Positions 1 to 64,000 of a DNA stretch of 64,000 nt are shown here, piece by piece. Source of the DNA: Burkholderia sp. 9120 (GTDB lineage: Bacteria; Pseudomonadota; Gammaproteobacteria; Burkholderiales; Burkholderiaceae); contig NZ_JQNA01000002.1 of the NCBI RefSeq assembly GCF_000745015.1, forward strand, positions 4,836,001 through 4,900,000, read 5' to 3'. Positions within the stretch are counted from its first letter, which is position 1. Every line of letters begins with the position of its first letter. The notes below the pieces were generated by a model. It ran no database searches. It saw only the letters and a program-made list of their open reading frames with translations, and had not been told where the DNA came from. A program made the position numbers and the translations under genes.

Positions 1-963
1 CACTACAGCGATTTCGGCGGTGCGTTCTCGCCGCGTTTCGCGCTTCGCTTCCAGCCGGTTCGTCAATTGACGATGTACGGGTCGTACACGCGCGGCTTCC
101 GCGCGCCGACGCTGATTGAAAACACCTCGTCAAAAACGTTCGGTGCCCAGGGAGCGATTGATCCGCACGATCCGAACGATCCGGGCGCTTATGTGTTGCG
201 TGAAGAAATCCAGGCGGGCTCGCGCAACCTGCAACCGGAGCGGACCAGGAACTACAACCTCGGCTTCCAGTTGTCGCCGACCCGCACCACCGACATCGGC
301 TTCGACTGGTACAAGATCCACATCGACAACGTGATCGGCACGGACGATATCCAGTCCGTGGTGAATGAGAACGATCCGTCGAAGGTCATCCGGAACCCGA
401 ATGGCTCGATCGCGTATGTTTTGCTGCCGTACCAGAACCTGGCGTCGCTCGATACGGACGGCTTCGAAACGACGTTCCGGCAATCGGTGGCCACCAAAAT
501 CGGCACGTTCACCCTGTCCGGAGACTGGACGTACGTGTGGCACTTCAAAATGCCGGTGGGTGGCGTCACGACCGATTTCGCCGGCAACAACGGTGCGCAG
601 AATACGCCGTTCGGCGCCAGCTTCCCGCGCTGGAAGGGCAATACCGATCTGAACTGGAACTACCAGAAGTGGAATGCCACCTTGACCTGGGTTTATACCG
701 GGCCTTACGCGCAAGCCATTCTGCCGTCGGGGAACTATCCCGGCATGAAGGACGGCGTGTCGTCCTATAGCCAGTTCAATCTGTTCTTCAGCTACACGGG
801 GATCAAGCACTGGACGCTCTATGCGGGTGTCGACAACATCTTCAACCGCGCACCGCCGTTCGATCCGACCTTCATGAACGCCAGCTACCAGTCGGGTTAC
901 GACACCTCGCTGTACTCCTATGTCGGGCGTTTTGCCCAGATCGGCGCGACCTACAAGTTCTGA
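1..963 (+). CDS. TonB-dependent outer-membrane receptor, C-terminal part (5' end outside window)
   Basis: The frame is open from base 1, so this is the last 320 codons of a gene that starts upstream of the window. The protein alternates aromatic and polar residues as in beta-barrel strands. It carries the barrel segment GSYTRGFRAPTL, the late-barrel signature GVDNIFNR, and ends in a terminal Phe (GATYKF), as outer-membrane proteins inserted by the Bam complex do. These receptors take up siderophores, haem, B12 or other large ligands using energy from TonB. The plug domain and TonB box are not in the window, so the ligand cannot be named. A GC-rich hairpin follows the stop codon. Confidence 0.92.
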   Translation, partial: HYSDFGGAFSPRFALRFQPVRQLTMYGSYTRGFRAPTLIENTSSKTFGAQGAIDPHDPNDPGAYVLREEIQAGSRNLQPERTRNYNLGFQLSPTRTTDIGFDWYKIHIDNVIGTDDIQSVVNENDPSKVIRNPNGSIAYVLLPYQNLASLDTDGFETTFRQSVATKIGTFTLSGDWTYVWHFKMPVGGVTTDFAGNNGAQNTPFGASFPRWKGNTDLNWNYQKWNATLTWVYTGPYAQAILPSGNYPGMKDGVSSYSQFNLFFSYTGIKHWTLYAGVDNIFNRAPPFDPTFMNASYQSGYDTSLYSYVGRFAQIGATYKF

Positions 964-973
964 CGCACCACTA

Positions 974-992
974 CCGGGCCGCCTGCGGCCCG
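974..992 (+). terminator. GC-rich hairpin after the receptor gene
   Basis: Eleven bases after the stop, CCGGGCCG pairs with CGGCCCGG around a short loop. There is no U-tract on the plus strand, so it may act as a weak terminator or protect the 3' end of the receptor mRNA. Confidence 0.5.
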
Positions 993-1016
993 GTTCTCCA
1001 CTCCCCACGATAGACG

Positions 1017-1050
1017 AAAAAAAGGCCTCGCCACTTAGCGTAGCGAGGCC
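1017..1050 (-). terminator. intrinsic terminator reading on the minus strand
   Basis: Read on the minus strand, GGCCTCGC (1050-1043) pairs with GCGAGGCC (1031-1024) around an 11-base loop, and seven T follow directly (1023-1017). This is a textbook Rho-independent terminator. No minus-strand protein gene lies upstream of it, so it may end a small RNA or stop antisense transcription into the receptor gene. Confidence 0.7.
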
Positions 1051-1185
1051 GAGTCCCATGTCAAGGAGATGTCATGGAGGAGACGATTCGATCATAGCGT
1101 CCGCCCAGTGCGCCCCCAACGAATCGTTCGCCATATGCTTATCCCGCATCGATCCAAGTGCATTCCAGCGCACATTCGCGAGCAG

Positions 1186-1212
1186 AAAAAAGACCCGCTG
1201 CCTCACGCGGGT
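1186..1212 (-). terminator. second intrinsic terminator on the minus strand
   Basis: On the minus strand ACCCGC (1212-1207) pairs with GCGGGT (1198-1193) around an 8-base loop. C and then six T follow (1191-1186). It is the second minus-strand terminator in a 388-base gap (964-1351) that has no convincing minus-strand protein gene. Confidence 0.6.
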
Positions 1213-1351
1213 TATATCGTTAGAACAAAAAGTCGCTTCGCGCAGCAGGCGATGGTCTTTAAGATGACACTTCAAAGTCCGGTTCGTCCCGGCTTCGCTG
1301 CGCGCAGCCCCGCGCCGGCAAGCTGTGAGCCGTTACCGAAGGAGCATTTCG

Positions 1352-2026
1352 TTGACCAGTTTCGATCATCAGCGCCGGCCACTCGTTATCGGCATCGGCG
1401 GCACGACCCGCGCCGCCTCGTCGACCGAGCGCGCGCTCGGCTTTGCGTTGCGCGGCGCGGAAGCCGCCGGCGCACAAACCCGCCTGTTCGGCGGCACCTT
1501 CCTGCATAGCCTGCCCCACTACGCCCCTGAAAATCCCGCCCGCACCGACGAACAGCTCGAACTGATCGAAGCCGTGCGCCACGCGGACGCGCTGATCATC
1601 GCCACGCCGGGTTATCACGGCGGCGTGTCCGGGCTCGTCAAGAATGCGCTGGATACGCTCGAGGAATTGCGCGCCGACGAGCGTCCGTATCTGGACGGCC
1701 GCGCGGTCGGCTGTATCGTCACCGCGTACGGCTGGCAAGCCGCCGGTTCGGTGCTGACGTCGCTGCGTTCCATCGTCCATGCGTTGCGCGGCTGGCCCAC
1801 GCCGTTCGGCGCCGGCATCAATACGCTGGAAACGCGCTTCGACAGCGTCGACACCTGCTCGGATCCGAAAGTGGTCGATCAGCTCGCCACGGTCGGCCAG
1901 CAGGCCGCGCAATTCGCACTGGCTTTTGCCTCGCATCGCACGCCTTCTGCCGCGTCGGTCTCCGGCGCGCAGAACGAAGCAGCACGCAACGAAACGCAAC
2001 CCGCGCGCCTGTTGCACGCCGTTTAA
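1352..2026 (+). CDS. NADPH-dependent FMN reductase family protein
   Basis: This 224-residue protein has the flavodoxin-like fold of NADPH-dependent FMN reductases. An N-terminal strand VIGIGGTTRAASSTERAL forms the phosphate-binding loop with its Gly/Ser/Thr-rich turn. The loop ATPGYHGGVSGLVKNALD matches the family TPxYxGxxSGxLKNxLD signature that contacts the flavin. Such enzymes reduce FMN with NAD(P)H and supply monooxygenases, or act as quinone/azo reductases. I chose TTG at 1352 because AAGGAG (1339-1344) sits 7 bases before it; the in-frame GTG at 1325 has no ribosome-binding site. No monooxygenase partner is adjacent, so the acceptor is unknown. A strong hairpin follows. Confidence 0.85.
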   Translation: MTSFDHQRRPLVIGIGGTTRAASSTERALGFALRGAEAAGAQTRLFGGTFLHSLPHYAPENPARTDEQLELIEAVRHADALIIATPGYHGGVSGLVKNALDTLEELRADERPYLDGRAVGCIVTAYGWQAAGSVLTSLRSIVHALRGWPTPFGAGINTLETRFDSVDTCSDPKVVDQLATVGQQAAQFALAFASHRTPSAASVSGAQNEAARNETQPARLLHAV

Positions 2027-2048
2027 TCCTCTTCGAAACACGTTGCCT

Positions 2049-2085
2049 GAACGCCGTGGCGCCGCATTAGCGGTCCACGGCGTTC
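2049..2085 (+). terminator. hairpin terminator after the FMN reductase gene
   Basis: GAACGCCGTGG (2049-2059) pairs perfectly with CCACGGCGTTC (2075-2085). The 11-bp stem begins 22 bases after the stop codon. A U-tract is lacking, as is common for GC-rich Burkholderiales terminators. Confidence 0.6.
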
Positions 2086-2358
2086 GCGCTTGTCCGAACC
2101 GTGCGCCACATAACAGACCACGGCCCCGCCACGCCGGATAGTGTGTGCGAGCACAACCGATATGGTCCGATGCGAACGGATGAAGTCCGTTCCCGAACCC
2201 CGCTGATTTGCTTACGACGAATGATTCGTTCACCGGCTGCGCAGTGCCCTCTACGCTTGATCCTGCCCGCCGACTCACCGGCCGCCCGACGCTGCCAATA
2301 CGCGTCCCACGCGCCGGTTTCCTCGACAACGCAAGCGGGCATACTCACTGCCACGACC
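2086..2358 (+). other. intergenic stretch, nothing recognised
   Basis: Between the terminator and the next small gene I see no convincing coding sequence. Reading frames continue upstream of 2359 but have no ribosome-binding site and atypical composition. The stretch probably holds the promoter of the small gene. Confidence 0.4.
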
Positions 2359-2574
2359 ATGAATTCACATCTCCGCTACAAGGGTTACGAAGTCGCGCCG
2401 GTTGCGCAACGCCTGCCCAACGGCCTGTTCGCCGCCAACCTGACGATCGAGAAAACCGCTGCGAACCACGAGCAAGCCTATTCATTCGACGCGCTGGATT
2501 ACTTCTTCGACGAAGAGCATGCGCTCGCGTACGCGTTCCGCTGGGGACGCATGTGGATCGATAACCACCAGTAA
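2359..2574 (+). CDS. small conserved hypothetical protein (71 aa)
   Basis: This small protein starts at ATG 2359. It has an N-terminal beta-like segment (LRYKGYEVAPVAQRLPNGLF), an acidic/aromatic middle (DYFFDEEHAL) and ends in RWGRMWIDNH. The pattern resembles small Burkholderiales proteins of unknown function that read 'YKGYEIxPxA...G.F.A.L'. There is no signal peptide or membrane segment, so it should be cytoplasmic. Codon use matches the neighbours, and a perfect 13-bp hairpin follows the stop, both of which support a real gene. The function is unknown. Confidence 0.7.
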   Translation: MNSHLRYKGYEVAPVAQRLPNGLFAANLTIEKTAANHEQAYSFDALDYFFDEEHALAYAFRWGRMWIDNHQ

Positions 2575-2588
2575 CGCCATCCGCTACG

Positions 2589-2618
2589 GCCTTGCGTCGA
2601 CCGGCGTCGACGCAAGGC
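2589..2618 (+). terminator. perfect 13-bp hairpin after the small gene
   Basis: GCCTTGCGTCGAC (2589-2601) and GTCGACGCAAGGC (2606-2618) form a perfect 13-bp stem with a 4-base loop, 14 bases after the stop codon. It probably terminates the small gene. Confidence 0.7.
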
Positions 2619-2850
2619 AGGTTGTGCCAGAATAGACGACACCTCGAGCTCGTCCCTGCACGCCTGCCATGACCGACGTATCGACCGTTGTCGCCGCCCT
2701 CCGCTGCCCGCTTTTCCCTGCCCCTTCCTCCCGTACCGATCCGGCGGTCGTAGCCGAATGGCCTGCGTTCGCGCGTGCCGCACTGCGCTCGCTGCCTGCC
2801 ACCAAACCCATCGCGCCGACCCGGCACCCTAACCTATGGAGACACCGGCC

Positions 2851-4305
2851 ATGACATGGACCGTCGATGAACAACTCGCGCTAACCGCCACCGACGCCAT
2901 CGCCGCCATCCAGTCGGGCCGCCTCAAAGCCGCCGACTACGTGGCCACGCTGCTCGCGCGCGCGGCGTCGCTTGGGAGCCTCAACGCGCTGACCACGCTC
3001 GACCTCGACGGCGCGCTCGCCGCCGCACGACGCATCGACGCGTTGCCGGCCGCCGCGCTCGCGCAATTGCCGCTAGCCGGCTTACCGATCGTCGTGAAGG
3101 ACAACATCAACACAGCCGGTTTGCAAACCTCGGCGGGCACGCCGGCGCTGGAAGGCTTCATCCCGAAGGCGAACGCGCCCTCGGTGCAGCGTCTGATCGA
3201 CGCCGGCGCGATCGTGCTCGGCAAGGCCAACATGCACGAACTCGCGTTCGGCATCACCAGCACGAATCTCGCCACGCACGCGGGCCCGGTGCGCAATCCC
3301 TACGATCCCACGCGGATTCCGGGCGGTTCGTCGGGCGGCACCGCGGCTGCGATTGCCGCGCGCATCGTGCCCGCCGGACTCGGCACCGATACCGGCGGCT
3401 CGACGCGCATTCCGGCGGCGTTGACGGGCACCGCGGGGTTTCGTCCTTCGGTCGGCAATGGCGGCGCTGAACGGCGTTATCACGACCCGGACGCCGTGGT
3501 GCCGATCAGCCATACGCGCGATACGGTCGGGCCGATGGCACGCACCGTCGCCGATATCGCGCTGCTGGACGGCGTGATTACCGGCAGCGGCGCGTTGCCG
3601 GATATCGCGCTGAGCGGCTTGCGCATCGGCTTGCCCGCGTCGCTGTGGGACGGGCTCGAGCGCCAGGTAGACGACATTGCGCGCGACGCGTTGCGGCGGC
3701 TCGAAGCAGCGGGCGTGGTGTTCGTGCCGGTGGCAATGCGTGAGCTCGATCATTTGAACGGCATGGTGGGCGGCCCGATTGCGATCCACGAGGCGCGCGA
3801 CGACGTGCCCGCCTGGCTCGTCGCGAACGACGCGCCGGTTAAAACCGTCGCCGAACTCGCGGCCCGCATTGCGAGCCCGGACGTCCGTGCGATTTACGAC
3901 GGCGTGCTCGGCGACGTGCTGGCCGCGCAATACGACGACGCGTTGAATCTGTGGCGGCCGCGTTTGCGGGCGTACATGGCCGCGACCTTCGCCGACGAGC
4001 GGCTCGACGCGCTGCTGTTTCCGACCACGCGTCTCGCCGCCGCGCCGATCGACGATGTGTATGGCTCGTCGTTCGTCAGCATCGACGGCGGCGAACCGAT
4101 CGACACCATGGACGCGTTCCTGCGCAATACCGATCCGGCCAGCACGGCGGGTATTCCGGGGCTGTCGCTGCCTGCCGGCATGACCCCGGGTGGCTTGCCG
4201 GTCGGCCTGGAACTGGACGGGCCGCTGGGTGAGGACCGGCGGCTGCTGGCAATCGGCGTCGCGTTCGAGCGGTTGCTCGGTGTGCTGCCCGCACCGACGC
4301 TTTGA
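2851..4305 (+). CDS. amidase-signature hydrolase (indoleacetamide-hydrolase-like)
   Basis: This 484-residue protein belongs to the amidase-signature family, which hydrolyses carboxamides to acid plus ammonia through a Ser-cisSer-Lys triad. Lys83 lies in PIVVKDNINTAG, the cis-Ser (about 160) in the Gly/Ser-rich IPGGSSGGTAAAIA, and the nucleophile (about 184) in TGGSTRIPAA. The C-terminal ASTAGIPGLSLPAG and LPVGLELDG segments are typical of the branch annotated as indoleacetamide hydrolase. The substrate cannot be read from sequence. ATG 2851 is preferred over ATG 2836 because GGAGA (2838-2842) is spaced correctly for it. The gene stands alone, with the cdh-like gene 40 bases downstream. Confidence 0.88.
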   Translation: MTWTVDEQLALTATDAIAAIQSGRLKAADYVATLLARAASLGSLNALTTLDLDGALAAARRIDALPAAALAQLPLAGLPIVVKDNINTAGLQTSAGTPALEGFIPKANAPSVQRLIDAGAIVLGKANMHELAFGITSTNLATHAGPVRNPYDPTRIPGGSSGGTAAAIAARIVPAGLGTDTGGSTRIPAALTGTAGFRPSVGNGGAERRYHDPDAVVPISHTRDTVGPMARTVADIALLDGVITGSGALPDIALSGLRIGLPASLWDGLERQVDDIARDALRRLEAAGVVFVPVAMRELDHLNGMVGGPIAIHEARDDVPAWLVANDAPVKTVAELAARIASPDVRAIYDGVLGDVLAAQYDDALNLWRPRLRAYMAATFADERLDALLFPTTRLAAAPIDDVYGSSFVSIDGGEPIDTMDAFLRNTDPASTAGIPGLSLPAGMTPGGLPVGLELDGPLGEDRRLLAIGVAFERLLGVLPAPTL

Positions 4306-4345
4306 TCCGCGCGCGACCTCCTTTGAAAATACCGACGAAATACCG

Positions 4346-5179
4346 ATGATCGCACCGACAAAAACGCCAACCGATGCACCGTTGAAAACACACACGTCCC
4401 GCCTGTCACGGCGGGCTCTTTCGCGCCGCAGCGTCGGCCTGTTGTCTGCGATGGCCGCGCTGACCGTCGCGCTCGCGGCCACTGGCTGCGCACGCCTCGC
4501 CACGATCGATTCCAACGCGCTGTGGAAAATCGTCGACCTGCGCTGCGTGCCGTCGCAACAGGCAACCGGCACACCGGGCCAATGCACGACCGTCGATCTC
4601 GACCAACGCTATGCGATCCTGAAGGACATTGTCGGGCGGTCGCAGCATCTGCTGATTCCGACCGACCGCATCACCGGGATCGAAAGCCCGCTCGTACTGG
4701 CGCCGCACGCGCAGGACTATTGGGTCGATGCATGGGATTCGCGCCGTTACGTCGAGCAATCGGTCAAGCGCACGCTGCCCGACAATCAGCTCGGCCTTGA
4801 AATCAATTCGAAGTACCGGCGTTCACAGAACCAGTTGCATATTCACATCGATTGCATGCGTGGCGATATCAGCGACGCGCTTGCACGTCACGCGAAAGAT
4901 GCACCCGGCGAATGGCATTGGGACACGCTCGACGGCAACCGCTACCGGATCATGCGCGTCACCACGCTGACGAACAGCGGCAATCCTTTCCGCGTCGTCG
5001 CACGCGATAATCCGGGCGAAGCGGCGATGGCCACGCAGACCATACTCGTGACGGGCGCGGGGCCGTCCGCGCAACAGGACGGCTGGCTGCTCGTGAATAG
5101 CGGCACCGAAGTGGACAACGGCAGCGGCACGGCGGAGCCCCTGCTCGATCACGCCTGCCGCGTGGCGGACGCGCATTGA
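4346..5179 (+). CDS. cdh: CDP-diacylglycerol pyrophosphatase
   Basis: This 277-residue protein has an Arg-rich N-terminus and a hydrophobic segment ending in the lipobox-like LAATGC (around residues 30-50), so it is membrane-anchored or a lipoprotein. The rest matches Cdh, which hydrolyses CDP-diacylglycerol to CMP and phosphatidate: ALWKIVDLRCVPS near the start, ITGIESPLVLAP, YWVDAWDSR, and the catalytic HIT-like motif QNQLHIHIDC. The late segment NPFRVVA is also family-like. Start 4346 keeps the whole signal region; the ribosome-binding site there is weak. The gene would act in phospholipid turnover. Confidence 0.88.
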   Translation: MIAPTKTPTDAPLKTHTSRLSRRALSRRSVGLLSAMAALTVALAATGCARLATIDSNALWKIVDLRCVPSQQATGTPGQCTTVDLDQRYAILKDIVGRSQHLLIPTDRITGIESPLVLAPHAQDYWVDAWDSRRYVEQSVKRTLPDNQLGLEINSKYRRSQNQLHIHIDCMRGDISDALARHAKDAPGEWHWDTLDGNRYRIMRVTTLTNSGNPFRVVARDNPGEAAMATQTILVTGAGPSAQQDGWLLVNSGTEVDNGSGTAEPLLDHACRVADAH

Positions 5180-5333
5180 CCACCATTGACCGCCGGATCG
5201 GGCCGCACGCGCGCTGGCGATATGTACCCCGCCTAAGCACGTTCGGGCAGATGCATTGCTGAACAAAATGGTTCTGGCGGCGCCCATGGGTCCGTAGGAT
5301 CGGTCTGAACATGCACTTCGACCGATCAAGCCC

Positions 5334-6386
5334 ATGGCGTTTTACCTCGACGATACGCAGCGCAAAACCCTCGCCCAACTCGCGACAAGCTGGACATGGC
5401 GCACGCAGTGGCCGACATGGACGCTGATCGTCACGATTTACAGCGGATGGTTCGGTGTTGCCACCCATGCGCGCGAGCTCGGGTTGCCGCTTACCGTCGC
5501 ACTGCTGGCTTTGCTCGGCGCGTGGTACATGTCACTGCAGCATGAACTGTTGCATGGTCATCCAACCCGCTCGCGCCTGTTCAATGCAGCACTCGGTATC
5601 GCGCCGCTTGCCGTGTGGTTTCCCTATGGCATCTATCGCAATTCGCATCTTCAGCATCATGACGATGCGCATTTGACGCACCCGGAACGCGATCCGGAAA
5701 GCTACTTCGTCAATGCATTGGTGTGGCAACGCGCGGGGTGGGCGATCCGTGCGTTGCTGACGTTCCGCAATACGTTTATCGGCAGATTGCTGGTTGGCCC
5801 GGCGTTTTCTATTGCAGCAACCGGTGTGGATGCACTCACCAAAGTCAGGCGCGGTGATTGGCGAGATGTGCCGGTGTGGTTTGCGCACTTTGCGGCGTTG
5901 ACTGCTTTAACGCTGTGGTTGCGGAATGACTGCGGAATTCCGGCGTGGGCGTTTATTGTGGGTGTGGGTTACGGCGCGTTGTCGCTGGGTTCCATTCGCT
6001 CGTTTCAGGAACATCGCGTCGCGCAGGCTTCTGAACATCGTACGGTGATTAACGAAGCGTCGTGGTTCTGGCGGCTGCTGTTTCTGAACAACAACTATCA
6101 TCTGGTGCATCATGACCTACCGCATGTGCCGTGGTTTGCGCTGCGGGGAATCTATGAGATGTCGCGTCAGCAATACGTTGAGCGCTCAGGTGGCTTTCTG
6201 GTCCGGGGTTACAGCGAATGGGTCACGCGCTATGGATTCGCTGCGGTCGCGCATCCCGTGGCGGCCGCTTCGTCCGACGTAGACCGGCGAAATCCGTCGC
6301 TCGGAACGCTCGCCAAATTCACGAATGAACGAAAACGCTCGACTCACGCACGAGCGTACCGGCGTCGCCCAACGGGTTTTCGGTGA
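5334..6386 (+). CDS. membrane fatty-acid desaturase
   Basis: This protein of about 350 residues is an integral-membrane di-iron desaturase. It has the three His boxes that bind the irons: HELLHGH (about 63-69), HLQHHDD (about 105-111) and NYHLVHHDLPH (about 240-250). Hydrophobic segments lie between the boxes. Enzymes of this family introduce double bonds in acyl chains or hydroxylate related substrates; the regiospecificity cannot be told. The conserved domain ends near residue 300. The last roughly 45 residues (SSDVDRRNPS to the end) are basic and low in hydrophobicity and look like a non-conserved tail, perhaps from loss of an earlier stop. ATG 5334 has no strong ribosome-binding site. Confidence 0.9.
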   Translation: MAFYLDDTQRKTLAQLATSWTWRTQWPTWTLIVTIYSGWFGVATHARELGLPLTVALLALLGAWYMSLQHELLHGHPTRSRLFNAALGIAPLAVWFPYGIYRNSHLQHHDDAHLTHPERDPESYFVNALVWQRAGWAIRALLTFRNTFIGRLLVGPAFSIAATGVDALTKVRRGDWRDVPVWFAHFAALTALTLWLRNDCGIPAWAFIVGVGYGALSLGSIRSFQEHRVAQASEHRTVINEASWFWRLLFLNNNYHLVHHDLPHVPWFALRGIYEMSRQQYVERSGGFLVRGYSEWVTRYGFAAVAHPVAAASSDVDRRNPSLGTLAKFTNERKRSTHARAYRRRPTGFR

Positions 6387-6467
6387 CGACCTCAAGCCGT
6401 AACTGACGATGCCGTCTGTGGTGCCATTCAACACCAAAGGGACTCCGGACGCTGCTGGCACTCGCGC

Positions 6468-7019
6468 TCAATTAGCCTTCAGCACATAAGCCGATTGACT
6501 ATCGGGCCACCAGTTAATAACAAGAAGACGTCCAGTACTGACCTCAAGCGACTTGTTGAACGGGTCCAGAATTCCGGATGAATAATGAAACGCGCTGCCG
6601 TCCTTGGTCTTGATGAGAAAGATGACCGGCATCGACCGTAAGTCCTGCGGATTCGTGCACCGGATGATTTCGATGTTGGCCGGGTCCGCGTTTCCGGAGA
6701 AGCCGCTTCGCACCCCATCGCCGGGATATCCGCAGGCCGGGAAAGCCCAGCCATCGGGTACTGATGGACCGGTCAACTTCAGATAGCCGGCGGATATACC
6801 ACCGCCTACATCAGGAGCGCTTCGGAAAAACTTGATCTCCGCGGACTCCGCCTGGAGCGACTGGCGACGCGACTGATCGACCACCTTGTATGAGCCGCTC
6901 AAATCGTTCTCATCAGACTGGCTCGATGGAACCGTGGTGACGCATCCCGTCAACAGACATGCCGTGGCAGCTACGGCGAAGACTGCCCGCGCGGCATTAT
7001 TTTTGAGCGTGTTTTTCAT
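6468..7019 (-). CDS. hypothetical lipoprotein (183 aa)
   Basis: The N-terminus is a classic lipoprotein signal: a basic start, a hydrophobic core, and the lipobox LLTGC with Cys at about residue 26. The mature part has no domain I recognise. It contains two further Cys (in PACGYPGDG and IIRCTNP) that could form a disulfide, and ends in a Trp-containing strand INWWPDSQSAYVLKAN. It is probably anchored in the outer or inner membrane facing the periplasm. It lies alone between a plus-strand desaturase gene and the minus-strand redox cluster. The function is unknown. Confidence 0.75.
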   Translation of the reverse strand: MKNTLKNNAARAVFAVAATACLLTGCVTTVPSSQSDENDLSGSYKVVDQSRRQSLQAESAEIKFFRSAPDVGGGISAGYLKLTGPSVPDGWAFPACGYPGDGVRSGFSGNADPANIEIIRCTNPQDLRSMPVIFLIKTKDGSAFHYSSGILDPFNKSLEVSTGRLLVINWWPDSQSAYVLKAN

Positions 7020-7163
7020 CGTTGTGACCTTGTCTACATCGTCGGCAAAGTCTGTTTATCGGCATTTTCTTTGTGCGCTTTAGCCACATGCCTCAAAAGG
7101 CACACCGAGTTTGCTCTAATCCATGCTCCCGCCTTCACCCCACCAGTCCCGGCAATACCCGCA

Positions 7164-7808
7164 TCAAGGCACCCGCGCAATCAATTGATGATGCGCGGTC
7201 TCGCCAATTGCGCCGCGCTCGCTGCCGTGCGTCTCGTTGTCGGAGTGATACACCACGAGCACGGCGTTGGCATGGCTCATCCGAGCCGGTGCAACCATGC
7301 TGACGTTTGCGAAGCCATTCGAATCGGCGACAAAAGAGTTGCCGTTTCCCGTACCGTCAACCGGCGTGAAACCAGTGGGTTGCTGGTCGAAGTGATTTTC
7401 GAAAAGGCTGAATTTCCCACCGGGTTTCAGGCCGTGCAACTGCACCGTTACGTCTTCCCGACCATCCGCGCGCGGCTTCAGCATCACGGTGCCACCGGCT
7501 GTGAACCATTGCCCGGCCGTCATCCCCAAGGGCGTACCTTTAGCCGTATAAAGATCCGTTGCGCCGGCATCGTCAATCTGTGCGTTGCGCACACCCGCAA
7601 CATGTTCGATACCCTGCCAATAGCGCTCCGCCTGGGCGCTTTTGTCGTGCACGAAGACCTGCGGGTCGAGAATCGTTGGCGACGTCACCTCGCGGGAAAA
7701 ATAGGCGGCATGTGTTTCGAACGGCAGCGTGACCGTCGGGTTGGTCTGCGCGTGCGCGAAGGCCGACAAACAGGAAAGGGCGCCAATGAGAAGAGAGATC
7801 AGTCGCAT
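7164..7808 (-). CDS. secreted protein of unknown function (214 aa)
   Basis: Starting at ATG 7808, the protein begins with a Sec signal peptide, MRLISLLIGALSCLSAFAHA. A 33-codon upstream extension is possible but would hide this signal. The mature part is beta-rich with the segment VTVQLHGLKPGGKFSLFENH, followed by Asn/Gly-rich turns and ARMSHANAVLVVYHSD, suggesting a beta-sandwich periplasmic domain. I do not recognise the family. It is the last gene of a minus-strand group with the membrane thioredoxin and RclA-like genes, so a periplasmic redox or stress role is possible, but this is inference from position only. Confidence 0.7.
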   Translation of the reverse strand: MRLISLLIGALSCLSAFAHAQTNPTVTLPFETHAAYFSREVTSPTILDPQVFVHDKSAQAERYWQGIEHVAGVRNAQIDDAGATDLYTAKGTPLGMTAGQWFTAGGTVMLKPRADGREDVTVQLHGLKPGGKFSLFENHFDQQPTGFTPVDGTGNGNSFVADSNGFANVSMVAPARMSHANAVLVVYHSDNETHGSERGAIGETAHHQLIARVP

Positions 7809-7987
7809 ATTCAATGAAAGAACCGGAAGATTGTTATCGAAGAGACGTCGACGCATGGCCCACCAGGTTAAGACGAATTTCCTTGTCGCAATGACGCAGC
7901 GCCCCACCCGTTTCGCGCTGAGATCCGGAGCCGGGAAGGCCGTGATAAAAATGAACGGCAGCGTAGAGCCGAATTGAAAAAAAGCCG

Positions 7988-8803
7988 TTAATGAAGCGCG
8001 CCACGCGCCGTTTTCGGGTAGAGCGTCTCAAGTGCCTGCTCGAACGTTGCTCGCGAGAACGGCCCCAGATGCATTGCCAGCAGCTTGCCGTTCTGGTCGT
8101 AAAACAGCGTGGTCGGGAACGCTCTTGCGCCGACTGCGCGCGCAACGGCAAGGTTCGGGTCACGCGCGAGGTTGTGCAGCACAAGGCCGTGCTCCGTCAC
8201 AAAGTCGTTCACTGCGGTTTCCGACTCCCCCTGATTGATAAACGCGATGTCCACCTGCGTGAAGTCTCTTTGCGCTTCGGCCAGAACGGGCATCTCGGCT
8301 CGACATCGCCCACACCAGCTCGCCCACAGATTCACGACTAGCGGCTTGCCGTCGTGATGGGCAAGGGGCTGCGGGTTGCCATTCATATCGAGCACCTCTA
8401 CCGCGGGCAGAAATGCTGCAGGCTCTCCCGTGTCGGAGAAAGCCGTCGCCAGGCCCCAACTCGCGCATCCGGCAAAAACCGCGAGCATCGCGGCGCGGCG
8501 CACGTGTCGCCGCTTCGCGAGCAGCACTAGCAGAACCATCGCGCCGGCTACGGCGCCCGGTACCGGCTCGAAGCCGAGGTCGCGGAAATCGAGCATTTTC
8601 AGCACGTCTCCCCGATAGGCCGGCAGGTATTGCCCAACGAACGCGAGTCGGGACACCAACAGTCCGGTCACCACGCTATACAGAATGGTCGTTTCCGCTG
8701 CAGGGCCGCCATGGTTGGCCATGCGCGCCACCCAAAGCGCAATGCCGATGCTCGCCAGAAGAATGAGCGGCGCGACCGGGAACGAATAAGGGCCGATGTT
8801 CAT
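7988..8803 (-). CDS. membrane-anchored thioredoxin-like protein (TlpA family) with multi-pass N-terminus
   Basis: The C-terminal half (about 130-271) is a thioredoxin fold with active site WASWCGRCRAEMP (Cys164, Cys167) and the cis-Pro in RAFPTTLFY, as in TlpA/ResA thiol-disulfide oxidoreductases. The N-terminal roughly 120 residues hold three or four membrane segments. Their start (GPYSFPVAPLILLASIGIAL) resembles the first helix of prolipoprotein diacylglyceryl transferases, though the catalytic HGG/Arg motifs of that enzyme are not evident. It would act on periplasmic disulfides. The stop region overlaps nothing, and the start overlaps the end of the upstream flavoprotein gene by 4 bases (8800-8803), indicating translational coupling. 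Confidence 0.87.
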   Translation of the reverse strand: MNIGPYSFPVAPLILLASIGIALWVARMANHGGPAAETTILYSVVTGLLVSRLAFVGQYLPAYRGDVLKMLDFRDLGFEPVPGAVAGAMVLLVLLAKRRHVRRAAMLAVFAGCASWGLATAFSDTGEPAAFLPAVEVLDMNGNPQPLAHHDGKPLVVNLWASWCGRCRAEMPVLAEAQRDFTQVDIAFINQGESETAVNDFVTEHGLVLHNLARDPNLAVARAVGARAFPTTLFYDQNGKLLAMHLGPFSRATFEQALETLYPKTARGALH

Positions 8804-10194
8804 TGATGGGCGGCGCGTGCCGGAACCTTGCCCAGCAGGATATTCAGGCCTTCGGAGATCAGCGGATGCGCGATGATCGCGTCGCGCACCGCCGTATAAG
8901 GGAGCTTGCCGATCATGGCCATCTGTACGGCCGTCACCACGTCGCCGGCGTTCGTGCCCAGCATCGTGAATCCCAGAATCTGGTCCGAATGCTGATCGAC
9001 CAGAACCTTCATGAAGCCCTTCGTCGCTCCATTCGTGCGGGCGCGCGGCACGACCGCCATCGGAATCTTCGCCACCCGCACGTCGATACCGCGTGCCTTC
9101 GCTTCGGTTTCGTTCAGGCCGATGCGGCCGAGTTCGGGTTCGATGAACAGAGCGTAAGGAACGATGCGGTTTTTCGTCGTCATGTTGCCGCCAGCAAGTT
9201 GCGACTTCAGGACGCGGTAGTCATCGAACGATGCGTGTGTGAACATCGGTGTGCCCGCCACTTCGCCGATGGCCCAGGTGTTGGCGGCAGTCGTCGCGAG
9301 CCGCTCGTCGACCTTGATGAAGCCACGTTCGTCCGTTTCGACGCCGGCTGCGTCGAGCGCCAAATTCGTCGTCACAGGCGTGCGTCCCGCGGCGACGAGC
9401 ACATGCGTGCCCGACACCAGCGCGCCGCTTTCCAGTTCGATCGTGACGGCGTGGCCCGACGTGCCCGTCACCTTAACCGGCCTGGCACCGACCAGAATCT
9501 CGACGCCCTCTTCGGCCAGCGCAGCCTGAATTTCCGACGTGACGTCTTCATCCTCGCGCATCGCAACACGGGGCGCTTCCTGAATGAGCGTCACGCTGCT
9601 GCCCAACCGCCGGAACGCCTGCGCCATTTCGAGGCCGATATAGCCGCCGCCGATCACGATCAGATGGTCCGGCAGCGAATCCAGTTGCAATGCTTCGACG
9701 TGCGTGAGCGGTTGTGCGTCTTTCAGACCCGGCACGTCGGGAATCGCGGCGGTGGTACCCGTATTGATGAAAACGTGCTCACCCTCGATGATCCGGGCAG
9801 CGCCTTCGTTCGTCTCGACATGAATCCTGCGCGGACCGACGAAGCGGCCGGTTCCCAATACCAGATCAAGGCCCGAGCCGAGAAATGCTTTCAGATTGAT
9901 GTCCACCATGCCACTCACCACCGAGCGCACGTTACCGAGCACCTTTTTCATATCGGTTTTCGGGCCTTCGGTCACGTCGCTATCGTGCCGATGAGCATTG
10001 CGCACATGTGCGATCCGCGCATTCTGAATCAACGCCTTGGTCGGGATACAGGCCACATTGATACACGATCCGCCGATCATTCCGCGCTCGATCAGCGCAA
10101 CCCGCTTGCCGGCTTGAGCCAGGTCCATCGCGAGTGTTTTGCCGCCCTTTCCGCCGCCGAGGAAAACATATTCATAGTGTTCGACATTCGACAT
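8800..10194 (-). CDS. RclA-like flavoprotein disulfide reductase (pyridine nucleotide-disulfide oxidoreductase)
   Basis: This protein of about 464 residues has the two-dinucleotide-fold architecture of class I disulfide reductases. FAD is bound at VFLGGGKGGKTLAMDLAQAG, the redox disulfide lies in GGSCINVACIPTK (Cys44, Cys49), NAD(P) binds at VIGGGYIGLEMA, and the dimer-interface His-Pro...Glu is in AIIAHPLISEGLN. The GKxGKTLA loop, the FDDYRVLKSQL segment and PMAVVPRAR resemble E. coli RclA, the copper reductase for reactive-chlorine resistance, more than lipoamide dehydrogenase. ATG 10194 is chosen because GGAG sits 6 bases upstream; the TTG at 10200 has none. It is coupled to the downstream thioredoxin gene. 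Confidence 0.87.
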   Translation of the reverse strand: MSNVEHYEYVFLGGGKGGKTLAMDLAQAGKRVALIERGMIGGSCINVACIPTKALIQNARIAHVRNAHRHDSDVTEGPKTDMKKVLGNVRSVVSGMVDINLKAFLGSGLDLVLGTGRFVGPRRIHVETNEGAARIIEGEHVFINTGTTAAIPDVPGLKDAQPLTHVEALQLDSLPDHLIVIGGGYIGLEMAQAFRRLGSSVTLIQEAPRVAMREDEDVTSEIQAALAEEGVEILVGARPVKVTGTSGHAVTIELESGALVSGTHVLVAAGRTPVTTNLALDAAGVETDERGFIKVDERLATTAANTWAIGEVAGTPMFTHASFDDYRVLKSQLAGGNMTTKNRIVPYALFIEPELGRIGLNETEAKARGIDVRVAKIPMAVVPRARTNGATKGFMKVLVDQHSDQILGFTMLGTNAGDVVTAVQMAMIGKLPYTAVRDAIIAHPLISEGLNILLGKVPARAAHQ

Positions 10195-10546
10195 CGCCAA
10201 CTCCAGTTTGGGTTATCGCCCGGTGCGTTTCAACGGGAAGCGCATCGGCTCGGATCTCAGTGGCTGAATTCTATGAGCCCAACCGGCGTTTGCCGACGCT
10301 CGCGACGCTCGAAAACTAGCTCGATCGTCTCAATTGCCGCTATGAGTGTGAATAAAGATGACTTGTCACTCGAGTAACCCAGGCTATCCATGCGTATCGG
10401 TCCGGCTCGTTTTCGCGTTTGGGATGACTTGCCGCGTGAGACACTGGACGCTCACTTGCGCGCTATCGCCGGGACCAGTCGATGCTGCGCGATGCGACAT
10501 TCGTCGTCCGCATGGCGATTTTCTTCAATTTTGGGAGCTACCGGTT
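10195..10546. other. divergent intergenic region
   Basis: This 352-base stretch separates the minus-strand RclA-like gene from the plus-strand DUF302 gene and must carry promoters in both directions. I found no coding sequence or clear palindrome. GGAG at its left edge serves the RclA-like gene and GGGAG at 10533 serves DUF302. Confidence 0.4.
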
Positions 10547-10966
10547 ATGACCCGTTCCGCCGCTGAATCGTTCGCACTTCCGCCCCACGTGATCAGCTTG
10601 CCGAGTAGCGCGGATTTTTCGACCACGGTGGCTCGTATCGAAGCCGCATTCGCGAGCCGCCATATCACTCTTTTCGCCAAGGTGGACCAGGCGCAGGCGG
10701 CGGCAGGTTCCGGCGCCGTTCTTCGGCCGACAGTTTTGCTGCTATTCGGCAATCCCGCGGCAGGTACGCCGATCATGGCGGCGAATCCGCATGCCGCGGT
10801 TGAATTGCCGTTGAAAGCCGTAGTGTGGGAGGACAGCGAAGCACGTGTCTACGTTGATTACCTCGACGTGACCCAGGTTCTGGCCGATGGCTATGGACTC
10901 GATCCCGCCTCGTTCGAAAAGCTCGAGAAGATTCCCGACATGCTGCGCAGCGCGATTACCGTCTGA
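10547..10966 (+). CDS. DUF302 domain protein
   Basis: This 139-residue protein is a full-length DUF302 domain. It has the early segment FSTTVARIEAAFASRHITLF, a conserved VLLLFGNPAAGTPIMAANP core (residues about 65-85), and LPLKAVVWEDSEARVYVDY at the end. DUF302 proteins are small, often dimeric and of unknown biochemical role; they recur next to redox and stress genes. GGGAG at 10533-10537 is 9 bases before ATG 10547. The gene is divergent from the RclA-like/TlpA pair, fitting a shared stress response. A strong hairpin follows. Confidence 0.88.
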   Translation: MTRSAAESFALPPHVISLPSSADFSTTVARIEAAFASRHITLFAKVDQAQAAAGSGAVLRPTVLLLFGNPAAGTPIMAANPHAAVELPLKAVVWEDSEARVYVDYLDVTQVLADGYGLDPASFEKLEKIPDMLRSAITV

Positions 10967-10974
10967 AGAGGCAA

Positions 10975-10999
10975 GCGCCCCGCGTGCTTTGCGGGGCGC
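10975..10999 (+). terminator. terminator hairpin after DUF302
   Basis: GCGCCCCGC (10975-10983) pairs perfectly with GCGGGGCGC (10991-10999) around a 7-base loop, 8 bases after the stop codon. Confidence 0.65.
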
Positions 11000-11174
11000 G
11001 TCGCCTTTCGCCTTACCCCTCCCGTCCTTCCACCACACGTTGCTACGGCATACGTTCGTCTAGGGTCGCCTGTCCAAAGACGGCGCGCGGCTAGTCGTTC
11101 GTAGAATGGGACTGCAGTGCGTACGCATCTATTCTTGTCATCAAGATTGCAACGTCACAACCGGGAGAAATGAA

Positions 11175-12158
11175 ATGCATACGATCAAGTGTCTTGAGCT
11201 ATTCAAGGCAGTCGCAGAACATAAAAGTTTTTCGAGGGTCGCCGCTGCAAACAACATCTCTCCCAGTGCGGTGACGCGTGCCATCCAGGAACTCGAAACG
11301 GAACTAGGTGTCCGGTTGTTTCACAGAACAACGCGAAAACTTTCGGTAACGGACGTCGGCATGTCGGTCTACAACCGGGCGGTCTCGTTGCTCGACAACT
11401 ATTCGGAGATCAAAGGCATCAGCGAAGCGTGCGCCGGTACGATGAGCGGAACGGTGCGGGTGGCGATACAAAGGCTTCTTGGATTTGACTCCCTGTCGTT
11501 AACGCTGGATCAATACATGCGTTCCCACGATAACGTGACGGTGAGCGTCGATTTTTTCGACGCCGGAGATGACCCCCTCGCCTCTGGAGCAGACCTAGCC
11601 ATCTCGTTGCAGAGCGAAGTTCGTGATGTCTACATTGCCAGGCAGATTGATTCTTTGGGCATGTCGCTCTTCGGCGGCAAGCGGTTCTTGGCGGAGACCC
11701 GTGCTTTGTTCCCTTCTGATCTTCTTCCGCAACAGCGCATGTCACCTGGCGGAAGCCACTGGGATCTAATAGCCCGTGGATCAGAAAGGCACCTGGTGCT
11801 TCCTTGCAGCTCCCGTTTTCGCTCAGCGAGCCCGCAAGCCATTGCATCGGCTGCTGTACAAGGGTTTGGAGTTGCCTTGCTTTCGTCCGCGATAGCGAAT
11901 CCTCACGTGAAAGCCGGAGAGCTTTTCCCCGTTTTTGAAGCCTGGAGATCGCTACCAGTGCCGGTGTCAATCAGCTATCGTTCTCGTCAGTTCGTTCCTG
12001 AGCGGGTGCGCGGCCTGATTGCTTACATCAGTGACACGATGGGTCTTCGGAATCGTAGTGACCCGTCACTATCCGTCCGTAACCTTATTCAGTCTGCCCA
12101 GATTGAGAACGCGGATGAGGTTCTTCAACCTCGCGAGCTTGAGACGTGTAGCCCGTAG
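11175..12158 (+). CDS. LysR-family transcriptional regulator
   Basis: This 327-residue protein has an N-terminal winged helix (LELFKAVAEHKSFSRVAAAN, SPSAVTRAIQELETELGVRL, FHRTTRKLSVTDVG) and a LysR-type effector-binding domain. GGGAG 11163-11167 precedes ATG 11175 with good spacing. The effector domain is somewhat degenerate (PALF-like segments are hard to place), and the codon use is less GC-biased than that of neighbouring genes, hinting at recent transfer or weak expression. The C-terminal roughly 35 residues are not family-like. No obvious divergent target lies next to it, so its regulon is unknown. Confidence 0.88.
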   Translation: MHTIKCLELFKAVAEHKSFSRVAAANNISPSAVTRAIQELETELGVRLFHRTTRKLSVTDVGMSVYNRAVSLLDNYSEIKGISEACAGTMSGTVRVAIQRLLGFDSLSLTLDQYMRSHDNVTVSVDFFDAGDDPLASGADLAISLQSEVRDVYIARQIDSLGMSLFGGKRFLAETRALFPSDLLPQQRMSPGGSHWDLIARGSERHLVLPCSSRFRSASPQAIASAAVQGFGVALLSSAIANPHVKAGELFPVFEAWRSLPVPVSISYRSRQFVPERVRGLIAYISDTMGLRNRSDPSLSVRNLIQSAQIENADEVLQPRELETCSP

Positions 12159-12241
12159 GGAACGCGAGAAAGGCTCTGGCGAATGGATAAAGCGACATAC
12201 GTTCGCGGCTGTCGCTCATCCGGCGCTGATCGCGTCTCCCC

Positions 12242-13378
12242 CTACACCGACTGTATCGTCCCAAACGAACGTCCAGCGCTCCCCGACCGCAGCGACGACG
12301 ACTCGGAAGGCAGCGCCGGCACCACACGGGGCGACGGATTCGACGCCGTGCGTGCCGACCCGTAGGCAAACGCCGCACCCGCCATCCACGATAGCGAGGA
12401 CGCCGTGCCGTACCAGGCCGCACTCGTCGTATCGTTCTCCGACGACGCACGGACGGACGCCGCCGACAACCCGGCCGCCGCGAGATTCGCTACGCCGCTC
12501 GCGATCTGCAGCCCGCGACTGAATCTGCCGCGCGTACCGTCGAGCGCGGCGTGCGCCATGCTGGTGACCGCGCTCAAGCCCCATGCCGCCGACGATGCAT
12601 AACCGAGATTCGTCTGCGTGCTGTCCGTATTGAACACGGACGCAGTACTCAACGCCCCCGCGCTAAAGTTCATGAAGTTGCCGAACGATGCCAGCCGGCT
12701 GGAGGGCTGCGTATTGCTCGCCTCCGACAACCCCGCAGCGCCGCCCCATAACACCCCGCTTACGGCGCCGCTTGCCGTCGAAGCGACGGAACCCGGTACG
12801 ACTCTCGACGCCACCAGCGACGCCCCCGCGGCCAGACCATCGACCAGCGGTGCGAATTTGCCCACTTTTTGCCGTGCGGTTTCGGGGCTCGCGGGCTGTT
12901 GCGCCACCTGTTGTACCGCTTGTTGGCCGCCCTGCTGCAAGGGCGGCTGCGCAGGCGGATGAAGCGGTTGCGACGGCGCCAGATCGATCGCGACATGGTC
13001 GGGACGCGGCCCGGAAGCCTCACTGCCCGACGGCCGATGCAGCATCGGCGACAGCACCGGCGAGTTCGAGCCGCTGGACGGATTGTGCTGCATCGGTGTC
13101 AGCCCCGGCCCGTTCGATCGGTTCGACGGCGGAGGACGCATCGGCGACAGCGTCGCCGCACGCTCGGGGCTGCTGTGCGGCGGCGGGGTCATCGGCGACA
13201 GCACCGGGCTGCTGGCATGCATACCGATCGGGAGAGGCGCGCTCCGAGGCGGCGGCCTACCGCTGCCGACCGCTCCGTGCCCAGGGTCGTAGCGGGGCGT
13301 GGGCGGATGGAAGACTGGATCGCTTTTTGCGTTGAGCGGCTTCGGGCCTTTACTTCCGTTGCCATCGGATTGCCGCAT
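12242..13378 (-). CDS. proline-rich repeat protein with Ala/Gly-rich hydrophobic domain (possible secreted effector)
   Basis: This 378-residue protein has two halves. Residues 1-150 are Pro/Ser-rich and carry a regular repeat: Leu-Ser/Thr-Pro-Met at about 60, 77, 93 and 109, i.e. every 16-17 residues. A Gln-rich linker (about 140-165) follows. Residues 170-350 are Ala/Gly/Ser-rich with several moderately hydrophobic helices (for example GAVSGVLWGGAAGLSE, SLSWMAGAAFAYGSA) that could insert in membranes. There is no Sec signal. This layout (disordered N-terminus, chaperone-like Gln linker, helical membrane-active C-terminus) is seen in type III secretion effectors or translocators, but no secretion genes are nearby. 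The function is unknown. Confidence 0.7.
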   Translation of the reverse strand: MRQSDGNGSKGPKPLNAKSDPVFHPPTPRYDPGHGAVGSGRPPPRSAPLPIGMHASSPVLSPMTPPPHSSPERAATLSPMRPPPSNRSNGPGLTPMQHNPSSGSNSPVLSPMLHRPSGSEASGPRPDHVAIDLAPSQPLHPPAQPPLQQGGQQAVQQVAQQPASPETARQKVGKFAPLVDGLAAGASLVASRVVPGSVASTASGAVSGVLWGGAAGLSEASNTQPSSRLASFGNFMNFSAGALSTASVFNTDSTQTNLGYASSAAWGLSAVTSMAHAALDGTRGRFSRGLQIASGVANLAAAGLSAASVRASSENDTTSAAWYGTASSLSWMAGAAFAYGSARTASNPSPRVVPALPSESSSLRSGSAGRSFGTIQSV

Positions 13379-13779
13379 GAGATTGTCCTGGCGTCAGGTG
13401 GGTAAGCTCAAGAAGAAGGCGAACAGACCCAGGCTGATCGAATGCTTCTCTCACCCCTCCTTCACACAAGCTTCGTGCCAGTTGGCCGCCAATGTGGCGC
13501 GCGCCTTGCTCCACAAGACCCACGCCGCAATCCGGCGGCGCTCGCGCACGCCTTGCTATGGGCGCGAATTCACCCAGGCCGGCGCTTGCTTCGATGGCGA
13601 AACCACTCGTCCGTTAAGCGTGAATCCGCGTTGTACCGAGGTTGTTTCGTCGGGTGCGAGATGGGAAAAAATCGCCCCCTCTGGATCGAATCGAACCCTG
13701 GCGTCATGAGCGATGAATCCCCTTCCCGTGCTCGGCTATTCCAGGCGAACGAGGGAGAAACGCATCTCCCTCGCCACCC
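13379..13779. other. intergenic region, nothing recognised
   Basis: About 400 bases lie between the start of the repeat protein and the stop of the catalase gene, both on the minus strand. Short reading frames on the plus strand have no ribosome-binding site and no recognisable product. The promoter of the repeat-protein gene should lie here. Confidence 0.4.
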
Positions 13780-15225
13780 TCACTCCCGTTCAAGCGCCTC
13801 GATCGCTCCCGCAACACCCGCACCATAAGCAGGATCCGCCTGACTGCAATGCTCGATATGCAACTGCTGCACCGGCTTCGACACGCCATTCAACGCACGC
13901 GCCGTGTTATCGAACAACGTCTGCTGCTGCACGGCCGTCATGTTGCGGAACAGCGCGCCCGGCTGCGAATAATAGTCGTCGTCGACGCGATGATTCCAGT
14001 GATCGGCCGCGCCTTCTATCGACAAAGGCGGTTCGCGATAGTCGGGCTGTTCCTGCCATTCGCCCCGCGTGTTCGGCTCATACGGCGTGGCGCCACCCGT
14101 ATTCGCATCCACCCGCAACAGCCCGTCGCGATGGTAGCTGTGCACGTACTTCGCACCACGCGGCGCATTCACCGGCACCTGGTGATAGTTGACACTCAAC
14201 CGGTAACGTTGCGCGTCGCCATACGAAAACAGCCGGCCTTGCAACATCTTGTCGGGCGAGAAACTGATGCCCGGCACCACGTTGGCGGGTGCAAAGGCGG
14301 CCTGCTCGACATCGGCAAAGTGATTGTCGGGATTGCGGTTCAACTCCATCACGCCGACTTCGATCAGCGGATAGTCGCGCTTCGGCCAGACCTTGGTCAG
14401 ATCGAACGGATTGATCGGATAACCGCCTGCTTCTTTCTCCGGCATGATTTGCACAAACAGCGTCCAGCGCGGAAACTCGCGCCGCTCGATCGCTTCGTAC
14501 AGGTCGCGATGGTGCGTTTCGCGATCGCGGCCCACCAGCGCTTCGGCTTGCGCGTCGGTCAGGTTTTCAATGCCCTGCTGCGAGCGGAAATGGAACTTCA
14601 CCCAATACCGTTCGTGCGCGGCGCTGATGAAACTGAACGTGTGGCTGCCGAACCCGTGCATATGGCGGAACGTCTTCGGAATGCCGCGTTCGCTCATGAC
14701 GATCGTGACCTGATGCAGCGCTTCCGGCAATTGCGTCCAGAAGTCCCAGTTGCTCTCCGCGCTACGCAACCCCGTGCGCGGGTCGCGCTTGATCGCGTGA
14801 TTCAGGTCCGGGAACTTCAGCGGATCGCGCAGGAAGAACACCGGCGTGTTGTTGCCCACCAGATCCCAGTTGCCTTCTTCGGTATAGAACTTCAACGCGA
14901 AGCCACGAATGTCGCGCTCCGCGTCGGCCGCGCCGCGCTCGCCCGCCACCGTTGAAAAGCGCGCGAACATTTCCGTCTTCTTGCCGACTTCAGAAAAAAT
15001 CGCGGCCCGCGTGTACTTCGTGATGTCGTGTGTGACCGTGAACGTACCGAATGCGCCGGACCCTTTCGCATGCATGCGCCGCTCGGGAATGACTTCACGG
15101 TCGAAGTGAGCCAGCTTCTCAAGAAACCAGACGTCTTCGAGCAGCGCCGGGCCGCGTGGACCGGCGGTGCGAATATTCTGGTTATCGACGACGGGTGCGC
15201 CGAAAGCGGTAGTGAGCTTTTTCAT
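13780..15225 (-). CDS. monofunctional haem catalase
   Basis: This small-subunit (clade 3 length, 481 residues) catalase decomposes hydrogen peroxide to water and oxygen in the cytoplasm. The distal His is in [11 protein letters not shown], the distal Asn in [18 protein letters not shown], and the proximal haem Tyr in [14 protein letters not shown]. The C-terminal NADPH-binding/wrapping region is also present. ATG 15225 is chosen because AGGA lies 7 bases upstream; the longer frame to 15255 has none. It is the last of three minus-strand genes after cynS and the HD-domain gene, only 69 bases from the latter, so it may be cotranscribed with cyanate/cyanamide detoxification. Confidence 0.95.
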
Positions 15226-15294
15226 CGGAGATCCTGTATCAAACCGATATGACAAGCGTGGTCATGACCGGTGGGGACTGTTCGAATGCTGGCG

Positions 15295-16005
15295 TCATTC
15301 ACCCTGTGCCGCTGCCCCGCCTGTGCATGCGCAACCGGCATGATGAGCGTGGTCGGCGCGACTGTCGTCCCATGCCGAGCCGAGAATGATCTGGCAGAAG
15401 TTCAGCCGCTTGTACGACGGATCGCGCAGCTCCAGCACGTCGGCCTTGACGTTGCCGAAAGTCGTCTCGGGCTTCTTGATCGTCCCTTGCGCGAACGCGT
15501 CGATAATGCCGTTCTTGAAGGTCTTTTCGCGCGGGTGGGCGGCCACCACCTGGTTGCGCTGATCGTCGCTGAACTCGTGGTAGGTCAGACCCAGCACGTC
15601 CATCTCGACCCCGGCGGTCACGAGCGCGACCACCGGCTTCATGTGTTCGGGAACGCCCGGCGTCGTATGCAGCGCGATCGAAGCCCACACCTGCTCGATG
15701 TCGTACTCGTTCATGCGGTACTGCGTCATGAAATCGCGCGCGGCATTCGCGCCGTCCACTTCGAAGCGATAGCTCTCGCTGCTATAGGCCGGCATCAGGC
15801 CCATGTCGTGGAACATCGCACCGAGGTACAGCAGTTCCGGGTCGTACTTCAGGCCTTTGCGGTTGCCGCTCAGCGCGCCGAACAGGAAGACGCGGCGCGA
15901 ATGGTTGTACAGGAGATCGGTTTCGGTATCGCGAACCAGTTCGGTCGCGGCGCGTGCAATGGCGCTGTCGGGTATTTCGATGCCTGCGATGATGGTGTTA
16001 GTCAT
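15295..16005 (-). CDS. HD-domain protein, cyanamide hydratase-like
   Basis: This 236-residue protein has an HD metal-binding fold: His35 (LLYNHSRRVF), His66-Asp67 (GAMFHDMGL) and later ALHTTPGVPEHM. The arrangement, including EMDVLGLTYHEFSDDQR, matches the HD family of cyanamide hydratase (cyanamide to urea) and its bacterial relatives, whose true substrates are mostly untested. The C-terminus is His/Cys-rich (HAHHAGCACTGG), a possible extra metal site. GAAGGAA is 6 bases before ATG 16005. Its neighbours are cyanase upstream and catalase downstream, on the same strand. Cyanamide to urea is a reasonable but unproven inference. Confidence 0.83.
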   Translation of the reverse strand: MTNTIIAGIEIPDSAIARAATELVRDTETDLLYNHSRRVFLFGALSGNRKGLKYDPELLYLGAMFHDMGLMPAYSSESYRFEVDGANAARDFMTQYRMNEYDIEQVWASIALHTTPGVPEHMKPVVALVTAGVEMDVLGLTYHEFSDDQRNQVVAAHPREKTFKNGIIDAFAQGTIKKPETTFGNVKADVLELRDPSYKRLNFCQIILGSAWDDSRADHAHHAGCACTGGAAAQGE

Positions 16006-16284
16006 GTCGGTTCCTTCGCTGATGGGTGAAGGGAGGACACACACGCCCTCCCGATGTCCGCCTGGTGCAGTGGTTTGCGTCCAGGCCTCGCGGTGAAACC
16101 AGTATTGGCTAACGGCCGCCGGCGGGCAACGAAGTTGGGCCGCTGAAGTCTGCCAACGTTGCCGTGTAAGCTGCCATTGGGCTTTGGCACGGCGCGTTGC
16201 CAGGCGGAACACCTCGCCTGGCTGGCAGACTCCGGCGGCTATGACGACTCCACTCGACTCGACTTGACCCGACTCCCTACCCGC

Positions 16285-16755
16285 TCAGAACGGCTTGGTC
16301 GGCAGATACTTGCCGTCGAGCGTGATCACCGCACGCGAACCGCCCTCCGGATCGTCGACCTTCTGGATATCGAGCTTGAAATTGATCGCACTGATAATGC
16401 CGTCGCCAAACTTCTCGTGCACGAGCGCCTTGAGCGTCGAACCGTAGACCTGCACCATTTCATAGAACCGGTAGATCGTCGGATCGGTCGGCACGCCCCC
16501 AGGAATACTGCCGCGCACCGGCACGGTCTGTAACAGGCGCACGGCGTCTTCATCGAGATCGAGCTTGGCGGCGACGACCCTCGCCGCGTCCGCGGGCAGT
16601 GGATGCTGGCCGAGCAGCGCGGCCGTGACGAAGGCGAGACTCAGACCGGTCCCTTCATTGATCTCTTCAAACGTCAGGTTCTTGCGAATCTTCGCTTCGA
16701 TGACGACATCGGTCAGGTTCTGGCGGGAGCTTGGGTTGACTTGCGATTGGATCAT
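16285..16755 (-). CDS. cynS: cyanate hydratase (cyanase)
   Basis: The 156-residue protein is a full-length cyanase, which converts cyanate and bicarbonate to ammonia and CO2 as a decamer. The catalytic Arg96 and Glu99 lie in [13 protein letters not shown] and Ser122 in GIISAINFK, at the E. coli positions. The N-terminal helical domain and the C-terminal swapped domain ([14 protein letters not shown]) are complete. GAAGGAA precedes ATG 16755, nearly the same leader as that of the HD-domain gene 279 bases downstream. There is no CynR or CynT here; regulation must come from the 330-base divergent region shared with the bufferin operon. Confidence 0.97.
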
Positions 16756-16884
16756 GATGGTTCCTTCGGTTGAAAACACAGGATTCACGCAGCCAGGGAG
16801 AGCCGCGCAGGCGTGGCACAGCCATCAGGATACGCGGCGAGCGAAACGAAGCGGTTTGTCGTGCCCCGTCAGCTTCCGCGCATT

Positions 16885-16955
16885 GATCGCAATCCCGTAC
16901 CAAATGGCACAAGACCGTGCAATCTTCGGCCGGGTCTGGTTCCGTATGCTCTCTG
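16885..16955 (+). promoter_or_regulatory. 71-bp repeated upstream element, copy A (before the bufferin operon)
   Basis: These 71 bases match 30200-30270 (minus strand) at 63 positions with no gap. The perfectly kept cores are ACCAAATGGCACAAGACC, TGCAATCTT and TTCCGTATGCTCTCTG. It lies 130 bases before the bufA start, inside the 330-base gap 16756-17085 between cynS and bufA. The TGGCAC...TGCA pair looks like a sigma-54 promoter, but the GG-GC spacing is 11 rather than 10. It may be a regulator-binding region or a small dispersed repeat. Confidence 0.6.
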
Positions 16956-17085
16956 TGCAGCGACCCACTATCGCTGGCATACCAGAACGGGGCCGGGCAC
17001 GACCGTTGTTCATACCGTACACGCGGCATCAGCGTGGTCACCGGGCCTCCAGATCGCTGCTCTCTCTCAACGTTGGAGAAATCGT

Positions 17086-17418
17086 ATGGCCAATTACAAA
17101 ACCACCACTCTCGTCGTCGGTGCGTTCGCTGCCGCTCTCGCCGCCTTGACGGCCACCTCCGCCAGCGCACAGGAATTCACCGCGGCGCAGAAGAAGATTC
17201 AGGCCGAGCATACGGCGCTCGTGAAGTCGGGCAAGGTCGAGCCCTGCTTCGGCACCGCAATGAAGGGGCAAAACGACTGCTACGCAGGGGCGGGCACCAC
17301 CTGCGCCGGCACCAGCACGACGGACTATCAGGGCAACGCATTCAAGCTGGTGCCCAAAGGAACCTGCACCGGCATCTCCACACCGAGCGGCCCCGGCAGC
17401 CTGTCGCCGAAGGCCTAA
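17086..17418 (+). CDS. bufA: DUF2282 secreted precursor, bufferin-type copper-binding RiPP
   Basis: This 110-residue protein has a Sec signal peptide cleaved after SASA (about residue 28) and a short mature region with four Cys: 54 (EPCFG), 65 (NDCYAGAG), 73 (TTCAGTS) and 94 (KGTCTG). The spacing is that of DUF2282. Established knowledge: in bufferins such as those of Caulobacter, DUF692 enzymes oxidise the Cys of this precursor to copper-chelating thiooxazoles and the product protects against copper. GGAGA is 7 bases before ATG 17086. The gene is first in an operon with DUF692, an unknown gene, DUF2063 and DoxX. A hairpin after its stop may raise its dose over the enzymes. Confidence 0.9.
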
Positions 17419-17429
17419 CATCGATCGGC

Positions 17430-17453
17430 GGCCGGGCTTCGTCGAGCCCGGCC
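17430..17453 (+). promoter_or_regulatory. hairpin between precursor and enzyme genes
   Basis: GGCCGGGCT (17430-17438) pairs perfectly with AGCCCGGCC (17445-17453) around a 6-base loop, 11 bases after the bufA stop and 30 bases before bufB. No U-tract follows, so it more likely gives partial attenuation or 3'-end protection of the precursor mRNA than full termination. Confidence 0.6.
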
Positions 17454-17483
17454 TCGCAGTGCTCACCGCAACAATGGTTCGCC

Positions 17484-18425
17484 ATGTCAGAGTCATTCCC
17501 GCACGACGCCCGACAGAGCCTGCCTCAACGCGCCGGGGTTGGGCTTAAGGCGCAGCACTACCACACGATCCTCGAATCGCGGCCGGACATCGGCTTTTTC
17601 GAGGTTCATGCGGAAAACTATATGGGCGCCGGTGGTCCGCCGCACCGCTTTCTGTCCGCCATACGCGAGCGCTACCCGCTATCGATTCATGGTGTCGGTC
17701 TGTCGATCGGCGCGGACCGGCCGCTCGACCGGGATCATCTCCAGCGCCTCAAATCGCTCATGGCCCGCTATACGCCAGGCCTGTTTTCCGAACACCTGGC
17801 CTGGTCCAGCCACGACTGCGGCTTTCTCAACGACCTGCTGCCGGTTCCCTACACCGCCCAGAGCCTCGCGCGCGTAGCGGACCACATCGACCAGGTGCAG
17901 GAGGTGCTCGGCCGGCCGATGCTGCTGGAAAACCCGTCGACGTACCTCGCTTTCGAGGAAAGCACGTATTCGGAGACCGACTTCATTGCCGCCGTCGCAC
18001 AGCGCACCGGCTGCGGTCTTCTGCTCGACATCAACAACGTGTACGTCGCGTCGATCAACCAGCAGTGGGACCCGTTGGCCTATATCGACAACTATCCGCT
18101 CGCGGCGGTGCAACAGATTCATCTGGCCGGTCACACACGCGAGGCAGACGAAAAGAACCGTCCGCTGCTGATCGATACACACGATCGTCGCATTGCGGAC
18201 ATCGTGTGGGAACTCTTCGCACGGGCGATCCGCCGGACCGGTCCCCTTCCCACCTTGATCGAATGGGACGCGAACTTACCCGACTGGCCGACGCTCAAGG
18301 CGGAAGCCGAGCGCGCCGACAGCGTCGTTCAGACCGTCATGCTACCGGTCGGTATCGACCACGTAAGCAGCCGGCCGCCATTCATCGCCACGCGTCACCC
18401 GCACACAGAGGTGCAGACAACATGA
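17484..18425 (+). CDS. bufB: DUF692 multinuclear non-haem iron oxidase (bufferin-modifying)
   Basis: This 313-residue TIM-barrel protein of family DUF692 (MNIO) would modify Cys residues of the bufA product in the cytoplasm before export. The metal-ligand motifs are all present in order: FFEVHAENY, SIHGVGLSIG, FSEHLAW, LLENPSTY, LLLDINNVYV, QIHLAGH, DTHD and LIEWDAN. ATG 17484 is the only reasonable start; its ribosome-binding site is weak, consistent with lower expression than the precursor. Its stop overlaps the next start (ATGA at 18422-18425). The C-terminal roughly 25 residues are not conserved. Confidence 0.92.
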   Translation: MSESFPHDARQSLPQRAGVGLKAQHYHTILESRPDIGFFEVHAENYMGAGGPPHRFLSAIRERYPLSIHGVGLSIGADRPLDRDHLQRLKSLMARYTPGLFSEHLAWSSHDCGFLNDLLPVPYTAQSLARVADHIDQVQEVLGRPMLLENPSTYLAFEESTYSETDFIAAVAQRTGCGLLLDINNVYVASINQQWDPLAYIDNYPLAAVQQIHLAGHTREADEKNRPLLIDTHDRRIADIVWELFARAIRRTGPLPTLIEWDANLPDWPTLKAEAERADSVVQTVMLPVGIDHVSSRPPFIATRHPHTEVQTT

Positions 18426-19399
18426 TCAAGCGACAAGTCCTGGTGTATTACGCGTGGAGCCGGCCAGGCGAGAACGGTGCACCGCTCCATGTGATCGACG
18501 ACCGGTTTCCGGCCCTCTTCGAAAGTCGCAGGATGGGTTTCCCGCGATTCCACGAATTCTCCGACCCGCACGAGTTCGATCAGAGCATTACCGGTTTCCT
18601 CGACCACATCATGAAGCGCAACTTCACCGCCTTTGTCGAACTGGCGGCGGCGTTGACGGGCCAGAGTGTGACGGAGATCGAACGCGTCGCGGACGACGGC
18701 ACCCTCACGCCGCTCGACGCGCATCTTCTGAACGGCGTCGACACGCTGATCGTCATCAGTTTCGACTCGCTGCGCACCGCTCAAACGGCGGGCAGCGATG
18801 AGATCGACGCGCTGCGCACCTTCCTTGGACACGCCGACCATCTCGCCTTCATCTGCCCACACCACGATATCGGCGATGTCACGGGGCTGCCGGAAAACGA
18901 GTTACTGGATCGTCAGATCGCCGAATTTCATCATCACGGCGACACGACGATTCCACCGCGGCAACGGTTCGGCGGGTTCGCGCGTTCGTTGCTCGCGGCT
19001 CTTGGCGTACCGGTGGAAAACCGCTTCGGACTCAGGCCGTTGGCTGAAGCGGATGGAACGCCAACGCCGATCGAAGCGGATACGGCACTCGATCGATTGG
19101 GCCTGCTTCAACGAGTTGGCACGTTCAATCTGCACGCGCATTTACCGCAGCTCGAACGACTCGGCGAGGCCGTCGAAAAACTCGATGTACTGGTTCGTCA
19201 GCGAATCGATCTCCACGCGCCGCCGCATCCGTTCACCGCTGACCGCTCGACCTTCGATGCGCTCCTGCAGTCTCGACCGGATACGTTCGCCGGCAGCCTG
19301 CTCGTGAGCGATACGACGCTCTGGAGTTCAACGGCTGGCGGTGTCGACAGTCTTCGCGAGTTGTGGACGAATGTCGTTCAACGCCCGCTACGAACCTGA
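18422..19399 (+). CDS. unrecognised 325-aa protein embedded in the bufferin operon
   Basis: I do not recognise this protein. It starts at ATG 18422 overlapping the DUF692 stop, and ends 7 bases before the DUF2063 start, so it is an integral part of the operon. No signal peptide or membrane segment is visible. Residues 105-150 read like a Rossmann-type strand-helix-strand (DTLIVISFDSLRTA, HADHLAFICPHHDIGD), followed by a His cluster (EFHHHGDTTIP) and later HAHLPQLERLG. The single Cys lies in ICPHHD, reminiscent of a nucleophile elbow in ThuA/DJ-1-like folds, but this is only a shape resemblance. The His-rich motifs suggest metal binding. Confidence 0.82.
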   Translation: MIKRQVLVYYAWSRPGENGAPLHVIDDRFPALFESRRMGFPRFHEFSDPHEFDQSITGFLDHIMKRNFTAFVELAAALTGQSVTEIERVADDGTLTPLDAHLLNGVDTLIVISFDSLRTAQTAGSDEIDALRTFLGHADHLAFICPHHDIGDVTGLPENELLDRQIAEFHHHGDTTIPPRQRFGGFARSLLAALGVPVENRFGLRPLAEADGTPTPIEADTALDRLGLLQRVGTFNLHAHLPQLERLGEAVEKLDVLVRQRIDLHAPPHPFTADRSTFDALLQSRPDTFAGSLLVSDTTLWSSTAGGVDSLRELWTNVVQRPLRT

Positions 19400-19406
19400 G
19401 CGCGTA

Positions 19407-20288
19407 ATGGCACACCAAAACTTGCTCCAGGCATCCGCTGAAGCGTCGAGCGGCAGAGCCGACGTCCGCGCGGGTCTGCTGCCCGATTGCTTATGCGACC
19501 GGCAGAGGCACTTCGCTGCGGCGCTACTGGATCCGGGTAGCCCCGTTCCTCCCGGCCTGGTCGGCCCCGATCACGAACCCAGCGAAAAGCGCTTTAACGT
19601 CTATCGGAACAACGTCGTGGTTGGCCTCGTCGAGACGTTACGGGCGGCTTATCCTGCCGTGTGCCGCCTTGTCGGCGACGACTTCTTCGCGGCGATGGCG
19701 CGCGTCTACGTCGCACTCGAACCGCCGAGGTCGCCCATCATGCTCAACTATGGCGAAACGTTCGCGGCGTTCATCGAACGATTCGAGCCGGCGAATAGCG
19801 TGCCGTATCTGGCCGACGTCGCCCGACTCGAACGGGCGTGGGTCGAGGCATATCACGCCGCGGAGGCGCTGCCGATCGACCCCGCGCGACTCGCCACGAT
19901 CGACTCGCAAAGCCTGCCTCAGGTCGTCTTTGCGCTGCATCCTTCGTTACGCGTCGTACGGTCGTCGTTTCCCGCCGTGCGGATATGGCAGATGAACATC
20001 GACGGCGGTGAGCCCACCGCTATCGACCTATCCAGCGGCAGCGAAAATGCCCTCGTCGTACGCCCGCTTGCCGAAGTGGAGGTACGCCAGGTGCCGGCAA
20101 GCGCAGCGACTTTTATCCAGAGCGTTGCGGCGCACGCGTCGGTCGCCGAAGCGACGACCCTCGCTTTCGACGAAGACGCCGATTTCGATCTGGCCGGCAC
20201 CCTTCGAGACCTGTTCGCGATCAACGCGATCGTCGGATGGCGTCTTCAGGAAGCCGCCGAATTCAGCCCCACCGAGAGGGTCGCATGA
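19407..20288 (+). CDS. bufC: DUF2063 domain protein, partner of the DUF692 oxidase
   Basis: This 293-residue protein has the DUF2063 DNA-binding-like N-terminal domain. Diagnostic segments are KRFNVYRNNVVVGLVETLRAAYPAV and FFAAMARVYVALEPPRSPIMLNYG (about 60-120), followed by YLADVARLERAWVEAYHAAE. The C-terminal half is more variable. Proteins of this family accompany DUF692 enzymes and recognise the precursor's leader. ATG 19407 is 7 bases after the preceding stop; an in-frame ATG at 19371 would overlap it by 29 bases and is less likely. It overlaps the DoxX gene by 4 bases. Confidence 0.9.
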   Translation: MAHQNLLQASAEASSGRADVRAGLLPDCLCDRQRHFAAALLDPGSPVPPGLVGPDHEPSEKRFNVYRNNVVVGLVETLRAAYPAVCRLVGDDFFAAMARVYVALEPPRSPIMLNYGETFAAFIERFEPANSVPYLADVARLERAWVEAYHAAEALPIDPARLATIDSQSLPQVVFALHPSLRVVRSSFPAVRIWQMNIDGGEPTAIDLSSGSENALVVRPLAEVEVRQVPASAATFIQSVAAHASVAEATTLAFDEDADFDLAGTLRDLFAINAIVGWRLQEAAEFSPTERVA

Positions 20289-20785
20289 ATCAGATTAGCG
20301 CACGGACCAAGGGCCGCTTCGAACTGCTGATTCGCACGGCGTTGGAGCACATTCAGGCGCTCGGCTGCATGCTTGCACCGCCCATGCTGCGAATCGCCCT
20401 CGCGCTACCGTTCTTTCGATCCGGTCTGACGCGATGGGACGGCCCGCTGTCCATTTCGCCCGCTACGCTTTACCTGTTCGAGAATCAATTCAAGGTTCAC
20501 GCGTTCGGCGGCGCCTATGGTTTCCCGGCACCCGACACGGTCGCGCTTCTGGTGGCCGTGGCGGAAATAACCTTCCCTATTCTGCTGGTGCTCGGATTCG
20601 CGACCCGGTTCGCGGCCTTGGCGTTATTGGTCATGACCGGCGTGATCCAATTGGTCTTCCCCGATGGCTGGGCGAATTTCCATCTCTATTGGGCGTCGCT
20701 CGCCGTGGCGATCATGGCGCTCGGTGCGGGACCTGTGTCGCTGGATCGTCTGATAAGCCGCTGGTTCTATTCACGCGATATCTGA
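20285..20785 (+). CDS. DoxX-family membrane protein of the bufferin operon
   Basis: This 166-residue integral membrane protein has four hydrophobic helices. MLRIALALPFFRSGLTRWDG at the start of the DoxX domain is followed by LLVAVAEITFPILLVLGFATRFAAL and VIQLVFPDGWANFHLYWA. It starts at ATGA overlapping the DUF2063 stop, so translation is coupled. DoxX proteins regularly close bufferin-type operons (called bufD in Caulobacter). Their role may be redox supply to the iron oxidase or membrane integration of the pathway; neither is shown by the sequence. Confidence 0.9.
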   Translation: MNQISARTKGRFELLIRTALEHIQALGCMLAPPMLRIALALPFFRSGLTRWDGPLSISPATLYLFENQFKVHAFGGAYGFPAPDTVALLVAVAEITFPILLVLGFATRFAALALLVMTGVIQLVFPDGWANFHLYWASLAVAIMALGAGPVSLDRLISRWFYSRDI

Positions 20786-20855
20786 CGATCGCATCAATGC
20801 CATTGCGCCGGTCAATCCGCACGACTCGCGTTTAGATTCTTTCCAGAGAGAAACA

Positions 20856-21311
20856 ATGGACCACCCCGAGACCGCCGATGCGTGGAAGTACTCTCTCGAC
20901 TTGCTATTGCGGATGCAGTTGCCGAAACCGCGCTGCGATTCCCGTTCCGTTTCCGGCGCGGACGCGCACGGTTGTGGCAAGCGCACCGATGTTGCCACCC
21001 GTGGCAAGCGACGCGCTCGCGTGCTCCGCGAGCGGGCTGTCCATCTGCACATCGTGGAGAAATATTCGAGTTCGGCGATCGCGGTCTGCTGGCGCGACGC
21101 GACTTCCGGGTGTTATGGCGAGCAATTGTGGAAAGCCGTCACGGCGCGGGCCGGGGCGACTTGCGCGTTAAGCGGTTTGCGGATTCGTCGCGGCGACGCG
21201 GTTTTTCGGCCTTGGGCCCGTGGCTATAAGCCGATCAATGGCGACTCGATGATCCTCGCATCGGCAGTCGAGCAAACCGCTCAGGAGGCGTGCGATTTAC
21301 TCGCGCAGTAA
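20856..21311 (+). CDS. DUF3331 domain protein
   Basis: This 151-residue protein carries the DUF3331 pattern known mostly from Burkholderia-group bacteria: VEKYSSSAIAVCWRDATSGCYGEQLW, then ATCALSGLRIRRGDAVFRP and NGDSMILASAVEQ. The N-terminal roughly 50 residues are basic and low complexity. The Cys in VCW, GCYG and TCALSG may form a small metal-binding knuckle. AGAGAG is about 6 bases before ATG 20856. It follows the DoxX gene by 70 bases on the same strand and could be cotranscribed. The function is unknown; many Burkholderiales carry several copies. Confidence 0.8.
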   Translation: MDHPETADAWKYSLDLLLRMQLPKPRCDSRSVSGADAHGCGKRTDVATRGKRRARVLRERAVHLHIVEKYSSSAIAVCWRDATSGCYGEQLWKAVTARAGATCALSGLRIRRGDAVFRPWARGYKPINGDSMILASAVEQTAQEACDLLAQ

Positions 21312-21324
21312 GCAGGGTTCGACG

Positions 21325-22263
21325 TTATTCGCGCGCGCCTTTCATCGCACGCCGTCTGCCGTTTTCCCGCGCGAACGCGGCCGGCGTGCAGCCCACGTGA
21401 CGGTGAAAACGCCGGGTAAAGTGGCTCTGATCCGCAAAGCCCGTCATGAGTGCGATTTCCGAAAGCGGAATGGCGGTTTCCAGAATGAGCGATTGCGCGC
21501 GACGAATCCGGCATTGTTCGACAAAGCCGATCGCCGTCATTCCCGTGCTCTGCTTGAACAGGCGCGTAAAGTGGAAACGGCTTACGTTCACTATGCCGGC
21601 AAGTTCAATGAGCCCGATCGGTCGATCGAGATTCTCTTCCACGTACGCGGTGATCCGCGCCACTTCGACCCGGCTCAACGCCGGCAAAACCTGCGGTACA
21701 ACGGCTTCAAAGACGTTGTAACTACGAAGCAGGTGCGCCGCGAGCGCAAACGACATCTGATCGACAATGAGCGTCTGCGCGGGATGCGCCTTCCGGTCCA
21801 GTTCGCCGATCAGCACCTGCGCGATGTGTTCGATGATGGGATCTTTCGTCTCGAACACATTCCGAATCTCGATCTGCGACGTGCTACGGCGGCCAATCTG
21901 CTCGGCGGCCGATTCGATCAGCGCGGTCGGAATACGCAATCTTGCGGTTGCGGAGGCACTCCCTTCCCACAACGAGTCGTATCCGGCCGGCATGAGCATT
22001 GAAACGCCTGCCGTAACCAGACTTTCGTGGACGGTCCCGTCGCGGCCCTGCACGAGGCGCGCGCTGCCGGTCGGGCAATAGCAGATCAGATGATGATCGA
22101 GCGCGGGATAGCGCTCGGATACGTCGGGGAGCGGAGCGTACATGTCGACCGTGACGCCTGGCCACTCCCGCTCGCGCGTGGTCGCCGTGGGACGATGCGA
22201 CAAGACATGCACGATCTCGTCGATGGTGACAGGTTTATCCGCGGTTTGAGAAATCGTTGACAT
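21325..22263 (-). CDS. AraC-family regulator, paralogue 1
   Basis: This 312-residue protein has an N-terminal cupin-like sensor domain (DHHLICYCPTGSARLVQGRDG) and a C-terminal AraC double helix-turn-helix: ELAGIVNVSRFHFTRLFKQ, then PLSEIALMTGFADQSHFTRRF and GCTPAAFARENGRRR. It shares most of its length and many exact segments (EQCRIRRAQSLI, LIVD, FHRHVGCTPA) with 29013-30038, so the two are recent paralogues. It is divergent from the dihydrolipoamide dehydrogenase-like gene 22575-23969, its most likely target. The inducer is unknown. Confidence 0.93.
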   Translation of the reverse strand: MSTISQTADKPVTIDEIVHVLSHRPTATTREREWPGVTVDMYAPLPDVSERYPALDHHLICYCPTGSARLVQGRDGTVHESLVTAGVSMLMPAGYDSLWEGSASATARLRIPTALIESAAEQIGRRSTSQIEIRNVFETKDPIIEHIAQVLIGELDRKAHPAQTLIVDQMSFALAAHLLRSYNVFEAVVPQVLPALSRVEVARITAYVEENLDRPIGLIELAGIVNVSRFHFTRLFKQSTGMTAIGFVEQCRIRRAQSLILETAIPLSEIALMTGFADQSHFTRRFHRHVGCTPAAFARENGRRRAMKGARE

Positions 22264-22574
22264 GTCACAGTGCCGGATCTGCTTGCTTCGAGCCGAAATG
22301 CTAACACGACAATAGTCCCGCTCGGGACGCCGTGAATCACTTTGGAAAACGAAAAATCAGCACACGATCCAGCGTTCCATCATGAACGCCGCGATTGTGT
22401 TCTTCAGGCATCAAGTATCAACCAAACTGAGCACGAGTGTTCAATTCAACGCTCGCGCGTTCTGCTACGCTGAAGTCACCTTTCTATGTCGCGACCCATT
22501 TCGACTGGCCGCGAGGGCGACCGCCCAATCCCGTTCTTTCCTCCCCGTTCGTGTGAGCTCAGGGCGCTAGCTTG
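22264..22574. other. divergent regulatory region AraC / Lpd-like gene
   Basis: This 311-base region lies between two divergent starts and should hold both promoters and AraC-binding sites. It is AT-richer than the flanks around 22330-22460. I could not define a convincing direct repeat or -10/-35 pair by eye, and it does not carry the 71-bp element found upstream of the second AraC gene. Confidence 0.4.
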
Positions 22575-23969
22575 ATGAAACATTACGATGTCATCGTCAT
22601 TGGGTGCGGCGCGGGCGGTTACAACACCGCGATTCGCGCGGCCCAGCTCGGCCTCTCTGTCGCCTGTGTCGAACGAGCGTCGAATGTCGGCGGAGCGGGC
22701 ATGCGCAGCGGCTGCATTCCGTCGCGATTGCTGCTTCATACTTCCGAAATCTACGAGCTGGCCAGCAAGAATGCCGCGCTGGGCATCGACTGCGCGCCCA
22801 CGCTCAATCTCGCGCAAATGATGGCGTATAAAGCCGCCACCGTTGAGAAGATGTCGAACGGCGTTCACAAACTGCTGCACAAGCACGGCGTCACGCTCAT
22901 CTATGGTCACGCGCTGCTTGCCGCCGCGGGACAGGTGGTCGTCAGAAAAGCGGGCGGCGTGCAGCAATCCTTGCGCGGAACCGCCGTTGTGATCGCCACG
23001 GGTTCGGAACCCATCCCGCTCCCCTTTGCCCCTTTCGATCACACGCGGATTCTCGATTCGGCCGATGCGCTGTCACTCGATCGGGTACCGCGACATCTGG
23101 CGATCATCGGCGCGGGTGCAATAGGCGTGGAACTCGGTTCGATCTGGCGCCGCCTCGGCGCGCGCGTCACGCTGATCGAGCGTCGCGATCGTCTCTGCCA
23201 TTGGCTCGATCGCGACGTGACCGCCACGCTGGAACGCTCGCTGCGGCGACAAGGTATGGCGATCCGCTTGTCGAGCGACGTGATCGATATCGACAAGCGC
23301 ACGGACAGTGTTTCCATTCGACTGCGCACGGCGGAATCGGGCGAGATCACCACGCTCGACGCCGATATCGCGCTCGTCGCGATCGGCCGCCGACCGTCAA
23401 CGGCCGGCCTTAATCTTGCAAGCGTGCGCGCGCCCTCCGCGCAGGAGGACGTATTGCCTCAGCAAGGTCTGCTGACGCGGGCCGCGGGAATCTGGGTAAT
23501 CGGCGACGCCGCCGCCGGCGCGATGCTCATGTCCAAAGCCGAAGAAGAAGCGATAGCGTGCGCTGAGCGGATTGCCGGTCTGCCCGGCTTCGTCAATTAC
23601 GCGGCGATCCCCTACGCGCTTTACACGCGCCCCGAGGTCGCGATGATCGGCAAAACCGAGGACGAGCTTCGCGGAAGCGGCATGGCATATCGCGTCGGTT
23701 ACTGCCCGATCGCCGGCAACGCGCGTGCCGCAATCGGCAGCACCACCGACGGGTTTGTGAAACTGCTGGTCGACGCGCAGACGAACCTGATTGCGGGCGC
23801 TCATCTGGTCGGCCCTGGCGCGGCCGATCTGGTTTCGCAGGTGGCCGTCGCCATGGAAGCCTCAATGCTGTGCGAGGATTTTGCGCGTATCTGTCATCCC
23901 CATCCCGTCTGGTCCGAGGCACTGCGTCAGGCCGCCATGGCCGCGGGCGGATGGATGATGCACGCCTAG
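22575..23969 (+). CDS. dihydrolipoamide dehydrogenase-like flavoprotein lacking one redox cysteine
   Basis: This 464-residue protein is a full-length class I disulfide-reductase fold. FAD binds at VIVIGCGAGGYNTAIRAAQLG, NAD binds at LAIIGAGAIGVELGSIW, IWVIGDAA is the second FAD motif, and the interface domain has ICHPHPVWSEAL with the conserved His-Pro and Glu. In the usual GGTCLNVGCIPSK, this protein reads GGAGMRSGCIPSR: the first Cys is Gly42, only Cys47 remains, and the Lys is Arg51. It therefore cannot form the active disulfide and probably has another reaction or a regulatory role. ATG 22575 is preferred to the adjoining TTG. It is divergent from an AraC gene and convergent with an antiporter gene. 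Confidence 0.9.
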   Translation: MKHYDVIVIGCGAGGYNTAIRAAQLGLSVACVERASNVGGAGMRSGCIPSRLLLHTSEIYELASKNAALGIDCAPTLNLAQMMAYKAATVEKMSNGVHKLLHKHGVTLIYGHALLAAAGQVVVRKAGGVQQSLRGTAVVIATGSEPIPLPFAPFDHTRILDSADALSLDRVPRHLAIIGAGAIGVELGSIWRRLGARVTLIERRDRLCHWLDRDVTATLERSLRRQGMAIRLSSDVIDIDKRTDSVSIRLRTAESGEITTLDADIALVAIGRRPSTAGLNLASVRAPSAQEDVLPQQGLLTRAAGIWVIGDAAAGAMLMSKAEEEAIACAERIAGLPGFVNYAAIPYALYTRPEVAMIGKTEDELRGSGMAYRVGYCPIAGNARAAIGSTTDGFVKLLVDAQTNLIAGAHLVGPGAADLVSQVAVAMEASMLCEDFARICHPHPVWSEALRQAAMAAGGWMMHA

Positions 23970-24020
23970 CACGTAGCGCACGGCGTCACGGCGTCATGGC
24001 ATGCGACTACACGCCCAACC

Positions 24021-25694
24021 TCAGCTTCGCGAGCCGCGGCCGCTAAACCGCGACTCCTGCAGATCGACTTCCCGCACCAGATCTCGCACCAGTTCGTCCG
24101 TCAGCTTGCCCGACTGGGCGACGCGATAAAGTTCGTCCCGTTCAGCGCCGAGCGCCAGCAGACGCAGCCGGCGTTCGATCTCATCGATCTGCAAGCCGCG
24201 CCTCGCGTCCAGTCCGCTATCGCCGCGCAATGCGATCTGCTCGCGATAGTGTGCGATAAGCCGCGCGCCGGCCTGCGAAAAAAGGTCGGCGTCTTCGCTT
24301 GCCTGGCGCGTCTCATGAAGCGCGCGCTCAACAGCAACGATTGCTGCCTGAGCCGCAGCGCCGCGAGCGTCGTCCTCCTGCCGCCGCGCCAAGGTGCCGG
24401 GCGGCACCTTGATACCGCCCAGCACATAGGGCAAGCCGACGTTCGCAGCAATCAGGGTAACGATGATCACGCCGGCGGCAAGCAGAATGGCGAGGTCTCT
24501 TGCCGGGAACGGCGAACCGTTTTCAACGAGCAACGGTAGCGTCATCACGCCGGAGAGCGAAACCGCGCCACGTACGCCCGCTAACGACGTCGCCGTAATC
24601 AGGCGCCAGCCGGACGTGTTGATCGTCTGATTGCCCGGGCCAGTGCGAAACACAATCACGCGCAAGGCAGCCCAGGTCCACAAGAACCGTATGAGAAGTA
24701 ACGCGCAACTGATTGCGGCGACATAGATCAGCAGCCAGATTTCCTGCTGCCTTCCGGTTTGGCCGATAACTTGCCCACCCCGATCGATCACGCTGAAAAG
24801 CTGCTGCCCGAGAAGCACGAAGATCACGCCATTGCCGGCGAATTGAAGCGCATCCCAAACCGCCGCACGGCGAATGCGTGTACTGGCCAACGCCTTTCCC
24901 GCCAGCTCCTCGTAACTCATCACGATGCCCGCCGTCACGGCCGCCAGGATACCCGATGCGGCGAGCCGGTCGGCCACGACATACGCGCCGAACGGCAACA
25001 GCAAACTGATCAGAATCTGCGTGCCGGTTTCCTCGCCGAACAATCGCGCGGTCCAGTCCTTCGCCGCATTCGCCAGCAGCGTGACCGCCGCGCCTGCCGC
25101 CACGCCGCCCGCCACCAGCCACAGGAAGGTGCCGCTCGCTTCGGCGACCGAGAACGAGCCCGTTACCGCGGCGGCAATCGCAAAACGCAGGCAGACGAGG
25201 CCCGACGCGTCGTTCAGTAGCGCTTCGCCTGCGAGAACATTCATCAAGCGCTGCGGAATCGGTACGCGTTCCGCAATGGCCGACACGGCAACCGCGTCGG
25301 TCGGAGAAAGCGTCGCCGCCAACGCAAAGGCCACCGGCAACGGCATGAGCGGAATCAGCCAATGAATGAAGAACCCCGCGCCCAGGACCGTGAACAGAAC
25401 CAGCCCGAGAGCGAATGCACCGATCGTCCACTTGTCGCGGAACAGGCCTTCTTTCGAAATGCGCCAGCCGTCGAGAAACAGCAAGGGCGACACGAACAGC
25501 AGCAGGAAAACGTCGGGTGCGAGCGAAACCCGGAACCGGAAGATCTGCGCCATCAGCGCGCCGATGGCGATCTGCACGATGGCAAGCGGGAGCGGAATCC
25601 GCGCGGCACGTTTGACGATACTGCTCGCAATGACACACGCGAGCAATACGAGAGTGAGGGTGATCGTTTCCAAGTTCAGCCCGCGGGCTTGCAC
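24021..25694 (-). CDS. Na+/H+ antiporter, CPA1 (NhaP/NHE) family
   Basis: This 557-residue transporter has about 12 hydrophobic segments. The CPA1 core includes LATLSPTDAVAVSAI and AGEALLNDASGLVCLRFA (the Asn-Asp pair for cation binding), followed by a hydrophilic cytoplasmic tail of roughly 110 residues that is helical and charged (ALHETRQASEDADLF...). It exchanges Na+ (or K+) for protons across the inner membrane. The GTG at 25694 lacks a clear ribosome-binding site, so the true start may be a few codons downstream. The gene is alone on the minus strand between the Lpd-like gene and the lactate operon. Confidence 0.93.
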   Translation of the reverse strand: MQARGLNLETITLTLVLLACVIASSIVKRAARIPLPLAIVQIAIGALMAQIFRFRVSLAPDVFLLLFVSPLLFLDGWRISKEGLFRDKWTIGAFALGLVLFTVLGAGFFIHWLIPLMPLPVAFALAATLSPTDAVAVSAIAERVPIPQRLMNVLAGEALLNDASGLVCLRFAIAAAVTGSFSVAEASGTFLWLVAGGVAAGAAVTLLANAAKDWTARLFGEETGTQILISLLLPFGAYVVADRLAASGILAAVTAGIVMSYEELAGKALASTRIRRAAVWDALQFAGNGVIFVLLGQQLFSVIDRGGQVIGQTGRQQEIWLLIYVAAISCALLLIRFLWTWAALRVIVFRTGPGNQTINTSGWRLITATSLAGVRGAVSLSGVMTLPLLVENGSPFPARDLAILLAAGVIIVTLIAANVGLPYVLGGIKVPPGTLARRQEDDARGAAAQAAIVAVERALHETRQASEDADLFSQAGARLIAHYREQIALRGDSGLDARRGLQIDEIERRLRLLALGAERDELYRVAQSGKLTDELVRDLVREVDLQESRFSGRGSRS

Positions 25695-25911
25695 GCCGGT
25701 CAGGAAAGAAGGAATCCAGATAATAGGCCATAAAAAACGGTCTGAACGACTCGATTCGATTCGTTCCCGCTAAAGAGCACCGATCAACAATTTCGAGCAA
25801 GAAGGTGCAATCCTCCGCGCGCTCGCGCAAGTATCGTCGCCTCGTGATGTCGTGTCCCGGACAACGCAACTTTCCGAATGCTCCCCGCCTGAACCATGTG
25901 GAGAGCCTTCA

Positions 25912-26034
25912 TTGACGTTACTCGTCTTTGGCCTCGTCATCGTCTTTGTCGTCGTGGTGAGGTCGCTGTGGATCATGGCCAACCTCAATCACATGACGAT
26001 GCCCCTGTCGCCGATCATGAAGATGCAACCCTGA
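25912..26034 (+). CDS. small membrane peptide upstream of lutABC (40 aa)
   Basis: A TTG at 25912 is preceded by GGAG (25900-25903) with 8-base spacing. It encodes a 40-residue peptide with a single strong transmembrane segment (TLLVFGLVIVFVVVVRSLW) and a Met/Pro-rich polar tail (NLNHMTMPLSPIMKMQP). It ends 42 bases before lutA on the same strand. The reading frame is open further upstream but the ribosome-binding site favours this start. It may be a membrane subunit, a leader peptide or an anchor for the Lut complex; I know no named family. Confidence 0.6.
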   Translation: MTLLVFGLVIVFVVVVRSLWIMANLNHMTMPLSPIMKMQP

Positions 26035-26076
26035 CCCGCGCGCGGTCGATCCAACCCTGCCACCGAGAGGCCCATG

Positions 26077-26820
26077 ATGCGCGTTGCCCTGTTTGTGCCT
26101 TGCTATGTCGATGCCTTCGAGCCGGAGGTCGGCATTGCCACACTGAACCTGTTACGCCGGTTCGGTATCGATCCGCACTATCCGTTCGACCAGACCTGCT
26201 GCGGCCAGCCGATGGTCAATTCAGGCTGCCACGCCGAAGCGAAAGCGACCGAGGAACTGTTCGTGCGCAACTTCGCCGGCTTCGACGCGGTCGTCGTGCC
26301 GTCGGGAAGTTGTACGCACCAGATACGCTGTCACATGACCGCGGTCGAGCAGACCGACGAGGTCCGCCATCTACGCGAACGGACCTATGACCTCGTCGAG
26401 TTTCTGCACGACGTGCTGGAGGTCGACGGCTTTCCGTGGGCCGAATTTCCGCACAAGGTCAGCTATCACAACAACTGCAACGCGCTGCGCGGTCTCTCCC
26501 ACGGCAGTATGTCGGAGCGGCGCGAAACGCCCCACTCCAAGCCGCTGGACCTGCTGCGCATGGTGAAGGGACTGGAACTGGTCGAGAAGGCGCGCCCGGA
26601 CGAATGCTGCGGCTTTGGCGGCACCTTCAGCGTATTCGAGCCGGCAGTCTCCGTGAAAATGGGTCAGGACAAAGTCCGCGACCACGCCGCGGCCGGTGCG
26701 GACTATGTCGTCTCAGCGGACAGTTCGTGCATGCTGCACCAGAAAGGTTGCGCCAAACACCTCGGCCTGCCGCTCAGGTTTCGCCATATCGCGCAGGTGC
26801 TGAACGGAGATCCGACATGA
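26077..26820 (+). CDS. lutA: L-lactate utilisation protein LutA (CCG-domain Fe-S oxidoreductase)
   Basis: This 247-residue protein has two CCG domains that bind an iron-sulfur cluster or electron carrier: DQTCCGQPMVNSGC (about 40-52) and ARPDECCGFGGTFS (about 170-183), with SYHNNCNALRG and ADSSCMLHQKG between and after. It is the LutA/YkgE subunit of the LutABC L-lactate dehydrogenase complex. GAGAGG precedes ATG 26077 by 6 bases; ATG 26074 is also possible. Its TGA overlaps the ATG of lutB. Confidence 0.95.
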   Translation: MRVALFVPCYVDAFEPEVGIATLNLLRRFGIDPHYPFDQTCCGQPMVNSGCHAEAKATEELFVRNFAGFDAVVVPSGSCTHQIRCHMTAVEQTDEVRHLRERTYDLVEFLHDVLEVDGFPWAEFPHKVSYHNNCNALRGLSHGSMSERRETPHSKPLDLLRMVKGLELVEKARPDECCGFGGTFSVFEPAVSVKMGQDKVRDHAAAGADYVVSADSSCMLHQKGCAKHLGLPLRFRHIAQVLNGDPT

Positions 26821-28400
26821 GCGCTCAGGAAAAATCCCGTCACGCGCAAGACGGTTTGCCGGCGCTGCTTCACGACGAACTGCACAGCGACAACGATCAT
26901 GGCGCCAAGAGCATGGCCGGCGACCGGCTGAGTCATGCGGAAGCCACCTCGCGCCCACTCCAGCCGCCGCCGCACGAGCCCCAGCCACGCGGCGCGGTGC
27001 TGCATCGCCGCCAGCCGGTCGATCACAACGAAGCGGCGCAGCGTTTCATCGACGCCCCACGCCATGAAAAGATGCACGACGAGCGCCTGTGGGATCTGCG
27101 CCAGAAACGCGACCGGCAGATGCATGCCATGCCCGAATGGGAGGCGCTGCGCGAGCTCGCTTCGTCGATCAAACAGCACACGCTGGCTCATCTCGGCGAC
27201 CATCTCGAACGCTTCGAAGCGCAGGCCCAGGCCAACGGCATCCACGTTCACTGGGCGCGCGACGGCGCCGAGCATAACCGCATCGTCCACGGCATCCTGG
27301 CCGATCATCGCGTGAAGCGGCTGATCAAGTCGAAGTCGATGCTCACGGAGGAAACCGGCTTGCGCCACTACATGGCGGGCGTGGGCATCGAGGTCGTGGA
27401 GACCGATCTCGGCGAGCGCATCCAGCAACTCGACGACGAGCTGCCCAGCCACATTGTCGTGCCCGCCGTACACAAGCTGCGCGCCGACGTGGCGGAGGTG
27501 TTCGCGAGGACGCTCGGCACCGATCCGGCCAACAACGACGTGCACTATCTGGCCGAGCAGCAGCGCGAAAAGACCCGCCCGCTGATTCTCGACGCCGAGG
27601 CCGGCATGACCGGCGCCAACTTCGCGGTGGCGGAAACCGGCAGCTTCGTGGTCTGCACCAACGAGGGCAATGCCGACCTTTCCGCGAATGTGCCGCCGCT
27701 GCATATCGCTTCGATCGGCATCGAGAAGCTGATCCCGCGCGTCGCGGATCTGGGCGTGTTCATTCGCCTGTTGTCGCGCTCCGCGCTGGGCTCGCCGATC
27801 ACGCAATACACGTCGCACTTTCGCGGGCCGCGCGACGGCGGCGAAATGCATATCGTGCTGGTCGATAACGGCCGCTCGGCGCGGCTCGGCGAGCCCGAAT
27901 TCTGGCAGAGCCTGAACTGCATCCGCTGCGGCGCGTGCATGAACACCTGCCCGGTTTACCGGCGCTCGGGCGGACTCTCGTATGGCGCGACCTACTCAGG
28001 ACCGATCGGACTCATTCTCGATCCGACATTCGACCGGCGCCGCTATTCCACGCTGCCGTTCGCCTCGACGCTCAATGGTTCGTGCACCAATGTCTGCCCG
28101 GTGAAGATCAACATTCACGAACAGATCTTCGCGTGGCGCAAGGTGCTGGCGGAGAGTCATGACATCGGCGTGGGCAAGCAGGCATTGATGAAGGCGGCGG
28201 GGACGGTCCTTGCCCATCCGAAACTCTATCGCGCGGCCATCGCGGTCGCCGACAGCGCGCTGAAGGTGCTACCGGACTTCGCGATCGCGAATCCGCTCAA
28301 CAGTTGGGCCGCGTCGGGGCGCAGCATGCCCGAACCGCCGAAAGAGACTTTCCATCAATGGTACGAGCGAACCCAGGGCGGACGGGAGGACGAACAATGA
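26817..28400 (+). CDS. lutB: L-lactate utilisation protein LutB (4Fe-4S iron-sulfur subunit)
   Basis: This 527-residue subunit contains the LUD domain (VAETGSFVVCTNEGNADL, about 270-290) and two 4Fe-4S motifs: CIRCGACMNTCPVYRR (about 367-382) and NGSCTNVCPVKINIHEQ (about 418-434). It passes electrons within the LutABC complex. The conserved domain begins near residue 66; the preceding segment is an unusual His/Pro-rich extension with no counterpart in E. coli YkgF or B. subtilis LutB. GGAGA precedes ATG 26817, supporting this long start. Start and stop overlap lutA and lutC by ATGA. Confidence 0.95.
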   Translation: MSAQEKSRHAQDGLPALLHDELHSDNDHGAKSMAGDRLSHAEATSRPLQPPPHEPQPRGAVLHRRQPVDHNEAAQRFIDAPRHEKMHDERLWDLRQKRDRQMHAMPEWEALRELASSIKQHTLAHLGDHLERFEAQAQANGIHVHWARDGAEHNRIVHGILADHRVKRLIKSKSMLTEETGLRHYMAGVGIEVVETDLGERIQQLDDELPSHIVVPAVHKLRADVAEVFARTLGTDPANNDVHYLAEQQREKTRPLILDAEAGMTGANFAVAETGSFVVCTNEGNADLSANVPPLHIASIGIEKLIPRVADLGVFIRLLSRSALGSPITQYTSHFRGPRDGGEMHIVLVDNGRSARLGEPEFWQSLNCIRCGACMNTCPVYRRSGGLSYGATYSGPIGLILDPTFDRRRYSTLPFASTLNGSCTNVCPVKINIHEQIFAWRKVLAESHDIGVGKQALMKAAGTVLAHPKLYRAAIAVADSALKVLPDFAIANPLNSWAASGRSMPEPPKETFHQWYERTQGGREDEQ

Positions 28401-28981
28401 GCGCACGCGACGCCATCCTCGCCACGGTGCGAGCCAACCAGCCGCAGGGCGACTACGCGCTGCCCGACCTGCCGATCTTTCCGTTCGACGACGGCGGCGC
28501 ACGAAGCACGCTCTTCATCAACAATCTCGAAGCCATGGGCGGAAATGGTTTCGCGGGCGGTGGTATCGCCGACCTTCTGCGGGAGCGGTTTCCCGCCGCG
28601 AAAGTCATCGCCTCTGCGGTTCCCGACTACGCCGGGAATCGCGATCTCCGATCGATTATGGACCCGCGCGAGCTGGCCGATGTCGACGTGGCCATCGTGC
28701 GGGCAAAATTCGGCGTGGCGGAGACCGGCTCTGTCCTGCTAACCGACGACGCGCTGATATCGAACGCGGTGGCCTATCTCGCGCAGCATCTGATCGTGCT
28801 GCTCGCGCCGGACGACATTCTGCCGACGCTTCAGGAAGCCTATCGCCGGGCGGAATTTCACCAGCATCGTTATGCGAGTTTCCACACCGGTCCGTCTGCT
28901 ACAGCGGATATCGAAGGCGTGCTCATACACGGCGCGCAGGGCGTCCGCTCGTTGACGGCAATACTGCAGCCAACGCGGTGA
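28397..28981 (+). CDS. lutC: L-lactate utilisation protein LutC
   Basis: This 194-residue protein is a LUD-domain protein (LutC/YkgG): DVAIVRAKFGVAETGSVLLT (about 97-116), VAYLAQHLIVLLAPDDILPT and SFHTGPSATADIEGVLIHGAQG match the family core. It completes the LutABC operon that oxidises L-lactate to pyruvate. ATG 28397 overlaps the lutB stop (ATGA) and GGGAGGA lies just upstream. The convergent AraC gene ends 32 bases further on; no lactate permease (lctP) or LutR/LldR gene is in the immediate neighbourhood. Confidence 0.94.
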   Translation: MSARDAILATVRANQPQGDYALPDLPIFPFDDGGARSTLFINNLEAMGGNGFAGGGIADLLRERFPAAKVIASAVPDYAGNRDLRSIMDPRELADVDVAIVRAKFGVAETGSVLLTDDALISNAVAYLAQHLIVLLAPDDILPTLQEAYRRAEFHQHRYASFHTGPSATADIEGVLIHGAQGVRSLTAILQPTR

Positions 28982-29012
28982 ATCGACGCGCGTCAGCGAT
29001 TCCCGCGAACGG

Positions 29013-30038
29013 TTATGGCTCGCGCTTGCCGATGGACTGCGCCGAGCGCAGCCCCGAGCGTCGTCGTCCCTGCTCGCGCGCAAACACCGCGGGCGTGCAG
29101 CCGACATGCCGATGAAATCGCCGCGTGAAATGGCTCTGATCGACAAAGCCCACCGTCAACGCGATCTCCGCGAGCGGTCGGTCGGTGTCGGTAATCAGCG
29201 ATTGCGCCCGGCGGATCCGACACTGTTCGACGAAACTGATCGCCGTGCTGCCGGTGCTGCGTTTGAACAGGCGGCTGAAATGGAACCGGCTCATATTCAC
29301 GACCGAGGCCAGATCTTCGAGGCTGATCGTGCGATCGAGATTGTCTTCGATGAATTCCGTGAGGCGCGCGATTTCGAGCTTGCAGAGCGAGCGCTCCGGC
29401 GAGACCTCCACCCATTCGAATGCGTTATAGCCGCGCAGCATATGGGCGGCCAGCGCGGTGGATAGCGCGTCGACGATCAACACCTGAACGGGATGCGCCG
29501 GCCGGTCCATTTCCACCAGCAGCGTCTGCGCGAGGCGCTCGATCACGGGATCGCGCACCTGAAACACATTGCGGATTTCCACCTGGCCCGGCCGCTGACC
29601 CACCTGCTCCGCCGCCGAGTCGACCAGCGAGGTCGGCACGCGCAGCCGCGCGGACAATCCCGAATCGCCTTCCCACGCCGACTCGTAGCCGGCGGGCATG
29701 ATATAGGACGTGCCAGCCGTAATGACGCTTGCATGAACGACGCCGGCGCGGCTCTGAACCAGTTTCGCGCTGCCCGACGGGCAATAGCAGATCAGATGAT
29801 GATCGAGGCCCGCGTGGCGCTCGGCGCAACCGAAGTACGGACGGTGAAGGTCGGCCGTCACGCCACTCCAGCCGCGCTCGCGGGTGGTGGCAATCGGCCG
29901 CTGGGGGCGCGCGCTCAGGATCTCGTCGATGGAGATCAATTTCGTATGGGCCAGCGCGGGCAGCCGGTTCTGAGCCACGGTGTTATCCACGAGCAACGCT
30001 CCGTTGACGCCGATAGCCGGACGCCGAAGGTGGTGCAT
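29013..30038 (-). CDS. AraC-family regulator, paralogue 2
   Basis: This 341-residue protein has the same architecture as 21325-22263: a cupin-like sensor (DHHLICYCPSGSAKLVQSRAG) and a C-terminal double helix-turn-helix (DLASVVNMSRFHFSRLFKR, PLAEIALTVGFVDQSHFTRRF, GCTPAVFAREQGRRR). It has about 25 more N-terminal residues, so an internal start is possible. It is convergent with lutC, so it may or may not control the lactate operon. The 71-bp element (30200-30270) lies 161 bases upstream of its start. Confidence 0.92.
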   Translation of the reverse strand: MHHLRRPAIGVNGALLVDNTVAQNRLPALAHTKLISIDEILSARPQRPIATTRERGWSGVTADLHRPYFGCAERHAGLDHHLICYCPSGSAKLVQSRAGVVHASVITAGTSYIMPAGYESAWEGDSGLSARLRVPTSLVDSAAEQVGQRPGQVEIRNVFQVRDPVIERLAQTLLVEMDRPAHPVQVLIVDALSTALAAHMLRGYNAFEWVEVSPERSLCKLEIARLTEFIEDNLDRTISLEDLASVVNMSRFHFSRLFKRSTGSTAISFVEQCRIRRAQSLITDTDRPLAEIALTVGFVDQSHFTRRFHRHVGCTPAVFAREQGRRRSGLRSAQSIGKREP

Positions 30039-30199
30039 GGCAGGTCGACTGAGCGACCCGGGAGGGCTGTCGCGCCGCTGCGGTGCGTGATGCGAAGCTG
30101 GCGGCCATGTGCGCCTCCCTTACGTGTCATGCCTGCAGGGCGAACGCCCGTATCCTGCGGCGATCCTGACGTTTTATTGTGTCACAAGTTTCAACAGCG

Positions 30200-30270
30200 C
30201 AGAGAGCATACGGAAGCGGAGCCCGCGGAAGATTGCATGGTCTTGTGCCATTTGGTATCGGATTGCGATC
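30200..30270 (-). promoter_or_regulatory. 71-bp repeated upstream element, copy B (before AraC paralogue 2)
   Basis: Read on the minus strand these bases match 16885-16955 at 63 of 71 positions without gaps, and in the same orientation relative to the downstream gene. They lie between the stop of the LysR gene (30299) and the AraC start (30038). Mismatches cluster in the middle (the GC-rich spacer), while the TGGCAC-containing core and the TATGCTCTCTG end are intact, as expected for protein-contacted sites. Confidence 0.6.
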
Positions 30271-30298
30271 GACGCGCAGCCATGGCACGCGAGCTCGT

Positions 30299-31189
30299 CT
30301 AAATACGCGGCGGGAGCGCTGCGGCAAAGAATTCCGTCGCGCGGCGCACGCGTGCCGGTATGAAGCGGCGTTTCGGCCACACGAGGCTGACGTCTCTGAC
30401 GTCGCTGATGAAGTCGTCGAGAATCGTGATCACGTCCGGATGCCGCAGTTCATCGGCGAGCGAGAGCTTCGCGAACAGGCCAATTCCCACCCCGGCCAGC
30501 ACACCCGCGCGGATCGTTTCGACACTGTTCGACGACAGATTGCCGCGCACGGACACACTGAAGCGACCTTCCGGTCCGACAAACGGCCAATTCGCCGATT
30601 CCAGTAAACCGCCGTACAGCAAGCAATTGTGATCGACGAGTTCGGCGGGCGTTTGGGGGACGCCGTGCTGCTCGAAGTAATGGCGCGAACCGACGCAAAC
30701 GAGCGGCGTGCAAGCCACACGTTTGACGACCGCATCGGGATCGTCGACCGGACCCACGCGGATCGCCAGATCGATTCGATCGTCCACCATGTCCCGCACG
30801 AAGTCCGAAAGAATCAGATCGACCTGAAGGCCGGGATTGAGCGACAACAGCTCGGGGATGAGCGGCAGAACGTGAAGACGGCCGAACGTCGAGGCCACCG
30901 CGATCCTGATCGGACCCGAGACCTCCAGCGTGCTGCTGGTCAGTTCGCCGTCGGCTTCATCCATCTCGTCGACCAGCGGTTTCGTACGGTCGTAGTAGCG
31001 CTGCCCCTGATCGGTCAGCGTCACGCTGCGCGTGCTTCGGTTGAAGAGCCTCACGCCGAGGCGTTTCTCCAGCGCGCCGATGGCCTTGCTGGTCGCGGAC
31101 TGGGATTCGCCGGTTCTGCGTGCCGCGGCGGAAAAACCGCCCGCTTCGACAACGGCGATGAAGGCATTCAATTCCTGAAACCGGTCCAT
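30299..31189 (-). CDS. LysR-family regulator, divergent from SDR gene
   Basis: This 296-residue LysR protein has an N-terminal winged helix (LNAFIAVVEAGGFSAAARRT, SQSATSKAIGALEKRLGVRL, FNRSTRSVTLTDQG) and a complete effector domain (SGPIRIAVASTFGR, FVRDMVDDRIDLAIRVG, GVGIGLFAKLSLADEL). ATG 31189 follows AGG at a proper distance; an upstream extension to 31297 lacks a ribosome-binding site. It is divergent from the short-chain dehydrogenase gene (start 31312), its probable target, with a T-N11-A palindrome at 31210-31224 just upstream. Confidence 0.93.
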   Translation of the reverse strand: MDRFQELNAFIAVVEAGGFSAAARRTGESQSATSKAIGALEKRLGVRLFNRSTRSVTLTDQGQRYYDRTKPLVDEMDEADGELTSSTLEVSGPIRIAVASTFGRLHVLPLIPELLSLNPGLQVDLILSDFVRDMVDDRIDLAIRVGPVDDPDAVVKRVACTPLVCVGSRHYFEQHGVPQTPAELVDHNCLLYGGLLESANWPFVGPEGRFSVSVRGNLSSNSVETIRAGVLAGVGIGLFAKLSLADELRHPDVITILDDFISDVRDVSLVWPKRRFIPARVRRATEFFAAALPPRI

Positions 31190-31209
31190 CGTGGCCTGCT
31201 CCTCGATTA

Positions 31210-31224
31210 ATTCTCTCGAAGAAT
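31210..31224. promoter_or_regulatory. candidate LysR box (T-N11-A palindrome)
   Basis: ATTCT (31210-31214) and AGAAT (31220-31224) form an inverted repeat with a 5-base spacer, giving the T-N11-A pattern of LysR-type binding sites. It lies 21 bases upstream of the LysR start and 88 bases before the SDR start. Confidence 0.45.
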
Positions 31225-31311
31225 AAACCTTATGAACCATCCGCTGATTATCAATGCGGGGACCCGCCACTACGATGGTCTCAACATTCACGAACACACA
31301 GAAGGTGTCTC

Positions 31312-32064
31312 ATGTCCTCTCTTCTCCAAGACAAGATCGCCGTGATTAGCGGCGGCACGACCGGTATCGGTCTGGCGATTGCGCAACGCTTCGTCGCCGA
31401 AGGTGCTCATGTGGTGATCTTCGGCCGCCGGCAAGCGCAGCTCGACGAGGCCGTCGAACGGATCGGCCGCAACGTCACCGCGATTCAGGCCGACGCCACG
31501 AAGCTCGACGATCTCGACCGGGTCGTGGCGGCAGTCAAGCGCGAACGCGGTGTCGTCGATATCGTCGTGTCGAATGCGGCGCTGGTGGAGCAGGCTTCGA
31601 TCGATACGCTCACGCCCGAGCATTTCGACCGGACCTTCAATCTCAATGCGCGCAGCCCCGTGTTTCTGGTGCAGAAGTTATTGCCGCTCATGACGCGTGG
31701 CGGATCGATCGTGCTGGTGTCGTCGGCGATGCACGTTATGGGTATTCCGGGTCATACGACCTACGCGGCGACGAAAGCGGCGTTGCGATCCTATGCGCGC
31801 ACATGGGCAGCGGAATTCAAGGATCGCGGCATTCGCGTGAACACGCTGAGTCCCGGCGTGACCGACACGCCGATGCTCGACTCGCAAGGCACCTCGCCGG
31901 AAGACCGCGAAGCGTTGGTGAAGATGTACCTGAGCATGATCCCGATCGGACGACTCGCGCAGCCCGAGGAGATGGCTAACGCGGCGGTTTTTCTCGCGTC
32001 CGAGCAGAGTTCCTATATGACCGGCGCGGATCTGATGAACGACGGTGGCGTCGGGCAGGTTTGA
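31312..32064 (+). CDS. short-chain dehydrogenase/reductase (SDR)
   Basis: This 250-residue classical SDR has the dinucleotide-binding motif SGGTTGIGLAIAQRF, the NNAG-equivalent VSNAALVEQ, catalytic Ser in VLVSSAMHVMG and Tyr-Lys in TYAATKAALRSYART, and the C-terminal PIGRLAQPEEMANAAVFLAS. It oxidises or reduces a small alcohol/ketone with NAD(P)H; the substrate is unknown. It is divergent from a LysR gene, which probably controls it, and is followed by an NADP-binding protein gene 31 bases downstream, likely in one operon. Confidence 0.93.
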   Translation: MSSLLQDKIAVISGGTTGIGLAIAQRFVAEGAHVVIFGRRQAQLDEAVERIGRNVTAIQADATKLDDLDRVVAAVKRERGVVDIVVSNAALVEQASIDTLTPEHFDRTFNLNARSPVFLVQKLLPLMTRGGSIVLVSSAMHVMGIPGHTTYAATKAALRSYARTWAAEFKDRGIRVNTLSPGVTDTPMLDSQGTSPEDREALVKMYLSMIPIGRLAQPEEMANAAVFLASEQSSYMTGADLMNDGGVGQV

Positions 32065-32095
32065 AAGAACCGACAACTTATTCATGGAGAGATCA

Positions 32096-32689
32096 ATGAG
32101 CTACGCAATCATCGGACTTGGCAAGATCGGTACGGCCATCGCTCACACATTCGACCATCAGGGAATCGAAGTCATCGTGGCCGGCCGGCGGCCGGTGGAC
32201 ACGCTCGCGGCGCAGATCGGGCCATCGCTCGTGCCCGGGCATATTGAGGACGCGGTCAAGGCCGATGTCGTCATCCTGGCGGTGCCTTTCGCCGCTCATC
32301 GGGACATCGGGCGGATGGCAGACCACTGGCAAGGGAAGATCGTGATCGACGCCACCAACGCATTCGGCGTGCCGCCGGAAGAACTGGACGGGTTGCCCTC
32401 TACTGCCGCTGTGGCGAAAGCGTTTCCGGGGGCGAAGGTGGTGAAGGCCTTCAACCACGTGGCGGCCGCGACACTGGCGCAAGGGCCGACAACACCCGCA
32501 GGCGGCCGGCGAGTCGTGTTTGTTTCCAGCGACGACGACGCGGCCAGCGCATCGGTGGCGGCGCTCGCCGAGCGGCTTGGCTTCGCGCCGATCGAACTGG
32601 GCAAGATCGGCGAAGGTGGGTTACTTGTTCAGGCGCGAGGCCGCACGTGGGGGCGGCTTATTTTTCAGGATCTGGTTAAGTTTGATTGA
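32096..32689 (+). CDS. NADPH-binding oxidoreductase of the F420-dependent NADP reductase/Gfo-like group
   Basis: This 197-residue protein begins with a Rossmann motif AIIGLGKIGTAIAHTF and an NADP-type continuation VAGRRPVD. Later segments (ADVVILAVPFAAHRDI, KIVIDATNAFG, VVKAFNHVAAATL) match the NADP_oxidored F420-reductase-like family. Such proteins often reduce small metabolites or act as dinucleotide-binding enzymes without F420. GGAGA is 5 bases before ATG 32096. It follows the SDR gene closely and likely belongs to the same LysR-controlled unit. Confidence 0.88.
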   Translation: MSYAIIGLGKIGTAIAHTFDHQGIEVIVAGRRPVDTLAAQIGPSLVPGHIEDAVKADVVILAVPFAAHRDIGRMADHWQGKIVIDATNAFGVPPEELDGLPSTAAVAKAFPGAKVVKAFNHVAAATLAQGPTTPAGGRRVVFVSSDDDAASASVAALAERLGFAPIELGKIGEGGLLVQARGRTWGRLIFQDLVKFD

Positions 32690-32961
32690 TGATCAGGCGT
32701 TCGGATAAATCGCGAATTCGGTAGCGACACGTCTGATAACGATGCTCATTTTCAACGCGATCGATTTAGCATCAGGAAAATTCTCGACTGAATCGCAGAC
32801 AACGGCCTGGGCTGGCATGCGGGCCGCATTAACTTCTTTGTCTGACCGTCAATCGCGGCGATTTTCGCTATTTGTCAGTTAAACTCGCCGCTCTTTGCCT
32901 TTGCACTGAGAGCTTTATGGCCGTTGTCTGAGGTGATTTTGGAAAAGCATTTGAACAGAAT

Positions 32962-33375
32962 ATGAATGCGCTGGGTCTGCCGGCTCCATCGAGTCTGTTC
33001 GGGACCATTCAGGCCGCGACATCGAATGTCGCCACGATGTTAGCCGCGCTGAAAACGCCAGGACCTGGCGCGACGATCGCCGAACTCATTGGCGCGACGA
33101 CCGCACTTGAGTTGCTGTCCGTAGTCGGCGCGCTATCGGCGTCGTTTTATGCGGGCGCATGCATCGGTTCGTTGATCGTCGCCTCCAATACCGCCATGAA
33201 ATGCACAAGCCGAGCTACTGTCGCTTCAACGCTCCAGACGTGGGCAGGTCGAAATAGGCGGGTTATCCCGCACTCCATACTCGTATTTATTCAACGTCAT
33301 CCCGAAGTGCTGATTGATACGCCGTCGCGGCGCAACTACGCATTTCTGGCATCGCACCAGCGGGTAACGGCATGA
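32962..33375 (+). CDS. hypothetical protein with a Gly-rich membrane segment (137 aa)
   Basis: I do not recognise this protein. It has a Pro/Gly/Thr-rich N-terminus, one long hydrophobic segment (about 40-73) that contains GxxxG-like spacing (GALSASFYAGACIGSLIVA), and a basic C-terminus (RRVIPHSILVFIQRHP). The upstream 272-base gap (32690-32961) is AT-richer than the rest of the window, without any recognised feature. It overlaps the next gene by 4 bases (ATGA). A small pore-forming or membrane-sensor role is conceivable but is inference only. Confidence 0.6.
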   Translation: MNALGLPAPSSLFGTIQAATSNVATMLAALKTPGPGATIAELIGATTALELLSVVGALSASFYAGACIGSLIVASNTAMKCTSRATVASTLQTWAGRNRRVIPHSILVFIQRHPEVLIDTPSRRNYAFLASHQRVTA

Positions 33376-33581
33376 AGTGGATTCACGATAAAGCGGCGCT
33401 TCTGCTGGCGGCCCTCGCCTGCGCCGGCGCTGCGTGGGGGCTCATTCACTACTCGGGCCAGTGGTTCTACCTGCTGCTGTTCGTTCTGGCCTTTGCCGGG
33501 TTGTTCGCCGACAACCAGCGCTTGTGGGCACGTTTGAGAGACCTGGGCGAAGATCCAGCCCGCAAACCCCGCCGCGACTAG
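33372..33581 (+). CDS. small membrane protein (69 aa) coupled to the preceding gene
   Basis: This 69-residue protein has two hydrophobic segments (AALLLAALACAGAAWGLIHY and FYLLLFVLAFAGLFA) and a charged C-terminus (RLRDLGEDPARKPRRD), so it is a small inner-membrane hairpin protein with both ends probably in the cytoplasm. It starts at ATGA overlapping the preceding stop. The tight coupling of a Gly-rich membrane protein with a tiny membrane protein resembles toxin-immunity or holin-like pairs, but nothing in the sequence proves it. Confidence 0.65.
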   Translation: MKWIHDKAALLLAALACAGAAWGLIHYSGQWFYLLLFVLAFAGLFADNQRLWARLRDLGEDPARKPRRD

Positions 33582-33742
33582 ATCGAAGAGGCTTCGGCGC
33601 GCACAAATAGCCGACCGGATTTTTCCGACCAGATCCAATTTGTGTCGGTCGCCTCCAATTCACCCCGAATGCCGGTTCCCCCACATACCTCCGCCTTACG
33701 ATTTGTCATCCTGACACCTCGGGCGTGTGTGGGGAGGTCGCC

Positions 33743-34021
33743 ATGTCGGTCTATGTCGATGAAGGGTTTCGGCCCTGTGTCACGGAATGCGCGACGGTCG
33801 CGTTCCGGGTCTGCTGCGATGATCGCGTGCAGATCTTCGAAGTCAGCGCCGAGGCGCTGATCACCTTCTGCGGTGCGGCCAGCAAGCGCAAGCAGGACCT
33901 GCTGATCGCGTTCGAAGACGCGCAGCAGGAAATCCTGTCCGTCGCCGCACACAAATGGACGTTCAGACCGACCGAGGCGGTGCGGCTCGGCCTAGACGAA
34001 TTCCGAATGGTCAGACATTAG
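33743..34021 (+). CDS. DUF1488-family protein
   Basis: This 92-residue protein starts at ATG 33743 preceded by GGGGAGGT. The core (VAFRVCCDDRVQIFEVSAEAL, FCGAASKRKQDLLIAFEDAQQEI) resembles DUF1488, a small family of unknown function common in Burkholderiales. It has no signal or membrane segment. The gene is between the small membrane-protein pair and a PhnD-like gene, on the same strand, 19 bases before the latter. Confidence 0.7.
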   Translation: MSVYVDEGFRPCVTECATVAFRVCCDDRVQIFEVSAEALITFCGAASKRKQDLLIAFEDAQQEILSVAAHKWTFRPTEAVRLGLDEFRMVRH

Positions 34022-34040
34022 GTGTGCCAGAATCGCGCTC

Positions 34041-34832
34041 ATGACCTGGATCGCCGCCCTGCCGATGTATAACGTCACGCCCGCTCTCGCCTTCGAATGG
34101 CGCGAGTGGCTGGCCGACGTGTTGCTGCGGGTCAAGCCCGCCTGCCGCATCGTCGAACCCGACGAAGAATTGCACGGCTTCTGGCGTCGCCCCAACCTGC
34201 TGATCTCGCAGACCTGCGGCTATCCGCTGATGCATGGCTTGCACGAGCAGGTTCAGCTGATCGCCGCGCCGCGTTACGACGCGCCGGGTTGCGAAGGCGC
34301 GGACTATTCGAGCGTGCTGGTGACTCGCGCCGACGCGCCATTCGACACGCTGGCCGCCTGCCGCGGCGCGCGCGCCGCCTACAACCAGGACGACTCGAAT
34401 AGCGGCATGAACGTGTTTCGCCACGCCGTAGCGCCGCTCGCAGACGGCGGCGCATTTTTCAGCGCCGTGGTGCGGACCGGTTCGCATCTCGGTTCGTTGC
34501 GCGCGGTTGCGGAAAATCGCGCGGACATCGCCGCGATCGACTGCGTGACGTTCGCGTTTATCGCCGATGAAATGCCGGAACTCGCGCGGCAAGTGCGCCG
34601 GATCGGCGTGACGGCGCCGTCGCCGGGACTACCGTTGATCGCGTCGAATACGGTGCCGTCGCAGACTATCGAAGCACTGCGCGACGCGCTGAACGACACG
34701 CTGCTCAATCAGCCCGAACGCGTAAAACGCCTGCGTTTGCAGGGCTTTTCCACACTGACGTTCGCCGACTACGCACGCATCGAACAACTCGAAGACGAAG
34801 CGCGCGCCGCCGGTTATCCGCGCCTCGCCTGA
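34041..34832 (+). CDS. PhnD-like phosphate/phosphonate-binding protein without signal peptide
   Basis: This 263-residue protein is a periplasmic-binding-protein fold of the PhnD type: ALPMYNVTPALAFEWREWL at the start, LLISQTCGYPL, YSSVLVTRADAPFDTLA, RAAYNQDDSNSGMNVFRH (ligand loop with Ser-Asn-Ser-Gly) and DIAAIDCVTFAFIADEM. It lacks any signal peptide, so it stays in the cytoplasm. No ABC permease or ATPase is nearby. It is convergent with liuD, where homologues are often found next to leucine-catabolism genes; its ligand is unknown. Confidence 0.85.
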   Translation: MTWIAALPMYNVTPALAFEWREWLADVLLRVKPACRIVEPDEELHGFWRRPNLLISQTCGYPLMHGLHEQVQLIAAPRYDAPGCEGADYSSVLVTRADAPFDTLAACRGARAAYNQDDSNSGMNVFRHAVAPLADGGAFFSAVVRTGSHLGSLRAVAENRADIAAIDCVTFAFIADEMPELARQVRRIGVTAPSPGLPLIASNTVPSQTIEALRDALNDTLLNQPERVKRLRLQGFSTLTFADYARIEQLEDEARAAGYPRLA

Positions 34833-34848
34833 GCATTACCTCTGAGCG

Positions 34849-36873
34849 TTACGCCGACTTCACGTCCAGCACCAGAAGCTGCGCGCCGTCGGCCACCTGA
34901 TCGCCCACCGCATACAACACTTCCGACACCGTTCCCGCGGCCGGCGCGCCGATCGTATGCTCCATCTTCATTGCTTCCATCACGATCAGCGGTGTGCCCT
35001 TCTCCACCACCGTGCCCGGTTCGACCAGCACCGCGATCACCTTGCCCGGCATCGGCGCGGTCAGACGGCCTTCGCCGCCTTCCGCATCCGCGGCATGCGC
35101 GAGCAGGTTCTGCCACTCGAACGCCAGCGTTTCGCCAAGGCAGAACACATGGAACGTATCGCCATCCACGAACACACGGCCGGTTGCCCGCGCGTCGCCG
35201 ATAGTCGCGCGAAACTCATGCTCGCCCGCGCCGGCCGACCAGCTGAAGCCTTCGCGCACGCCGTCGTGTTCCAGCGTTTGCGTCTCGCCGTCGCGGGCGA
35301 ACGTAACGGTGAACGCGCTTTCGTCGTCGAGATTGCGCCAGCCGAGCGTCTGCGTGTAGCCGCTATTCAGCCGCCAATGCGACAACGCATCCCACGGCGA
35401 CGCGCCATGGGCGGTGCCGCCTTCGCGCGTCAGCAGCGCGGCGCAAGCGAGCGCCAGCGCTTCCTTGAACGGCTTCTTCACCGGCGCGAACAACGCATCG
35501 TGATGACGCTCGATCAAGCCGGTATCGAGATCGCCCGTGGCGAATGGCTCGCTCGTGACAATGCGCTGCAGAAACTCGACGTTGGTATGCGGGCCGACCA
35601 CCTCGCACGCATGCAGCGCGCGGCTCATGCGCGCCAGCGCTTCCTCGCGCGTGGCGCCATGCACGATCAGCTTGGCGATCATCGGATCGTAGAACGGCGT
35701 GATGGTGTCGCCTTCGCGCACGCCGCTGTCGATCCGCACCGGTGCCTTGCGTCCCGGCTCGCCCATGCCGATCACGAACTCCACGCCTTCCGGCATGCGC
35801 AGATGCCTGAGCGTACCCGTCGACGGCAAAAAGCCGCGCGCCGGATGTTCCGCGTAGATTCGCGCTTCGATCGCGTGGCCGTCGAGCTTGAGTTGTTCCT
35901 GCGTGAGCGGCAGCGGTTCGTCGCCCGCGACGCGCAGTTGCCATTCCACCAGGTCCTGCCCCGTCACCATTTCGGTCACCGGATGCTCGACCTGCAGGCG
36001 CGTGTTCATTTCCATGAAGTAGAAATCGCCGCTGGCGGTCATGATGAACTCGACCGTGCCCGCGCCGACGTAATTCACCGCGCGCGCCGCGGCCACGGCC
36101 GCCTCGCCCATTTCGCGTTTGATTTCAGCGGACAAACCGGGCGCCGGCGCTTCTTCCAGCACCTTCTGGTGACGCCGTTGCACTGAGCAATCGCGATCGA
36201 ACAGATACACCGCGCCGCCGTGGCGATCCGCGAACACCTGCACTTCCACGTGACGCGGCCGCGTCAGATACTTTTCGATCAGCACGCGATCGTTGCCGAA
36301 GCTGCTCGCGGCCTCGCGCTTGCACGACGCCAATGCCGCCACGAAATCCTCGCTGCGTTCGACCACGCGCATACCCTTGCCGCCGCCGCCGGCGCTCGCC
36401 TTCAGCAGCACCGGGTAGCCGATCGCATCCGCCTCACGGTGCAACAACGGCGGGTCCTGATCGTCGCCGTGATAGCCCGGCACGAGCGGCACGGCCGCTG
36501 CATGCATCAGCGCCTTCGCGGCGGCCTTCGAGCCCATCGCGGCAATCGCCGCGACCGGCGGTCCGATGAAGACGATGCCGGCCGCCTCGCACTGCTGCGC
36601 GAAGTCTTCGTTTTCCGACAGGAAGCCGTAGCCCGGATGCACCGCTTGCGCACCGGTGGCGCGCGCGGCTTCGATAATGCGCTCGACGCGCAGATAGCTT
36701 TCTTTCGCGCTCGATCCGCCGATATGCACCGCCTCATCGCAGGCGGCTACGTGTTTCGCGTCGGCGTCCGCATCGGAATAGACCGCCACGCTCGCGATGC
36801 CGAGCCGCTTGCAGGTCGCGGCGACGCGGCACGCAATCTCGCCGCGGTTGGCTATCAGGATCTTGTTGAACAT
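34849..36873 (-). CDS. liuD: methylcrotonoyl-CoA carboxylase, biotin-containing alpha subunit
   Basis: This 674-residue protein contains a biotin carboxylase domain (FNKILIANRGEIACRV; ATP-grasp GGGGKGMRVV; EMNTRLQVEHPVTEM) and a C-terminal biotin carrier domain with biotinyl Lys in VMEAMKMEHT (about 634). It carboxylates 3-methylcrotonoyl-CoA together with LiuB in leucine degradation. The gene is last in a minus-strand unit liuA-liuB-liuC-liuD, 100 bases from liuC. No HMG-CoA lyase (liuE) is in the window. Confidence 0.95.
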   Translation of the reverse strand: MFNKILIANRGEIACRVAATCKRLGIASVAVYSDADADAKHVAACDEAVHIGGSSAKESYLRVERIIEAARATGAQAVHPGYGFLSENEDFAQQCEAAGIVFIGPPVAAIAAMGSKAAAKALMHAAAVPLVPGYHGDDQDPPLLHREADAIGYPVLLKASAGGGGKGMRVVERSEDFVAALASCKREAASSFGNDRVLIEKYLTRPRHVEVQVFADRHGGAVYLFDRDCSVQRRHQKVLEEAPAPGLSAEIKREMGEAAVAAARAVNYVGAGTVEFIMTASGDFYFMEMNTRLQVEHPVTEMVTGQDLVEWQLRVAGDEPLPLTQEQLKLDGHAIEARIYAEHPARGFLPSTGTLRHLRMPEGVEFVIGMGEPGRKAPVRIDSGVREGDTITPFYDPMIAKLIVHGATREEALARMSRALHACEVVGPHTNVEFLQRIVTSEPFATGDLDTGLIERHHDALFAPVKKPFKEALALACAALLTREGGTAHGASPWDALSHWRLNSGYTQTLGWRNLDDESAFTVTFARDGETQTLEHDGVREGFSWSAGAGEHEFRATIGDARATGRVFVDGDTFHVFCLGETLAFEWQNLLAHAADAEGGEGRLTAPMPGKVIAVLVEPGTVVEKGTPLIVMEAMKMEHTIGAPAAGTVSEVLYAVGDQVADGAQLLVLDVKSA

Positions 36874-36973
36874 GAAATGTCTCGATGAAGTGTGCCGTGG
36901 TTCGGGGCTGTTGTTCTGGTCAGAACCGTGCGGCGCCCTGGAGAAGATGCGGCGCTCACGGGTTCGTGCTGTT

Positions 36974-37759
36974 TCAATCGCGCCAGGACGGCGTGCGTTT
37001 TTCGAGGAACGACGCGACGCCTTCGCGGCCTTCCGCGCCGGCCCGCGTGCGCGCGATGCGCGCCGCCGTGTCTTCGATCAGCGCGTCGTTCAACTCGCGG
37101 CCCGCGATGTCCTGGACGAGCTGCTTGCACGCGCGCACCGCCTGCGGTCCGTTCGCGCAGAGCGTGCCGGCGATCTGCTGCACGGTCGCGTCCAGTTGCT
37201 CCGCGCTCACCGCTTCGCTGACCAGACCGAGGCGCAACGCCGTCGCGCAATCGAACTGCTCGGCGGTCGTGAAGTAGCGCCGCGACGCCTGCTCGCCCAA
37301 CGCGCGAATCACATACGGCGCGATGGTCGCGGGAATCAGGCCGAGACGCGCTTCGGACAGACAGAAACGCGCGCTCTCCACCGCCACCACGATATCGCAC
37401 GCCGAAATCAGGCCCATGCCGCCCGCGTACGCGTCGCCGTTCACACGCGCGATCACCGGCTTGTTGCAGCGATAGATCGACGCCAGCATGTTCGCCAGCA
37501 GCATTGCGTCGGCGCGGTTCTCGTCGTCCGAGTAACCGGCCATTTTCTTCATCCAGTTCAGGTCGGCGCCCGCGCAGAAGGCCTTGCCGTTCGCGGCGAG
37601 CACCACCGCGCGCACGTCGTCGCGCGTGTTCAGCGACGTGAAGGCCGAGGTGATCTCGGCAATCATCGTTTCGTTGAACGCGTTGCGCACGTCCGGGCGA
37701 TTCAGCGTGACCGTGGCGATCTGGGCGGACACTTCAAGCGTCAGCGTTTCGTATTGCAT
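36974..37759 (-). CDS. liuC: methylglutaconyl-CoA hydratase (enoyl-CoA hydratase family)
   Basis: This 261-residue crotonase-fold protein has the oxyanion-hole loop AFCAGADLNWMKKMAG and VNGDAYAGGMGLISACDIVVA, and the catalytic-loop EARLGLIPATIAPYVI. It hydrates 3-methylglutaconyl-CoA to HMG-CoA in leucine degradation; the Asp-Leu-Asn-Trp-Met motif after the oxyanion hole is typical of LiuC. It lies between liuB and liuD on the minus strand. Confidence 0.93.
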   Translation of the reverse strand: MQYETLTLEVSAQIATVTLNRPDVRNAFNETMIAEITSAFTSLNTRDDVRAVVLAANGKAFCAGADLNWMKKMAGYSDDENRADAMLLANMLASIYRCNKPVIARVNGDAYAGGMGLISACDIVVAVESARFCLSEARLGLIPATIAPYVIRALGEQASRRYFTTAEQFDCATALRLGLVSEAVSAEQLDATVQQIAGTLCANGPQAVRACKQLVQDIAGRELNDALIEDTAARIARTRAGAEGREGVASFLEKRTPSWRD

Positions 37760-37801
37760 CGTGGCTCCTGCGCGGGGTTGCGTGACTGTGCTGTGCGCGC
37801 G

Positions 37802-39409
<1,608 letters not shown>

Positions 39410-39449
39410 TGCGAGTCTTCTCCAGTTGCCGCGAAAGATGGGCTAGCGC

Positions 39450-40631
39450 TTACGCCGTCTCGGCAAACAACTCACGGCCAATCAACATGCGGCGGATTTC
39501 GCTCGTGCCCGCGCCGATTTCATAGAGCTTCGCGTCGCGCCACAAACGGCCGACCGGATACTCGTTGATATAGCCGTTGCCGCCGAGAATCTGGATCGCC
39601 TCGCCGGCCATCCACGTGGCTTTTTCAGCGGTGTAGAGAATCACGCCGGCGCAATCCTTGCGCATCTGGCGCACGTGTTCGGCGCCGAGCGTGTCGAGTT
39701 GACGGCCCACCGCGTACAGATACGCGCGGCACGCCTGCAACGTGGTGTACAGATCGGCCACCTTGCCCTGAATCAACTGGAATTCGCCGATGGATTGACC
39801 GAACTGCTTGCGGTCGTGGATATACGGCACGACCGCGTCCATGACCGCGACCATGATGCCGGTCGGGCCGCCCGCGAGCACCGCGCGTTCGTAGTCGAGG
39901 CCGCTCATCAGCACCTTCACGCCGCCGTTGAGCTGACCGAGAATATTTTCTTCCGGCACTTCGACGTTCTCGAACACGAGTTCGCCGGTGTGCGAGCCGC
40001 GCATGCCGAGCTTGTCGAGCTTCTGCGCGACCGAGAAACCCTTCATGCCCTTCTCGACGATAAACGCGGTAATCCCACGCGAATTCGCTTCGGGATCGGT
40101 CTTGGCGTAGACGACCAGCGTGTCGCAATCGGGGCCGTTGGTAATCCACATCTTGGTGCCGTTCAGCACGTAGTGGTCGCCCTTCTTTTCCGCACGCAGC
40201 TTCATGCTGACCACGTCCGAGCCGGCGTTCGGCTCGCTCATGGCGAGTGCGCCGACGTGTTCGCCGGAGACCAGCCTGGGCAGGTATTTCTCTTTTTGCG
40301 CGGTGGTGCCGTTGCGGTGAATCTGGTTGACGCACAGATTCGAATGCGCGCCGTACGACAAACCGACCGACGCCGACGCCCGCGAGATTTCTTCCATTGC
40401 GATCATGTGGGCGGTGTAGCCCATGTTCGCGCCGCCGTATTCTTCCGAGACCGTCATGCCCAGCACGCCCAGATCGCCGAATTTGCGCCACAGGTCCATG
40501 GGAAACTGGTCCGTGCGATCAATTTCCGCTGCGCGCGGAGCGATTTCTTTGGCAGCGAATCCCGCGATGCTGTCACGCAGCATTTCGATTTCTTCGCCGA
40601 GCGGGAATTGCAAACCGGGCAGGTTGCGCAT
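39450..40631 (-). CDS. liuA: isovaleryl-CoA dehydrogenase
   Basis: This 393-residue FAD acyl-CoA dehydrogenase starts [19 protein letters not shown] at ATG 40631, with GGAG 8 bases upstream. The family segments [36 protein letters not shown] and [20 protein letters not shown] are present. It oxidises isovaleryl-CoA to 3-methylcrotonoyl-CoA, passing electrons to ETF. It is first in the liu unit; its promoter region (40632-40945) holds a palindromic operator and is shared with the divergent TetR gene. Confidence 0.96.
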
Positions 40632-40781
40632 TGCGGTGTCTCCAAAGTTCGTTGGCGGCCGGGCAGCCAGGTCAGGCTGCCGGCGGATCCGAGTGCGGAT
40701 CGGCGGACGGCGGCGGCCTTGTGAGCCGCCCCAGTCGTCACGCACGAGGCGCGAAACCTTCAAGCCGCATTTCACGCTAGA

Positions 40782-40797
40782 TTGACGTAAGCGTCAA
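40782..40797. promoter_or_regulatory. palindromic operator in the liu divergent region
   Basis: TTGACGTAAGCGTCAA is a near-perfect inverted repeat (one central mismatch pair) 151 bases upstream of the liuA start and 149 bases upstream of the TetR start. It is the clearest regulator-binding candidate in this 314-base gap. TTGACG itself could also be a -35 element. Confidence 0.6.
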
Positions 40798-40945
40798 TAG
40801 GTATTTTTGAGTGTCACTCAGAAATAATCCAGAGCGCATCCGAAGCGGGCATGGCGTGATAGCATCGGCATAGACAGGCTGATCCGGCCTGCGTTCCGGC
40901 CGTACTTCCGGCCGCTTCCGCCTCCCAAATCTGAACTTGACTCAT

Positions 40946-41668
40946 ATGACGGTTGCCCTTAAGGCCGAGTTACCCGCCTCGCGCCGCCAGCCGGCCGGGC
41001 GCAAGTCGCAGCAGCGCGTGAAGGAGATTCTTCAGGCGGGGCGCGACGTGTTCTCGGAGAAAGGCTACGAGCGCGCCACGACCGCGGAGATCGCGCAACG
41101 CCTCGGCATTTCCGAGGCGACCGTGTTCAGCTACTTTCGCGGCAAGCGCGAGCTGTGCGCGCGGGTGATCGGCGACTGGTACGACGAGATCATCGAGGCG
41201 ATCGAATCCGGCCTGCCGCGCGACGGCAACGTGCGTCAGCAGTTCGCGTTCATCGTGCGTACGCATTTACGGCTGATGCTGGTGAACGGCACCGATCTGT
41301 GCGCGCTGGTGCTGTCCGAAGGGCGCGCGCGGCATCACGAGTTGAGCGAGGCGCTCACCGAGCTGCAGCGCCGCTACACCGCCCCGTTGATGCGCGTCCT
41401 CGCGCAGGGCCAGGAGAGCGGACAGATTCGCGCCGACATGCCGCTGCGCCTGCTGCGCTCGATGGTGTTCGGGCCGATGGAACACGTACTGTGGGACGCC
41501 ACGCTGGCGAACCGGCATATCGACATCGACGCGACCGCCGATCAGTTGATCGACGTGTTGTGGGCCGCGCTCACGCCGCCGGACCTGGCGGTTAGCGCGT
41601 TGCAGCAGTTCCGGGTGGAAGTGGCGGAGGCGAACCGGCGGTTCGAGGCGGCGGCGAAAAAACGCTAA
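40946..41668 (+). CDS. TetR-family regulator, probable controller of the liu operon
   Basis: This 240-residue protein has a Lys/Arg-rich start, then the TetR helix-turn-helix (LQAGRDVFSEKGYERATTAEI, RLGISEATVFSYFRGKRELC) and a variable ligand domain (LRLMLVNGTDLCALVLSEG). It is divergent from liuA and most likely represses the leucine-degradation genes via the palindrome at 40782-40797 (LiuQ-type TetR regulators are known in beta-proteobacteria; which ligand it senses is not shown here). ATG 40946 is chosen over the TTG at 40937. Confidence 0.9.
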   Translation: MTVALKAELPASRRQPAGRKSQQRVKEILQAGRDVFSEKGYERATTAEIAQRLGISEATVFSYFRGKRELCARVIGDWYDEIIEAIESGLPRDGNVRQQFAFIVRTHLRLMLVNGTDLCALVLSEGRARHHELSEALTELQRRYTAPLMRVLAQGQESGQIRADMPLRLLRSMVFGPMEHVLWDATLANRHIDIDATADQLIDVLWAALTPPDLAVSALQQFRVEVAEANRRFEAAAKKR

Positions 41669-41706
41669 TCTACGGCTTCCGAGTTGAAGCCTGAAGGAGC
41701 GTCCAC

Positions 41707-42636
41707 GTGCCTGAAGCAAAACCCGCAAAGCCCGCAACGCCGGCCAAGGCAGCCAAGCCGGCAAAAACTGCTAAACCCGCTAAACCCGCTAAACCCGCAA
41801 GCCCTGCCACGCCCGACAAAGCCGCAAAAGCCTCTAAAACCACCCCGGTCGCCAACATCCGAGTCGGCATCGGCGGCTGGACCTACGCGCCGTGGCGCGG
41901 GCCGTTCTACCCCTCGGATCTCACGCAAAGCCGCGAACTCGACTACGCGAGCCGGCACCTCACGTCGATTGAAATCAACGGCACGTTTTATGGTTTGCAA
42001 AAGCCGTCGAGCTACGAGAAGTGGTATCAGGAAACCCCGGACGATTTCGTTTTTTCGCTCAAAGCCCCGCGTTACGCGACCAATCGCAAAGTACTCGCGG
42101 ACGCCAGCGAAACGATCGAGCGTTTCCTTGCGAGCGGCGTGCTGCTGCTCAAACAGAAACTCGGCCCGATCAACTGGCAATTCGCGACGACCAAGAAGTT
42201 CGATCCCGAAGACTTCGAAGCCTTTCTGAAACTGCTGCCGGCGAGCATTGAAGGACAATCGCTGCGCCACGCCATCGAGGTCCGCAACGACAGCTTCAAG
42301 ACGCCGGAATTCATCGCGCTCGCCCGGCAATACAAAGTCGCCATCGTGCTGGCCGGCGACAGCGATTACCCGCAGATCGCGGACCTGACCGCGCCGTTCG
42401 TGTACGCCCGCATCATGGGCACCACCGACAAACACGCCAAAGGCTACGCCACGAAAACGCTCGACGCCTGGGCCGAACGCGCACGTCAACTTGCTACGGG
42501 CACGACGCCCGACGATCTGGAAACCTCCGCCGAACCACCATCGAAACTCGCCGCCCGCGACGTCTATCTTTACGTGATCAGCGGCTTCAAGGAACGCAAT
42601 CCGGCCGCCGCCATGGCGCTGATCGAACGGCTCTGA
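41707..42636 (+). CDS. DUF72 family protein with a Lys-Pro-Ala repeat N-terminus
   Basis: The conserved domain (about 50-309) is DUF72, a TIM-barrel of unknown function (VGIGGWTYAPWRGPFYP, SIEINGTFYGLQKPSSYEKW, FVYARIMGT). The first roughly 45 residues are a low-complexity basic tail of Lys-Pro-Ala-type repeats encoded by tandem AAACCCGCT units at 41775-41804, similar to histone H1-like tails in this group of bacteria. The GTG start at 41707 has AAGGAG 7 bases upstream, so the tail is translated. The tail may bind nucleic acid. Confidence 0.88.
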   Translation: MPEAKPAKPATPAKAAKPAKTAKPAKPAKPASPATPDKAAKASKTTPVANIRVGIGGWTYAPWRGPFYPSDLTQSRELDYASRHLTSIEINGTFYGLQKPSSYEKWYQETPDDFVFSLKAPRYATNRKVLADASETIERFLASGVLLLKQKLGPINWQFATTKKFDPEDFEAFLKLLPASIEGQSLRHAIEVRNDSFKTPEFIALARQYKVAIVLAGDSDYPQIADLTAPFVYARIMGTTDKHAKGYATKTLDAWAERARQLATGTTPDDLETSAEPPSKLAARDVYLYVISGFKERNPAAAMALIERL

Positions 42637-42737
42637 GCGGGCCTACCCTGGCCCCTACCCTGGCCCCCGCCTTAGCCGCGTCCTCGCCAGCATGCTGGCC
42701 GTCATGCGCGAGTGTCATAATCCCGGCAGCGAATCCG

Positions 42738-42748
42738 CCCCCCCCCCC
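42738..42748 (+). repeat. 11-base poly-C tract upstream of aroG
   Basis: Eleven consecutive C stand 53 bases before the aroG start. Homopolymers of this length are prone to slippage or sequencing error. Confidence 0.8.
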
Positions 42749-42765
42749 ACTCACATACACAGGCC

Positions 42766-42783
42766 GTGAGGCTGTCGCCTCAC
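42766..42783 (+). promoter_or_regulatory. leader hairpin before aroG
   Basis: GTGAGGC (42766-42772) pairs with GCCTCAC (42777-42783) around a 4-base loop, ending 7 bases before the GGGAG ribosome-binding site. It could affect translation or transcript stability. Confidence 0.4.
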
Positions 42784-42801
42784 CCGGTCCGGGAGAATAT
42801 C

Positions 42802-43920
42802 TTGAGCGCCCTCGACAATCCCCTGCACGATCAGGAGGTCGGCTCGGCCGACGCCACCCAGGACACCACGCGAATCGACGACACGCGCATCGGCGCGGTC
42901 CGTCCGCTGATTTCCCCCGCGCTGCTGCAAGACGAATTGCCGGTGCCGCCTTCGGTGCAGACGCTCGTCGAAAAGACCCGCGCGGAAATCGCCGACATTC
43001 TGCATGGCCGCGACGACCGGCTCGTGCTGATCGTCGGTCCGTGTTCGATTCACGACCACGATCAGGCCATCGAATACGCCCGCAAGCTGAAGCACGCCGC
43101 CGAGTCGTACAAGGACGATCTGCTGATCGTGATGCGCGTCTACTTTGAAAAACCGCGCACCACGGTAGGCTGGAAAGGCTATATCAATGACCCGCGTCTG
43201 GACGGCAGCTTCCGCATCAACGAAGGCCTGCGTCTCGCGCGGCAACTGCTGCTCGACATCAACGGTCTCGGCTTGCCGACGGCCACCGAGTTTCTCGATC
43301 TGCTGAGTCCGCAATACATTGCCGATCTGATCGCGTGGGGCGCGATCGGCGCGCGCACGACGGAGAGCCAGAGTCATCGGCAACTCGCTTCGGGCTTAAG
43401 CTGCCCGATCGGTTTCAAGAATGGTACGGACGGCGGCGTGCAGATCGCCGCGGACGCGATCGTCGCCGCGCGCGCGAGCCACGCGTTCATGGGCATGACG
43501 AAAATGGGCATGGCCGCGATCTTCGAAACCCGCGGCAACGACGACGCGCATGTGATCTTGCGCGGCGGCAAGCAGGGACCGAATTACGACAGCGCGTCGG
43601 TGGACGCGACTTGCGTTGCGCTCAAATCAGCCGGCCTGCGCGAGCAGGTGATGATCGACTGTTCGCACGCAAACTCCGGCAAATCGCATTTGCGTCAACT
43701 GGATGTGGTGGAAAATCTGGCGCGACAATTGACGCAGCATGACCGCCGCATTATCGGCGTGATGCTGGAAAGTCATCTGGAAGAAGGCCGTCAGGATCTG
43801 AAAGCCGGGGTGCCGCTGCGTTACGGCGTGTCGATCACGGATGCGTGCGTGAGCTGGACGCAAACCGAACCGGTGCTGGAAACATTGGCCGCCGCCACCC
43901 GCAAGCGTCGCGCGGACTGA
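42802..43920 (+). CDS. aroG: 3-deoxy-7-phosphoheptulonate synthase (DAHP synthase, type I)
   Basis: This 372-residue enzyme condenses phosphoenolpyruvate and erythrose-4-phosphate, the first step of aromatic biosynthesis. Family motifs are LIVGPCSIHDHDQAIEYA, VMRVYFEKPRTTVGWKG, GARTTESQSHRQLASGLS, IGFKNGTDGG, LRGGKQGPNYD and MIDCSHANSGK. The start is TTG 42802, supported by GGGAG 6 bases upstream; an in-frame GTG at 42766 coincides with a hairpin and lacks a ribosome-binding site. Which aromatic amino acid inhibits it cannot be told from sequence by eye. Confidence 0.95.
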   Translation: MSALDNPLHDQEVGSADATQDTTRIDDTRIGAVRPLISPALLQDELPVPPSVQTLVEKTRAEIADILHGRDDRLVLIVGPCSIHDHDQAIEYARKLKHAAESYKDDLLIVMRVYFEKPRTTVGWKGYINDPRLDGSFRINEGLRLARQLLLDINGLGLPTATEFLDLLSPQYIADLIAWGAIGARTTESQSHRQLASGLSCPIGFKNGTDGGVQIAADAIVAARASHAFMGMTKMGMAAIFETRGNDDAHVILRGGKQGPNYDSASVDATCVALKSAGLREQVMIDCSHANSGKSHLRQLDVVENLARQLTQHDRRIIGVMLESHLEEGRQDLKAGVPLRYGVSITDACVSWTQTEPVLETLAAATRKRRAD

Positions 43921-44089
43921 CGACCGGGACTAACAACACGGGCTGACGACAAAAACCCACGCGCCGCACCAGCCACCGATGGTTGATCTCACCGAGGGTT
44001 GGGCAGCGCGTGATTCCTCACGCCCGATGTTTCGCTAGTCACGCGCAAAGACTGCGCGCGCGCAAAACTCCGGCGCGAAGCGCGTTGCA

Positions 44090-44368
44090 TTACGACGCGT
44101 TGACAGCTTCCTTGAAAGCCTTGCCTGCGGTGAACTTCACCGTCTTGGCCGCTGCGATCTGGATCTCAGCGCCCGTCGACGGATTGCGGCCCACGCGAGC
44201 TGCGCGCGCGCCGGTCGAGAAAGAACCGAAACCGACCAGTTGCACCGTATCGCCACCCACCACGGCTTTGGTCACCGCTTCGACGATTGCGTCGATGGTT
44301 TGGCCGGTGGCCGCTTTGCTTTCGCCCGTCGCTGCGGCGACTGCATCAATCAGTTCCTGTTTGTTCAT
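44090..44368 (-). CDS. HU family DNA-binding protein
   Basis: This 92-residue protein is [22 protein letters not shown] at the N-terminus, [21 protein letters not shown] as the DNA-binding arm with the intercalating Pro, and [16 protein letters not shown] at the C-terminus. It compacts nucleoid DNA. GGGAAG precedes ATG 44368. The 350-base gap upstream (44369-44718) contains the promoter and a plus-strand hairpin plus T-tract at 44614-44637. Confidence 0.96.
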
Positions 44369-44613
44369 AGCACTTCCCGTATGGTAATCATGGAACCGGC
44401 GCCACATCTGTTGCGCCGGGACCGACACACTAACGCATAGGCGCATATTCGCGCAAACCTTGGGTGTAAGCCTTGTATCACCCGCCCAGCGGCAATTTGA
44501 CGATTTTTTTCGGCAAAGTGCCATAAGAATCGTGCGCTTACGTGATTCTCGCGTCCGGCAAGCGTTAAATCCGAATCACAATCCGTTGCAATTTCAGTGC
44601 TTTAGCGCGACAC

Positions 44614-44637
44614 AAGCCGATGTCGACGGGCTTTTTT
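44614..44637 (+). terminator. possible plus-strand terminator or sRNA end
   Basis: AAGCC (44614-44618) pairs with GGCTT (44629-44633), with a run of T ending at 44637. The stem is short, so it is weak as a terminator. It lies in the HU upstream gap with no plus-strand gene before it. Confidence 0.35.
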
Positions 44638-44718
44638 ACTATGTTATGGTGGATCGCCTGAAACACGGCCAGAACCGGTGGCAGCGCCCGGTAGTAAAGA
44701 ATTCGGGAGAATAAAAAA

Positions 44719-44856
44719 ATGAAATTTCGCCATATTGCAACATCCGCACGGCTCGTCCTGGCGCCCTGCGGGGCCGCTGCGGCCACCGCAAGCGGTTGCG
44801 CGAGCCTCGTTACGGCTACCGGTTCGACGTCGCTGCACTCAATCAATATGCATTAA
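44719..44856 (+). CDS. tiny lipoprotein-like peptide (45 aa)
   Basis: ATG 44719 is preceded by CGGGAGA with 8-base spacing, and the frame runs 45 codons to TAA. The product starts MKFRHIATSARLVLAPCG, then Ala-rich, with SGC at 25-27 as a possible lipobox, and ends in a Ser/Thr/His-rich tail. It resembles small entericidin-like or unknown surface lipopeptides only in layout. Good ribosome-binding site and isolated position support expression; the function is unknown. Confidence 0.5.
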   Translation: MKFRHIATSARLVLAPCGAAAATASGCASLVTATGSTSLHSINMH

Positions 44857-45006
44857 TCGACGGGCGGCACAATTGACATATCGCCCGTTTTCGGCAGGTC
44901 GGAGTTACCGCACCGGATTTATTTCTGCGTTAATCACCCTCAAGCTTGCCCCAGTCCTGCCGATATACAAAGCTGCGTTGGCGGCGCAAACGTTAAAAGG
45001 ACGGGC

Positions 45007-46983
45007 ATGGTTCGACTAGCCAGATTGAGGGAGGCGCTATCTGTCGCGGAAGGCGACCCGGAGCTCGTGCGTTCGCAGCTCCAGGCGTTCGGTCGACAGA
45101 TCCCGTTGCTCTATTTCATCCTGCTGGTCAACACCATGGCCGTCGCGATCACTCATGTGAATTGCGCGCCGGCCTGGCTGTCCATCTATGCGCCGACCGC
45201 CCTCTGCGCGCTGTGCGTGATTCGTTGCGTGCGCTGGTGGCGCGCCCGCCACCGCGTGCTGACTCACGACAAGGCCGTGCCCGAGTTGCGCAAGCTGATC
45301 TGGCTGTCGAGCATTTTCGGCATTGCGTTCAGCACCTGGTCGCTGCTGCTGTTTCCGTACGGCACCGCGTATCAACAGGCGCACGTCGCGTTCTATATCG
45401 CGACCACCGTGATGGGCGGTGTGTTCTGTCTGATGCATCTGCGCGCGGCGGCTTTGCTCGTGTTGTCGATCGTGATCCTAAGCTTCGCGACTTTCATGGT
45501 GTTCACCGGCTCGCCGGTGTTCATCGCGATGGCGATCGACATGACGCTCGTCGGCATTGCCCTCGCGTTTATCGTCGAGCAGTATTACCGCACGTTTACC
45601 GGTGTGGTTCACGCGCAGAGCGAATTGCTGGCAAGCCAGCAGAAAACCCAGCGTTTGAGCGACGACAATTTCCGGCTCGCGAGCATCGACAGTCTGACCG
45701 ACCTGCCCAACCGGCGCAGCTTCTTCGCGTCGTTGCGCGCGCTGTCCGAACAGGCGCTCGGCAGCGGCGGCGGTGGCTTCAACGTGGGGCTGATCGATCT
45801 CGACGGCTTCAAGCAGGTCAACGATATCTACGGCCACGCGAGCGGCGATCTCGTGCTGCAGGAAGTGGGCGTGCGTCTGCTGGCGCTGGCCGAACCCGGC
45901 ATCTTCTTCGCGCGGCTCGGTGGCGACGAATTCGGCGTGCTCGCGCAGCACAAGCAGTCGAACGAAACACTGGTCGAATTGGGGCAGCGCATTTGCCACG
46001 CACTGAGCCAGCCATACCGGGTGGCCGGCAATGTCGCCGAACTGTCGGGCACGATCGGCTGGGCCGCGTTTCCCGAAGCCGGCACCACGGTCGCGCAGGT
46101 ATTCGAACGCGCCGACGCGGCGCTGTACGTCGGCAAGGAAAGCCGCCGCGGCACGCCGGTGATTTTCTCGACCGAACATGAAACGCGGATTCGCCGCTCG
46201 AGTCTCGTGACGCAGGAACTCCGCCACGCGGATCTCGACGCGGAACTGTTTCTGGAGTTTCAGCCGATCTACGACGTGATCTCGCAGCGCACGATCGGTC
46301 TCGAAGCGTTGGGACGCTGGCACAACGCGCGGCTCGGCGCGGTCAAGCCAGAGGAATTCATCCGGATCGCCGAGCGCACCGAACTGATTTTACGCATCAC
46401 CGAAGTGCTGTTGCACAAAGCGCTCGACGAAGCCGCGCGTTGGCCCGCCGAGCTTTATCTGTCGTTCAACCTGTCCGCGATCGACATCTGCACGTCGGCG
46501 CGCGCGCGTCGCCTGATCGACATCGCGCAGGCGAGCGGCGTGCCACCGCACCGCGTGTCGTTCGAAATTACGGAAACGGCCGTGACGCGCGATTTCGAAC
46601 AGGCCCGCGCCTCGCTGACCATGATCAAGAAAGCCGGTTGCCGTGTGTCACTGGATGACTTCGGCACGGGGTATTCGAGCCTGAGCTATGTGCACCGGCT
46701 GCCGTTCGATACGATCAAGATCGACCGTAGTTTCATGACGGATGTGGATACGAACAGCGCGTCCAAAAAGATCGTCAAGTCGGTGCTCGATTTGTGCCGC
46801 AATCTTGGGCTCGAATGTGTCGTGGAAGGATTGGAGACGTCGTCGCAAGCGGCCGTCGTGACCGCGCTCGGCGCGCGCGCCGTGCAGGGCTATCTGTTCA
46901 GCCGGCCGATGCGGGCGAGCGCCATCGCCGCTTATTTGCAGACGGCGCTCGGACAGGGTTATGCGGTTGAGGGACAGGCGTAG
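45007..46983 (+). CDS. membrane GGDEF-EAL cyclic-di-GMP protein
   Basis: This 658-residue protein has an N-terminal membrane region of 5-6 helices (about 30-190), a GGDEF domain with intact RLGGDEFG (about 303-310), and an EAL domain with EALGRW (about 432), FEITET, LDDFGTGYSS, TIKIDRSF, VVEGLET and QGYLFSRP. All catalytic residues of both domains are present, so it may be a diguanylate cyclase, a phosphodiesterase or both. GGACGGGC is close before ATG 45007. No sensor domain is recognised beyond the membrane segment. Confidence 0.95.
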   Translation: MVRLARLREALSVAEGDPELVRSQLQAFGRQIPLLYFILLVNTMAVAITHVNCAPAWLSIYAPTALCALCVIRCVRWWRARHRVLTHDKAVPELRKLIWLSSIFGIAFSTWSLLLFPYGTAYQQAHVAFYIATTVMGGVFCLMHLRAAALLVLSIVILSFATFMVFTGSPVFIAMAIDMTLVGIALAFIVEQYYRTFTGVVHAQSELLASQQKTQRLSDDNFRLASIDSLTDLPNRRSFFASLRALSEQALGSGGGGFNVGLIDLDGFKQVNDIYGHASGDLVLQEVGVRLLALAEPGIFFARLGGDEFGVLAQHKQSNETLVELGQRICHALSQPYRVAGNVAELSGTIGWAAFPEAGTTVAQVFERADAALYVGKESRRGTPVIFSTEHETRIRRSSLVTQELRHADLDAELFLEFQPIYDVISQRTIGLEALGRWHNARLGAVKPEEFIRIAERTELILRITEVLLHKALDEAARWPAELYLSFNLSAIDICTSARARRLIDIAQASGVPPHRVSFEITETAVTRDFEQARASLTMIKKAGCRVSLDDFGTGYSSLSYVHRLPFDTIKIDRSFMTDVDTNSASKKIVKSVLDLCRNLGLECVVEGLETSSQAAVVTALGARAVQGYLFSRPMRASAIAAYLQTALGQGYAVEGQA

Positions 46984-47072
46984 TTAAGTTGTGCGCCTGG
47001 CGGCCGCGGCTGAACGGCGGCTGCGGCTGAACGGCTGCGACTACGCATCTTGCAGCCTGACCTGAACCGCGG

Positions 47073-47804
47073 CTAACCCGGCGGCGCCGGATAGTCCAGC
47101 TTCGGATACCAATCGCTTCCCCGTCCGCCCGGCGTCATATCGAGCACGGTCCAGATCGGCATCACATCGGGCGCGCCGCGCGGGTCCTGTCCGGGATCGG
47201 CGGTCGACGGTCCCATCTCCTCAGCCCAGAAGTGCCGCACCGTGCCATCCGCGGCGCGCGTGAACACGTTGAACGCCGGGTTGTCGTCGCCCGCGGGATC
47301 TTCCGCCGCGTAGTCGCGATTGAAGGTGTTGCCACCCGACGACGCCAGCCGCAAATGCCGCCAGCCCCGCTCCTGCTTGAACGCGACGAGCTTCTCGATC
47401 GGCGCGCGGCCGATCACGACGAACGCCACGCGCTGCAGGATGTCGGGCATTTCGCCGTCGTACGCGCTCAGCAGCGACGTGCACATTGGACAAGGCCGCG
47501 TGCGCTGCGGACCGAACATCCAGTTATAAGTGACGAGCGTGTCGTGCGCGCCGAACAGGCCGGATAAGGTCACCGGCCCCGCTTCACCGTCGAAGCGATA
47601 GTCCTCCGGCACGATGCCGCCCGGCGGCAGCGCGCGGCGCTGCGCGGCGACCCGTTCGATATGGCGTCGCAGCTCGATTTCTTCGGCGAGTAAATCGTTG
47701 CGCGCACTACGATAGGCCGCGCTCTCGTTCGGAAAGCGCGGCGGCGAATCGGCCAGCAGGCGCGCCGGCTTCAGTGTCTGTGCGGATGTGTTTGCTTCGG
47801 TCAT
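47073..47804 (-). CDS. DUF899 thioredoxin-like protein
   Basis: This 243-residue protein is a DUF899 member: LAEEIELRRHIERVAAQRRALPPGG, the YNWMFGPQRTRPCPMCTSLL Cys pair (CPMC) and GRAPIEKLVAFKQERGW are typical. It has a thioredoxin-like fold and is assumed to be a peroxiredoxin-like protein of unknown substrate. It is divergent from a LysR gene with a 353-base gap. Confidence 0.88.
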   Translation of the reverse strand: MTEANTSAQTLKPARLLADSPPRFPNESAAYRSARNDLLAEEIELRRHIERVAAQRRALPPGGIVPEDYRFDGEAGPVTLSGLFGAHDTLVTYNWMFGPQRTRPCPMCTSLLSAYDGEMPDILQRVAFVVIGRAPIEKLVAFKQERGWRHLRLASSGGNTFNRDYAAEDPAGDDNPAFNVFTRAADGTVRHFWAEEMGPSTADPGQDPRGAPDVMPIWTVLDMTPGGRGSDWYPKLDYPAPPG

Positions 47805-48157
47805 CAGCTATCTCCCATGCACGATCGTTGCGGTTGCGGGAAAGGATCAGAGGTGAGTTACAAAGAGCAAACGACCCGGCTTGCCTTTACTTCTCGCTCA
47901 AATCACGGCGCCGTCATTGACTCGCCCCCTATCCACACGACGAACAACGCGACAGCAAATCGACAACCCCAGTCAATTTTTTGCATTCCATCAGCTTTAA
48001 CGTTGCCCTCTCCGGCACGAGCTGTCGACGCATCGCGCCAGGCGCCCAACAACCGGCCGCCCCCCGCAAGGTATCCTTCTGCCCAGAAACAGCCCGCGCG
48101 CCCGCTGCGCAACGGCACTGCCACGGCGCGCCACACGCCGTCCTGAGAGGATGCATC
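47805..48157. other. divergent intergenic region DUF899 / LysR
   Basis: This 353-base gap separates two divergent starts and must carry both promoters. Apart from an AT-rich patch at about 47930-48000, I see no palindrome or coding sequence. Confidence 0.4.
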
Positions 48158-49069
48158 ATGCCGCTTCGTCTGCCGCCTCTGCCGGCGCTTCGCCTGTTCG
48201 AAGCCGCCGGCAGGCATCAAAGTTTCAAGCTCGCCGCCGCCGAGCTGCACGTCACGCCGAGCGCGGTGAGTCATGGCATCGTCGGGCTGGAAGAAGCGCT
48301 CGGTGTCCAGTTGTTCGTGCGCGAACCGCGCGGCATTTCGCTGACCGCGACGGGCGCGGACTATCTGTCCTACGTGTCCGAGGCGTTCTCGCTGATCGCG
48401 ATCGGCACGCAGCGTCTGCCGAACCATCGCGCGAATCGTCCGATCGCGCTGAGCTGCGCGCCGACCTTCGCGTCGCGCTGGCTGCTGCCGCGCCTCGCCC
48501 ATTTTCGCGCGCATTGGCCGAATGTAAATGTGAGCGTCGACACCTCGCATCGGCAGGTGGGTTTCCCCGTCGACGGTTTCGATTTCGCGGTCCGCATGAG
48601 CCGTTCGCCGGTTGCCGGCGCGGCGTGGACGCGGCTGTTCGGCGAGCGCCTCGTGCCCGTGTGCAGCCCCGCGTACCTGGAGAATCTGCGCGACGCGCAC
48701 GGCCATCTCGACCTGCGACGCGCGACGTTGATTCACGTGAACGCCGCGAGCGAAGACTGGCAAGCGTGGCTCGACGCGACCGGTGCGGACGATATCGAAA
48801 CCGCCGATGGCTTACGCGTCGACACGATTCAACTCGCGTTCGAAGCCGCCGGCATGAGCCTTGGCGTCGCACTCGGACGCCGGCCGCTGGTGGATAGCGA
48901 TCTCGCTAGCGGGGCGCTGGTCGAAGCCCGAGCGGAAACGATCGCGTCGGACACAGCCTATTGGCTGGTCAGCGCGGAAAACGCGGAACGTCGCCCGGAG
49001 TTGCTTGATTTCAGACGCTGGCTGGTCAGCGAGGCGGAACAGTTCGACGCGCAATCCGAAGCCGCCTGA
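48158..49069 (+). CDS. LysR-family regulator (GcvA-like)
   Basis: This 303-residue LysR protein reads RLPPLPALRLFEAAGRHQSF at the N-terminus, the recognition helix TPSAVSHGIVGLEEALGVQL, and the wing FVREPRGISLTATG. The effector domain ASRWLLPRLAHFRAHWPNVN and GFDFAVRMSRSP resembles the GcvA branch. GAGAGG precedes ATG 48158. It is followed by an MFS transporter gene on the same strand and is divergent from DUF899; either may be its target. Confidence 0.93.
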   Translation: MPLRLPPLPALRLFEAAGRHQSFKLAAAELHVTPSAVSHGIVGLEEALGVQLFVREPRGISLTATGADYLSYVSEAFSLIAIGTQRLPNHRANRPIALSCAPTFASRWLLPRLAHFRAHWPNVNVSVDTSHRQVGFPVDGFDFAVRMSRSPVAGAAWTRLFGERLVPVCSPAYLENLRDAHGHLDLRRATLIHVNAASEDWQAWLDATGADDIETADGLRVDTIQLAFEAAGMSLGVALGRRPLVDSDLASGALVEARAETIASDTAYWLVSAENAERRPELLDFRRWLVSEAEQFDAQSEAA

Positions 49070-49202
49070 TACCAACCACGAACCACCAGCCACGAACCAC
49101 GCCGCAAACGAACAAGTGAGCCCCACTCACCTGTCATCAAAATCTTTTCTTTTGCCGCTTCTGATGCTCGCTGCGATCATGGGGTCGAAGGAGATCAGAA
49201 CC

Positions 49203-50453
49203 ATGTCCACGACCCACAGCAAACGCTACGCCCCCGTCTTCAACCCGACGACTCTCGTGATCCTCGCCGGCGCGCTCGTGCTGAGCGCGGCGATGGGCAT
49301 CCGCCAGACCTTCGGGCTCTTCATCGGGCCATTCTCGTTCGACCGCGGCCTGCCCGTCACGCAGATCGCGTTCGCCATCGCGCTGCACAACCTAGTGTGG
49401 GGTTTCGCCCAACCCTTCGCGGGCGCCGCCGCGGATCGTTACGGCTCGACGCCCGTGGTCGCATTCGGCGCGACGACATTCGCCGCGGGTCTGGCGTTCG
49501 CCGCGGTCGCACCGAGCGGCGCGATGCTGATCATCGGTATGGGATTGCTGGTCGGCATTGGTGTGAGTTGCACGACCTTCGGCGTGGTATTGCCGGCGGT
49601 GAGTCGCATCGCCACGCCGGAAAAACGCAGCATGGCGATGGGCCTGGTCAGCGCCGGCGGTTCTGCGGGCCAGGTGTTGATGGTGCCGCTCGCGCAAGGC
49701 GTGCGGCTCAGTTGGGGCATCGCCGCGTCGCTGTTCGTGCTGGCCTTTCTGATGCTGCTGGTCGCCCCGCTCGGCATGGTGCTCGACCGTCGCCAACGCA
49801 CTGGCATGCCGGTGCGGGAAACAGCCGCCGAACCGCTGCGCAAGGTGCTGGGTCTCGCGGTCCGGCATCGGGGATACCGGCTGTTGACGCTCGGTTTCTT
49901 CACGTGTGGATTTCAGCTCGCGTTCATCGCCACGCATTTGCCCGAGTATCTGACGCTCTGTCATATGCCCGTCGGTCTCGGCGCGACCGCGCTCGCGTTG
50001 ATCGGCCTGTTCAATATGGCGGGCAGTTGGGCATGCGGCTGGCTGGGCGGACGCTACCGTCAGCATCATGTGCTCGGCTGGCTGTATCTGATCCGCAGCG
50101 CGACGATCGGCACGTTCTTCGTGCTGCCGAAAACGTCCACGTCGGTGATCGTCTTCGCGGCGGTGATGGGCCTGACCTGGCTCGGCACTGTGCCGCTCAC
50201 CAGCGGACTGGTCGCGAAAGTGTTCGGCACGCGGCATCTCGGCAGCCTGTTCGGCGTCTGCTTTCTGAGCCATCAGATGGGCTCGTTTCTCGGCGCGTGG
50301 CTCGGTGGCCTGGTGTTCGATCTGACCGGCTCGTATTCGCTGCTGTGGGAAGCCACCGTCGCGGCCGGACTGTTCGCCGCGATCCTGCACTTCCCGATCG
50401 ACGACGCCACGGTCAACGCGCCCACGTTGCGCGCCGAACCGGCTAGCGCGTAA
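49203..50453 (+). CDS. major facilitator superfamily transporter
   Basis: This 416-residue protein has about 12 transmembrane helices and MFS signatures GAAADRYGSTPVVAFGA and GWLGGRYRQHHVLG, with LSAAMGIRQTFGLFIGPF in helix 1 typical of the monocarboxylate/CynX-like branch. The ribosome-binding site is AAGGAGA, 8 bases before ATG 49203. The substrate is unknown. It follows the LysR gene by 133 bases; short direct CCACGAACCA-type repeats lie between. Confidence 0.9.
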   Translation: MSTTHSKRYAPVFNPTTLVILAGALVLSAAMGIRQTFGLFIGPFSFDRGLPVTQIAFAIALHNLVWGFAQPFAGAAADRYGSTPVVAFGATTFAAGLAFAAVAPSGAMLIIGMGLLVGIGVSCTTFGVVLPAVSRIATPEKRSMAMGLVSAGGSAGQVLMVPLAQGVRLSWGIAASLFVLAFLMLLVAPLGMVLDRRQRTGMPVRETAAEPLRKVLGLAVRHRGYRLLTLGFFTCGFQLAFIATHLPEYLTLCHMPVGLGATALALIGLFNMAGSWACGWLGGRYRQHHVLGWLYLIRSATIGTFFVLPKTSTSVIVFAAVMGLTWLGTVPLTSGLVAKVFGTRHLGSLFGVCFLSHQMGSFLGAWLGGLVFDLTGSYSLLWEATVAAGLFAAILHFPIDDATVNAPTLRAEPASA

Positions 50454-50555
50454 GCGGGCGGAGGAAAAGCGGACGGCTGCGGCTACAGCTACAGGCTTAC
50501 AGCTACGGCTAAAGCTACGGCATGGCCGCGGTCGGCGCGCGGAAGACGGCCCGCG

Positions 50556-51161
50556 CTACGCCGTCGTCTTCTGCCCCGCCGCTTTCGGCACGCGCCCCAT
50601 CAAAAAGAACTCATCATTCGGCCGCATGGAAATCACATTCGCCATGCGGTTCGACAGACCGAAAAACGCCGTGATCGCGGCAATATCCCAGATGTCTTCG
50701 TCGGTGAAGCCCTGCTCGCGCAGCGCCTGAAAGTCGCTTTCGTCGACGCTGCCTGACGCGCGGCACACCTTCAGCGCGAAATCGAGCATCGCTTTCTGGC
50801 GCGCGCTGATATCCGCCTTGCGGTGATTCACGGCGACCTGATCCGCCAGCAAAGGCGATTTTTCGTAAATGCGCAGAATCGCGCCATGCGCGACCACGCA
50901 ATACAGGCACTCGTTCACCGCGCTGGTGGCGACCACGATCATCTCGCGCTCGCCTTTGGTGAGGCAGCCCTCCTTCAGCATCAACGCGTCGTGATAGGCG
51001 AAGAACGCACGGAATTCGTCCGGCCGATGCGCGAGCGTCAGGAACACGTTCGGCACGAAACCCGCTTTTTCTTGCACTTCGAGGATGCGCGCGCGGATAT
51101 CGTCCGGCCAGTCGTTCGGTTCGGGCACGGGATAGCGGCTGATCGGGCTGGCTTGGGTCAT
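50556..51161 (-). CDS. AhpD-like peroxidase-related protein (carboxymuconolactone decarboxylase fold)
   Basis: This 201-residue protein has the alkylhydroperoxidase D-type core: EREMIVVATSAVNECLYCVVAHGAIL with the redox pair CLYC and the proton-relay His. The FLTLAHRPDEFRAFFAYHDALM start matches the 'peroxidase-related enzyme' group. It probably reduces peroxides with a thiol donor. It is a single gene on the minus strand; a 11-bp tandem repeat lies just upstream. Confidence 0.9.
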   Translation of the reverse strand: MTQASPISRYPVPEPNDWPDDIRARILEVQEKAGFVPNVFLTLAHRPDEFRAFFAYHDALMLKEGCLTKGEREMIVVATSAVNECLYCVVAHGAILRIYEKSPLLADQVAVNHRKADISARQKAMLDFALKVCRASGSVDESDFQALREQGFTDEDIWDIAAITAFFGLSNRMANVISMRPNDEFFLMGRVPKAAGQKTTA

Positions 51162-51175
51162 GGCATGTCTCCGTT

Positions 51176-51205
51176 GTATTCGCGTGGTATTCGCGTCGTA
51201 TTCGC
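51176..51205 (+). repeat. 11-bp tandem repeat, 2.7 copies
   Basis: GTATTCGCGTG, GTATTCGCGTC and GTATTCGC follow one another 14 bases upstream of the AhpD-like start, in the 287-base gap before the DedA gene. It may be a regulatory repeat or slippage product. Confidence 0.7.
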
Positions 51206-51448
51206 TTACCTACGGCGACGATTCTAGCAACCGCCGTTCGCCCCGTCGCGCACGCCGCGTCGGGCAAGCTCGCAGCACCGTTTTCCCGCCTGTGCTTAAA
51301 TCGGCCTTTGCCGTGCCATGCCCGCGTAACGACCGAGCGGGTACACTGCACGCCGTCGTGCGGGAACGGAACCTGCGCGGCGGGTCACGGCGCGCCGCCA
51401 GGGCGTGGCCGGTTACACCTTCCTTAATGCATTCCGAGGAGCGCGGTT

Positions 51449-52468
51449 GTGTGGCATTTTCCAGTGGCGATTCCACCCTCGCTCGGCGTTTGGGCCGTTT
51501 TCATGAGCGTGCTCGTCACGCAGCTCGGCCTGCCGGTTCCGGCCGCGCCGATGCTGATTCTCGGCGGCACGATGGCGGCCATGGGACAGACCTCGTATGC
51601 GAGCGTTGTGTTCGCCGCCGTGGCCGCCACGCTGATCGCCGATTCGCTCTGGTTCTTCACCGGCCGCGCCTACGGCCGGCGTCTGCTGAACTATCTGGTG
51701 CGCTTCTCGCTGTCGCTCGATACCACGGTGCGGGTCGCGCGCAACACGTATGAACGGCACGGCGCGCCGATCCTCACTGTCGCCAAGTTCCTGCCGGGGC
51801 TCGGCCTGATTTCCGCGCCGCTGCTCGGCACGACCGCGATCAACGTCAGCGTCTTTCTGCTGTGGGACCTGATCGGCGCGACGCTGTGGGCGAGCGTATG
51901 GGTGATCGGCGGCGCGGCGCTGCACGACCAGATCGTGCAGCTGATGCTGCTCGTGCGGCAGAACGGCGGCACGATCGTCGACGCGTTCGCGGCGATCTTC
52001 GTCGCCGCGCTGCTCTATCGCTGGGTACGCCGTCTGCAATTTCGCCGCTGGCTCGCGCACACGCGCATCTCGCCGGATCAACTCGACGAATTGATGAAGT
52101 CGAACGAGCCGCCGCTGATTTTCGACGCCAGACCGTACAGCGTGCGCGAGAAGGAATCGCATCGGATTGCCGGCGCCGTGCCGCTGGATCTGGATTCACC
52201 TGAGCTGATTCGTCCCGAACTGCTGAAGCGGCCGATTGTCGTCTACTGCGTGTGCCCGAACGAAGCGACCGCCAAGCGGATCGTCAACCAGTTGCATCGC
52301 AAGAATATCCACCATATTCGCGCGCTCAAGGGCGGCCTCGACGCGTGGGAAAAGCGCGGCTATCCGGTGGAACCGCTGCCGCACGATTTCTATACCGCGA
52401 AGGCTCATCTGATCGAAGATGAAGGCAACGAGGGCGAATATACGGTGCGCGCAAGACTCGCGGACTAA
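51449..52468 (+). CDS. DedA-family membrane protein fused to a rhodanese domain
   Basis: The N-terminal roughly 200 residues form a DedA/VTT membrane domain (LGLPVPAAPMLILGGTM, FFTGRAYGRRLL, VAKFLPGLGLISAPLLG), followed by a linker and a rhodanese domain (about 225-315, LIFDARPYSVREKESHRIAGA, VVYCVCPNEATA with the active-site Cys at about 266). DedA proteins flip phospholipids; a rhodanese moves sulfane sulfur. The GTG start 51449 has GAGGAG 7 bases upstream. The fusion suggests sulfur or thiol chemistry at the membrane. Confidence 0.92.
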   Translation: MWHFPVAIPPSLGVWAVFMSVLVTQLGLPVPAAPMLILGGTMAAMGQTSYASVVFAAVAATLIADSLWFFTGRAYGRRLLNYLVRFSLSLDTTVRVARNTYERHGAPILTVAKFLPGLGLISAPLLGTTAINVSVFLLWDLIGATLWASVWVIGGAALHDQIVQLMLLVRQNGGTIVDAFAAIFVAALLYRWVRRLQFRRWLAHTRISPDQLDELMKSNEPPLIFDARPYSVREKESHRIAGAVPLDLDSPELIRPELLKRPIVVYCVCPNEATAKRIVNQLHRKNIHHIRALKGGLDAWEKRGYPVEPLPHDFYTAKAHLIEDEGNEGEYTVRARLAD

Positions 52469-52519
52469 GCGACCGTTCGCCATATCGCCGCACTAAAAAT
52501 CCGCTTGCGCCCATCACAC

Positions 52520-52557
52520 AATGTGTGCAACATGCATATATGCACGTTGCACACATT
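52520..52557. promoter_or_regulatory. 38-bp near-perfect palindrome, MarR operator candidate
   Basis: These 38 bases are self-complementary except for one base pair, with arms AATGTGTGCAAC and GTTGCACACATT around a CATGCATATATGCACG core. The palindrome ends 11 bases before the MarR start, so a bound repressor would block transcription or start of translation. Such an operator near a MarR gene usually mediates autoregulation. Confidence 0.8.
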
Positions 52558-52568
52558 GAGGTGTCCCC

Positions 52569-53102
52569 ATGACGCAGCGCACAGAAAACCTGCTCGGCGT
52601 GCTCGCCCTGCTGGTCACCGACGAGATGAACGCACCGCCCGCCGCGGCGGCGCTCGCTGGCCCCACCGCGCGCGCCATGCTCAACGCGATCGGCCAATAT
52701 CCGGACTCGTCGATTGAAGTGCTGCGCGAGGCGGTCGATCTGTCGCATCCCGCCGCCGTGCGCGCCGTGGCAGGGTTGGTCGACGCGGGCCTCGTCGAGA
52801 AAAACGCCGGAGCGGACAAACGCGCCGTCGCCCTTTCCTTGACCGCGGACGGCAAACGCGAGGTCAAACGCCTGCGCACGGCGCGCGACAGGATGCTGCA
52901 ACGCGTGGTCGGGCGGCTCGACGACCGCGAGCGCGACGTGCTGGAAAGCCTGCTGATCAAGATTCTCTATAGCGAGACCCGCGACCCCGCGCACGCCATG
53001 CAGTTGTGCCGCCTGTGCGACGACGGGCCGTGCCTGAAGGCCGGCTGTCCGGTGGAATGCCGCGAACAGGGCCTACCGATGCCCGAACGGAGCGGTGCAT
53101 GA
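52569..53102 (+). CDS. MarR-family regulator with a C-terminal Cys cluster
   Basis: This 177-residue MarR protein has the winged helix (EVLREAVDLSHPAAVRAVAGL, DAGLVEKNAGADKRAVALSLT). After the dimerisation helices it carries an unusual tail of five Cys: Cys-x2-Cys-x4-Cys-x4-Cys-x3-Cys (CRLCDDGPCLKAGCPVEC), which may bind metal or form disulfides, so the regulator may sense redox or metal. It overlaps the MFS gene start by 4 bases, so both are controlled together. The 38-bp palindrome lies directly upstream. Confidence 0.9.
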   Translation: MTQRTENLLGVLALLVTDEMNAPPAAAALAGPTARAMLNAIGQYPDSSIEVLREAVDLSHPAAVRAVAGLVDAGLVEKNAGADKRAVALSLTADGKREVKRLRTARDRMLQRVVGRLDDRERDVLESLLIKILYSETRDPAHAMQLCRLCDDGPCLKAGCPVECREQGLPMPERSGA

Positions 53103-54289
53103 CTGCCCCCGCGCCCACGGTGCGCTGGCCGGCGATCGCCGCGCTGACCGCCGTGTCGGCGTTGGCGCAGATCGGCCAGTTCGGCATCGGCTTCATGGTG
53201 CTGCCCGTCTGGCTCGCGCAGCGCGGCCTGGATGCGCCGCGCGCCGGCCTGTTCTCGGCTGCGCAATGGGCCGGCATGCTGGGCGGTTTGTTGCTGGCGC
53301 CGTGGCTCATTGCGCGCATCGGCGCAAAGCGCACCGTGTCGCTCGGGCTCGCGGCCACACTCGTTGCGTTCGCCACCATCGGCGAGTTGGGGTGGCCGCT
53401 GTGGCTCGTGCCCGGACTGCTGACCGGGCTCGGCATCGGCTTGCGCTGGATCGCCAACGAAACCTGGCTCTATCGCCTCGTGCCGCCGGCATCGAGCGGA
53501 CGTGTGGTCGGCGTGCATGAGGCGCTGATCGCCACGGCCGGTGTCGTCGGTCCCGCGTTGGCCGCCTGGTGCGCGGTCGACGAACGCGTCATCTTCGCGG
53601 CCGGCGCGGCCTTCACGGCCGCTGCGGCGCTGCCGCTGTGGCTGACCGCATCGGACGACAAACGGCCTGCTGGCGAGCCGTTAAAGCCCGCACAAAGCGA
53701 CCGGCGCGTGCCGATCGGTCCACTGGTCAGCCTCGGCATGGTGGTCGTCGCGGCCGGCGGCATCGGCGACGGCGCGCTGTACGGCCTGTTTCCCCTGTTC
53801 GCCGACGCGCACGGTCTCTCTTCCACGCAAACGGCAACGCTGCTGATGCTGTTCGGCGTCGGCGGCATGGCGCTGCAATTTCCGGTGGGCTGGTTCGCGG
53901 ATCGTGCCGGGCTCGCCGCCGCCGTAATCGTCTGCGCGGCGCTCAGCACGCTGGCGATCTGCGGGTTCGCGACCGCCGCGCCGGCATCGGCGCTTGCAGC
54001 CGCGAGCGCGGTGCTGCTCGGCGGCATGAACAGTTCGTACATCACGCTTGGGATGGTCGCGGCAGCCTGCGGCGAAAAGGCCGCGTTGACGCGCAATATG
54101 CGGTTGGTGTCGCTCACATTCACCGCGAGTTCGATCGTCGGCCCGCTCGCCGCGGGATTCGCAATGAAAGCGCGCGGCAGCGACATGCTGATGTGGCAAC
54201 TCGCGCTGATGAGCGGCGCGCTGGCGGTCTACACGCTAGGTTTGCGCGAAGGCCGGCGCCAGCCTGGTCGATCTTCATCGATGGGCTAA
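53099..54289 (+). CDS. major facilitator superfamily transporter coupled to MarR
   Basis: This 396-residue MFS protein has 12 hydrophobic segments and reads GQFGIGFMVLPVWLAQRGLD in helix 1, RWIANETWLYRLVPPASSGRV after helix 4 and WFADRAGLAAAVIVCAAL late. It belongs to a YcaD-like branch; the substrate is unknown. ATG 53099 overlaps the MarR stop. The MarR-MFS pair behind a palindrome is a typical drug- or compound-induced efflux unit. Confidence 0.9.
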   Translation: MTAPAPTVRWPAIAALTAVSALAQIGQFGIGFMVLPVWLAQRGLDAPRAGLFSAAQWAGMLGGLLLAPWLIARIGAKRTVSLGLAATLVAFATIGELGWPLWLVPGLLTGLGIGLRWIANETWLYRLVPPASSGRVVGVHEALIATAGVVGPALAAWCAVDERVIFAAGAAFTAAAALPLWLTASDDKRPAGEPLKPAQSDRRVPIGPLVSLGMVVVAAGGIGDGALYGLFPLFADAHGLSSTQTATLLMLFGVGGMALQFPVGWFADRAGLAAAVIVCAALSTLAICGFATAAPASALAAASAVLLGGMNSSYITLGMVAAACGEKAALTRNMRLVSLTFTASSIVGPLAAGFAMKARGSDMLMWQLALMSGALAVYTLGLREGRRQPGRSSSMG

Positions 54290-54315
54290 CGCCGGGCTTA
54301 TCGCAACAACAACGC

Positions 54316-55287
54316 CTACGCGACGCGTGCGGCGCCTACTTTGCGCTGCCGCCACAAACACAGCAGATCGCAGGCGATATGCGCGGCGGCGATCGCCGTG
54401 ATTTCGCTCTGGTCGTAAGCGGGCGCCACTTCCACGACGTCCGCGCCCACCAGATTCAACGCGCCGAGTCCGCGCACGATGGCCAGCCCCTGCGCCGACG
54501 ACAATCCGCCCGCCACCGGCGTGCCCGTGCCCGGCGCGAACGCGGGGTCCAGACAGTCGATATCGAAAGTCAGATACGCAGGCCGTTCGCCGACAATCGA
54601 CGTGATCCGCTCCACCGCCGCGCGCGTGCCGTGTTCGTGAACCCATGCGGCGTCGAGCAGATTGATGCCCATGAAATCATCGTTCCACGTCCGAATGCCG
54701 ACCTGCACCGAGGTCTTCGGATCGATCAGACCGTCCTTCACCGCCTTGTAGAACATCGAGCCGTGATTCAGGCTGTCGGGACTGTCGTCGGCCCAGGTAT
54801 CGCAGTGCGCGTCGAAATGAATCAGCGAAAGTGGCTTGCCGTACTTCTCCGCGTGCGCGATCAGCAGCGGATAGGTGATGTAATGATCGCCGCCGAGCGT
54901 CAGCATCTTCGCGTCGGAACGCAGAATCGTGCGCGCATGCTCGACGATCGATTGCTTGATCGTCAGCGGGTTGTGCGCGTCGAACCAGCAATCGCCGTAG
55001 TCGGTCACGGCGAGATCGTCGAACGGATTGAAACCCCACGGATACGGATGCAGCTCCGACAACTGCACACTGGCCGCACGCACCGCCGCGGGACCGAGCC
55101 GCGCGCCCGAGCGGAACGTGGTGGCCAGATCGAGCGGCACGCCGGAAACGACAACGTCGACGCCGTCGAGTTCGCGGGTGTACTTGCGGCGCATGAACGA
55201 CAACACACCCGCGTAGGTGTTTTCGATCGACGAGCCATAAAGCGACGAACGGCGGATTGCGCCGTCGCCATAGACGAGTTCAGTCAT
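54316..55287 (-). CDS. speB: agmatinase-family ureohydrolase
   Basis: This 323-residue protein is a ureohydrolase with the Mn2+ motifs GGDHYITYPLL, IHFDAHCDTW and FDIDCLDPAFAPGTGTP. It hydrolyses agmatine (or a related guanidino compound) to putrescine plus urea. The choice between agmatine and guanidinobutyrate cannot be made by eye. ATG 55287 is used; the ribosome-binding site (AGG) is weak. It lies just downstream of puuC on the minus strand, and feeds putrescine to the puu genes. Confidence 0.92.
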   Translation of the reverse strand: MTELVYGDGAIRRSSLYGSSIENTYAGVLSFMRRKYTRELDGVDVVVSGVPLDLATTFRSGARLGPAAVRAASVQLSELHPYPWGFNPFDDLAVTDYGDCWFDAHNPLTIKQSIVEHARTILRSDAKMLTLGGDHYITYPLLIAHAEKYGKPLSLIHFDAHCDTWADDSPDSLNHGSMFYKAVKDGLIDPKTSVQVGIRTWNDDFMGINLLDAAWVHEHGTRAAVERITSIVGERPAYLTFDIDCLDPAFAPGTGTPVAGGLSSAQGLAIVRGLGALNLVGADVVEVAPAYDQSEITAIAAAHIACDLLCLWRQRKVGAARVA

Positions 55288-55424
55288 GGATGACCTGACA
55301 CCTGATAAACATACCGGCGCCACGCGCGAAGCTTCCCGTTGTGCGCGCAACCGCCGGCTTCGGATTCATTGGGAACGCGGCGGCGTGCCTCACACGCACG
55401 CCGCCGCGCTGGCTTGCGAATCCT

Positions 55425-56918
55425 TTAGCGCAGCCGCACCAGCGTGGACTTCAGCTCGGTGTACTTCTCCAACGCGTGCAACGACTTGTCGCGGCCGTTG
55501 CCCGATTGCTTGTAACCGCCGAACGGGAAATTCATATCGCCGCCTTCGTCGTAGCAATTGACCCACACCGTGCCCGCGCGCAGTTTGCGCGACACTTCAT
55601 GCGCGGTCGTGAGATTCGACGTCCAGACCGCGGCGGCAAGACCGTACTCGCTGTCGTTGGCGATCTTGATCGCCTCTTCGACCGTGTCGAACGTGATCAC
55701 CGACAACACCGGCCCGAAGATTTCCTCGCGCGCCACCTTCGCACCCGTGGCCGGGATCTCGAAGATGGTCGGTTCGATATAGAAGCCGCCCGTCTCTTCC
55801 TTCACGCGCGCGCCGCCCAGCAGCAGCCTGGCTTCGGCACGGCCCGCTTCGATATAGCCGAGCACGCGCTCGAGTTGGACCTTGTCGACGATCGCGCCCA
55901 TCGACGTTTTCGGATCGAGCGGATTGCCCGGCGTATAACTACGCGCCGCCGCGATCAGCTTGTCGAGGAACGCCTCCTTGATGTCGCGATGCACGAGCAG
56001 GCGCGAGCCCGCCGTACACATTTCGCCCATGTTGTAGAAGATCGCGCCGGCCGCCGCATTCGCCGCGCGGTCCATGTCCGGGCAATCCGGCATCACGATG
56101 TTCGGCGACTTGCCGCCGAGTTCGAGCCATACGCGCTTCAGGTTCGACTGGCCGGCGTACTGCATGATCAGCTTGCCGACATTCGTCGAGCCGGTGAACG
56201 CGAGACAGTCCACGTCCTGATGCAACGCGAGCAGCTTGCCCGGTTCGCCCGCGCCCGGCACGACGTTGAACACGCCGGCGGGAATGCCGGCGTCGAGCGC
56301 GAGTTGCGCGAGACGGATCGCCGTGAGCGGCGACTTCTCCGACGGTTTGAGCACCACGCTATTACCCGCGGCCAGCGCCGGGCCAAATTTCCACGACGCC
56401 ATCAGGATCGGGAAATTCCACGGCACGACCGCGGCCACCACGCCGATCGCCTCGCGCGTGACCAGCCCGACCAGATGATGATCGGCCGGCGCGACTTCAC
56501 CGCCCACCTTGTCGATCGCTTCGGCGAACCACTCGACGCAATACGCGGCGCCCGGCACATCGACCGTGGTGGTGTCGGCGATCGGCTTGCCGGCGTCGAG
56601 TGTTTCGAGCAGCGCCAGTTCGTCGGCATGTTCGCGGATCGACGCGGCCCAGCGCAGCAACACCGCCTTGCGCTTGCGCGGATTCAACCCGGACCACACG
56701 CCCGAGTCGAATGCACGGCGCGCGGCGGCGACGGCCGCGTCGACGTCGGCCGCGCCGCTGTCGGCGACTTTCGCGAGCAGCTTGCCGTCGATCGGGCTCT
56801 GACAGTCGAACGTGCGCCCGCCTGCCGCGTCACGGTATTCGCCGTCGATAAACGCACGGCCTTCGATTGAAAGCGTAGCGGCTTTGTCTTGCCAGAAAGC
56901 GAGAGATTGCTTGTCCAT
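55425..56918 (-). CDS. puuC: gamma-glutamyl-gamma-aminobutyraldehyde dehydrogenase (aldehyde dehydrogenase)
   Basis: This 497-residue NAD(P)-dependent aldehyde dehydrogenase has the family elements VVPWNFPILMASWKFGPALA, WLELGGKSPNIV (Glu), the nucleophile Cys in YNMGEMCTAGSRLLV (about 301) and EEIFGPVLSVITF. Together with puuA, puuD and puuR nearby it fits PuuC, which oxidises the aldehyde of gamma-glutamylputrescine. It is upstream of speB and downstream of puuR on the minus strand. Confidence 0.93.
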   Translation of the reverse strand: MDKQSLAFWQDKAATLSIEGRAFIDGEYRDAAGGRTFDCQSPIDGKLLAKVADSGAADVDAAVAAARRAFDSGVWSGLNPRKRKAVLLRWAASIREHADELALLETLDAGKPIADTTTVDVPGAAYCVEWFAEAIDKVGGEVAPADHHLVGLVTREAIGVVAAVVPWNFPILMASWKFGPALAAGNSVVLKPSEKSPLTAIRLAQLALDAGIPAGVFNVVPGAGEPGKLLALHQDVDCLAFTGSTNVGKLIMQYAGQSNLKRVWLELGGKSPNIVMPDCPDMDRAANAAAGAIFYNMGEMCTAGSRLLVHRDIKEAFLDKLIAAARSYTPGNPLDPKTSMGAIVDKVQLERVLGYIEAGRAEARLLLGGARVKEETGGFYIEPTIFEIPATGAKVAREEIFGPVLSVITFDTVEEAIKIANDSEYGLAAAVWTSNLTTAHEVSRKLRAGTVWVNCYDEGGDMNFPFGGYKQSGNGRDKSLHALEKYTELKSTLVRLR

Positions 56919-57007
56919 CAGGATGCCTCAATGTTATGCGCTCGACGCAGACCGGCATCGACTTCATGCACGGTTGAACTGCGGCGTGGCGCGTTGGCGC
57001 GGAGTCT

Positions 57008-57577
57008 TCAGAACGTGGGCGGCGAATTGGCCGACACGACCTCGCAGAGATGCTCCGCGCTAGGATTGCGAAAACGGTGCGGCAAACGGCTTTCGAAGTA
57101 ATAGCTGTCGCCGGGATCGAGCAGCCACGTAACGCCGTCCACCGTCAGTTCGAGTTGCCCGCGGACCACGACGCCGCCCTCGTGCCCCGCGTGCTCCAGC
57201 ATTTCCGGCCCAGTGTCCGACAGCGGCTGATAGACCTCGCGCAGAATGCCCATGTTGCGGTCTTTGATGCTCGAGCCCGCCAGATAGAACTCGATCGACT
57301 CATTGCCGAGGTTCGGCATGTCCGCGCGGCGCGATACGACCGATCGTTCTACTTCCACCTCGAAGGTGAAGAACTCGGCGAGACTCATGGGTATGCATTC
57401 GAGCAATTTCTTCAGCGAGCCGACCGAGGGGCTCACGCGGTTCTGCTCGATCAGCGAGATCGTGCCGTTGGTCACCCCCGCCCGTTTCGCGAGTTCACGC
57501 TGGGACAAGCCGTTCTTCTTGCGGATGTACTGCAGACGGGTTGCTACTTCTATGGACATCGCTAGGTTCTCTGACAT
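57008..57577 (-). CDS. puuR: HTH-cupin regulator PuuR
   Basis: This 189-residue protein has an N-terminal XRE helix-turn-helix (RLQYIRKKNGLSQRELAKRAG, TISLIEQNRVSPSVGSLKKLL) and a C-terminal cupin (HEGGVVVRGQLELTVDG, LDPGDSYYFESRLPHRF), the architecture of the putrescine repressor PuuR. It probably controls puuC and the divergent puuD-puuA unit. ATG 57577 gives the longest form; ATG 57559 is an alternative with a slightly better ribosome-binding site. Confidence 0.93.
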   Translation of the reverse strand: MSENLAMSIEVATRLQYIRKKNGLSQRELAKRAGVTNGTISLIEQNRVSPSVGSLKKLLECIPMSLAEFFTFEVEVERSVVSRRADMPNLGNESIEFYLAGSSIKDRNMGILREVYQPLSDTGPEMLEHAGHEGGVVVRGQLELTVDGVTWLLDPGDSYYFESRLPHRFRNPSAEHLCEVVSANSPPTF

Positions 57578-57773
57578 GGAAGACGATCGGGGCGCGTGGA
57601 CTCGGGCAACATGTGCCCGCGAGTGTTGAATATTCTAGTCACTTTAATCGTTGCGCCGCTGGGGAAAACCCTGAAAGGATTCCGAAATACGACTTGCGCA
57701 ACGAATGTTCCCACCGGCTGGGATTCTAGCTAGCCCCCCGGGAAAGCCCTGATAAATCTTTTATAAAAATGAT

Positions 57774-57801
57774 TTGACGGCATTATTGGCTCGTATATGC
57801 T
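57774..57801 (+). promoter_or_regulatory. sigma-70-type promoter facing puuD
   Basis: TTGACG (57774-57779) and TATGCT (57796-57801) are spaced by 16 bases in an AT-rich stretch just upstream. It points toward puuD but lies 700 bases before its start, so a long leader or a small RNA follows. Confidence 0.5.
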
Positions 57802-58504
57802 GGTTCACAGGCGATCTTCATACCAACGTCACAGAACCCGAAAGGGTGTTTGCGGCGCAGCGAACCCGGTTCGCACCGGTAAGAGAAGATCATCCCAGCG
57901 TCCTGTTTCTTTAAACGCCTTGTGCGGATTTCGAGCAGGCCGTTCAATACTTTCAACGTCGCCAGTCGAGTGTAATCGTGAGAGTCCGAGGCCCTTTGGT
58001 GAGATGGAATCGAAGTCAGGCGAGTTGTCCTCGCGCTGACGGCGCCATCGCCGACGGCAGCAACGGCAGCCTTGCGTTCCGCCGCTTCCTGTCCGTCTTC
58101 ACGATCCTGTCCCGCCGTTCCGTTCGACGTCACAACTCTATCTCCGCGCGCGCCTTCATTGCCGTTCGCACGGACGAAGTCGCGTCGCTGCTGCCGTAGC
58201 GCCTCCCTCCTTTTCGTCGTTCGATTCATCCGTTTGCGTGAGCGCGCTCTTTGGAGCCCTGCGTTCCCGCGTGTGCGGTGCTGTCTGCCGCCCATGCATT
58301 TCACGCGACTCCGGGTGCTGGTGCACCGCAACGGATTGAATCGAACGACCCGCCCCAAGACCACGCGCGGCGCGTTTTCGCAAACGCCCACCGCCTGCAC
58401 CACCCCGGTGGCTTGACGCTCTGCGTCCGGCTGCGGAATCGTGCCGCGCTGTGTTTAACGTTGTTCGTGCCGCGTCCCGCGGGGAACACACACGTCTATC
58501 TGTT
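57802..58504. other. long non-coding stretch between puuR and puuD
   Basis: Together with 57578-57801 this makes a 927-base gap. Open frames on both strands have unnatural composition (Arg/Ser/Thr-rich, no recognisable motifs). Short hairpins such as CGAACCCGGTTCG at 57861-57873 occur. It may be a long 5' leader of puuD or contain a small RNA. Confidence 0.45.
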
Positions 58505-59299
58505 ATGCGAAACAAACCCCTGGTCGGCATTAGCGCCGACAGAACGATGATGGGAGTCCACCCATCGCACGTGGTCGGCGAAAAGTACGTCGCCGCGATC
58601 GTGGACGGCTCGCAGGCGCTGGCCATGCTGCTGCCGGCGCTCGGCGAACGTCAGTCCGTCGCCGAGGTCCTGGCGACGGTCGACGGCCTGTTCTTTACCG
58701 GCAGCTATTCGAATGTCGAACCGCACCGCTACGGCGGCGAGCCCAGCGCGCCGGGCACGTTGCACGACGCCGCACGCGACGCGACGACGCTGCCGCTGCT
58801 GCGCGCGGCGATCGCCGCCGGTGTGCCGGTACTCGCCGTATGCCGGGGCTTCCAGGAAATGAACGTGGTGTTCGGCGGAACGTTGCATCAAAGCGTTCAC
58901 GCGGTGGCCGGCTTGAACGACCATCGCGAGAACAAGGAAGACGACCTCGACGTGCAATACGCACCGTCGCATTCGATCACGCTGACGCAGGGCGGCTTGT
59001 TGCAGCGCCTCGCGGGCGGCACGAATGAAGCGCGTGTGAATTCATTGCACGGTCAGGGCGTCGAGCGGTTAGGCGCCGGCCTCACGGCCGAAGCCATCGC
59101 GCCGGACGGCTTGATCGAGGCGGTGAGCGTAAGCGGAGCGCGTGCTTTTGCGCTGGGTGTGCAGTGGCACCCGGAATGGAAGCATGCGAACGACACGTTA
59201 TCCACCGCGATCTTTCGCGCGTTCGGCGACGCCTGCCGCGATCGAATGCGCACCAAGGCCGGCTATGGCGCGGCATCCGCCGCTGCCACGCATGCCTGA
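58505..59299 (+). CDS. puuD: gamma-glutamyl-gamma-aminobutyrate hydrolase
   Basis: This 264-residue class I glutamine-amidotransferase-like hydrolase has the nucleophile Cys in VPVLAVCRGFQEMNVVFGG (about 117), the catalytic His-x-Glu in GVQWHPEWK (about 222-226), and SGSYSNV/HRYGG near residue 70-85. It splits gamma-glutamyl-GABA to GABA and glutamate, the last step of the Puu route. ATG 58505 is used. puuA follows 31 bases downstream. Confidence 0.94.
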   Translation: MRNKPLVGISADRTMMGVHPSHVVGEKYVAAIVDGSQALAMLLPALGERQSVAEVLATVDGLFFTGSYSNVEPHRYGGEPSAPGTLHDAARDATTLPLLRAAIAAGVPVLAVCRGFQEMNVVFGGTLHQSVHAVAGLNDHRENKEDDLDVQYAPSHSITLTQGGLLQRLAGGTNEARVNSLHGQGVERLGAGLTAEAIAPDGLIEAVSVSGARAFALGVQWHPEWKHANDTLSTAIFRAFGDACRDRMRTKAGYGAASAAATHA

Positions 59300-59330
59300 G
59301 CCGGTCGCGCACCAAAACAGAGAGATAAAA

Positions 59331-60665
59331 ATGCATGAAATCGACGATTTTCTGAAGAAGAACCGCGTCACCGAAATCGAAGCGATCATTCCGGATATGG
59401 CCGGGATCGCACGCGGCAAGATCATTCCGCGCAGCAAGTTCGAATCCGGCGAGTCCATGCGCTTGCCGCAGGCGGTGATGATCCAGACCGTCACAGGCGA
59501 TTATCCGGAAGACGGCACGCTGACCGGCGTCACCGATCCGGACATGGTCTGCGTTCCCGATGCCAGCACCATTCGCATGATTCCGTGGGCCATCGACCCG
59601 ACCGCCCAGGTGATTCACGATTGCGTTCACTTCGACGGCACGCCCGTCGAGATCTCGCCGCGCCGTGTACTGCGCCGTGTGCTCGAACTCTACAAGGCCA
59701 AGGGCTGGAAGCCGGTCATCGCGCCCGAACTGGAGTTCTATCTGGTCGACATGAACAAAGACCCGGACCTGCCGCTGCAACCGCCTATCGGCCGTACGGG
59801 TCGCCCGGAGACCGGACGTCAGGCGTATTCGATCGAAGCGGTCAATGAGTTCGACCCGCTATTCGAAGACATCTATGCATACTGCGAAGTGCAGGAACTG
59901 GAAGTCGACACGCTGATTCACGAAGTCGGCGCCGCGCAGATGGAAATCAACTTCATGCACGGCGATCCGCTGAAGCTGGCCGACAGCGTGTTCCTGTTCA
60001 AGCGCACGGTGCGTGAAGCCGCGCTGCGCCACAAGATGTACGCGACCTTCATGGCCAAGCCGATGGAAGGCGAACCCGGTTCGGCGATGCACATGCATCA
60101 GAGCCTGGTCGACGAAGAAACGGGTCAGAACCTGTTCACCGGTGCGGACGGCAAGCCGACTTCCATGTTCACCGGTTATATCGCCGGTTTGCAGAAGTAC
60201 ACGCCGGCGCTGATGCCGATCTTCGCACCGTATATCAACTCGTATCGCCGTCTGTCGCGCTTCATGGCCGCGCCGATCAATGTGGCGTGGGGTTACGACA
60301 ACCGTACGGTGGGTTTCCGGATTCCGCATTCGGGCCCGGCTGCGCGCCGCATCGAAAACCGCATTCCGGGCGTGGACTGCAATCCGTATCTGGCGATCGC
60401 CGCCACGCTCGCCGCCGGTTATCTCGGCATGACGCAGAACCTCGAAGCCACCGAGCCGCTGCTCAGCGACGGCTACGAATTGCCGTACCAGTTGCCGCGC
60501 AATCTCGAAGAGGGCCTGACGTTGATGGGCGCCTGCGAGCCGATCGCCGAAGTACTCGGCGAGAAGTTCGTGAAGGCTTACCTCGCACTGAAAGAAACCG
60601 AATACGAAGCGTTCTTCCGCGTGATCAGTTCGTGGGAACGCCGGCATTTGCTGCTGCACGTCTAA
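59331..60665 (+). CDS. puuA: gamma-glutamylputrescine synthetase (glutamine-synthetase family)
   Basis: This 444-residue enzyme is a GS-fold ligase: EAIIPDMAGIARGKIIPRSKF, PELEFYLVD, GAAQMEINFMHGDPL (Mn site), GSAMHMHQSL and ENRIPGVDCNPYLAIAATLA are the family motifs. It ATP-dependently joins glutamate to putrescine, the first step of the Puu pathway. AGAGAT lies before ATG 59331. The next gene starts 28 bases downstream. Confidence 0.94.
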   Translation: MHEIDDFLKKNRVTEIEAIIPDMAGIARGKIIPRSKFESGESMRLPQAVMIQTVTGDYPEDGTLTGVTDPDMVCVPDASTIRMIPWAIDPTAQVIHDCVHFDGTPVEISPRRVLRRVLELYKAKGWKPVIAPELEFYLVDMNKDPDLPLQPPIGRTGRPETGRQAYSIEAVNEFDPLFEDIYAYCEVQELEVDTLIHEVGAAQMEINFMHGDPLKLADSVFLFKRTVREAALRHKMYATFMAKPMEGEPGSAMHMHQSLVDEETGQNLFTGADGKPTSMFTGYIAGLQKYTPALMPIFAPYINSYRRLSRFMAAPINVAWGYDNRTVGFRIPHSGPAARRIENRIPGVDCNPYLAIAATLAAGYLGMTQNLEATEPLLSDGYELPYQLPRNLEEGLTLMGACEPIAEVLGEKFVKAYLALKETEYEAFFRVISSWERRHLLLHV

Positions 60666-60693
60666 GGCAAACGCAAGAAAAACTGGAGGCAGT

Positions 60694-62130
60694 ATGAGCT
60701 ACAGAACAGAAGAAGTCGCTTACGTCCAACCGGCCGTGCAAGCCAGCGCGCCGGCCGCGCAGCAACAACGCAGCACCGCCGAATACCGCGCGCTCGACGC
60801 CGCGCATCACATCCATCCGTTCTCGGATATGGGCGCGCTGAACCGCAGCGGCAGCCGCGTGATCGTCAAGGCCGAAGGCGTGTATCTGTGGGATTCGGAC
60901 GGCAACAAGGTGATCGACGGGATGGCCGGCCTGTGGTGCGTGAACGTGGGGTATGGCCGCAAGGAACTGGCCGACGCCGCGTATAAGCAGATGCAGGAAC
61001 TGCCGTTCTACAACACCTTCTTCAAGACCACGCACCCGCCGGTGATCGAACTGTCGGCGTTGCTCGCCGAACTCGCGCCGGCGCCGTTCAACCACTTCTT
61101 CTACTGCAACAGCGGCTCGGAAGGCAACGACACCGTGCTACGCATCGTCCACCATTACTGGGCGGCGCAAGGCAAGCAGTCGAAGAAGGTCGTGATCTCG
61201 CGCAAGAACGGCTATCACGGTTCGACCATCGCGGGCGGCACGCTCGGCGGCATGGGTTACATGCACGAGCAGATGCCCTCGAAGGTCGAGAACATCGTGC
61301 ATATCGACCAGCCGTATTTCTTCGGCGAAGCGCAAGGCAATCTGACGCCGGAAGAATTCGCTCTGGCCCGCGCGCAACAACTGGAAGCGAAGATTCTCGA
61401 AATCGGCGCGGACAATGTGGCCGCGTTTATTGGTGAGCCTTTCCAGGGGGCGGGCGGTGTAATTTTCCCGGCCTCCACGTACTGGCCGGAAATTCAGCGC
61501 ATCTGCCGCAAGTACGACATTCTGCTCGTCGCCGACGAAGTGATCGGCGGGTTCGGCCGCACCGGCGAATGGTTCGCGCATCAGCACTTCGGTTTCGAGC
61601 CGGATCTGATCACGATGGCAAAGGGTTTGACGAGCGGCTATGTGCCGATGGGTGCGGTCGGTCTGCATGACCGCGTCGCCAAAGTCATCATCGAAGGCGG
61701 CGACTTCAACCACGGCCTCACCTATTCGGGCCACCCGGTTGCGGCCGCGGTCGCTGTCGCCAACCTCAAGCTGCTGCGCGACGAGAAGATCGTCGAGCGC
61801 GTAAAAACCGACACGGGTCCGTACTTCCAGAAGAAGCTGCGCGACACCTTCGCCAATCACCCGATCATCGGTGAAATTTCCGGCGCAGGTCTGGTGGCCG
61901 GTCTGCAACTCGCGCAAGACCCGCAGGCGCGCAAGCGTTTCGCGAACGGCGGCGACGTCGGCACGATCTGCCGCGACTTCTGTTTCAACGGCAACCTGAT
62001 CATGCGCGCCACCGGCGACCGCATGCTCCTGTCGCCGCCGCTGGTGATCAATAAGCTGGAAATCGACGAGATCGTCACGAAGGCCAAAAAAGCCATCGAT
62101 GCGACCGCACAACAACTCGGTATTTCGTAA
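60694..62130 (+). CDS. spuC: putrescine-pyruvate/omega-amino aminotransferase (class III, SpuC-like)
   Basis: This 478-residue PLP enzyme has the class III signature LLVADEVIGGFGRTGEWFAH, the Schiff-base Lys in ITMAKGLTSGYVPMGAV (about 310), and FFYCNSGSEGNDTVLRIV. It resembles the SpuC aminotransferase that moves the amino group of putrescine to pyruvate, giving 4-aminobutyraldehyde, a second route parallel to PuuA. It sits between puuA and the potF binding protein. Confidence 0.9.
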   Translation: MSYRTEEVAYVQPAVQASAPAAQQQRSTAEYRALDAAHHIHPFSDMGALNRSGSRVIVKAEGVYLWDSDGNKVIDGMAGLWCVNVGYGRKELADAAYKQMQELPFYNTFFKTTHPPVIELSALLAELAPAPFNHFFYCNSGSEGNDTVLRIVHHYWAAQGKQSKKVVISRKNGYHGSTIAGGTLGGMGYMHEQMPSKVENIVHIDQPYFFGEAQGNLTPEEFALARAQQLEAKILEIGADNVAAFIGEPFQGAGGVIFPASTYWPEIQRICRKYDILLVADEVIGGFGRTGEWFAHQHFGFEPDLITMAKGLTSGYVPMGAVGLHDRVAKVIIEGGDFNHGLTYSGHPVAAAVAVANLKLLRDEKIVERVKTDTGPYFQKKLRDTFANHPIIGEISGAGLVAGLQLAQDPQARKRFANGGDVGTICRDFCFNGNLIMRATGDRMLLSPPLVINKLEIDEIVTKAKKAIDATAQQLGIS

Positions 62131-62201
62131 CGGCAGTCCGTTCCGGCATGGGCACCCACATCTCACGCTCATGCCGGTTCTTCACATCAAGGGAAAAAAC
62201 C

Positions 62202-63323
62202 ATGAGCGTTAGTCATCTTCGTCATGCGGTCGCGGGGGCCGCGCTGCTCGCCTTCGCGGGTTTTACGGCGCTGTCGGTTACGCCGGCCCTTGCGGCCGAC
62301 ACGGAACTGAATGTGTATAACTGGTCGGATTACATCGCGAAAGACACGATTCCGAACTTCGAGAAGCAGGACGGCATCAAGGTCAAGTACGACAACTACG
62401 ATAGCGACGACACGCTGCAGGCCAAGCTGCTCGCAGGCAGTTCCGGTTACGACATCGTGGTGCCCACGTCGAACTACATGGCCAAGCAGATTCAGGCGGG
62501 CGTGTATCAGAAGCTCGACAAATCGAAGCTGCCGAACCTCGCGAATCTCGACCCCGTGCTGATGAAGATGATCGCCGACGCCGACCCGGGCAACCAGTAC
62601 GGTGTGCCCTGGGCCTACGGCACCGACGGTATCGGCTACAACGTGCAAGCCGTGCAGAAAGCGCTCGGCGCCAATGCACCGGTGGATAGCTGGGCCCTCG
62701 TGTTCGATCCGGCCAACCTCTCGAAGCTGAAAGGCTGCGGCGTATCGTTCCTCGACCAGGCTGTCGACGTATTCGCCGCTACGCTGCAATACATGCATAA
62801 GGACCCGAACAGCACGAACCCCGCCGACTATCAGGCTGCGTTCGAAGTGCTGAAGAAAGTCCGCCCTTATATCACCCAATTCAACTCGTCGGGTTACATC
62901 AACGACCTCGCCAATAACGACGTGTGCGTCGCAGTGGGCTGGTCCGGCGACGTCGGCATTGCGAGCCGCCGCACCGAGGAAGCGAAACGCTCGTACCAGA
63001 TCAAGTTCTCGAACGTGAAGGAAGGCGGCTTGTTGTGGTTCGACGTGATGGTGATTCCGAAAGATGCACCGCACGCCGAAGCCGCCCTCAAGTGGATCAA
63101 CTACATTGAAGATCCGAAGGTCAACGCAGCGATCACCAACGAAGTGTTCTACCCGACCGCGAACAAGGCCGCGCGCCAGTTCGTGACGCCGGCAGTCGTC
63201 CAGGACAAGACCGTTTATCCGGGCGACGACGTACTCAGCAAAATGACGCTGATGAAACCTATGCCGACCGATATTCTGCGCCTTGAAAACCGTCTTTGGG
63301 CACAGCTTAAAACCGGTCATTGA
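62202..63323 (+). CDS. potF: polyamine ABC transporter periplasmic binding protein (PotF/SpuD)
   Basis: This 373-residue binding protein has a signal peptide (AGFTALSVTPALAADTELN, cleavage after ALA near residue 32) and putrescine-binding family motifs NVYNWSDYIAKDTIPNFEK, YDIVVPTSNYMAKQI, YGVPWAYGTDGIGYNV and VAVGWSGDVGIA. AAGGGA precedes ATG 62202. A strong hairpin follows and separates it from the ATPase gene. Confidence 0.95.
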   Translation: MSVSHLRHAVAGAALLAFAGFTALSVTPALAADTELNVYNWSDYIAKDTIPNFEKQDGIKVKYDNYDSDDTLQAKLLAGSSGYDIVVPTSNYMAKQIQAGVYQKLDKSKLPNLANLDPVLMKMIADADPGNQYGVPWAYGTDGIGYNVQAVQKALGANAPVDSWALVFDPANLSKLKGCGVSFLDQAVDVFAATLQYMHKDPNSTNPADYQAAFEVLKKVRPYITQFNSSGYINDLANNDVCVAVGWSGDVGIASRRTEEAKRSYQIKFSNVKEGGLLWFDVMVIPKDAPHAEAALKWINYIEDPKVNAAITNEVFYPTANKAARQFVTPAVVQDKTVYPGDDVLSKMTLMKPMPTDILRLENRLWAQLKTGH

Positions 63324-63352
63324 TTAAACCAGTCTGATAAAACCTCGATCCC

Positions 63353-63382
63353 GCGCTCAGGGATCGCTCGAACCCTGAGCGC
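63353..63382 (+). terminator. 10-bp perfect hairpin between potF and potG
   Basis: GCGCTCAGGG (63353-63362) pairs perfectly with CCCTGAGCGC (63373-63382) around a 10-base loop. There is no U-tract. It probably lowers transcription into the ATPase gene and stabilises the binding-protein mRNA, giving the excess of binding protein typical of ABC importers. Confidence 0.65.
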
Positions 63383-63533
63383 ATGAATGGCAGTAACGGC
63401 AGTCAGCCTGCGCGCTATAGCGTCCCAGCCGCGCGCAGTCCCATGTATTCCGATCGCAGCGTACGTTGCGAGGCGCTTCCCGCGCCTCGTAGGGAGACAC
63501 TTGCGCTCGCGATCCGCAAGGAATGGTTACATC

Positions 63534-64000
63534 ATGAACTCGACGACTTCAAAAAGCGCAGCCGGCGCCACCCAGATGGCCCGCCCCGCAGTAGCGACAA
63601 AATCGAAACCGGAGGAGTTCGTCCGCATCGAAAACGTCGTGAAGAAATTCGGCGACAGCACCGCTGTCGACAATGTCAATCTGAGCATCGCCAAGAACGA
63701 ACTGTTCGCGCTGCTCGGCAGCTCTGGCTGCGGCAAGTCCACCCTCCTGCGCATGCTCGCGGGGCTCGAGACGGTCACGTCCGGGCGCATTTTCGTCGAC
63801 GGCGAGGATCTCGCCGCGATGCCGCCGTACAAGCGGCCGGTCAACATGATGTTCCAGTCGTATGCGCTGTTCCCGCACATGAGCGTGGAGGCGAACATTG
63901 CCTTCGGCCTGAAGCAGGAAGGCACGCCGAAGAACGAGATCAAGGAACGCGTCGCCGACGCGCTGCATCTCGTGCAGATGAGCAAGTACGCCCAGCGCAA
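63534..64000 (+). CDS. potG: polyamine ABC transporter ATP-binding protein (PotG/SpuF), 3' end outside window
   Basis: About 155 codons are visible; the gene continues past the window. The protein has a Ser/Thr/Lys-rich start, then the ABC domain FVRIENVVKKFGDSTAVDNV, Walker A LLGSSGCGKSTLLRML, the Q-loop MMFQSYALFPHMSVEANIAF, and the region before the signature motif. This pattern (VNMMFQSYALFPHM) is typical of PotG/PotA/SpuF. ATG 63534 follows AAGGA at 11 bases. Permease genes (potH, potI) should follow. Confidence 0.93.
   Translation, partial: MNSTTSKSAAGATQMARPAVATKSKPEEFVRIENVVKKFGDSTAVDNVNLSIAKNELFALLGSSGCGKSTLLRMLAGLETVTSGRIFVDGEDLAAMPPYKRPVNMMFQSYALFPHMSVEANIAFGLKQEGTPKNEIKERVADALHLVQMSKYAQR

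Follow-up and report, generated by a model that had tools for sequence, protein, structure and literature searches.

The genome of Burkholderia sp. 9120 comprises 8.46 Mb in two contigs, and the window, by which the whole stretch of 64,000 nucleotides analysed is meant, lies on the 6.58-Mb contig. Five genes on the + strand, bufA-bufB-X-bufC-doxX, run from 17086 to 20785 (Table 1), X being an extra gene inserted between bufB and bufC. The run had been read originally as an operon for a DUF2282 precursor, a DUF692/MNIO oxidase, X, a DUF2063 protein and a DoxX protein, and the Pfam and NCBIfam matches bear this out. In fact, the operon is of Buf1 type, with a DUF2282 precursor carrying four Cys, an MNIO BufB, and a DUF2063 partner and DoxX downstream. 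BufB matches NCBIfam NF050167 (MNIO_BufB) at 393.2 bits against a cut-off of 310; the matches of bufC to NF050145 HvfC and of doxX to NF050144 HvfX lie under the cut-offs of those models. As also noted, the stop of bufB and the start of X overlap by ATGA and X ends 7 bases before bufC, and bufC and doxX are joined by ATGA as well (20285-20288). Around the operon, a second AraC-family-like gene at 29013-30038 resembles by eye the regulator listed in Table 1, and a gene like lipoamide dehydrogenase at 22572-23969, above the TIGR01350 cut-off, has a homologue in the fetched stretch at 8 of 23 loci with X. Divergent from bufA, at 13780-16788, lie a cyanase, an HD protein with a weak likeness to cyanamide hydratase, under cut-off, and a gene that by eye is catalase-like; among the 23 loci, L001 only has them adjoining the operon.

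Table 1. Features of the operon and its surroundings in the window (last row: loci elsewhere)
Feature	Position	Strand	Description
bufA	17086..17418	+	Buf1-type precursor, 110 aa, PF10048 (DUF2282) E 1.3e-21
Cys65-Tyr66 of BufA	17278..17283	+	aromatic after Cys2; X operons only, in this sample
bufB	17484..18425	+	MNIO enzyme, 313 aa, PF05114 E 8.2e-109
bufB stop/X start ATGA overlap	18422..18425	+	4 bases, sequence
X	18422..19399	+	inserted gene, 325 aa; fold predicted to be amidotransferase-like/ThuA-like
X motif ICPHHDIG, residues 144-151	18851..18874	+	H147, H148, D149 in 37/37; C145 in 29/37
X motif HHGD, residues 171-174	18932..18943	+	invariant in 37/37
X motif NLHAHLP, residues 236-242	19127..19147	+	N236, H238, H240 in 37/37
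bufC	19407..20288	+	DUF2063 partner, 293 aa, PF09836 E 6.5e-26, above cut-off
doxX (bufD)	20285..20785	+	DoxX family, 166 aa, PF07681 E 3.7e-15, above cut-off
AraC-family regulator	21325..22263	-	homologue within <=6 kb either side of X in 20/23 loci
Three-gene module (177-199 aa protein, X relative, DyP peroxidase)	L071:6856-9838; L076:6356-9302; L077:4997-7960		

A gene in this position is already in print. In its sections on adjamnio-VI and buf1, PMC12452194 (2025) describes 'adjamnio-VI' proteins of unknown function, encoded between the MNIO and DUF2063 (PME-type 1) genes of otherwise classical buf1 operons like that of the window, and suggests an added modification for them. X fits adjamnio-VI by position, the published alignment being Fig. 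S3 of that paper, and therefore the operon variant was already known. The original claim that X was unrecognised and that described operons contain BufA-B-C-D only does not hold, whereas a published operon giving this gene a function, which was to overturn it, is matched in part: the gene appears in those sections, its function does not. A literature search found 'adjamnio' in no other paper, and found no paper linking ThuA with MNIO or with DyP-type peroxidase gene clusters. The same sections present Buf1 systems as a small core gene set in which secondary modification is rare. Caulobacter bufferin-1, fontiphorin and other captophorins, in the parts of PMC12452194 and PMC13097082 that treat them, resemble the window operon in joining an MNIO, a DUF2063 partner and a Cys precursor, and make copper-binding 5-thiooxazoles; their core as described there has no X. 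New from this analysis are the predicted fold of X, its wider family and its life apart from bufferins; the adjamnio-VI and buf1 sections of PMC12452194 do not mention the fold, the non-bufferin contexts or the disappearance of the operon from around X.

A homologue search of the genome collection found 23 loci with a relative of X, 20 of which keep the order bufA-bufB-X-bufC, with doxX next in 19 (L013 ends within bufC); therefore the layout is not due to chance. The closest X among named loci is that of Paraburkholderia sp. BL21I4N1 (94% identical), and the same bufA-B-X-C order was found in four intact Rhizobium plasmid operons. A further plasmid bufferin operon, in R. leguminosarum RCAM0610 (L085), carries X in broken frames, by decay or sequencing error. 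Twenty-five operons were measured for the spacing of bufB and X: 12 show the ATGA overlap and the remainder have gaps of 7 to 52 bases, with bufC starts being approximate in this measurement. In a family-wide sample of 299 genomes, X was found in 10 and a BufB match in 104, 95 of them above the family cut-off and 9 below it; X adjoins bufB in 8 of the 10, and co-occurrence gave a Fisher value of 0.004, calculated ignoring the kinship of the genomes. Ninety BufB loci were then taken (L040-L069 and L087-L146, weaker BufB matches being left out), and X is present in 8 and absent from 82. Scored against the window BufB, the BufB of the 8 X loci reached 469-718 (718 being the window itself) and that of the 82 others at most 368.5, so no X-less bufB of this lineage occurs among the 90 loci. 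Furthermore, a BufB tree built from 46 rows places the 21 that have X on one side of a single branch (support 100/96), and two further BufB loci of the window genome (L132 and L143) are both without X. The best reading is that X was recruited once into one Buf1 lineage, between bufB and bufC.

X itself found no match in Pfam or NCBIfam at E up to 1, the Pfam ThuA and GATase signatures included, and no significant match among PDB sequences (best E 1.6). Structure prediction of 18422-19399, proposed with the original prediction as a check, gave a model (pLDDT 82, pTM 0.85) whose fold is amidotransferase-like/ThuA-like according to both Foldseek and VIA, and two predicted models land among the same fold neighbours with these tools. 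Residues 21-43, including R28, E34, R36 and R37, are poorly modelled. Comparison with six amidotransferases (GATases) by hhalign returned a probability of 0.1, so the likeness is one of fold only: X has no sequence-profile link to ThuA-like or class I glutamine amidotransferase-like proteins such as 1t0b, 3fij and 3rht. It also differs from them in that its His motifs are its own and not every member of its family has the Cys at the probable nucleophile position. This residue, C145, whose assignment to the elbow following strand 4 comes from strand order only, is Cys in 29 of 37 aligned relatives and Gly or Ala in 8; the relatives linked to DyP and one buf relative have lost it. The motifs ICPHHDIGD and EFHHHGD, singled out at the start, are both present. 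Across the 37 proteins, which span three phyla and leave out L085 for its broken frames, seven His are invariant, as are R28, E34, R36, R37, D115, D149, D174 and D297. X is thus a member of an unnamed protein family with a predicted amidotransferase-like (ThuA-like) fold; its conserved His/Asp-rich site probably binds metal, and X is presumably an enzyme. No catalysis is known for some domains with this fold.

Relatives of X were also observed outside bufferin operons. Four stand alone, with no buf genes in the fetched stretch: L014, L019 and L023, which are 3 of the 23 loci, and L070. Neither MNIO nor DUF2282 was found in the genomes of L014 (G070) and L070 (G255), both rated 100% complete, or in that of L019 (G002), which carries no completeness rating; the genome of L023 (G003) contains a bufferin locus elsewhere, which lacks X. 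The solitary L070 is an intact gene under constraint: its dN/dS against L002 is 0.11, compared with 0.08-0.21 for six operon pairs measured. In the X tree, L014 and L070 are nested within the buf clade, which implies that X survived the loss of the operon, or left it, at least twice. L019, L023 and relatives linked to DyP peroxidase or PLP decarboxylase branch outside that clade, so that X seems to predate its association with bufferins, the long branches of L080, L019 and L023 leaving their exact placement unsure.

When 398 genomes across the phylum were searched, one X match turned up besides the window genome, in G667, and a relative of it, G870, also has an X relative; both are Pseudomonadota. 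Further relatives in Rhizobium, Streptomyces and Nostoc came from a plasmid tblastn, in which 18 records matched and 11 were read, H1 being covered as L070 and H2, H4, H13, H14, H16 and H18 left out; this search covers plasmid copies only, the chromosomal frequency of the DyP module lying outside its reach. Seven relatives (two in Pseudomonadota, the others in Streptomyces and Nostoc) have as neighbours a protein of 177-199 aa or its homologue and a DyP-type peroxidase, that of Streptomyces NBC_01579 scoring above the NCBIfam DyP cut-off. On Streptomyces and Nostoc plasmids, the modules resemble the window in having an X relative, which is 37-39% identical to the window X, but the stretches examined gave no BufB match and contain the 177-199 aa protein instead. 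In R. leguminosarum pSK02, an X relative starts 3 bases after a PLP decarboxylase, which passes the Pfam decarboxylase cut-offs and matches NCBIfam tyrosine decarboxylase models at scores under their cut-offs. The co-occurrence of X homologues with DUF692/DUF2063, another proposed check, therefore has two sides: the link is kept in 20 of 23 loci and is missing from the lone, DyP-linked and PLP-linked relatives. Likewise, the claim that X belongs to the pathway stands insofar as X is a stable part of one Buf1 lineage and one BufB clade, and fails insofar as close relatives persist where no MNIO or DUF2282 was found and distant ones lie beside other enzymes, which counts against X existing for the bufferin pathway. 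The X family thus also lives apart from bufferins.

What X does within the bufferin operon has been approached through its precursor. The window BufA has Cys at 54, 65, 73 and 94 and, by inspection, a hydrophobic N-terminus like a Sec signal peptide. Aligned BufA of X operons share a sequence stretch before the second Cys that other BufA do not have, and all those read place Tyr or Phe directly after that Cys. Among 70 readable BufA from operons without X, the residue is Ala in 50, Lys in 10, Ser in 8, Gln in 1 and Gly in 1, with no aromatic, whereas it is Tyr in 8 of 8 X loci of the 90-locus sample (7 by motif, L045 by alignment); the motif left 13 of the 90 unreadable, 12 without X and L045. 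One explanation is a second maturation enzyme, by which X would install or trim something on the BufA of this lineage near Cys65-Tyr66. The fixed slot between bufB and bufC, with the ATGA overlap in those 12 of the 25 operons, agrees with this, as does the aromatic residue itself, since the portion of PMC13097082 on fontiphorin (FonB) reports that the residue after Cys governs MNIO processing, small ones being strongly preferred. The same portion, however, reports that FonBC modified a Cys-Tyr variant once. Moreover, BufA of this clade has several changes of its own, the aromatic residue being one, and as X-operon BufA descend together, that residue may mark descent and not function; the Phe of two Rhizobium operons speaks against chemistry on a Tyr hydroxyl; and X persists in genomes where no BufA was found. 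Such an enzyme is a tentative proposal, less likely than not.

A clearly less probable explanation makes X a factor that matures, or loads metal into, an iron-dependent oxidising enzyme: MNIO in this operon and heme DyP elsewhere. Among the 37 aligned cases X adjoins MNIO in 25 and DyP in 7, and its invariant site is rich in His, but a PLP decarboxylase precedes one relative, four lack any such neighbour, and most BufB loci examined (82 of 90) carry no X. Least likely, X would be a non-catalytic binding or scaffold protein, the role of the GIFT-type domains of IFT52 and OST48 (an oligosaccharyltransferase chain), as the invariant His, Arg, Glu and Asp residues look like an active site.

The explanation preferred, given about even odds, is that X is an autonomous enzyme, probably dependent on metal, which one Buf1 lineage recruited once for an auxiliary step. 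X would be a soluble enzyme of amidotransferase-like (ThuA-like) fold whose active site, rich in His and Asp, probably binds metal, and it would be co-produced with the pair that forms the thiooxazoles. Its target may be the peptide next to the first thiooxazole, at the aromatic residue or the backbone, or else a small molecule belonging to the same metal or oxidative stress. Its step would be auxiliary and not core Cys-to-thiooxazole chemistry; most Buf1 operons seen carry no X. The operon layout, the single clade, the predicted fold, the invariant residues and X without bufferins are directly supported. As a counterpoint, the tight link of X to one BufA/B/C clade could equally reflect a peptide-specific step. 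The likeliest role is a metal-dependent enzymatic step beside thiooxazole formation, with peptide tailoring as the main rival; metal handling or an extra maturation step, as first suggested from the sequence, is possible. On a bolder and rather improbable proposal, X would found a His-rich metal-dependent enzyme family adopted by thiooxazole-peptide, DyP and PLP decarboxylase pathways, modifying the bufferin peptide a second time, at the aromatic residue next to the first thiooxazole, and elsewhere performing the same chemistry on another substrate; if true, the bufferins so modified would be a new class of copper peptide.

In sum, X is a real, conserved, once-recruited gene, probably auxiliary. 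A bufferin lineage that keeps one more gene, together with the survival of that gene without the operon, provides a direct handle on whether bufferins get further modified, and the neighbourhoods with DyP or decarboxylase are further systems where the reaction of X could be sought.
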